A DNA stretch of 38,117 nt, from assembly GCA_024637275.1 (NCBI GenBank), contig JAGXFS010000129.1, forward strand, positions 1 to 38,117, read 5' to 3'. Source of the DNA: Acidimicrobiia bacterium (GTDB taxonomy: Bacteria > Actinomycetota > Acidimicrobiia > Spongiisociales > JAENVV01). The stretch's first letter is position 1. Every line of letters starts with the position of its first letter. Made by a program: the position numbers and the translations under genes. Shown here one piece after another: positions 1 to 38,117 of this stretch. Under the pieces are notes generated by a model that saw nothing but the letters and a program-made list of their open reading frames with translations, searched no databases and was not told the DNA's origin.

Positions 1-139
1 ATTGTGAGTAATCCGATTCGACATAAAACCCATCGTCGAGAAGCGCCTGGCCGATGGCATCGGCATCCTGGGCCAATGCCGGTGCGACCGCGAAAGCACC
101 AGCCAGGGCCAGAACAGAGAGAAGAATTAAACGCCGCAT
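1..139 (-). CDS. Secreted protein of unknown function, N-terminus only (runs off left edge)
   Basis: Minus-strand ATG at 139 gives MRRLILLSVLALAGAFAVAPALAQDADAIGQALLDDGFYVESDYSQ, a clear signal peptide with an ALA-Q cleavage site; open to window edge. Confidence 0.65.
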   Translation of the reverse strand, partial: MRRLILLSVLALAGAFAVAPALAQDADAIGQALLDDGFYVESDYSQ

Positions 140-171
140 CAGCGAAACCCTACCAACGTCGATAGTTGGAA

Positions 172-1509
172 CTAAGCGCCGGCGACGATCGATTCGTCAC
201 GGACCGCCCCGCGGATCGCAATCGCGACCGGTAGCTCGACGACGAATCTCGACCAACCGTCAACTCGTTCGTACCGGATCGTCCCGGCCATGTCTTCGAG
301 TAGCGTGCGAACAATCGATAGCCCCAACCCCAGACCACCGCGGGCCAGGCTGGCGTCTTCGTAATGCGAGAATCGTTCAAACATCGTCTCGACCGTCTCG
401 TCCTGGACGCCATCACCATTGTCGGCAACAACAAGCCGGTAGACGTCGTCGTCCTTCTTGCCGGTCACCACGACAGTTTCTCCACCGTATCGTGCGGCGT
501 TAGACAGCAGATTTCGCACGATCTGACGGAACCGCAGTCGATCGGCCCGAACGTGCCCTTCAACACCGAGAACCGCAATGTCACTCCCCATCCGCGACAG
601 CACCTCAATGACGTCGCCAACTTCGACAGCAACGTCGACCGACTCCAGCTTGTATGCCAGCTCTCCCTCAGTAAGACGGGCGGCGGTGAGTAGATCTTCG
701 ACCATCCGCACCAATTCGCCCGATTCGCCGTAGATCAGCCGGGTGAGATCGTCTCGTTCTTCAGCACTCTCAATGAGTCCCGCATCGAGCAACTGGGCAA
801 ACCCGAAGACGGCAGTAAGTGGCGTCCGGAGTTCATGCGAAACGTTGGCGATAAAGTCGTCTCGTGACTTGCGGAGGTCACGTTCAGACTCGACTTGTTC
901 TTGAAGGATTCGTTGGGATTCGCGCCGACGATAGGTCCCGAGCGCCAAGACCCCGACCACCAGGGGAACCGCCAGAGCGATCACAAACCGGGTTGCCGTA
1001 GCGGCCGTGGCCGCCCGGTCGTCCATCGATTGCAGGGTGGCCCCCTGGGCATCTCTCCGATCGAGCAACCGGTCAACAAGACGCGCGTACCCAGAGGCGA
1101 GATCGCCAGCGACTGAAGCGGCTGCGAGCTCAAACTCACTCCGATCAACCAGACCAAGAACCTCGAAGGCTCCATCGAAGTAGGCGTCAACATCGGCAGC
1201 CATCTCCGGGGAAAGGTCGGGACCGAGCTGCTGAAGCCGGTCCTGACTCGTCTCAACTGCCATCGATGCCGCATCAAGGATGGCGTCGTGCTGGGCAGGA
1301 TCCGCCTGGGCAATCGCCACCGAGCGCTGAATGGCCCCCTGCGACGTCGCCAACGTAGCGATGGCCGACTCCGTTCTGGTGAAGGCGAGCGCCTCGGTAC
1401 TGATATTTGAGCCGCCTACCGACGACGCAAACACCATCGCCACTCCCACAATCAGCGCCGACACCACCAGGGCGGACGCGATCACGAGATACCCGCTTCG
1501 ATTCATCAC
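172..1509 (-). CDS. Membrane sensor histidine kinase
   Basis: N-terminal TM, second TM, HisKA motif DFIANVSHELRTPLTAVFGF, N box LLSNAARYG, G boxes DNGDGV and GGLGLGLSIV. Confidence 0.93.
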   Translation of the reverse strand: MMNRSGYLVIASALVVSALIVGVAMVFASSVGGSNISTEALAFTRTESAIATLATSQGAIQRSVAIAQADPAQHDAILDAASMAVETSQDRLQQLGPDLSPEMAADVDAYFDGAFEVLGLVDRSEFELAAASVAGDLASGYARLVDRLLDRRDAQGATLQSMDDRAATAATATRFVIALAVPLVVGVLALGTYRRRESQRILQEQVESERDLRKSRDDFIANVSHELRTPLTAVFGFAQLLDAGLIESAEERDDLTRLIYGESGELVRMVEDLLTAARLTEGELAYKLESVDVAVEVGDVIEVLSRMGSDIAVLGVEGHVRADRLRFRQIVRNLLSNAARYGGETVVVTGKKDDDVYRLVVADNGDGVQDETVETMFERFSHYEDASLARGGLGLGLSIVRTLLEDMAGTIRYERVDGWSRFVVELPVAIAIRGAVRDESIVAGA

Positions 1510-1639
1510 AGTTCCTCAAATATCGACCGACAACGGCTCAACATTTAGAGATCTTCACCAGCGAAGACATAACTAGTCCCTACGCGCGAGCCTCAAATGC
1601 TCCTTCGGGAGCGAGGGGGGATCTGTCGATAACTAAAAC

Positions 1640-3058
1640 GTGACACCACGTGGAAACCGCTCGATCGCTCTCATAACAGCCCTCCTGGCTGTGCTTCTTG
1701 CGTTGGGGATCCCGGCCGGGGCGAGCTCCAACCATTCGGACTCGCATTCCTCATCGGATAAGACGTCTCAAGATCATTCCCGTGACGAGTCAGACGACGA
1801 CCACGATCACGGCTACGGCAACGACGACCGTGAAGACAAGAGCAAAGACAAAGACAAAGACAACAACGAGGTGGTCGACCCCGCGACTGAGGTCGACCGC
1901 GACGACCCGATCGATGTTGATGAACCGGATGATGTAGAAGATCAGACCAACCCCGACGAGTCAATCGACGAGGAGACCCGGGCCGACGACTCATTGGTTG
2001 AACAAACTGAGACGGTCGACGTCGTCACCGACGACGAACCCGAATCTTCCAACGAAGAGATTGACGGTGTCAGCGACGTCACAACTACCGATCCGGCATT
2101 CAACTCCGACCCGGTCGCCGCTCCTGATGTCGAGTCAAAACAACCAGCCGACCCATCGCTCGAAACATCGAGCGAAACGACCGACACCCCTGAGGCCAGC
2201 TCGGTTGAGGTGGTGTTTGATCCGGTAGTGGCCGAGTCGTCGATCATTACTGTCGACGAGAAGCCGATTGAAACACTTACGGACGAAGTCGACGTCGAGG
2301 CGGCCGCCGTCGAACCTGTTGCCTCGTCGAACCAGAAACCGTCGGACACGGTTGAGGCGGAGGACTCGAAATCGAAGACAGACCGCGACGAGTCCGCGTC
2401 GGATCACGACAAGGGCTACGGGAACGACGAGAAAGAATCCAAGACAAAAGAGGATAAAGCCCAAGGTCCGCCAACCGAGGTCCCCGTCCCGGACGTCGAG
2501 TCGGTTCCTGAGCCAGCGGAGGTTGATCCATCAACTGAGGCGCCGCCGGAGCCGACAGCCGGGCCTGCGGATTCGCCAGCCGCCACCTCGGAACCGGTAC
2601 TCCAGACGCCTGACACTGCCCCGACGACACTCCCGGTCGAGGACGATCTGCTGATACTCGCAAGCCACGCGCCAGCCCCGGAGGCTCAGCCGACTGAAAT
2701 CTCCGACCCCGGTCCTGATGTCACCGCCCTGGTGGCCACCGAGCAGATCCGATTCCCCCAATCGGTGTTGGCGGCGCCCAACGCGGCATCGGTCCCGGCT
2801 GGCGCCGGCTCGTTGCTCGGCCCGATCGGTCGGATGCTCTTGCCGCCGGCCGGGTTGGCACTCGTAGATCTATTGGCTGACACCGATGCTCCGGTGCTAG
2901 TCGGTTCCAACAGTGAGTCGGTCGCCGAAGCTGCTCAACAGGCTGCCGGTCTTGTCGCCGTTCCAGCCGCCGCACTCACGGCCCTCACGCTGCTCGGCTG
3001 GGCTCTCAAGCCCGCCGCAATCAAGGTGTCGGCGTTCGTGGCTGGCCGGATCGGCTAG
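1640..3058 (+). CDS. Secreted/membrane-anchored highly acidic low-complexity protein
   Basis: GTG start, signal peptide, Asp/Glu/Ser/Pro-rich body, C-terminal hydrophobic segment (LVAVPAAALTALTLLGWALKPAAIKVSAFVAGRIG). Confidence 0.75.
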   Translation: MTPRGNRSIALITALLAVLLALGIPAGASSNHSDSHSSSDKTSQDHSRDESDDDHDHGYGNDDREDKSKDKDKDNNEVVDPATEVDRDDPIDVDEPDDVEDQTNPDESIDEETRADDSLVEQTETVDVVTDDEPESSNEEIDGVSDVTTTDPAFNSDPVAAPDVESKQPADPSLETSSETTDTPEASSVEVVFDPVVAESSIITVDEKPIETLTDEVDVEAAAVEPVASSNQKPSDTVEAEDSKSKTDRDESASDHDKGYGNDEKESKTKEDKAQGPPTEVPVPDVESVPEPAEVDPSTEAPPEPTAGPADSPAATSEPVLQTPDTAPTTLPVEDDLLILASHAPAPEAQPTEISDPGPDVTALVATEQIRFPQSVLAAPNAASVPAGAGSLLGPIGRMLLPPAGLALVDLLADTDAPVLVGSNSESVAEAAQQAAGLVAVPAAALTALTLLGWALKPAAIKVSAFVAGRIG

Positions 3059-3513
3059 TCGAGCAATTCAGTAGTTACACGCTCTGCATGGCCGGTCGCT
3101 TTGACGTTGTACCACGCATTCTGCACCAGGCCATCTTCTCCAACGACCACGGTCGAGCGAATCAGGCCAACGTACTCTTTGCCGTAGTTCTTCTTCACAC
3201 CCCACGCCCCGTAGCGGTCCGCCACGGCGTGGTCTTGATCAGACAGCAACGGGTAGGGCAGGTGGTATTCCGCCGCGAACTCCGCCAGCTTTTCGACTGG
3301 ATCGGGGCTAATCCCGAACAGCTGATAGCCGGCGGCAGCCAGGCGGTCGGTACGGTCACGGAAATCGCATACCTCGGACGTACACCCGGGCGTAAAGGCT
3401 GCCGGATAGAAGAACAAAATTGTCTTCTGACCCGACGGAATCGATTGTTCGGCGCCAGCCTGGTCGAGCAAGGTGAAGGTCGGAGCGCTAACTCCCGGTT
3501 TGAGTTGGGTCAC
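3055..3513 (-). CDS. bcp: Peroxiredoxin, Bcp/PrxQ type
   Basis: FFYPAAFTPGCTSEVCDFRD with peroxidatic and resolving Cys spacing. Confidence 0.9.
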   Translation of the reverse strand: MTQLKPGVSAPTFTLLDQAGAEQSIPSGQKTILFFYPAAFTPGCTSEVCDFRDRTDRLAAAGYQLFGISPDPVEKLAEFAAEYHLPYPLLSDQDHAVADRYGAWGVKKNYGKEYVGLIRSTVVVGEDGLVQNAWYNVKATGHAERVTTELLD

Positions 3514-4301
3514 GTTGGTCCTCTCAGTTGGCGGGAACGGTCGGCGGCGGCCGCCACCGCCGTCCCGATAGTGGCTTTCAAGTCGGCTTCGTCGAACACG
3601 GATACGGCCGCTTGCGTCGTACCCCCCTTTGACGTCACTCTTCGTCGAAGCTCGGAAGCGTTCATCTCCGACGTATCCAGTAAGAGGGCGGCTCCCCGGA
3701 GAGTTTGGCGAACTAGACGATCCGAAAGATCGGCGGGCAGTCCCTGGGCTACGGCCGCGTCTACCAGGGCCTCGGCGACATAGAACAGGTAAGCAGGCCC
3801 ACTTCCGGAGATGGCGGTTACTGCGTCGAGCAGAGCCTCTGAGACAACGGCAACTTTGCCAACTGCCCCGAGAATGTCACAAGCCCCCTGGAGTTGATCC
3901 GGTGCCACATGACGTCCACCAGACACTCCGGTCATGGCCTCGCCGACCAGTGCCGGGGTGTTCGGCATCGCTCGCACGACGGCAACCGGGCCGAGCTCCG
4001 CCTCGATAGCGGCCGTATCGATCCCGGCTGCCACGGAAATGACGGTGGCAGACGGTTTCAGATGAACGACCAGGGAGCCGAGGGTGGCGGCCATGGCATG
4101 GGGCTTGACGGCGACGATCACCCAGTCGGCCGCACCGATGGCAGCCACGTCCGATGCAATGGCCACGCCCCGGCCAACGAACGCTTCAAGCTTCTCCCGA
4201 TTTCGGTCCACCAGAGTTATGGCATCGGGTGGGTGGTCGGCCGCCAGCAGACCCTCGACCAGCGCTGCGCCCATCGAGCCCACCCCAACGACCGCGATCA
4301 C
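3510..4301 (-). CDS. proC: Pyrroline-5-carboxylate reductase
   Basis: GxGSMGAALVEG Rossmann motif, VVRAMPNTPALVGEAMTG, SGSGPAYLFYVAEAL. Confidence 0.93.
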   Translation of the reverse strand: MIAVVGVGSMGAALVEGLLAADHPPDAITLVDRNREKLEAFVGRGVAIASDVAAIGAADWVIVAVKPHAMAATLGSLVVHLKPSATVISVAAGIDTAAIEAELGPVAVVRAMPNTPALVGEAMTGVSGGRHVAPDQLQGACDILGAVGKVAVVSEALLDAVTAISGSGPAYLFYVAEALVDAAVAQGLPADLSDRLVRQTLRGAALLLDTSEMNASELRRRVTSKGGTTQAAVSVFDEADLKATIGTAVAAAADRSRQLRGPT

Positions 4302-4975
4302 GTCTGCTCCTCAGCGAGAACACTTTCGATCATCCTCGTAACAACTCCGACCGCATTGGTGTTGTAGCCCTCGGGAATCACCACATCGGCATACCGTTTT
4401 GACGGCTCAACAAACTGCAAATGCATCGGTCTGACCGTCTTCATGTACTGGTCGAGCACCGATTTCACAGACCTGCCCCGTTCGGCGACATCGCGCTCGA
4501 GCCGTCGCGCCAGCCGCAGATCGCCGTCGGTGTCCACGAAGATCCGGACATCCATAAGGTCACGAAGATCTGGTTCAACCAGAACGAGGATCCCTTCAAC
4601 GATAAGCACCGAACGGGGCTCGATAGTCTCGAACTCGCCGGTGCGCACGTGCTGGGCAAAGTCGTAAACGGGGCGTTGTACGGGATGACCGGCACGCAGT
4701 TCGCGCAAATGCTCGACGAAAAGCTCAGTTTCCAGCGAGTCAGGGTGATCAAAATTGACCTTGGCGCGCTCGTCAGGCGGTAGGTGGCTGAGATCGCGGT
4801 AGTAGGCGTCTTGTTGAATGAGCACCGAGCGTCCAGAACCGACTTTTCCGGCAATGGCTTCGGCGATCGTCGTCTTGCCTGATCCAGATCCGCCCGCCAC
4901 CCCGATGGTGAGCGGAGCGGCAGAGGTGGGCCAAGTCGTCACGTTCGATCCTCGGCCAGCCGCATCATGTGGCAC
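4298..4975 (-). CDS. udk: Uridine kinase
   Basis: GVAGGSGSGKTTIAEAI, QQDAYYRDLSHL, NFDHPDSLETELF. Confidence 0.93.
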   Translation of the reverse strand: MPHDAAGRGSNVTTWPTSAAPLTIGVAGGSGSGKTTIAEAIAGKVGSGRSVLIQQDAYYRDLSHLPPDERAKVNFDHPDSLETELFVEHLRELRAGHPVQRPVYDFAQHVRTGEFETIEPRSVLIVEGILVLVEPDLRDLMDVRIFVDTDGDLRLARRLERDVAERGRSVKSVLDQYMKTVRPMHLQFVEPSKRYADVVIPEGYNTNAVGVVTRMIESVLAEEQT

Positions 4976-4997
4976 ACGCTACCAGGGGCGAAATCGG

Positions 4998-5678
4998 TCA
5001 AAGCGAACCGGCGAACGACCGAAAGGCGCCGGAGGCTGCGGTCGTGATCGGGCCAGAGTGACCAAAGCACGCCACGGCGAAGTCGAGGCGTGCCATGGCA
5101 ATGAGGCTTGCGTCAAATGTTGCCGATTTTCTGTTCATGAAGCCGCGCTGCACGCCCCCGGTTCGGGTCGCCATCGCCGAGTCGCCGGCGAACAGGACCC
5201 CTCCAGCCCGGTCAAGTAGTAGGGAGATGTGGCCGTCAGTGTGGCCCGGGGTCGGTACCACCGTCAGGTCGGGGGCGATGGAGATCACTCCGGTCGTCAC
5301 CCGGTGGTCAACGGTGGCGCTCTCGGGCGTCGGAACGAGCTTTGCGATCAGACGCAGAACCGGGAAGTCGAGAATCGGTGGAGCCGGGACGGACTGAAGC
5401 CCCTCAATCACCGGCGCGTCGATGTCGGATGCGACCAGCGGCGCGCCAGTCTGGCGTGTCAGAGCGGCCGCTCCCCCAAAATGATCCGAGTGCGCATGCG
5501 TGAGCACGATCGCTCGCACGTCGCCGACCGATCGGCCGATCGAACCCAAAGCTTCAACGATGGCTCCGTGGCGTTTCGGCAAGCCTGTGTCGACCAGAAC
5601 CACTCCTTCGTCTCCGTCGACGATGAAGGCATTCACGCCTCTGGACACCTGATGGACGCCTGTCGTTACCTCGTTCAT
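4998..5678 (-). CDS. MBL-fold metallo-hydrolase
   Basis: LTHAHSDHFGG, PGHTDGHISL, FAGDSAM; start moved to internal ATG at 5678 (MNEVTTGVHQV), so the 5' extension in the ORF track is not used. Confidence 0.88.
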   Translation of the reverse strand: MNEVTTGVHQVSRGVNAFIVDGDEGVVLVDTGLPKRHGAIVEALGSIGRSVGDVRAIVLTHAHSDHFGGAAALTRQTGAPLVASDIDAPVIEGLQSVPAPPILDFPVLRLIAKLVPTPESATVDHRVTTGVISIAPDLTVVPTPGHTDGHISLLLDRAGGVLFAGDSAMATRTGGVQRGFMNRKSATFDASLIAMARLDFAVACFGHSGPITTAASGAFRSFAGSL

Positions 5679-5746
5679 GTTCGTCCTTTCGCCGTTACCT
5701 AGCGTACGGCATCCTCGAGGTCCCTGACCGGCGTTAGCCTGGCCCG

Positions 5747-6256
5747 ATGGAGCCAACCTCGACAAACATCTTCATCACTGTGCTGGTGGGATTCGGGATG
5801 GGAGCGGCGCTGGTCGGCACCGTCTTCCCGGTTTTTCCTGGCGTCGGGTTGGCCTGGCTAGTAGCGCTCGTGTTCGGGTTCATGGCAGGCTGGTCAACCC
5901 TGGCCATTGTTTTCATGGCGGCGATTACGGCCGTAACTATTGCTGCTTTCGCATTGGCAATCGTTCTGCCGAAACGCGCCACAGATGCAACCGGGGCCAG
6001 CAGATCGGCAACCTGGGCGGGGCTGTTAGGCGGGATTGTGGGCTTCTTCGCAATCCCGGTTATCGGGTTTGTGATCGGCGGAGCGGCCGGCGTGTATCTA
6101 GCCGAGTATCGCGTGCGCCGGGACCCAAGCGTTGCCTGGACATCGACAAAGGGCACGTTGAAAGGATTCGGAATCGCCGCCCTGGTGCAGGTAGGTGCCG
6201 TGCTCGCCATTGCTGCCATCTGGGTTGTATGGGCGTTCCTGGAGTTCCGCGGTTAG
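5747..6256 (+). CDS. DUF456-like multi-pass membrane protein
   Basis: Hydrophobic helices with glycine-rich GVGLAWLVALVFGF and VGFFAIPVIGFVIGGAAGVYLAEY. Confidence 0.75.
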   Translation: MEPTSTNIFITVLVGFGMGAALVGTVFPVFPGVGLAWLVALVFGFMAGWSTLAIVFMAAITAVTIAAFALAIVLPKRATDATGASRSATWAGLLGGIVGFFAIPVIGFVIGGAAGVYLAEYRVRRDPSVAWTSTKGTLKGFGIAALVQVGAVLAIAAIWVVWAFLEFRG

Positions 6257-6329
6257 ATCCGGCCGTCTCCATGCAAGGAAAAACCCGACGCGGTAGTTTG
6301 GTTGAGGCTGACGAGGGAGACGGACAACG

Positions 6330-7688
6330 ATGAACGACCACACCAAGATTTTGCTCGACGAAGATGAAATGCCAACCCACTGGTACAACATCGTTCCAGA
6401 TCTCCCCGCTCCACCTCCTCCACCGCTCCACCCCGGTACCCATCAGCCTATCGGCCCCGACGATCTCGCTCCGCTGTTCCCGATGGACCTGATCATGCAG
6501 GAGGTGAGCCAGGAAAGCTACGTCGAGATTCCCGCGGAAGTACGCGATATCTATCGCACCTGGAGACCATCCCCGCTCTATCGCGCCCGACGCCTCGAGG
6601 CAGCACTCGGGACACCGGCCCGGATCTACTACAAGTATGAGGGAGTTAGCCCGGCCGGTTCTCACAAGCCAAACACGGCCGTACCTCAGGCGTATTACAA
6701 CGCCAAGCAAGGCGTGAAGAAGCTCACAACAGAAACCGGGGCCGGCCAATGGGGTTCGGCGCTCTCATACGCCTGCGCCCTCTTTGGAATGGAATGCGAG
6801 GTCTGGCAAGTGCGAGCTTCCTATGACGCCAAGCCCTACCGCCGCAGCCTTATGGAGGTCTGGGGGGCGACCGTCCACCCAAGTCCCTCGAATCTTACAG
6901 CGTCCGGGCGAGCCATCCTGGAGTCCAACCCTGACAGTTCCGGGAGTCTTGGTATCGCCATTTCCGAAGCCGTCGAAGTAGCCGCCGGGGATCCTGATAC
7001 CAAGTACGCCCTCGGAAGTGTGCTCAACCACGTTCTCATGCATCAGACGATCATCGGTGAGGAAGCCCTCCTTCAACTGAAGAAAGCTGGCGAGACTCCC
7101 GACGTCCTGGTCGGGTGCACCGGTGGTGGGTCGAACTTCGGTGGCCTCTCGTTCCCCTTCATTCGCGAGAAGCTCGCCGGAAACATGAATCCAGAGATCC
7201 GGGCGGTGGAACCGGCGGCCTGTCCTTCGCTCACCAAAGGCATCTACGCGTACGACTTCGGCGACACGGCCGGGATGACCCCGCTGGTAAAGATGCACAC
7301 GCTCGGCCACGACTTCGTACCCGATCCGATCCATGCCGGCGGACTTCGCTATCACGGAATGGCCCCGCTCGTTTCGCATCTATACGAACTCGGCATCATG
7401 TCGGCAACGGCCATCCAGCAAACGGAATGCTTTGCGGCGGCCGTCCAGTTCGCCCGAACCGAAGGCATCCTGCCCGCCCCCGAACCGACCCACGCGATCG
7501 CCGAATGCATCCGCGAAGCGAACCGCTGCACCGAAACCGGAGAGGACAAGGTCATCCTCATGGCATTGTGCGGCCATGGGCACTTCGACCTGGCTTCCTA
7601 CGATGCCTACCTGGCCGGGGAGCTAGAGGACTACGAATATCCCGCCGAAAAGGTCGCCGCCGCCCAGGAGAGGATCCCGGTTATCTAA
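6330..7688 (+). CDS. TrpB2-type tryptophan synthase beta-like PLP enzyme
   Basis: [23 protein letters not shown] (PLP lysine), [22 protein letters not shown]; no trpA neighbour. Confidence 0.92.
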
Positions 7689-7698
7689 TCCCGATCCG

Positions 7699-7713
7699 AA
7701 CCCAGGTTGGGTT
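7699..7713 (+). terminator. Short hairpin after the TrpB2-like gene
   Basis: AACCCA-GGT-TGGGTT 6-bp inverted repeat followed by TGTT in the convergent intergenic gap. Confidence 0.45.
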
Positions 7714-7715
7714 TG

Positions 7716-9773
7716 TTATCCGAGGGCGCGGCGTAAGAAGGCGGCCATCTGGCCGCGAGTCACCGGCTGCTTCGGGCAGAAACGCGTGTTCGCCGGTGGG
7801 TTACACCCGAGCGTCACCTTCGCGGCGGCGAGCTTCTCGATCTCCGTCTCGAATTGAGAAGTGTCGTCGTCGGTAAACGGATCATTGGCCTGGGCCGAAT
7901 AGCCAAGCGCTCTCACCAGGAAAGCCGCCATCTGCTCGCGGGTGATCTGGCTGTCCGGACAGAAGCGGGACCCATCGTGGCAGCCTTTGGTGATGCCGGC
8001 GGCCGCCAATTTGTCGATGTCCGCCGCAAAGATGTTGCCCGCGGTGTCCGTGAAGTCCGCGCTAGGAGCCGCGGGCAGATTGAGAGCCCTCGAAAGGAAC
8101 GCGGCCATCTGGCCTCTTGTCACAGTGCTGTCAGGGCAGAAGCGATCATTTTTCGGCGGGTTACAACCAAAGGTTATGTCCGCCGAAAACAGCCATTCGA
8201 TGTCGGCCTGGAATACTGAAGCGTCGTCATCTAAGAACGTCCCCTCATAGTCGAGCGGGTCCCACTCGTCCGGACACTCCCATTTTGGATTCCGGAACCA
8301 CGACGAGGTCGGGGTGGCGTTGCTGCCCATCCAGGCGCCAAACGAGGAGCCGTCTGAGTTGAGCCAGACATCATCGCGGCCGTCTCCATCGAAGTCGGCC
8401 ACGGTTAGCACACCTGACGAGAGGTCGATGGTGCTGGTCACCGTTAGGTCTTGCCCGCTGTTCGTGTAAATGTGAGCTATCGCTCCGGAACCGGATGGCT
8501 CAAACGCATACAGGTCGGGCCGATCATCGAGGTCACGATCGCCAAGCGAGAACTGCCAGCCCGTGGTATCTCCGAACAGCCCGGGAAACTCCTTCAGCTT
8601 GGTGGCGTATCCCGAAGCGCCATCCCAAATTTCCACGTCAGTAGCCGTGCCCTGATTGATGATTACGTAGAGGTCGGGGGCGTTGTCCCAGTTGTAGTCA
8701 CCAACTACATAGGTTTGGTCAGCCCGAACCGGAACCGATGTTGCGATCTCAATGGTGTCGCCGGATTCGCCGCGCTGCGAAAGCAGCTCGATCTGCACGG
8801 TAGCGCCCGACTCGTCGACTACCCCGACCTCGGCTCGCCTGAACCCGGCAAAATCCCCGACAATAACCTCGTGAGTTTCGATCGAAGCGTTGGCGATCGC
8901 CCCCGAAACGCCCGAGCATTCGGCGTAGTCGGACCGGGTGGAGACGTACTGCACTACGACATTTCCGTTCTTGTCGAACGCTCGGACCGGATCAGGGGCG
9001 CCGTCACCACTTACATCACCGATCAGGTGGACGCCCGGCTTCCCACCAAAGAAGGTGCTTTCGTCAAACACCTTGTTCGTGAAGTTGGTACCCGTCGTCG
9101 TCACCGGGTACGACGGGGCGGGGTCGCCGTAGCCTGGCGTAAAAGCCGGACCCTGCCAGGAAAAGTGCATGGGATCCTTGAAGATCTTCCAGTCGCCACC
9201 CCAGCAGAAGCCCGCGTCGCGCCATGCCTGCACGAACCACGTTGGCATGTTTGTAGTGAACTTGTCGCCCGGTTCAAACGGCCCTGCCTGATACGGGTTC
9301 TTCGAGGCATTGATATCGAGCGAGATTCCGAAGGTATGTCGAGAAATGCCATACGAACCGCTGACGGTCCTGGCCGCATACCCATACGTATCGGAGCCGA
9401 CCGCGTAGTAATTGCCTTTGGCTTGCTCGGCAGCCAGGTTGGCGGTCACTTGCTGGAAAGCGGGCAGCGCACGTTCGTGCACACTGATGGACACATTTCC
9501 GCCACTCATCGGGACCGTCCATCTGACTAGATCGCTGCGTACCGCACTTACGGTTCGTCCAAACATGTCCCCGTAGGGTCCCCGAATCGCTTCGCCGTTC
9601 GATAGGAATCCGATCTTCGTGGCTAGCGGAGTGGCGGTCTGGAGGCCTGAGCATCCATCGGATTCATTGGCATTCGGCCACGTTTCGCCAACCGCTAGAA
9701 CCGGGTCGGCGACGGTGCCGATGAAGATCGACGCGAGGATGGACAGCGCGAGCAAGCTGGCGGACAGTTTCAC
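7716..9773 (-). CDS. Secreted M15 (VanY-like) D-Ala-D-Ala carboxypeptidase with FG-GAP-like repeats and three SLH domains
   Basis: Signal peptide; SRHTFGISLDINA and KDPMHFSWQGP (M15 metal/catalytic motifs); repeated GDxxxDxxPD segments; three repeats of (D)IxxLxxAxIxxGC...FCPDxxVTRGQMAAFLxRAL. Confidence 0.87.
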   Translation of the reverse strand: MKLSASLLALSILASIFIGTVADPVLAVGETWPNANESDGCSGLQTATPLATKIGFLSNGEAIRGPYGDMFGRTVSAVRSDLVRWTVPMSGGNVSISVHERALPAFQQVTANLAAEQAKGNYYAVGSDTYGYAARTVSGSYGISRHTFGISLDINASKNPYQAGPFEPGDKFTTNMPTWFVQAWRDAGFCWGGDWKIFKDPMHFSWQGPAFTPGYGDPAPSYPVTTTGTNFTNKVFDESTFFGGKPGVHLIGDVSGDGAPDPVRAFDKNGNVVVQYVSTRSDYAECSGVSGAIANASIETHEVIVGDFAGFRRAEVGVVDESGATVQIELLSQRGESGDTIEIATSVPVRADQTYVVGDYNWDNAPDLYVIINQGTATDVEIWDGASGYATKLKEFPGLFGDTTGWQFSLGDRDLDDRPDLYAFEPSGSGAIAHIYTNSGQDLTVTSTIDLSSGVLTVADFDGDGRDDVWLNSDGSSFGAWMGSNATPTSSWFRNPKWECPDEWDPLDYEGTFLDDDASVFQADIEWLFSADITFGCNPPKNDRFCPDSTVTRGQMAAFLSRALNLPAAPSADFTDTAGNIFAADIDKLAAAGITKGCHDGSRFCPDSQITREQMAAFLVRALGYSAQANDPFTDDDTSQFETEIEKLAAAKVTLGCNPPANTRFCPKQPVTRGQMAAFLRRALG

Positions 9774-9861
9774 GGGCGAGACACTACCGAGAGTCTGGTT
9801 ACTGTCCCAACACGAGAGAGGGTCCGGAGCCGACTGACCGCGAGGCCTACACTTGGCGCAG

Positions 9862-10473
9862 ATGACAACGACCGAGCAGCCAAGGCGCGAAATGATCCTC
9901 GACGCGGCAGTCGCGTTGTTCCGGACCCAAGGTTTTCATGGAGCAGGGATCGACGACATCGGCGCCGCCGCCGGAATATCCGGCCCTGGGGTGTATCGCC
10001 ACTTCGAAAACAAGCATGCGTTACTCGTAGCGATGTCGGAGCGGGTCGTCGAGCGTCTCCTGGCTCACAACGAACGCGTCGCCCAAGAAGAAGTCAACCC
10101 GATGACCGCACTCGAACGACTCGTCAAGACCCATGCATCGTTCGTTTTCAGTTCCCGTGAACTCATCACCGTCTACGTGATCGAGGAACGAAACCTCCCC
10201 GAACCCGCTCGTCTCCGCGTCAGCAAGAAGCAACGGGAGTACGTCAACGGCTGGGTCCGGTTCCTCACGCAGTTGGCCCCCGACGGCGACCCATCACTCC
10301 TCAAGGGTGTGGCGATCGCGGTGATCGGCATGATTAACACCGCCGGACATCCCGACTCAAAGGACCAGAACCGGGACGTCGTCGAACAAATGGCCATGGC
10401 GTCGCTTATGGCTGGTGCCCTGGCTGTCAGTCGAAATCCCGAAGGAAGACCCCCGAGCGGGGCTTCGGGCTGA
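9862..10473 (+). CDS. TetR-family transcriptional regulator
   Basis: ILDAAVALFRTQGFHGAGIDDIGAAAGISGPGVYRHFENKHALL; ATG at 9862 preferred over the TTG at 9853. Confidence 0.93.
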   Translation: MTTTEQPRREMILDAAVALFRTQGFHGAGIDDIGAAAGISGPGVYRHFENKHALLVAMSERVVERLLAHNERVAQEEVNPMTALERLVKTHASFVFSSRELITVYVIEERNLPEPARLRVSKKQREYVNGWVRFLTQLAPDGDPSLLKGVAIAVIGMINTAGHPDSKDQNRDVVEQMAMASLMAGALAVSRNPEGRPPSGASG

Positions 10474-11536
10474 AGTAGGTCGACTTGGCCGGCATGTTCT
10501 CACCTGCATCGGCCACGGCCATCATCTGATCAATGGATGGGTCAGCGAGAAGAAACGCCGCCCCACGGCCCGCGACCACTTGTTCTTCATCAATCGAAAT
10601 TGGACCGGGGACAGCCACGATGTTGCCGCCTGGCACCGCTGACCCAACCAGAGGAACGATCACGTGCTCGTCGAGTCGTGCCGAATCGAGACGGGCCGCC
10701 GGAGAATCTGACGCGGCCGGGGGAAGCCGGACCAGCCACCGTTCCCGCTCGAAAAGCACAATCGTTTCGCCTGGCGCCGGACGTTCGAGTTGGGTCGGTT
10801 CGGCACCGAGCCGGTCAAGAGTTCTTCGGACGTCGGATGGATCCACCCGGAGCACAATGCGGTTGAAGGCCGCGACCCTGAGATCGTCGTGCGCAAACAG
10901 GACCGCCAGCAAGGCGGGTGTGGTCCCGTTCCGCTGTGCATACGCCTTCAGGGAGGCGACTCGGTGATGCCCATCGGTGATGTAAACCGCATCAATGGAA
11001 ACCCCGGCGATCGCCACGGCTTCCCCGGTGATTTCCCAAACGGTCTGGCGCAATCCGTCCTGGCTTAGGAAATCATGGCTCGGGACGTACGCAGTCGTTA
11101 CGGCAAGAAGGGCTTCCATTGCCTCGGTGTGTCTATAGGCGACCGCAACCGGGGAGGACACCACGCCTACTTGCTCGGTGTATTCAACCAGGGCGTCCAC
11201 CCGGGCGGGGCTGGTTGATTCGTGGGGCTTGACGAGGACCAACTGATCGAACGGAATTCCGCAAACCACACCGGTCTGGAGGCTGAGTCCTTGCTGGAGC
11301 CGGTAGACAAACGCCCGCGGCCTCGGCTGGTCGAATGCTGATCGAACCCTGGCTAACCCCTCAAGAGCCGCAGCTATGGGGGAAGGCCCGATGCCGATCG
11401 CATGCAGAAAACTCAGCGGTTCTCGCTCGGCGAGTTCGGCCCGTTCTCGCCCGGTCAAATTGTCATAGGCCGGGATCGCCACTCGTTCGGCCAGCTCTGG
11501 GCGGACGAGCGAGACTTCAATGGGCTCAAGATGCAT
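10427..11536 (-). CDS. DUF1015-family protein
   Basis: VAIPAYDNLT, ITDGHHRVASLKAY, downstream of serC; family recalled as DUF1015. Confidence 0.8.
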   Translation of the reverse strand: MHLEPIEVSLVRPELAERVAIPAYDNLTGRERAELAEREPLSFLHAIGIGPSPIAAALEGLARVRSAFDQPRPRAFVYRLQQGLSLQTGVVCGIPFDQLVLVKPHESTSPARVDALVEYTEQVGVVSSPVAVAYRHTEAMEALLAVTTAYVPSHDFLSQDGLRQTVWEITGEAVAIAGVSIDAVYITDGHHRVASLKAYAQRNGTTPALLAVLFAHDDLRVAAFNRIVLRVDPSDVRRTLDRLGAEPTQLERPAPGETIVLFERERWLVRLPPAASDSPAARLDSARLDEHVIVPLVGSAVPGGNIVAVPGPISIDEEQVVAGRGAAFLLADPSIDQMMAVADAGENMPAKSTYFSPKPRSGVFLRDFD

Positions 11537-12624
11537 CAGGCGTTGGCCGACTGAAAGTCAGCCATCAACTCCACGAGTGCCTGAACGCCTTCCACAGGCA
11601 TAGCGTTGTACAGGCTCGCCCTGACGCCGCCAGCTGTCCGATAGCCCTTGAGACCGCTCATGTTTCTCCGTCCGGCCTCCGCAAGGAACTCGCCGTCAAG
11701 CGCTTCAGATGGCAGCCTGAAAACGACATTCATGTGTGATCGGGAGGCGGGGTCGACCGGGCTGAAATAGAACCCATCACTGGCGTCGATCGCTTCATAA
11801 ACCAGGCTCGACTTCTGAGCGGCCAAGGATTCGATTACGGGGAGGCCCCCCTGGGCTTCCATCCAGGCGAGGACTTTGCCGACCATGTAGATCGGGAAAA
11901 CCGGTGGGGTGTTGTACATCGAGTTCTTGGCGGCATGGATGTCATAACGTAGATAAGCGCCAAGATCCTGATTTGTTTCTTCCAGAACCGAGTTCCTGAC
12001 AAACGTGATGTCTACTCCGGCCGGGCCGAGATTCTTCTGTGCCCCTCCGTAGACAAGGTCGAATCGTTCCCAGGGAATCGACCGACTCATGTAATCGGAC
12101 GACATATCTCCAATCAAGGGGACGTCGACGAGTGGAAAGTCGTTGAAACGGATCCCGCCAATCGTTTCGTTCGACGTGACGTGCAAGTACCTGGTGTTGG
12201 GGCCGATCTCGATCTCGTCGGTCGTCGGCATCCGCTTGTAATCAACGGACTTTCCGTCCCAGGCCGCGTACAAATCGCCATGGTGGCTTCCATCGTCGAG
12301 CGCCTTGGAGGACCACTCGCCCGATACGACATAGGCGCCTCGCTGCCCAGGACGCAATACGTTCATCGGAATCATTGCAAACTGAAGCGTCGCTCCCCCT
12401 CCGAGGAATAACACCGAAAAGTCGTCTGGCGCCCCAAAAACCGATCGGGCCAGCGCCATCGCCTCCATGTGAACCGCGTCATAGGTCGAGGACCGGTGGC
12501 TCATTTCGATCAGGGACATGCCGGTCCCGTTGAAATCGACGAACTCGGCTTGAGCTTCCTGAAGGACCTCGAGAGGCAGCGTGCAGGGACCGGCGCTGAA
12601 ATTGAATTTACGCATAGAAATCAC
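11536..12624 (-). CDS. serC: Phosphoserine aminotransferase
   Basis: FSAGPCTLPLEVLQEAQ, GMSLIEMSHRS, YGGAQKNLGPAGV. Confidence 0.95.
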   Translation of the reverse strand: MISMRKFNFSAGPCTLPLEVLQEAQAEFVDFNGTGMSLIEMSHRSSTYDAVHMEAMALARSVFGAPDDFSVLFLGGGATLQFAMIPMNVLRPGQRGAYVVSGEWSSKALDDGSHHGDLYAAWDGKSVDYKRMPTTDEIEIGPNTRYLHVTSNETIGGIRFNDFPLVDVPLIGDMSSDYMSRSIPWERFDLVYGGAQKNLGPAGVDITFVRNSVLEETNQDLGAYLRYDIHAAKNSMYNTPPVFPIYMVGKVLAWMEAQGGLPVIESLAAQKSSLVYEAIDASDGFYFSPVDPASRSHMNVVFRLPSEALDGEFLAEAGRRNMSGLKGYRTAGGVRASLYNAMPVEGVQALVELMADFQSANA

Positions 12625-13832
12625 TCCTCGGTTTGCACGGTCACGCCGAGCACATTCTCTAGGCCACGGAGCTGCTCAACGACCTCATCGCTCAATCCGG
12701 AGCTCGTGCGAAGTGTGGCGACGGCGGCGACGGCTCCTTGGAAAATCTGATTGTTCATTTGCTCGACGTTGACCTCGGCGCCTCTCAGAACCCCGAAGAT
12801 CTCTGACAGAACGCCGACTTTGTCGAGATGTCGGACCGCCACGGTGCATGTTCCCAGCGGTGTTCTCACGAGATTTACGCAGTTCGTGATATCCCCCTTG
12901 CCGAATCGGTCGACAATCGCCACCACCTCCTCGGCAATCGCATGCTGGGCCTGCTCGGTCGAAGCGCCAATGTGATGAGTTCCGTACACCCGCGGATGTT
13001 GGGCTAATGCCGAGGTGAACTCGCCCTCGGCCGTGGCTGGTTCATCGGCGAACACGTCGAGGCCCGCCCACATGTCGCGGGTGTCGAGCGCTTCGATCAG
13101 ATCGGGTTCGTTGACGACCTCTCCACGCGACGTGTTGATGATCCACGCTCCGTCGCGACATTTCCTGAGAAAGTCGCGATTGACGAGATCCCGGGTCGAA
13201 TCAATCAGAGGCACATGCAGCGAGACGATGTCTGCGGAGGCGAGCAGGGTTTCATCGTCGGGAACGAAGATGACCCCAGCCCGGCGTGCCCGGTCGATGC
13301 TCGATTGGGGCCTCCCGGCTTTGTCCGCGACGAGGACGGTCATATCAAAGGCGACCGCTCGGTCGGCAACGGCCAGCCCGATCTCGCCGAGCCCGACAAT
13401 TGCCAGGGACTTGCCGGCTAGGCCATCGGCCTTTGAGAAGCTCTTCTTGTTCCACTGGCCGGCCCGCAATGCGGCAACATTGTCGGGGATTCGCCGATCG
13501 ATCGAACCGATCAGGCCCATGGTGAGTTCCGCCACCGCGATGGCGTTCTTCCCTGGCACGTTGCAGACGAATATGCCACTCTCGGCGGCTGCCTTGACGT
13601 CGATCGTGTTCGTACCGGCGCCAGCCCGAATCACGAGCTCGAGGTTCTCACCGGCCTGCAGGACGGCCGCTCCCACCTTGGTTGAGCGCACCACAAGAAC
13701 CTCGTAGGGCCCAATCGCGCTAGCGAGGTCATCACCCTCAAGGGCAGGTTGGACGTCGACCGTATGCCCAACGAAGTGCGGCAAGAACTGCTCAGGGAAC
13801 GAGTCGGCGAAAAGGATGCGCATGGGATGCAT
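12621..13832 (-). CDS. serA: D-3-phosphoglycerate dehydrogenase with C-terminal ACT domain
   Basis: VRSTKVGAAVL, VGLGEIGLAVADRAVAFDM, NTSRGEVVNEPDLIEAL, C-terminal ACT-like region. Confidence 0.9.
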   Translation of the reverse strand: MHPMRILFADSFPEQFLPHFVGHTVDVQPALEGDDLASAIGPYEVLVVRSTKVGAAVLQAGENLELVIRAGAGTNTIDVKAAAESGIFVCNVPGKNAIAVAELTMGLIGSIDRRIPDNVAALRAGQWNKKSFSKADGLAGKSLAIVGLGEIGLAVADRAVAFDMTVLVADKAGRPQSSIDRARRAGVIFVPDDETLLASADIVSLHVPLIDSTRDLVNRDFLRKCRDGAWIINTSRGEVVNEPDLIEALDTRDMWAGLDVFADEPATAEGEFTSALAQHPRVYGTHHIGASTEQAQHAIAEEVVAIVDRFGKGDITNCVNLVRTPLGTCTVAVRHLDKVGVLSEIFGVLRGAEVNVEQMNNQIFQGAVAAVATLRTSSGLSDEVVEQLRGLENVLGVTVQTEE

Positions 13833-13870
13833 GTTTAGCAGCTATCCCCCTGGCGGGGCTACCCGACGGC

Positions 13871-14167
13871 CTAGCGGAACGCAATGAGGAGGCCAGCCAC
13901 GGCCAGCGCCAGCAGTACCAGGCCTATAAGAACGACCGCCCGGTCGACCAGCGGATTCATTCGGGTAGTCGGGACGTCGAGCTCCAGAACTTCACAAGCC
14001 TCATTCACATCGTCTGGTCGGACCATGAGGCGCCCTTGTCGGGGTCCCTCTCCTCCGAGGTTTTCGACGAAGACGAACGCTTCCATTCCCCCGGACTCAA
14101 GTTTGGCGCGGGCGATCTCCGCTTCGGTATCACTCAGGAACTGGGCAATCTTGACGAGGTCTTCCAT
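13871..14167 (-). CDS. Small DUF2007-like signal-transducing-type protein with C-terminal TM
   Basis: MEDLVKIAQFLSDTEAEIARAKLESGGMEAFVF...GRLMVRPDDVNEACEVL, TM at C-terminus; start moved to ATG at 14167. Confidence 0.7.
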   Translation of the reverse strand: MEDLVKIAQFLSDTEAEIARAKLESGGMEAFVFVENLGGEGPRQGRLMVRPDDVNEACEVLELDVPTTRMNPLVDRAVVLIGLVLLALAVAGLLIAFR

Positions 14168-14200
14168 GCCTTCGATAGTAGCCCGACTAGTCTCGCCGCC

Positions 14201-15799
14201 ATGCCGGCGATCACCACAAAGGTTGACACCAACTCCGACCGATATCGCTCCAACGCGTCCGCCATGGCTGCCGTGCTCGAAGAGTTCGACAGGGAGATGG
14301 CCATATCGCGCGCAGGTGGCGGCCCGAAGTACATCGAACTGCACCGCAGCCGGGGAAAGCTTCTGGTTCGTGAGCGGATCGAACTCCTGGTCGACCGCGA
14401 CTCGCCATTCCTGGAACTATCTGCGTTGGCGGCCTGGGGAACCGAGTTCCCAACCGGGGCGAATGTCGTTACCGGGATCGGCGTCATCAACGGGGTGGAA
14501 TGCGTCATTTCAGCTCACGATCCAACGATGCAGGCCGGGGCTTCGAACCCTTATTCATTGGCGAAGTCGTTGCGCGCCCAGGACATCGCTCTTGAGAACC
14601 GACTACCGCTCGTCAATCTCGTCGAGTCGGGCGGCGCCGACCTCCCCAACCAAAGCGAAGTCTTCTTGAACGGTGGGAAGTGGTTCCGGAACCTGACGAA
14701 CATGTCCAAGCAGGGCATCCCGACGATTGCGATCGTCTTTGGCAACTCGACTGCCGGTGGCGCCTACGTGCCGGGCATGTGTGATTACTCGGTGATGGTC
14801 AAGGAGCGCGCCAAGGTCTTTCTTGGCGGGCCGCCCCTGGTAAAGATGGCGACCGGCGAGGAATCGACCGACGAAGAACTTGGTGGCGCCGAAATGCACT
14901 CGCGGGTTTCTGGGTTGAGCGACTACTTCGCCCAGGACGAATACGACGCCATTCGGATTGGACGCGAGATCGTTGGACACCTCAACTGGCGCAAGGCCGG
15001 CCCCGGGCCGTCGCGCCCGAGCCGTCCACCGCTGTACGACCCAAACGAACTCCTCGGCATCGTCTCCTCAGACCTCAAAGTCCCGTTCGATATGCGCGAG
15101 ATCCTGGCCAGAGTCGTCGACGCATCCGAAGTCGACGAGTACAAACAACTGTACGGACAGTCACTGTTCACAGGCTGGGCGAACATCCATGGCTACCCGG
15201 TTGGCATCCTTGCGAACCAGGCTGGCGTGCTCTTCTCAGAAGAAGCCAAGAAGGCGACCGAATTCATTCAGTTGTGCAACAAGTACGACATGCCGCTGAT
15301 CTTCATCCACAACACGACCGGCTACATGGTCGGCAAAGAGTACGAACAGCAGGGGATCATCAAGGATGGCGCCAAGATGGTGAATGCTGTCGCCAACTCT
15401 GAGGTACCCCATATTGTCCTCATGGCCGGCTCGTCATATGGAGCAGGCAACTATGGCATGGCCGGCAAGGCGTTCCGACCCCGGTTCGTTTTCGGATGGC
15501 CCAACCACAAGGTGGCGGTCATGGGGGCCGAGCAGCTTGCCGGGGTTATGGACATCATTACGCGGGCGGGCATGGAACGCCGTGGACTTGACGTGAACGA
15601 GGAGGCGCTCGAGGCGCAGAAAGATGTCATCCGCCAGCAGATTCTCCGTGAGGAAGTCGCCTATTTCGCGACTGCCCGTATCAAAGACGACGGACTGATC
15701 GACCCTCGCGATACGCGCGATGCGTTTGGTATGGCGCTATCAGCAGTGCATTCGGGACCCGTGAAAGGCACCGACGCTTTCGGCGTTTTTCGTATGTAG
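14201..15799 (+). CDS. Acyl-CoA carboxylase carboxyltransferase (beta) subunit, methylcrotonyl-CoA carboxylase-like
   Basis: GGGPKYIELHRSRGKLLVRERIELLVD, NSTAGGAYVPGMCDY, AGSSYGAGNYGMAGKAF; start moved to ATG at 14201. Substrate not provable from sequence alone. Confidence 0.9.
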   Translation: MPAITTKVDTNSDRYRSNASAMAAVLEEFDREMAISRAGGGPKYIELHRSRGKLLVRERIELLVDRDSPFLELSALAAWGTEFPTGANVVTGIGVINGVECVISAHDPTMQAGASNPYSLAKSLRAQDIALENRLPLVNLVESGGADLPNQSEVFLNGGKWFRNLTNMSKQGIPTIAIVFGNSTAGGAYVPGMCDYSVMVKERAKVFLGGPPLVKMATGEESTDEELGGAEMHSRVSGLSDYFAQDEYDAIRIGREIVGHLNWRKAGPGPSRPSRPPLYDPNELLGIVSSDLKVPFDMREILARVVDASEVDEYKQLYGQSLFTGWANIHGYPVGILANQAGVLFSEEAKKATEFIQLCNKYDMPLIFIHNTTGYMVGKEYEQQGIIKDGAKMVNAVANSEVPHIVLMAGSSYGAGNYGMAGKAFRPRFVFGWPNHKVAVMGAEQLAGVMDIITRAGMERRGLDVNEEALEAQKDVIRQQILREEVAYFATARIKDDGLIDPRDTRDAFGMALSAVHSGPVKGTDAFGVFRM

Positions 15800-15937
15800 A
15801 CCAAAACCGATTTGTTGTTGATGCACGTCTATGCATATGGTTGTGGCAAGGCGTTCACCACGGATTCAAGCTTTTGGGCCGTAACGCCGAAATATAAGTG
15901 CTGCGAAACCAGCCCTCTAGCTTGGTGACATCCCCCC

Positions 15938-16753
15938 ATGAAACACATTCTCATTTCGTTCGCCATCGCGCTCGCCATTATTCCGGCCGTCTCGATCCCC
16001 GTCGATGCAGCCACCGAGTACGACATGGTCTTCCCCGTTGTTGGTGACGTACAGTTCGACAACACGTGGGGCAACGCCCGCTCAGGCGGGCGACGCCATG
16101 AGGGCACCGACATCATGGCGTCCAAGATGCTGCCGGTGGTCGCTGTCGCCGATGGCGTTATCGACTGGGTCCACGACGGAAGCCGCAAGACCTGTTGCGC
16201 ACTCGGCGTCGCACACGATGACGGCTGGGCAAGCTATTACATCCATATGAACAATGACACACCCGGCACCGACAACGGTGACAGCTGGGGATTCGCTCCG
16301 GGGATCGAGGAAGGCACCAGGGTTGTCGCTGGTCAGCTGATCGGCTGGGTCGGAGACTCCGGCAACGCCGAGGGAACCCCTCCCCACATCCACTTCGAGC
16401 TGCACCAACCAAACGGGACAAAGATCAATCCTTACCAGTCCCTGGTCGCCGCACAGCAAGCTGACGTGCTGACGATCGGCGGAACGGTGCCCTTCGACAC
16501 CGCTCAAAGCATCTCGGACTCCCTCGATGGAGCCGTGCCAATCGGTGATCTCACTGCGGTCGGGACCAACTCCCTGCCAACCGACGCAGCAACGGTACGC
16601 GTCAACGACGACATGGTTCTACTGCTCACTCGACAAAGCCACGTTGCCGAGTCCGTGGAGTATCTCTATCCGACCGCCGAGCTAGTGGAATTTGTCCTCA
16701 TTGAAGAGTTCGAGAGCATCCAGGAGAGGCTCGAGGGCCGTCCGCCCGCCTAG
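15938..16753 (+). CDS. Secreted M23-family (LytM-like) metallopeptidase
   Basis: Signal peptide; GGRRHEGTDIMA, and GTPPHIHFELHQP metal-binding motif. Confidence 0.88.
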   Translation: MKHILISFAIALAIIPAVSIPVDAATEYDMVFPVVGDVQFDNTWGNARSGGRRHEGTDIMASKMLPVVAVADGVIDWVHDGSRKTCCALGVAHDDGWASYYIHMNNDTPGTDNGDSWGFAPGIEEGTRVVAGQLIGWVGDSGNAEGTPPHIHFELHQPNGTKINPYQSLVAAQQADVLTIGGTVPFDTAQSISDSLDGAVPIGDLTAVGTNSLPTDAATVRVNDDMVLLLTRQSHVAESVEYLYPTAELVEFVLIEEFESIQERLEGRPPA

Positions 16754-16782
16754 TCGGCTAGGACCGTCCCATGACGAGGTAT

Positions 16783-17135
16783 TTAGTCACGCCAAATCAG
16801 TTTGGTGGCCAATCGCACGTAACCGGGGAGGGCGTCGATGGCGTCGGCCCGATCGACAATCCGTGGCTCTTCCAATTCGAGCTCTTCTCCTCCGTACTCG
16901 AGGGTCGCCCGGCCATCGGCCACTACTTTCTTAACCCGTCGGTACCCGAACCGTAGGTGAGCGCAAACACCACTTCGTTACGTCGCGGGAAGGCGTTTAG
17001 CGAAATCCGGTACTCCCGCCCCGACGTACGTCCTCGATGCCGAATCGCCGCGAACGGCGGCTGGTCGGCTCGCCCGATCATGAGCCGGTTCGTGACTCGC
17101 TTGTTGAACTTCCCAAGAGAAATGGGAATCGGCAT
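16783..17135 (-). pseudogene. Deazaflavin (F420)-dependent nitroreductase-family protein, frameshifted
   Basis: N-terminal frame MPIPISLGKFNKRVTNRLMIGRADQPPFAAIRHRGRTSGREYRISLNAFPRRNEVVFALTYGSGTDG; C-terminal frame VKKVVADGRATLEYGGEELELEEPRIVDRADAIDALPGYVRLATKLIWRD*. The join is a one-base deficit near 16931-16936 (GACGGGTTAAG). Confidence 0.8.
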
Positions 17136-17181
17136 GCGTCTCCTTCTCCACTCCGAAGCTACCCGCTAGCCTCGCCCCACA

Positions 17182-19140
17182 ATGATTTCCAAGCTTCTGA
17201 TAGCCAACCGAGGCGAGATTGCGCGTCGCATCATTCGCACGTGCACCGAGATGGGTATTTCTACTGTCGCAGTTTTCTCCGACGCCGATGCCAGCGCCCC
17301 GTTCGTGGCTGAGGCGGACGAAGCCATCGCTCTGGGCGGCAACACACCTGCTGAGTCGTACCTCAGGGGCGACGCCATCATCGCGGCCGCCGTGACGACC
17401 GGCGCCGATGCCATCCATCCCGGATACGGCTTTCTGGCGGAGAACGCGGATTTCGCTGAGGCATGTTCCGCAGCCAATCTGATCTTCATCGGGCCGTCCC
17501 CGTCGGCAATCGCCAAGATGGGCGACAAGCTGGCGGCCAAGGAAATCGCTGAGGCGGCAGACGTCCCAACCCTTCGCAGCGTCGAGGTCGGCCAGACGAA
17601 CCTGGCGCACGCCACCGAACAAGCTGAATCAATCGGCTACCCCGTCCTCGTCAAAGCGTCGGCGGGGGGGGGTGGCAAAGGCATGCGGATCGTGCGGTCA
17701 CCCGAACTCCTGAGCGAATCGATCGAGAGCGCGGTGCGCGAAGCGGAGGCAGCGTTCGGCAACGGAACCGTTTTTCTCGAAAAGTATCTTGACGCCCCCC
17801 GCCACATCGAAATCCAGGTATTCGGCGACAACCACGGGACCTTGACCCATCTGTTTGAACGCGAGTGTTCAATCCAACGCCGTCACCAAAAGATCGTCGA
17901 AGAGAGCCCATCGACTGCACTCACCGCCTCTCAACGAGCCGAGATGGGTGCTGCCGCGCTCAAAGTCTGTAAAGCCGTGGACTACGTAGGCGCCGGGACG
18001 GTCGAATTCCTATTCAGCGACGACCGCTTCTACTTCCTCGAGATGAACACCCGACTGCAAGTCGAACATCCGGTGACGGAGCTAGTTACCGGTTTGGACC
18101 TGGTCCGGTTGCAGATCGAGGTTGCGGAAGGGTCGCCACTCCCCCCCGAAGCCGTCTCACCGATCATCAAGGGTCACGCGATCGAAGCGAGGCTCTACGC
18201 AGAAGATCCTCGAAACGAATACTTGCCTTCGATCGGAAGGATCGAACGATTCCAGATCGACGGCGCCAGAGTCGACAGTGCCGTCGAAGCGGGCAGCGAA
18301 GTTTCCGTCTTCTATGACCCGATGATTGCCAAGGTTGTCGTGCATGCGCAGTCGCGTCGCGATGCCATCCGACTACTGGCCCGATCGTTGGCTAGTGCCT
18401 CCATCCATGGCGTCACAACCAACCGCGACCTTCTGGTGGGAATCCTCACTCACGACGAGTTCGAAGCCGGTTCAACCGACACAGCATTCCTGGAACGGCA
18501 CCCGGCGAGCGTGCTCGCCATTCCCCGGGCTGGTGCGAGCGCCACGCGCCGCCACGCTGTGGCAGCCGCCCTGGTTGGGCAGCACCAGAGACGATCCAAC
18601 GCCACCGTCCTGTCGGACGTACCAACGGGTTGGCGCAACAGTCCATCGCAGCCTCAGAGTATTTCCTTTATGACCGAGCACGGCGAAATGCACGTCTCGT
18701 ACTTGTTCACGAGACACGACCTTGAAGTCACCGTTGACGACCAACCCGAGGGGACGGATATTCACGCTCTGGGAGACGGACACGCGGACCTTCAATTCGG
18801 ATCGCAGCGCCTTCGATACCGGGTCGCAACCAAAGGCAACCGGTGGTTCGTCGACGGCCCTGACGGTTCTTCTTCGTTGGTTGAATCACCACGGTTCCCG
18901 ACCGCCGAAATTGAGTTGGCGCTTGGATCAATGATTTCGCCGATGCCTGGCAAGGTTATCCGTGTCGACGTCGGCGCCGGTGACGAAGTCGAAGCCGGTA
19001 CCAGTCTGGTCATCATCGAAGCAATGAAAATGGAACACACCGTTGCAGCACCAGCACACGGCACGGTTGCATCGGTGAACGTCACCGTAGGAGAACAGGT
19101 ACAGGCCGACCAGGTCCTGGTCGTAATCGACGCCGACTAG
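17182..19140 (+). CDS. Acyl-CoA carboxylase alpha subunit: biotin carboxylase with C-terminal biotin carboxyl carrier domain
   Basis: LLIANRGEIARRIIRT, SAGGGGKGMRIV, EMNTRLQVEHPVTE, C-terminal EAMKMEH biotinylation motif. Confidence 0.95.
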   Translation: MISKLLIANRGEIARRIIRTCTEMGISTVAVFSDADASAPFVAEADEAIALGGNTPAESYLRGDAIIAAAVTTGADAIHPGYGFLAENADFAEACSAANLIFIGPSPSAIAKMGDKLAAKEIAEAADVPTLRSVEVGQTNLAHATEQAESIGYPVLVKASAGGGGKGMRIVRSPELLSESIESAVREAEAAFGNGTVFLEKYLDAPRHIEIQVFGDNHGTLTHLFERECSIQRRHQKIVEESPSTALTASQRAEMGAAALKVCKAVDYVGAGTVEFLFSDDRFYFLEMNTRLQVEHPVTELVTGLDLVRLQIEVAEGSPLPPEAVSPIIKGHAIEARLYAEDPRNEYLPSIGRIERFQIDGARVDSAVEAGSEVSVFYDPMIAKVVVHAQSRRDAIRLLARSLASASIHGVTTNRDLLVGILTHDEFEAGSTDTAFLERHPASVLAIPRAGASATRRHAVAAALVGQHQRRSNATVLSDVPTGWRNSPSQPQSISFMTEHGEMHVSYLFTRHDLEVTVDDQPEGTDIHALGDGHADLQFGSQRLRYRVATKGNRWFVDGPDGSSSLVESPRFPTAEIELALGSMISPMPGKVIRVDVGAGDEVEAGTSLVIIEAMKMEHTVAAPAHGTVASVNVTVGEQVQADQVLVVIDAD

Positions 19141-19586
19141 TCGTCGTCTTGACTGTCCGCTAACTCGGTCGCCCGCGCATGATGGGCCTCCTGACGTCGT
19201 CGAAAAAATGACGAGCTTGGCAGCGGGCGCACCCTATCCATCCCGACGAGCGGTCGGCGGTACGAACTGGTGATGAGGACAACCCCAACCGCAAGAAAGA
19301 ACACGACGAGGAGCCCTCCGAAGGTTGCGTCAGTGCCTGCGGCCTTTACGCAACGATCCGTTGCTATCGATCCGTCGATCGACTCATCGATGTTCCCGGT
19401 CAACACTTCGTACATGGTTCCGCAGTGGTCGACCCGATCTATGACCGATCCATCATCGAGATACTGCTGGAACAGCACGATGTCTATCGGGTTGGCGAAG
19501 AGGGCCCATGCGCCGATGAGCAGGGTCGCGGCCACCACCAGGCGACCAAACATTCCGGACATATCCTTGAGGCTATCAAAGCTCAT
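19137..19586 (-). CDS. Hypothetical two-TM membrane protein
   Basis: MSFDSLKDMSGMFGRLVVAATLLIGAWALFANPIDIVLF...LLVVFFLAVGVVLITSSYRR; start chosen at ATG 19586 because the track's longer ORF covers the divergent gene. Confidence 0.65.
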   Translation of the reverse strand: MSFDSLKDMSGMFGRLVVAATLLIGAWALFANPIDIVLFQQYLDDGSVIDRVDHCGTMYEVLTGNIDESIDGSIATDRCVKAAGTDATFGGLLVVFFLAVGVVLITSSYRRPLVGMDRVRPLPSSSFFRRRQEAHHARATELADSQDDD

Positions 19587-19605
19587 GAATAACATCCAAC
19601 TGTTT

Positions 19606-20454
19606 ATGGACCGTCCTCCCTCACATCGGAAAGCCGTTTTGATGCTGGCGGCGATCGCCGTTGCCGCCGCGTTCGTCATCCCACAACTCGGAACAGAGGC
19701 AACCCGAGCGACCCCCGAGCCTGGTCCGAATGACCAACCGACTACCAGCCAAAGCGTCGCTACATCGACGATGCCAGAGCTGGCGATGATCGAGCCATCC
19801 GCAGATGATGATCCACCAGAACCAACAGTTGACGCATCCTGTGCGACCGGGACGCCCCACCAGCCAACCGGCAACCTGGTCGTCGTACCAGGCGCCACGA
19901 CACCATCATCCGACGGGCCTATCAAAACCTATGTTGTTGAAGTTGAAGAGGGACTGGGTATCGATGCGGCCTGCTTTGCCGACCGGGTTCACCGGATCCT
20001 CGGCGACCCACGGTCGTGGGGCGGACGCGAAGGATTCGCGGTCCAGAGGGTTGATGTCGGCGAGCCCTCATTTCGAGTAACCCTTGCTTCGCCAGCGACC
20101 GTCGACGAGCGGTGCCGACCTCTCGTGACAGACGGTATCTATTCATGCTGGGACGCACAACGGGCCATGATCAACGTTTGGCGATGGGAGACGGGGACCG
20201 CCGATTACGCAGAGTCCCTGTGGGCCTATCAGATCTACGTGATCAATCACGAGGTCGGCCACGGGTTGAAACACGGTCATGTGAACTGCCCCGGACCGGG
20301 CGACCTGGCACCAGTCATGATGCAGCAAACGAAGGGCCTCGACGGGTGCTGGCAGAATGGCTGGCCGCTTGACGCAGAGATCGACGGTCCCCTAAGGGAG
20401 GAGCAACCTAGCGATCTGCCAGCAGGCGACGCCGAACCTCATCCCATTTCTTAG
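19606..20454 (+). CDS. DUF3152-like secreted zincin-type protein
   Basis: N-terminal TM/signal MDRPPSHRKAVLMLAAIAVAAAFVIP; INHEVGHGLKHGHVNCPGPGDLAPVMMQQT metalloprotease-like motif; start moved to ATG 19606. Confidence 0.8.
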   Translation: MDRPPSHRKAVLMLAAIAVAAAFVIPQLGTEATRATPEPGPNDQPTTSQSVATSTMPELAMIEPSADDDPPEPTVDASCATGTPHQPTGNLVVVPGATTPSSDGPIKTYVVEVEEGLGIDAACFADRVHRILGDPRSWGGREGFAVQRVDVGEPSFRVTLASPATVDERCRPLVTDGIYSCWDAQRAMINVWRWETGTADYAESLWAYQIYVINHEVGHGLKHGHVNCPGPGDLAPVMMQQTKGLDGCWQNGWPLDAEIDGPLREEQPSDLPAGDAEPHPIS

Positions 20455-21083
20455 CGGCTGATCCGGTCGTCTCAAGTTCGAGCATCAGCTCCTTGGTGGC
20501 GGCAACCGCTTCCGGTACCAGATCAAGTGATTGACGGGCCAACTCACGGGCCCTTGCCAGCGCCGAGCCATCGGGCACGATGATGTCGACGACTTCATGG
20601 CTGCCCAAACGATCGTTTAACAGCAACAACCGGCGGGTGCGCTCCGGACCGAGAGTCCGCAGCAAACGATCGATTCCGTCGGGTCGATACAAAAATCCCC
20701 AGCCGGGCTGCCGGGATCATAAAATAGGCTCCCTCACCCGCCACCCGCACATCGCAAGCGGCGGCCAATTCAACACCCGCCCCAAGACACGGGCCCTCAA
20801 TCGCCGCAATGGTAGGGACCGGTACACCCGCCAGGCGGTCAGCTGCTGCGGCCAAGCCGTCCTCGACCTCCAGATCGGCTTCGGTCATCGACAATTCGGA
20901 TAAATCAGCACCAGCGCTGAATACAGTGCTTGAACCGGTGAGGATAACGGCGCTCGATCCGGCCTCCACGAGCTCGTCTACGGCATCTGCCAGCGCCAAC
21001 ATGTCCGCCTTGGACAGAGCATTCCGCTTGTCGGGACGGTCCAAGCGAATTTCACCAACCGTTCCGTGCGTCGTTATCATCAC
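20408..21083 (-). pseudogene. Enoyl-CoA hydratase/isomerase (crotonase) family, frameshifted
   Basis: N-terminal frame (20595-21083): RLDRPDKRNALSKADM, GSSTVFSAGADLSEL, AAIEGPCLGAGVELAAACDVRVA, FMIPAARLGIF; C-terminal frame (20408-20692): YRPDGIDRLLRTLGPERTRRLLLLNDRLGSHEVVD. Join at a 5-T run on the minus strand (GGGATTTTTGTATCG), one base extra. Confidence 0.85.
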
Positions 21084-21090
21084 CGGTTAT

Positions 21091-21321
21091 ATGACTCCCA
21101 TCAGCATTGAGTTCTGCCGGGCCTGAAACTACACCCCCCGTGCCGTGAGCATGGTCGAGGCAATCTTCGAAGAATTCGGACAGCAGTATGACATCCATCT
21201 GATCCCATCACGCGGTGGCCTATTCGAGGTGAAAGTCGACGGCATGTTGGTGTATTCGAAGCTGGAAACGGATCGCCACGCCGACTACGAAACCGATATC
21301 GCCCCGCATCTACGCGCTTAA
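21091..21321 (+). CDS. SelW/Rdx-like selenoprotein, in-frame TGA at 21124-21126 read as Sec
   Basis: MTPISIEFCRAUNYTPRAVSMVEAIFEEFGQQYDIHLIPSRGGLFEVKVDGMLVYSKLETDRHADYETDIAPHLRA*; CxxU motif followed by NY.PRA, then the GG.FEV.VDG..V.SK pattern of the SelW/Rdx fold. Confidence 0.8.
21138..21154 (+). promoter_or_regulatory. Candidate bacterial SECIS hairpin
   Basis: CCGTGC-CGTGA-GCATGG: 6-bp stem with one G-U pair, 5-nt loop with G at loop position 2; loop starts 18 nt after the TGA. Confidence 0.6.
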
Positions 21322-21405
21322 CGCGCGGGCGGGCCGGCATCGCTAGCCAGGGGCTCTAAAGGGTAGATCGTCACTATCGGGGTCACCCGTATTGCGAGAC
21401 GATAA

Positions 21406-21463
21406 GTCCTCAAGAGGACGCTGGGGAGTCCCGGGTTCTCGAAGGATGCCTGCTCTCCTCAGC
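21406..21463 (+). promoter_or_regulatory. Structured 5' leader of the 21483 gene, class unknown
   Basis: Hairpin GTCCT-CAAG-AGGAC (21406-21419) then a long-range stem GCTGGGGAG (21420-21428) / CTCCTCAGC (21455-21463). Confidence 0.4.
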
Positions 21464-21482
21464 CAGTAGAAGGAGACACATC

Positions 21483-21908
21483 ATGGTCCTTCTCGATAGG
21501 CAACCACAGACTCGTCGGCACACGCCGCAAGCCGAGCCACCCAGGCCGTTCTGGGTACGGCAAGGGTTCTGGGCTTTGGTAGTTTTGACGGCGGTGATTG
21601 GCGCCATCGTCCTGTTCGGGATGAACGCCGAGGATCCAGTGCCCGTCGTCAACGAAACGGCCACCGTCTATGAAATGCTCCCAGAGTACGAAGTCGACAC
21701 GTTGGCAAATACGGCCGTCGCCGCCAAAGCGGGCGCTGCCGCCACCGGGATCGAAAGGTACGCCGGCCTGGACGCCAATCTCGACCCGGATACCCCCGCA
21801 TGGTGGATGCCCGAGTACGAAGTCGACACTCCCGCAGTCGACGCAACATTTGTGCCGTTCCACCGGTATGTCGGTAGCAGCGCCGCCGAGCTCGATCCCA
21901 ATCAGTAG
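21483..21908 (+). CDS. Small single-TM protein with duplicated PEYEVDT motif
   Basis: RBS AAGGAG upstream; TM FWALVVLTAVIGAIVLFGM; MLPEYEVDT and WMPEYEVDT. Confidence 0.65.
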   Translation: MVLLDRQPQTRRHTPQAEPPRPFWVRQGFWALVVLTAVIGAIVLFGMNAEDPVPVVNETATVYEMLPEYEVDTLANTAVAAKAGAAATGIERYAGLDANLDPDTPAWWMPEYEVDTPAVDATFVPFHRYVGSSAAELDPNQ

Positions 21909-21921
21909 CCAGTTACGACAT

Positions 21922-21954
21922 GATTCGAGCGACAACCAAGTTGTCGCTCGAATC
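21922..21954. terminator. Bidirectional hairpin between convergent genes
   Basis: Perfect 15-bp inverted repeat GATTCGAGCGACAAC-CAA-GTTGTCGCTCGAATC in the 47-nt gap between two stop codons; no strong T-tract. Confidence 0.7.
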
Positions 21955-21955
21955 A

Positions 21956-23104
21956 CTATGCGAGAAAATCGACCAGCACGTCTGCGTAGAGCTCCGGCTC
22001 CAGCAGGAATGAGTCGTGACCCTTCTCGGACGAAACGATAACTCGGCGGGCGGCCACGCCCGCCTCACGCAACGCATCGAGCATGACCGCCTGATCTTCC
22101 GGGTAGTAACAAACGTCGGAGTCAATAGTGAAAAGCAGATAACGGTGGGGTCGGGATCGTTTGAGCAAGGTCGCCATATTGGATGCGCCTGCTTCTTCGA
22201 GCAGGTCGAAATGCTGCCAGGCAGTCATCAGCCGAATGTACGTATTGGCGTCAAATCGTTCCAGGAACTTCTGTCCCTGGTGCCACATGTACGACTCCAG
22301 CGGCGAACGAATCTGATATCCGGCCGGGCCGGTTCCCTCGTTGACCTCGCCCCGAGCGCGAAACCTCATCGCTTCAAGAGATACAAATGTTTTATGGCCG
22401 ATCATTCTCGCCAGAGCCAGGCCCTGATCTGGTTTCGGTCGTCCGTAGTAGTCGCCGCCGTTAAAGTTCGGATCGTTCAAGATGGCGTTGGTTTGTTCAA
22501 AGTTGTAGAGAAACTGCAAAGACGAAGTGAACAGTCCGGATGCCACCGGAACAACACGTTCCACCCGGTCGGGGTATCGGGTCGCAAGGCTCATGCACAT
22601 CATGCCGCCGACCGACGGCCCGATCACCGTGTGGAGCTTGTCGATCCCCAAGTGGTCGAGCACCAGCATCTGGACGTCAACGATGTCAGAGAACGTAACC
22701 TCGGGAAACCCACCACCGTAGGGCAATCCCGTCGCGGGATTCAGCGAGGTTGGGCCGGTTGAGCCGTAACACCCTCCGAGGTAGTTGACGCAGATGACCA
22801 TAAACCGGTCGGTGTCGATCGTGCGTCCCGGACCCATCCAGCCAGGCCACCAACCCACCTGGCATTCGTCGCTCCACAGATCAACTCCGGGGACAGACGG
22901 GTTGATGCCGGACGGGTTCTGCGACCCTGTCAGGGCGTGAAAGAGGAGTATGACGTTTGATCGATCAGCGTTCGGCTTCCCGTACGTTTGGTACGCCTGC
23001 CGAACGGCAGGGAGTGTCTCGCCATTCTGCAATTTGTACGGCAGGAGCTCGGGCGGGAGGTCGTAGAACTCAGTCGAGCTAGGGAGCGCATCGGGATCGA
23101 TCAT
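21956..23104 (-). CDS. metX: Homoserine O-acetyltransferase
   Basis: VILLFHALTGSQN, NYLGGCYGSTGPTSLNP, GPSVGGMMCMSLATRYPDRV, C-terminal EKGHDSFL. Confidence 0.93.
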   Translation of the reverse strand: MIDPDALPSSTEFYDLPPELLPYKLQNGETLPAVRQAYQTYGKPNADRSNVILLFHALTGSQNPSGINPSVPGVDLWSDECQVGWWPGWMGPGRTIDTDRFMVICVNYLGGCYGSTGPTSLNPATGLPYGGGFPEVTFSDIVDVQMLVLDHLGIDKLHTVIGPSVGGMMCMSLATRYPDRVERVVPVASGLFTSSLQFLYNFEQTNAILNDPNFNGGDYYGRPKPDQGLALARMIGHKTFVSLEAMRFRARGEVNEGTGPAGYQIRSPLESYMWHQGQKFLERFDANTYIRLMTAWQHFDLLEEAGASNMATLLKRSRPHRYLLFTIDSDVCYYPEDQAVMLDALREAGVAARRVIVSSEKGHDSFLLEPELYADVLVDFLA

Positions 23105-23120
23105 GAGAGAGAGCAGCCTA

Positions 23121-23147
23121 GGCGGGAGGCTGCGATAGCCTCCCGCC
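23121..23147 (-). other. Intra-operon hairpin between metY and metX
   Basis: Perfect 11-bp stem GGCGGGAGGCT-GCGAT-AGCCTCCCGCC in the metY-metX gap. Confidence 0.65.
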
Positions 23148-23158
23148 CGGCTACGAGG

Positions 23159-24623
<1,465 letters not shown>

Positions 24624-24636
24624 TCGCTAACCCCTT

Positions 24637-24715
24637 CTCATCGATCAGGCATTGGCACCAGCCGAACTGGTTGCCGCGGTTTCAAAGGGCCTGTCCCTCC
24701 ACCGCTCTTGATAAG
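24637..24715 (-). ncRNA. SAM-I (S-box) riboswitch
   Basis: Minus strand CTTATCAAGAGCGGTGGAGGGACAGGCCCTTTGAAACCGCGGCAACC...GGTGCCAATGCCTGATCGATGAG matches the S-box core; P1 CTTATC/GATGAG pairs. Confidence 0.93.
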
Positions 24716-24724
24716 TACCTGCGA

Positions 24725-24752
24725 AGTATGCCACGTCCCCGACGTTCGTCAA
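24725..24752 (-). promoter_or_regulatory. Sigma70-like promoter for riboswitch-metY transcript
   Basis: Minus strand TTGACG (24752-24747), 16-nt spacer, CATACT (24730-24725); predicted start falls just upstream of riboswitch P1. Confidence 0.55.
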
Positions 24753-24826
24753 GGCCCAACCTGCTCCGACTCGATCAATTCGGCTAAACAGTCAATGACC
24801 GCAACCGCACGGCGGATAGATAAAAG

Positions 24827-25243
24827 ATGAACATCTGTATCAATTGCCGCCATCCATGGGAACCTTGGTCTCCCGATGAGCGCTGCCCCGATTGTGGCGC
24901 GGCACAAGATGCGGGCGGCACGGCGCCAGCAGACCCGTTCGCCGCCGCGAGCTCTCAATCAGATGAAGACGGAAGTTCTAGCTCCGACGAGACACCAAAC
25001 GCCGCCCAGGGACCGCCGCCGCTCCCCCCGCCTGCTGGAGCTTCCTGGGATCTCCGACGCCTGACCCTGCCATTGGTCAGCCCCACTCCGAACTGGAGGC
25101 CCGCACCGACGGTCGGACCCCCAGGTCGGGCATGTCTACCGGGGGGACCACGACATCCGCTGTATCGCCTACGAACCGGGAAGCGACCTCACCGAATCGA
25201 TTCGAAACGCCGCCTATTAGCCGCCGGTGATCGGCGAAGCTGA
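24827..25243 (+). CDS. Small zinc-ribbon protein, C-terminal half possibly frameshifted
   Basis: [24 protein letters not shown] (two CxxC); after about 25119 another frame ([32 protein letters not shown], stop 25219) looks more protein-like. Confidence 0.5.
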
Positions 25244-26221
25244 ATCGCTGGCTACCCGAAGATGACAGGCGACCTGGTGGTTCCCGCCAAGCGGTTCAAG
25301 CCGCGGGTCCTTGACGTCACATAGGCCCCCCTGCGCAATCGGGCACCGGGGGTGAAAATGGCAGCCCGGCGGTGGGTCGAGGGGCGACGGGATTTCGCCC
25401 GCCAGAATCTGCCGATCGCGCGGCCGGTCAGGATCAGGGATGGGAATCGCCGAAAGTAGCGCCTCCGTGTACGGGTGCAGCGGGTTCCGGTACAACGTAT
25501 CTCGGTCCGTCAATTCAACTATTCGCCCGAGGTACATGACGGCCACCCGATTGGAAATGTGTTCGACAACGGCCAGGTTGTGTGCCACGAAGAGCAGTGT
25601 GAGACCAAGTTCGCCCTGGATCTCTTTCAAAAGATTCAGCACCTGGGCTTGCACAGACACGTCCAGAGCCGAGACCGGCTCGTCAGCAATCACCAGATCT
25701 GGTTTCAGAATGAGAGCTCGGGCAATGCCGATGCGCTGACGTTGTCCCCCGGAGAACTCGTGCGGATATCTCCCGGTGTGTCTGGGCTGCAAACCGACCA
25801 GTTCCAGCATCTCTTTGACCCGCTCGTGTCGCTCGTCCTTGTCAGACACTCCGTGGATTCTGAGACCTTCCGAGATCGACTCTCCAACCTGCGTCCGAGG
25901 GTCCAGAGACGAATAAGGATCTTGGAACACGATCTGGACACGCTTGCGGAACGGCTTGAGTGCATTGCCCCGCAGATGAGACATGTCTTGACCATCAAAC
26001 TGGATCGTTCCAGACGTCGGTTCGAGCAGCCTGACCAGGATCCTGGCCAGTGTTGTCTTGCCGCATCCCGACTCGCCCACGAGGCCGAGGGTTTCTCCAC
26101 GTCGAATGTCGAGGTCGACCCCGGCTACGGCATTCACGGTTGCGACCTGCCGATGCAGCAAGCCTCCTCTCACCGGAAACTGCTTCACCAGGTCACGGAT
26201 CTCAACCAGGTTTTCAGCCAT
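25217..26221 (-). CDS. Oligopeptide/dipeptide ABC transporter ATP-binding protein (DppF/OppF-like)
   Basis: [26 protein letters not shown]-terminal [10 protein letters not shown]. Confidence 0.93.
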
Positions 26222-27209
26222 CTTCAGGTTCCTCCTGGTACAGCCAGCAGCGCACGTTGTGACCCGGCGAAACTTCTAGGAGTTGCGGCTTGACCTTCGT
26301 GCAGATCTCGAGACCGTTTTGGACGCGCGCCACGCACCGTGACGCAAATCGACAACCGCTCGGCAAATCAATAAGCGATGGCACCACCCCGGGGATGGTC
26401 TCGAGACGCTCTTTCAATCTACCAAGCACCGGAATAGAACCCACCAAACCCTGGGTGTAAGGATGCAAGGGTTCGCTGAAGATGCGCCGTACGTTGGTCT
26501 GTTCCACAACCTCGCCTGCGTACATCACCGCGACCTCGTGCGCCATTTCAGCAACGACCCCGAGATCGTGCGTGATGAGAACCACCGCGGTGTTCGATGA
26601 CTTCTGGAGGTCGCGCATGAGGTCAAGAATCTGCGCCTGGATGGTGACATCGAGAGCGGTCGTTGGTTCGTCTGCGATCAAGAGTTCGGGCTCACAGGCC
26701 AACGCCATGGCGATCATGATCCGTTGGGCCATGCCTCCGGATAGCTCATGGGGATACGCAGCCGCCCGCCGCTTCGGGTCGGGAATGCCGACTTTGGCGA
26801 GCATTTCGACGACCTTCTCCTCCTCGACGTCCTTGGCCCAGTCACGATGAAGCTCAAAGACTTCCCTGATCTGAGCTCCGGCCCGATAGACCGGATTGAG
26901 GGCGGATCCTGGTTGTTGGAAGATCATCGAGATGTGATCACCGCGCAGCTCTCGAAGCTGTTTCCGTTTCATGGCTGCCAGATTTTCACCGTTGAACAGA
27001 ACCTCGCCGGCGACAATCTCTCCCGGGTGCGAAATCAAACCGATGATCGAAAGAGCAGTTACAGACTTACCGCAGCCAGATTCGCCGACCACGCCCAGAA
27101 CCTCACCGCGGTTTACTCGTAGGTCGACCCCATCGACTGCTTTTACAACACCATCTCTCGTATCGAAGTGAGTCTTGAGACCACGAATCTCTAACAACGG
27201 CTCGGTCAT
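26214..27209 (-). CDS. Oligopeptide/dipeptide ABC transporter ATP-binding protein (DppD/OppD-like)
   Basis: [51 protein letters not shown]; start moved to ATG 27209. Confidence 0.93.
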
Positions 27210-28168
27210 CGGTTCAAAGTTGGGTCGAGAGCATCGCGCAGGCCGTCGCCCATCAAGTTGAACCCAAGCACGGTGAGCATGATGGCCAGCCCGGGAAAGA
27301 ATACGAGGTGCGGAGCGGTGAACACCTGGTTGCGTTCCGATGCCAACATCGAGCCCCACTCGGCCGTCGGTGGCTGCGCACCCAGGCCAAGAAAGGACAA
27401 ACCGGCTGCTTCGAGGATGGCGGTCGCGACGCCAAGCGTCGCCAGAACTACCAGAGGGGTAAGAGCATTGGGGAGCACCCGACGGAGCAAGATGTGCATG
27501 GGGGACGCTCCAAGAGCCCGAGATGCCGAGACGTAGTCAGCCTCTTTGAGGCCAAGGACCTGGGCGCGGGTAACCCGTGCATATTGGGGAATCGTAACGA
27601 TGGCGATGGCAATGAGGGCATTACGGAGGCCCGGGCCGAGGACCGCAACGATGGCGATGGCGAGCAGGAGTGAAGGGAACCCGAGGATCACATCCATAAA
27701 ACGCATGGCGATGTTGTCGAACCAACCACCCAAATAACCGGCGACAGCACCGATCGAAGCGCCAATCACCAGCGCCAAGGTGACGGTGAAGAACCCGAGC
27801 GTCAAACTGACCCTCGAGCCGTAAATCACCCTTGAGAATTCGTCACGGACATTGCCGTCCAGACCGAGAATGTGCTGCGGGCTGGCCTCATCGCACCCGA
27901 GCAGGTGAATACACGGAGGTCCATAGCGGCTGACGTCTTCTTTCCCGATAAGAATCTCAGTCGGTCCATAGGGAGCGAGGAGCGGGGCGAAGATCGCCAC
28001 GAGAATGAGGAACACGACAATCCCGAGTCCAATCATCCCTGACTTTCTTCCGCGGAAGCGGCGCAGGGCCAGGCGCCACTGCGTGAGGGGCTTCTCGAAG
28101 AGACGCGTCGAATCAGCGGCTTCCGCCTGTAACTGATCAAGGGCTTCCTTGCGGCTCATCATCTTCAT
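27206..28168 (-). CDS. ABC transporter permease (DppC-like)
   Basis: Multi-TM; EAA-loop-like DYVSASRALGASPMHILLRRVLPNALTPL. Confidence 0.92.
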   Translation of the reverse strand: MKMMSRKEALDQLQAEAADSTRLFEKPLTQWRLALRRFRGRKSGMIGLGIVVFLILVAIFAPLLAPYGPTEILIGKEDVSRYGPPCIHLLGCDEASPQHILGLDGNVRDEFSRVIYGSRVSLTLGFFTVTLALVIGASIGAVAGYLGGWFDNIAMRFMDVILGFPSLLLAIAIVAVLGPGLRNALIAIAIVTIPQYARVTRAQVLGLKEADYVSASRALGASPMHILLRRVLPNALTPLVVLATLGVATAILEAAGLSFLGLGAQPPTAEWGSMLASERNQVFTAPHLVFFPGLAIMLTVLGFNLMGDGLRDALDPTLNR

Positions 28169-29244
28169 TCGAGGCGAATCCTCGGATCCAGGTAGGCGTA
28201 TGACAAGTCAACCAACAGGTTCACGAGCACATATCCCGCGGCGACCACGACGGTGAACCCCTGGACAATCGCGTAGTCGCGACCCTGGATCGCGTCGAAT
28301 AGCGCCCGGCCAACCCCGGCCAGATTGAACACCGTCTCGGTGAGAACCGCCCCTCCCAACAAGGCACCCAGCTGGAGTCCGACGATCGTGACTACTGGAA
28401 GAAGGGCATTTCGGAACGCATGTTTTCCGACTACCGCTGCGTCGCCAACCCCCTTGGCCCGGGCCGTACGAATGTAATCCTTGCCCATCACCTCGAGCAA
28501 CGAACTGCGGGTGATTCGGGCAATGATCGACAACGGGATCGTCGCAAGGGCCACGGCAGGCAGAATCATGTGCTTGACCGCATCCCAGAAGACTGTCCAC
28601 TGCCCGGTGATGAGATTGTTGAACAGATAGTGATTCGCGATGTATTCGTGGGTCTTGGCCGTGAGGCTGCCAGGTTCTAGATCCCAGCCCCAAACCTCAA
28701 AATAGGGAGTCGAAAACACGCCGGCACTGAGCCGCCCCGACGGTGGGAGCGCGAACGGAGTATCGCGCAGGACGAGCGCGAATATATACGCCAACATCAG
28801 ACCAAGCCAAAAGACCGGCATCGAAACGCCCACGTTGGCAAGCGCCATGGTGGCGGTATCCGCGACAGAGTTATGACGCCGGGCGGCCAGAACTCCCAAA
28901 GGAACCCCGACCAAAACCGCGAGAGCCAGTCCGATCATTGCCAGCTCAGTTGTGAGAGGTAGACGTTCGATCAACATCTGGTTGACGGGCCTTGAGAATC
29001 TGATCGACTCGCCGAGATTGAACGTCGCCACGTTCTTCATATAGAGGCCCAACTGGACGTAGACCGGTTCGTTGAGGCCATTCGCCTCATTGAAACGCTC
29101 ACAGGCCGCCACAGTGGCACGCTCCCCCAACAAGGAGGTGCAGGGATCGCCCGGGATCGCCCGTATGAGCAGAAACACCACGAGCACGATCCCGAAGAGA
29201 ACCGGGATAGCGAGCAAGATGCGTCGAATGATGTAGTTGATCAT
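28165..29244 (-). CDS. ABC transporter permease (DppB-like)
   Basis: MINYIIRRILLAIPVLFGIVLVVF; DYIRTARAKGVGDAAVVGKHAFRNALLPV; start moved to ATG 29244. Confidence 0.92.
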   Translation of the reverse strand: MINYIIRRILLAIPVLFGIVLVVFLLIRAIPGDPCTSLLGERATVAACERFNEANGLNEPVYVQLGLYMKNVATFNLGESIRFSRPVNQMLIERLPLTTELAMIGLALAVLVGVPLGVLAARRHNSVADTATMALANVGVSMPVFWLGLMLAYIFALVLRDTPFALPPSGRLSAGVFSTPYFEVWGWDLEPGSLTAKTHEYIANHYLFNNLITGQWTVFWDAVKHMILPAVALATIPLSIIARITRSSLLEVMGKDYIRTARAKGVGDAAVVGKHAFRNALLPVVTIVGLQLGALLGGAVLTETVFNLAGVGRALFDAIQGRDYAIVQGFTVVVAAGYVLVNLLVDLSYAYLDPRIRLE

Positions 29245-29260
29245 CGGAGCGTCAGGATAG

Positions 29261-29293
29261 AGCAAGGGGGAGGCCGGTGGCCTCCCCCTTGCT
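29261..29293 (-). other. Intra-operon hairpin between solute-binding-protein gene and permease genes
   Basis: Perfect 15-bp stem AGCAAGGGGGAGGCC-GGT-GGCCTCCCCCTTGCT; no T-run. Confidence 0.75.
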
Positions 29294-29316
29294 AGATAAC
29301 TGGATTACTTGGTCGA

Positions 29317-31020
29317 TTACTCCTCGACGTTGATGAGGCCCCAGAGGTAGTCGTAGTACTCGAACACACCGCTGTTGCCCGAATGCAACGGCGAAGCTGC
29401 ATCCAAACCGGCGGTGAATGTCGCCACGACATCGTTGGCATCGAAGGCCGACCCATCGTGGAACACAACACCGGAACGCAAATTACACGTCCAACTGGTC
29501 AGTTCGTCGTTGGCGACACACTCGGTGGCCAGTTGCGGCTGCACCGAACCATCCGGGGTGTACGAATACAGCCCCTCAATGATCTGGCCACAGGCCCGCA
29601 GCGACTCCCCATCTGTCTCATCGGCGCAGTACAACGAAATAGGCTCGTTGCCCTGCATGAACACCAGGGTGTCCTTGCCGTTGTTCCAGAGGCTGAACTG
29701 TACGTCGCCCCATGGCGGAGCGTAGGCACCCTCAACCGACGCCTGCGCTGCATAGCTGGCAGCCGAATGCGAGATCGGCACCATTGGCACCAGTTCCTTG
29801 ATCGCATTGTTGGCGTCCGCATAGAGAGGCGCAGCCTCGGCGGCACTTGCCAGCTTGGACGCTGCTTCCAACGGTTCGTAGATCTCCGGATAGCCGTCGC
29901 CGAACTGAGCGTTCGAGGCTGCGAAGTGGAAATCGAGGAAGTTGGTCACGTGCGGATAGTCACCCGTCCAACCAAGCAAATGGATGCCGTCGTAGCCACC
30001 AGCCGATGACGTCTGAATGAACTCACCAGACTCGACTACAACAACCTCAGCATCAATATTCAGGTTGGTCTTCAGCTGATCCTGAATGTCGGCAGCCACA
30101 TCTCCCGGCGTTGGGAGATACCCACGAGTTACATCGCGGTAGTAGATCTTCGTCGAGAAGCCGTCTGCCAGGCCAGCCTCCGCAAGGAGTGCCTTGGCGG
30201 CGTCGACGTCGAAGTCGTACCACGAGTCACCTTCACAACCGTTCTCAACCGAGCAAGGCGTGAAGTGGGAAGCGGTCTCTGAACCCGCTGGATAGAAGGT
30301 ATCGATAATCCGCTGACGGTCGATGCCCAGCGCGACAGCCTTGCGAACATTTGCATCGTCCCACGGAGCGAACGTGTTCGTGAACCCCATGTAGAAGATG
30401 TTTGGTTCTGGCTTGTCGAGCAGCACGAGATTCGGATCGGCTTCGATTGTCGCCAGGTCCTCGGTGCCCGGGAACGTGATTCCGTCAACCTGGAGCGACT
30501 GAAGCTCCAACAACCGACCAGCACTCTCCGTCGCCCAACGCAAGACAGCCGTCTGCGAAGGAGCTAGATCGCCGTAGTAGGCGTCGTTACGCGAGAAGAT
30601 TACCGAGTCGCCTCGCACCCATTCCTGGAGTGCGTACGGTCCGGTACCGATCGGGTTGTCAAGGGGCGCACCGCCGGTTGCTTCGAGATGCTCTGATGGC
30701 TGAATGCCGAATACACCGAAGGCAAGTTTCGCCAAGAAGGCCGGGTCGGGCGAACACAGCTCAAACTGCACCGTCAGTTCGTCGACTGCGGTGATCGTGT
30801 TAACTTTACCGCCATAGTCACAGCCACCCGCGTCGAGGACCGCACCCATAAAATCAGGTGATGGCTCGGCTGGTTGGGTTGTGTCCGGGCTCGCGGCGAC
30901 CGTCGTGGTCGTTTCTTCGCCACTTGCAGCTGCGGTGGTGTCCGTTGTAGAGCCTCCGCAGGCCGCAGCTATTAGCGCGAGGGCCAACAGCAACGAAAAT
31001 AGTGATAGGTGTCTCTTCAT
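29317..31020 (-). CDS. ABC transporter substrate-binding lipoprotein, SBP_bac_5 family, apparently circularly permuted
   Basis: Lipobox LALIAAACGG; SBP_bac_5 motifs in permuted order (see finding); start moved to ATG 31020. Confidence 0.88.
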   Translation of the reverse strand: MKRHLSLFSLLLALALIAAACGGSTTDTTAAASGEETTTTVAASPDTTQPAEPSPDFMGAVLDAGGCDYGGKVNTITAVDELTVQFELCSPDPAFLAKLAFGVFGIQPSEHLEATGGAPLDNPIGTGPYALQEWVRGDSVIFSRNDAYYGDLAPSQTAVLRWATESAGRLLELQSLQVDGITFPGTEDLATIEADPNLVLLDKPEPNIFYMGFTNTFAPWDDANVRKAVALGIDRQRIIDTFYPAGSETASHFTPCSVENGCEGDSWYDFDVDAAKALLAEAGLADGFSTKIYYRDVTRGYLPTPGDVAADIQDQLKTNLNIDAEVVVVESGEFIQTSSAGGYDGIHLLGWTGDYPHVTNFLDFHFAASNAQFGDGYPEIYEPLEAASKLASAAEAAPLYADANNAIKELVPMVPISHSAASYAAQASVEGAYAPPWGDVQFSLWNNGKDTLVFMQGNEPISLYCADETDGESLRACGQIIEGLYSYTPDGSVQPQLATECVANDELTSWTCNLRSGVVFHDGSAFDANDVVATFTAGLDAASPLHSGNSGVFEYYDYLWGLINVEE

Positions 31021-31236
31021 TTGTTCCTCCATATGAACGCTCGCTAAAGGAGCGTGCCAACAAACTAGTCGTTTAACCGGCCAGTGCCCATCCGAATCGT
31101 CTGGCCACGGGAACGGATTCACCCAGGACACAAGCCGTCCATGCTGATCGAAAACGCCGCATTCCGATGGGGAACGAAGCGATGGAGCGTCCCTACCCAG
31201 ACGCCAGTTCACGCCTCTTCGGCGACCAGCGGCCGA

Positions 31237-32034
31237 TCACGTCGAACTGAGGAACTCCGTCAGATATTTGGTGACCTGATCCGGAGCTTCGGCCAATATC
31301 GAGTGCCCGACATTCGGGAGGACCACAACCGTGGACCCGGCAACGGTGGATGCCACCTGCTGACCCGACGCTGGCGGGGTCATCTTGTCGTCACTGCCGA
31401 GGAGGAGTAGCGCAGGGACGCTCACTTTGCCGGCGGCGTCGAGGATCGAGCCGCGATTCATGCAAGCCAGGAACCCGGCATACAACACGCCCGGAGCGGA
31501 CCGTTCCACCACCCGCTTCGACCCGCCCACCATCCATGACCCTGGTTGCCGGTGACCTCCCCGGTGGCCCTGACTTGAGTGCGACCAGCCCACCATGAGA
31601 TCGATCGCGTGCTGCTCGTCTGCTTCAGCCGCAGCCAGCATCTGGGGATGAACCGGCATCTCGACCGAGACACCGACCAAAACGAGTTTGTCGACGAGGT
31701 CCGGGTGATCCGCGGCGCACTGGATGGCAACGAGTGAACCCATCGAGTGACCGACCAATGTGGCTGAGGTAGCCCCAACCGCCCGAATCACGTCGGCCAC
31801 CCAGTCGGCCATCTCCTCAACGGTGGCCAAGGGTGGGCCCTCTGACCCGCCATGGCCGGGAAAGTCAAGGGCCAGGACTGAGAAACCGTGATGAGCGAGA
31901 TAGCGAGTTTGAAGAACCCAAATCGTGCGATCCTGACCGGCACCGTGCAACAACACGAGGAGCGGCTTGGCAGGTTCAATCGGACGACCTCCGGTGGCTG
32001 CAAACACCCGCTTGTCGCCGACCGTGATGTCCAT
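31237..32034 (-). CDS. Alpha/beta hydrolase
   Basis: LLVLLHGAGQDRTIW, LVGHSMGSLVAIQCA, PNVGHSILAEAPDQV; start moved to ATG 32034. Confidence 0.92.
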   Translation of the reverse strand: MDITVGDKRVFAATGGRPIEPAKPLLVLLHGAGQDRTIWVLQTRYLAHHGFSVLALDFPGHGGSEGPPLATVEEMADWVADVIRAVGATSATLVGHSMGSLVAIQCAADHPDLVDKLVLVGVSVEMPVHPQMLAAAEADEQHAIDLMVGWSHSSQGHRGGHRQPGSWMVGGSKRVVERSAPGVLYAGFLACMNRGSILDAAGKVSVPALLLLGSDDKMTPPASGQQVASTVAGSTVVVLPNVGHSILAEAPDQVTKYLTEFLSST

Positions 32035-32038
32035 GCGA

Positions 32039-33331
32039 TTACTTCTTCGACGCCCGTAGCGCGCGCCTGAGGTCACCAATCAGATCCTCGATCGACTCCA
32101 TGCCAACCGAGAGGCGGATCAGGTCTTCACTGATGCCGGCGGCTTCCAGGTCCTTGGCAGACATTTGCTGGTGGGTCGTCGATCCCGGGTGAATCACCAG
32201 GGATTTGGCGTCTCCCACATTGGCCAGATGGGAAAAGACGCTGACGGCTTCGATGAACTTGCGCCCTGCCTCACGACCACCCTTGATCCCGAACGAGAAG
32301 ATCGCGCCTGGCCCCTTGGGGAGCATCTGTTGGGCGCGAGCGTGGTCAGGATGGGACTCCAGGGTCGGATACGAAACCCATTCGACCTCGGGAGCTGCGT
32401 CGAGGAATTCAGCGACAGCCACGGCATTGGCCACGTGCCGTTCCATCCGGATGGGAAGGGTTTCGAGTCCTAGCAACATGTAGAAGGCGTTCTGAGGACT
32501 CATTGAAGCTCCGAAATCACGCAGTCCCTCCGCTCGGGCACGTGACATGAAAGCCGCGGGCCCATACTCTTCGGAAAAATCAATGCCGTGATATCCCTCA
32601 TATGGCTCGGTGAGGGTGGGGAATTTGCCAGACTTCTCCCAGTCGAAGGTTCCTCCGTCCACAATAACTCCCCCGATCGCCACACCGTGCCCGCCAATAA
32701 ATTTGGTAGCGGAGTTCATAACAATGTCGGCTCCCCATTCGATCGGCCGACAGAGATAGGGCGAGGCGAACGTGTTATCGACCATCAGCGGCAGGCCTTC
32801 GGCGTGGGCAAGATCAGCTACCGCCTGCATGTCCATGATTTCCAGGCCCGGATTGCCGAGCGTTTCACCATAAACCAGCCGGGTGTCGTCGGTGATGGCG
32901 TCGGCGAACTCATCCGTGTTGCGAGGGTTGACGAAGGTGGTCGTAATCCCGAAGCGCGGCAAAGTGAGGTTGAACATGTTGTGCGAGCCGCCATAGATCG
33001 AACCCGATGCCACGATGTGCCCGCCTTGCCCCATGAGGGTGGCAACGGCGAGAAACAGTGCGGCCTGACCGGAAGCTGTGGCCACCGCCCCGACCCCACC
33101 TTCAAGGGCAGCCATGCGCTCTTCGAATGCCGCCACGGTCGGGTTCGAGATACGCGAATAGATATGGCCAGGGGTCTCAAGGTTGAATAGGGACGCAGCA
33201 TGGTCAACGGAGTCAAACAAGTACGACGTGGTCATGTAGATCGGCTGTGCCCGAGCCCCGTACGTTTCATCGGGCCGCTGGCCAGCATGCAGCGCCAACG
33301 TCTCGAACCCAAGGCCCTCCGGTGTGATCAT
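32039..33331 (-). CDS. Second O-acetylhomoserine sulfhydrylase-like (MetY-family) PLP enzyme
   Basis: [51 protein letters not shown]; clear paralog of 23159-24472. Confidence 0.92.
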
Positions 33332-33440
33332 TAGGTGAGGCTATCACCCGGACTCGGGACCTAACCTGACAAGGAGCGAGTCTTAGGCCTCTGGTCCTTT
33401 CCTTCTGATCGGCACATCCTCAGAGTTGAAGGAGGTCGTC

Positions 33441-33830
33441 ATGGAAACTCTCGACACCGTTTTAGTCGACTGCGCATCGGACCGTTCAACGCAAGCCAAC
33501 CTCTTAGAGCGCCTTGGCCATCATGTTGAGGTCTGCCCCGGGCCTGCTCATGCCACGCTCTGCCCGATTCTCAAGGGTGAGTTCTGCGAAAAAGTGGCGG
33601 CGGCTGGCGGGGTGATTTTCGATCTGGATCTTGATCGAGCGCAGCATCGAGCGATCCTCGCCAAGTACCAGGAGATCCTTGGCCCCGACATCCCAATCCG
33701 GGCGGTGGTGCGCCCCGAAGATGTGGAAAAATACGCCGATTTACTCGCTGGCGTTCAAGTATGGACTCACGAACCCACCGCGAGCGACATCGACGGATTC
33801 GCCGCCCTTATTGAGTCTGTCGAGGACTAG
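33441..33830 (+). CDS. Hypothetical small receiver-like alpha/beta protein
   Basis: GGAGG RBS 5-10 nt before ATG 33441; METLDTVLVDCASDRSTQANLLERLGHHVEVCPG; alternating alpha/beta pattern. Confidence 0.65.
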   Translation: METLDTVLVDCASDRSTQANLLERLGHHVEVCPGPAHATLCPILKGEFCEKVAAAGGVIFDLDLDRAQHRAILAKYQEILGPDIPIRAVVRPEDVEKYADLLAGVQVWTHEPTASDIDGFAALIESVED

Positions 33831-33893
33831 CCTCAACTCTGAAGTCGTCAGAGGAACACCGAATCTCTTACGGTGGCGCATCGTCGGGCCCAT

Positions 33894-35438
33894 TCAGCCA
33901 TTCAGGCGCCTTTCGTCCCTAAGGCGGGAAACCCGTTGGGTTACATCCACCAAGGGGGCATTAGGGCCACCCGATCCCAGGAATCGGTCGTTCAAAGGTG
34001 GCAGGTCGGTCGCAACTGCGCATTCGACGGCGAATCTCACCAAGTTCACGAGGGTGTCTGGAACCGGGCTGCAGGTGGATGAAACTCGAACAGCGGCAAA
34101 TATTGAGAACCTCTCCCGGAGCTCGGCAGCACTCCAATTTTCCACCTGGAAAAAGAGTTGCCCGCCGAGATCGCTACCATGATCGCCAGCCAAGAGAACC
34201 ACGGTATCGGTCCCTGCAAGGGCATCGGCTAACGCCAGGAGCTGGCTCCCAACGCAAGCAGCCTGTTCGGCGTACCCCCTGGATCTAGCCTCGGCCTCGT
34301 TGGCAGGCATATCCGGCGTGCCAAGGTTGATTCCGCCAAGACCAGAGATGTCCCTACTGCGGCAATCTGTTGACAGGAAGAGGGGCGGATGAGGACTCAC
34401 CACATGAGCCATGATGAAGTCCGGGCGCCCATTTGCTGCAGCCTCAGCAACGACAGCCGGTAACTCTTCCAGTACCTCCATCGCAATTACTGGATAGGGG
34501 TGACTCGTCCACAAACCCCGGAAGGGCGTGAAATTGGCTAATGACCACGCCGTGACGTCCCCGCGCCAGCCTGCAGCGAAACACCGCGAAACGTCTCCAC
34601 ACGAGTCTTTTTCCCACCCACTCTCGAATTTGGTGACTGAGTATCCAATATCTTTCATCCAGGTCATCAATCCTGCATCGCCAGCGATGATCCGTCTCGT
34701 CACGCGACGCAGCGAGGGTTCCGCATCCGAACCCGGCTCGACCAGGTAGTCCAGAGACAGCAAACTAGGTACGCTGAGATGGGTCATTGTGTAGTTCGAA
34801 GCGGCTGTATCGACGATGGTGAACCCGGTCCGCTCGAGTCCCGATGTAGTTGGGCTCATGTCGTAATTGAAGACGTCAGCCAGAACTGACGGACTCGTAT
34901 GAGCATCGAGGACCAGGATCAGCAAATCATCACCAGGCACGGCCGCACTTAGCCCGGCCGGTGGAATCGGATCGCTCCAATTGTCCTCGCCGAGGGCACC
35001 TACAAGACCAGTCACCAACATAGATAGCGCCGCAACTCCGAATCCGACGCCGAGCATCTGCGGCAGCCACTCAAAGGAGACGAGATGCGACATGAGCCAG
35101 GCTGCCGCAGCTACCACCAGAAGCCCGGTTCCGACGTCAGCCACAACGGATGGAAACAGTGATGCCGGAACTAAGTGCCAACTCCAGAGCACGAGGACTG
35201 CCGTCTGGATCGCTACCAACCGACCGACCGCGTTACGCCTGACAAGAGCCGCGATAAGCGTCGCGACTCCGAACGTCAGAAGCGCCGCTCCGATTACGCT
35301 GGTTACGTTCACATTGTCTTCGGTGTTCCTGGCCCACATGCCCATAGGAACGATCGAAGATGGCCCGAATAACAGGGCCAGGGTTTGGAGCCGCGTGCGC
35401 GGTCCACGATCCGAGACGTTGGTCTGGGTTCCCATCAC
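33894..35438 (-). CDS. Multi-TM N-terminus plus sulfatase/alkaline-phosphatase-superfamily domain
   Basis: Several N-terminal TM segments; DDLLILVLDAHTSPS, NYTMTHLSVPSLLSLDYL, HVVSPHPPLFL, LLAGDHGSDLGGQ. Confidence 0.85.
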   Translation of the reverse strand: MMGTQTNVSDRGPRTRLQTLALLFGPSSIVPMGMWARNTEDNVNVTSVIGAALLTFGVATLIAALVRRNAVGRLVAIQTAVLVLWSWHLVPASLFPSVVADVGTGLLVVAAAAWLMSHLVSFEWLPQMLGVGFGVAALSMLVTGLVGALGEDNWSDPIPPAGLSAAVPGDDLLILVLDAHTSPSVLADVFNYDMSPTTSGLERTGFTIVDTAASNYTMTHLSVPSLLSLDYLVEPGSDAEPSLRRVTRRIIAGDAGLMTWMKDIGYSVTKFESGWEKDSCGDVSRCFAAGWRGDVTAWSLANFTPFRGLWTSHPYPVIAMEVLEELPAVVAEAAANGRPDFIMAHVVSPHPPLFLSTDCRSRDISGLGGINLGTPDMPANEAEARSRGYAEQAACVGSQLLALADALAGTDTVVLLAGDHGSDLGGQLFFQVENWSAAELRERFSIFAAVRVSSTCSPVPDTLVNLVRFAVECAVATDLPPLNDRFLGSGGPNAPLVDVTQRVSRLRDERRLNG

Positions 35439-35455
35439 CCAGAACCTAGCGCCGG

Positions 35456-35683
35456 TTACTCTGGAGACTGGAGCGTCTCGTTATTGAATGGCGACCGACC
35501 ATGAACACGACATGCGGCCAGCTTCTCGGCTGGCGTCGCTGGCGAGTGCAGCGGGCCGAGACGACTACCCCGCACGGTCGTCGGTGGAATGACGGCCGGG
35601 CGCCCGCACTCAGGGCAAGCAGCATTCGGGCTTCGTGGCCCAACCGCCCAAAGCCTTGACCACACGGTGCGTATGTTGACCAT
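35456..35683 (-). CDS. Small putative zinc-binding protein
   Basis: MVNIRTVWSRLWAVGPRSPNAACPECGRPAVIP...LAACRVHGRSPFNNETLQSPE: CxxC plus CxxH pattern, fills the intergenic gap. Confidence 0.5.
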   Translation of the reverse strand: MVNIRTVWSRLWAVGPRSPNAACPECGRPAVIPPTTVRGSRLGPLHSPATPAEKLAACRVHGRSPFNNETLQSPE

Positions 35684-35756
35684 CCGAGGACATTGTAGGT
35701 ATGTCGACTCTTCCTCACCGCGACGCAAGTCCGGGGAGTCGAAGTAGGCTGCCGGG

Positions 35757-37211
35757 ATGCCGATTCGCATTCCGTTTCCGTCGCTGATCGTCCTCGTCGG
35801 GCCGTCTGGAAGTGGCAAAACCACGTGGGCAGAAGCCAACTTCAAAGCTGGCCAGGTCGTTTCATCAGACGCTTTGCGGGCTGCCGTAGGTACTGGACAA
35901 CACGATCAGAAGGCATCCGCCGACGCATTCGCCGTGCTCGAATCAATCGTGGATATGCGGCTCGCGCGGGAACTCGTCACGGTCATTGACACGCTCGGTC
36001 TCAATGCCGACGACCGCCTGCGGTGGCGTCAGAAGGCTACGGACGCCGGTGTGCCGGCAATCGCCATCGCCTTCGACACCGATCAAAAAACATGCAAGGA
36101 CCGTAACAAACGGCGTAGTCGGAGCATCCCCCCGAAGGTGCTCGACAGCCAGATCACCCGGTACGCCGAAACCCGACCCGCCCTTGAGGACGAAGGATTC
36201 GCGGCTGTCTATACGGCCGATGACGTGACCCCCGTCGCTTTGCCAAGCTGGTCTGCTGACCAGGTCAGCCCGACCCGGCGCCTCCGGTTTGGCCTCCAGG
36301 TGTCGAACTACGAATGGGGAGACGTCTCGACACCAGACACATTGGCCGCCATCGCCCGGCGAGCGGAAGCGGCCGGGTTTGAGAGCTTGTGGCTGATGGA
36401 CCATTTCCGGCAGATCCCCCAGGTTGGTCCTGCCTGGAACGACATGCTGGAGGCCTACACGACGTTGGCATGGCTGGCAGGCGTGACCGACACGATCAAG
36501 CTCGGCGCGCTCGTAACCGGCCTGACCTATCGCAACGTGGGTTTGCTTGCCAAGATCATCTCGACGCTCGACGTGCTCTCCGATGGCCGGGCGATATGTG
36601 GCATCGGCGCCGGCTGGTTCAAACAGGAACACGAGGCGTTCGGGTATGTGTACCCGCCCGATAGGGAACGTCTGGATCTGCTCGAAGACGCTCTCCAAGC
36701 ACTACCCATTCTTTGGGGAGCAGGCGCCAAGTCGTTTGAGGGCAAGGTCGTCAGCATCCCCGAGGCCCTGGCATATCCACGGCCCGTTCAAGAACACATA
36801 CCCATCCTGGTCGGCGGAAGCGGCGAAAAGCGAACCCTCAAACTGGTTGCTCAGTACGCCGACGCCTGCAACCTGATGGGCGGCCCAGATGACGTCCGAC
36901 ATAAGCTCGCTGTCCTTGACGCTCACTGCGAAGCCGTCGGGCGGGACCGCACTGAGATCGAAGTGACCCACCTCTCCCCCACCTTCGTGTACAGCACCCG
37001 ACCCGAACTCGAAGCCGAGGCGAAGGCTATGGGGATGGACGTCGACGTACTGCTCGGGCCCTTCTCTGGCGGGACCGTTACCGATAACGTCACCCGCTTC
37101 ACAGGTTTGTCCGAGGCAGGCGTTGACCTTGCGATCGTTGCCATCGCCAATCTTCACCGTCCGGGGTCCCTCGAAACATTCGGAGAAGTCATCGAGGCGT
37201 TCTCGATCTAG
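35757..37211 (+). CDS. Fusion: N-terminal P-loop (polynucleotide-kinase-like) domain plus C-terminal F420-dependent LLM-class oxidoreductase
   Basis: LIVLVGPSGSGKTTWAE Walker A, VIDTLGL; then RLRFGLQVSNYEWGDVSTPDTLAAIARRAEAAGFESLWLMDHF, AICGIGAGWFKQEHEAFG, PILVGGSGEKRTLKLVA. Confidence 0.88.
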   Translation: MPIRIPFPSLIVLVGPSGSGKTTWAEANFKAGQVVSSDALRAAVGTGQHDQKASADAFAVLESIVDMRLARELVTVIDTLGLNADDRLRWRQKATDAGVPAIAIAFDTDQKTCKDRNKRRSRSIPPKVLDSQITRYAETRPALEDEGFAAVYTADDVTPVALPSWSADQVSPTRRLRFGLQVSNYEWGDVSTPDTLAAIARRAEAAGFESLWLMDHFRQIPQVGPAWNDMLEAYTTLAWLAGVTDTIKLGALVTGLTYRNVGLLAKIISTLDVLSDGRAICGIGAGWFKQEHEAFGYVYPPDRERLDLLEDALQALPILWGAGAKSFEGKVVSIPEALAYPRPVQEHIPILVGGSGEKRTLKLVAQYADACNLMGGPDDVRHKLAVLDAHCEAVGRDRTEIEVTHLSPTFVYSTRPELEAEAKAMGMDVDVLLGPFSGGTVTDNVTRFTGLSEAGVDLAIVAIANLHRPGSLETFGEVIEAFSI

Positions 37212-37721
37212 TCAGCCAGCGATTTCGAAGCTCACTCTGCGATTGGCCGCTCGCCCCTCTTCAGTGCTGTTGGTGGCGATCGGCTCCGTATCGCCGTATC
37301 CAATCGATTCAAGCGAGTTGGCTACGCCAGCGGTGATCAAATAGACGACCACGGCCTCGGCCCGAGCCTTGCTCAGCCCCAGGTTGTAATCCGGTTCGCC
37401 CGTCGAGTCGGCATGGCCGGCCACGACGATCGGATACGTGGGATGGTCAGCCAGGTATCCGGCGATCGCATCGAGACGTTGAACAGCATCAGCTTCGAGT
37501 TCAGCGCTGTTGTAAGCAAACAGCAGGTCGGTGCTCACCGAGAGGTCGGCAAGCTGGGCCTTCACATCCGCTCGCTCGGGGTCCAGGACTGGCGGGAGTT
37601 CGCCATTGACAACCCAGAAGACGCCGATGAGGACGGCGGAGGCGATAATCAGAGCCAGGACGAGAACGATCAAGCTGACGGCCCGCTTTTTGATCCACCG
37701 CGCGGACGCCTCAAATCTCAT
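37212..37721 (-). CDS. OmpA-family protein with N-terminal TM anchor
   Basis: LFAYNSAELEADAVQRLDAIAGYL, VVAGHADSTGEPDYNLGLSKARAEAVVVYL, RRVSFEIAG. Confidence 0.88.
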   Translation of the reverse strand: MRFEASARWIKKRAVSLIVLVLALIIASAVLIGVFWVVNGELPPVLDPERADVKAQLADLSVSTDLLFAYNSAELEADAVQRLDAIAGYLADHPTYPIVVAGHADSTGEPDYNLGLSKARAEAVVVYLITAGVANSLESIGYGDTEPIATNSTEEGRAANRRVSFEIAG

Positions 37722-38117
37722 GGTTGTCGCCGGAAGGTCACAATGGCGTCATCACCTTGCCACTGCATGCGGATGTCACTGGAGAAGTACACGTCAGCAG
37801 AGTCCAATAAGTCCGTAACGAGCTCCTCGATGGCCCGTAAACCACCAGTACATCCCTGGAGCTCGGAGTAGACATCACTCGACGCGAGATGAGTCCCATC
37901 GAAGACATACTGACCCGAGAAGTCGTTGCAAGGCCCCGCTCCCGAAAGACTCCCTTCGGTTCCGAATGCGACCCATGCCGGCACGCCGAGCTCGTTGCGT
38001 GCAGATAGCTCGGGTTCGAGATCAAGGAACACACCGTCGACCGCGACCGAATCCAGAAGCCAGAGTCCTTCGATCCGAGCGGAGTCGTTGCCGCTACAAG
38101 CGGCCGCTGTGAGAAGG
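37718..38117 (-). CDS. META-domain-like lipoprotein, 5' end beyond right edge
   Basis: Frame stays open to the window edge and reads LTAAACSGNDSARIEGLWLLDSVAVDGVFLDLEPELSARNELGVPAWVAFGTEGSLSGAGPCNDFSGQYVFDG: lipobox plus WLLDS / GxGPCNxFSGxY pattern. The track's internal GTG start (38032) is probably not used. Confidence 0.7.
   Translation of the reverse strand, partial: LLTAAACSGNDSARIEGLWLLDSVAVDGVFLDLEPELSARNELGVPAWVAFGTEGSLSGAGPCNDFSGQYVFDGTHLASSDVYSELQGCTGGLRAIEELVTDLLDSADVYFSSDIRMQWQGDDAIVTFRRQP

Follow-up and report, generated by a model that had tools for sequence, protein, structure and literature searches.

A circularly permuted DppA/OppA-type solute-binding lipoprotein in an Acidimicrobiia importer operon, and comparable permutations among its relatives

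The window analysed here is the whole stretch of 38,117 nucleotides of contig JAGXFS010000129.1 (Acidimicrobiia bacterium, assembly GCA_024637275.1). Its reverse strand carries a complete importer gene set, comprising a solute-binding protein (SBP), two permeases and two ATPases in the order SBP-B-C-D-F; the first-pass annotation of this DNA had likewise called the transporter operon complete. The features of the locus are as follows, where (a), (b) and (c) denote the segments of an ordinary DppA/OppA-like chain in their usual order:

30958..31020 (-), signal peptide, aa 1-20, and lipobox Cys21 (...ALIAAAC), read from the sequence
30862..30957 (-), flexible Thr/Ser/Glu/Pro-rich linker of ~33 residues, aa 22-53, ahead of segment (b); read from the sequence, with pLDDT <50 at mature residues 1-29
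29317..31020 (-), the permuted SBP_bac_5 (DppA-like) lipoprotein gene as a whole; intact ORF, 567 aa plus stop
29686..30861 (-), segments (b) and (c), aa 54-445, which correspond to DppA ~120-507 and include the Asp that aligns with DppA Asp408 / OppA Asp419
29671..29700 (-), new junction, DVQFSLW / NNGKDTLVF, at which the native C-terminus meets the native N-terminus; pLDDT 98 block, dN/dS 0.027
29320..29685 (-), segment (a), aa 446-567, the counterpart of the N-terminal ~119 residues of DppA, here at the C-terminus
29261..29293 (-), strong hairpin between the genes for the SBP and permease B; z -5.3, with -34.4 kcal/mol over the whole stretch
28165..29265 (-), DppB/OppB-like permease; ORF, with the same order in related loci
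27206..28168 (-), DppC/OppC-like permease
26214..27209 (-), DppD/OppD-like ATPase
25217..26221 (-), DppF/OppF-like ATPase

The segments of the window SBP run in the order b-c-a, against a-b-c normally, with the front fifth of the chain placed at the tail end. After the linker, the 'VNTITAVDELTVQFEL' region leads to 'VPMVPISH...PPWGDVQFSLW', which passes directly into 'NNGKDTLVFMQGNEPISLY...VVFHDGSAFDANDVV...FEYYDYLWGLINVEE*'. The Pfam family PF00496 matches in two swapped pieces (aa 56-371 match its positions 61-366, and the C-terminal end matches 2-53), and the score of 228 bits lies far above the gathering score of 32.4; the family is likewise matched by 60 of the 60 aligned members. In a phmmer search against PDB sequences, residues 73-442 correspond to E. 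coli DppA 124-501 and residues 492-558 to DppA 45-117. The DppA chain is covered once in rotated form, each segment being present in a single copy. The native termini meet with hardly any linker, and the new ends lie at one formerly internal position, the DppA 119/124 loop, as is expected of a circular permutant.

The swapped PF00496 pieces and the mapping onto DppA bear out the permuted order proposed in the first-pass annotation, and the near absence of a linker agrees with its reading of (c) as fused directly to (a). The intact frame, the lipobox, the strand and the coordinates had also been read correctly. The statement that the mature protein begins with (b) holds for the order of the segments, but the signal peptide, Cys21 and the linker precede (b). 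The same annotation had considered that the true start might lie upstream and include a further copy of (a); in the ORF listing, the frame of ~70 codons ahead of the ATG (31021-31236) bears no resemblance to (a), and the sole copy found is the C-terminal one.

Both halves of the window SBP are homologous to E. coli DppA and to the SBP_bac_5 cluster C (DppA, OppA, NikA, GsiB, and SapA), with which it also has in common its best Foldseek matches, the peptide-amine-binding Asp and the BCDF operon. The export signal with a lipobox (aa 1-21) is that of the Gram-positive members of this cluster. Unlike DppA, it has the b-c-a order, extra conserved cysteines and an anchored N-terminus that probably enters domain II. 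The AF2 model built from 60 locus-derived sequences reached pLDDT 91.2 and pTM 0.87; the structure prediction that had been proposed as a check gives high confidence for the whole mature chain except the linker, where the only disorder occurs, and the block with the new junction (mature residues 421-430) has pLDDT 98. The best Foldseek matches of the model are DppA, GbpA, and related cluster C proteins (E ~1e-28 to 1e-25); they align sequentially over ~386 columns, for the most part at 2-3 A, and this length is roughly that of b-c, the portion accessible to a linear aligner.

The same segment order occurs far beyond this locus. When segments (a) and (b-c) were searched separately on ORFs, 108 distinct permuted ORFs were recovered (98 in the group of the window protein, hereafter P1, nine in P2, and one in P3) against 29 in normal order. 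The 98 distinct P1 sequences come from Acidimicrobiia, a second actinobacterial class, and Chloroflexota. One genome-contig scan gave 80 loci that are 53-92% identical to the window SBP; 47 of them carry Chloroflexota titles, 25 Actinomycetota, and a few the names of other phyla, the last of which may be mislabelled MAGs. The 59 relatives searched gave 20 strong matches, nearly all full-span. In an even draw of the phylum, full-length P1 matches at >=55% identity were found in six of 397 genomes: the window’s own, three more from its order, and a further two from one family outside the class. More diverged P1 members within the class are represented by two loci, L205 and L206, which were considered as new permuted groups and rejected as such, the trees placing both as deep P1 members. 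The L205 protein (6932-8881, -) has a signal sequence without a lipobox.

The isolate Bellilinea caldifistulae GOMI-1 possesses one P1 protein together with a second, deep-branching permuted paralogue, which is represented in Bellilinea genomes by L213 and L214; no permease or ATPase genes were found near these two in the fetched flanks. In P1 proteins, a group of eight non-lipobox cysteines was noted, with mature C47, C69, C236, C242, C445, C481, and C492 invariant in 60 permuted sequences and C457 nearly so. This pattern suggests up to four disulfides, with C47 near the new N-terminus.

Since the permuted order is kept in 98 distinct P1 homologues, chance is excluded as its cause, and since these include a protein of the isolate GOMI-1, an assembly artefact is excluded as well. 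The window does come from a draft assembly of 184 contigs, in which a chimera, a frameshift artefact or a decaying pseudogene might be looked for, but the P1 sequences stem from independent assemblies, their frames are intact, and dN/dS is 0.02-0.04, which makes such an origin of the gene practically negligible in probability. In a comparison of the window gene with a 93% identical relative of the same genus, dN/dS was 0.020 for b-c, 0.039 for (a), and 0.027 for the junction (aa 436-460), these NG86 values from our own script being approximate because synonymous sites of b-c are near saturation. Both segments and the junction between them are under purifying selection. The window protein is a real, old and conserved circular permutation. 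What does not stand is the view of it as a single curiosity, which the survey of its spread replaces with a large clade and at least two further comparable permutations in its relatives.

These further cases, P2 and P3, were reached through full-span matches at 25-30% identity to a window-type permuted query. P2 comprises nine OppA-like permuted proteins of Acidimicrobiia (for example, L118), and P3 is one sequence from one plasmid record of Subdoligranulum (L117). Rotated queries revealed that P2 has relatives of 45-51% identity within the same bacterial order (L163, L164, L168, L171, L173, and L174), which resemble it in sequence and, at the L163 and L168 loci examined, in gene order, but have the segments arranged a-b-c. 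These relatives show the P2 permutation to be comparatively recent. The OppA-like relatives of P3 with 45-47% identity (L126 and L127) also have the normal order. An AF2 model of a P2 member, made from just nine sequences, reached only pLDDT 45 and pTM 0.43, too low to be informative.

P1, P2, and P3 all have their new ends in one and the same loop, which connects the end of the (a)-helix to the 'VDD.T..V.L' strand, and their native termini follow each other almost without a linker. In the normal-order relatives, the length of this loop varies from a few residues to ~30. The same loop was opened three times; the claim does not extend to “only this loop”, given the ASCERTAINMENT limit that the query which led to P2 and P3 was itself cut at this site and would have missed permutations elsewhere. 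The gene order SBP-B-C-D-F recurs in P1, in P2 and in the normal-order relatives of P2, and P3 has B-C-D-F-SBP. One more candidate, from Phyllobacterium (H67), appeared permuted in tblastn and was rejected, as it actually represents two neighbouring genes of a tandem array.

For the phylogeny, permuted sequences were rotated to the canonical order and aligned with normal ones under LG+C20+F+G4. Each of the four trees (65, 43, 54, and 48 rows) needs at least three order changes, forced by well-supported branches: P1 groups with DppA-like proteins, P2 lies inside the actinobacterial OppA-like proteins, and P3 with OppA-like proteins of Firmicutes/Fusobacteria. The AU test rejects the grouping P1+P2+P3 (p = 0.0002) and each of the pairs P1+P2, P2+P3, and P1+P3 (p below 1e-40 for each), with the qualification that these tests share the assumptions of the model and that the groups were defined once the first tree was known. 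A common origin of all permuted proteins is rejected by this test, and the phylogenies show that the P1 permutation arose independently of P2 and P3. The identical loop and direction in all three groups could be taken as the trace of a single permuted ancestor followed by several reversions. However, monophyly is rejected for every pair and for the three together, P2 and P3 are each nested among normal-order proteins (45-51% and 45-47% identical), and an exact normal order is harder to regain than to lose, which leaves a single ancestor very improbable. Because normal order surrounds each permuted group, three gains are likelier than reversions.

Each of the three permutations presumably began with a tandem duplication of the SBP gene and an in-frame fusion, after which segment (a) of the first copy and the signal peptide with (b) and (c) of the second copy would have been lost. 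The permuted lineages yielded no fused or tandem intermediate. Tandem SBP arrays occur elsewhere, for example in Phyllobacterium sp. T1293 (L203, NZ_CP088275.1), where at least four tandem oligopeptide-binding-protein genes precede oppB, and arrays of this kind could be the raw material for a permuted gene.

We consider it highly probable that the window SBP is the permuted solute-capturing lipoprotein of a DppABCDF-type ABC importer, with a conserved segment order that arose independently of P2 and P3 and with fold and function presumably retained. The N-terminal ~119 residues of the ordinary chain now stand behind the C-terminus, a short turn links the old termini, and the new ends lie in the variable loop that separates the segment-(a) helix from the 'VDD.TV.F.L' strand. 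The three-domain cluster C fold, the ligand cleft, and the docking to permeases B/C would be unchanged. All 25 permuted rows checked have Asp in the column of DppA 408 / OppA 419, and in OppA proteins this residue binds the amino group of the peptide (PMC5736914). Because this Asp is kept, a peptide or peptide-like ligand is predicted; a peptide or a small peptide-like compound would be bound and handed to the permease as by DppA. The window SBP most likely acts as a regular binding lipoprotein of the peptide type (DppA/OppA). The alternative that the permuted protein has left the service of the adjacent importer and become a sensor or a ligand-storage protein would suit the paralogues L213/L214, which lack neighbouring permease genes, but P1, P2, and P3 lie mostly within SBP-B-C-D-F or B-C-D-F-SBP sets, and we regard this alternative as improbable.

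With the role of an importer lipoprotein retained, the main consequence of the permutation would concern the tether. When the domain limits of BbOppA4 (PMC5736914) are applied here, the native termini belong to domain I and the breakpoint to domain II, and it is for this reason that the lipid tether would enter domain II instead of domain I. Perhaps the permutation was selected for this very shift, which might alter the presentation of the SBP to the permease or reduce strain near the cleft. Such selection would agree with the domain positions of the termini and with the lipobox Cys followed by a low-complexity linker in nine of nine P2 proteins, in P3, and in the window protein, and the same idea was put forward by the authors who described an independently permuted SBP, TpMglB-2 (PMC4990184). 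However, normal-order SBPs of Gram-positive bacteria are anchored too, the permuted L205 protein lacks a lipobox, and the loop is so variable in normal-order relatives, from a few residues to ~30, that neutral tolerance may suffice; we hold selection on the tether to be possible and rather unlikely.

TpMglB-2 (Tp0684) of Treponema pallidum and its relatives, “cluster Bc”, is a natural circular permutation of a tethered SBP (PMC4990184) and the nearest precedent; its N-terminal strands have been transferred to the C-terminus without loss of the fold. It differs from the window SBP in being a sugar-binding protein of cluster B, with another fold class, cut position and ligand, and no sequence relation between the two was found in this analysis. 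An assignment of the window SBP to “cluster Bc” was rejected, as Pfam and Foldseek give SBP_bac_5 / DppA. We found no natural permutant of the DppA/OppA cluster in the open-access literature (subscription papers and most preprints lay outside the search), and CIRPIN (PMC12667903) makes no mention of SBPs. Natural permutation in SBPs was already known from TpMglB-2 of cluster B, and the permuted form in the DppA/OppA cluster appears to be new within the open-access literature.

SBP_bac_5 proteins are among the commonest bacterial transport proteins. We give an even chance to the suggestion that cluster C SBPs have a permutation hot spot, at which the N-terminal ~115-120 residues moved to the C-terminus at least three times through one loop, with the re-siting of the tether being functional or the move being nearly free. 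If so, together with TpMglB-2, N-to-C permutation would be a recurrent route in tethered SBPs. The three independent permutations, with the ~50% identical normal-order relatives of P2, provide matched natural pairs for testing the effects of chain order and tether position on folding, binding, and delivery. Moreover, linear profile and structure searches cut permuted SBPs in two, by which annotation can be misled.

Within the operon, the hairpin at 29261..29293 likely sets the ratio of SBP to permease expression. Directly upstream of the operon lie an alpha/beta hydrolase gene (31237-32079, -) and a second MetY-like gene (32039-33331, -), which are kept in a genome of the same genus (90% and 97% identity, respectively) and were not found at the other loci examined. 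These neighbours might hint at a sulfur-containing substrate of the importer. On the other side of the operon, a SAM riboswitch (24635-24717, -; RF00162, 74 bits) precedes MetY-like (23159-24544) and MetX-like (21956-23104) genes, named by eye. At 35757-37211 (+), a 484-aa ORF appears, also by eye, to fuse a P-loop kinase-like domain to an F420-dependent (luciferase-like) oxidoreductase.
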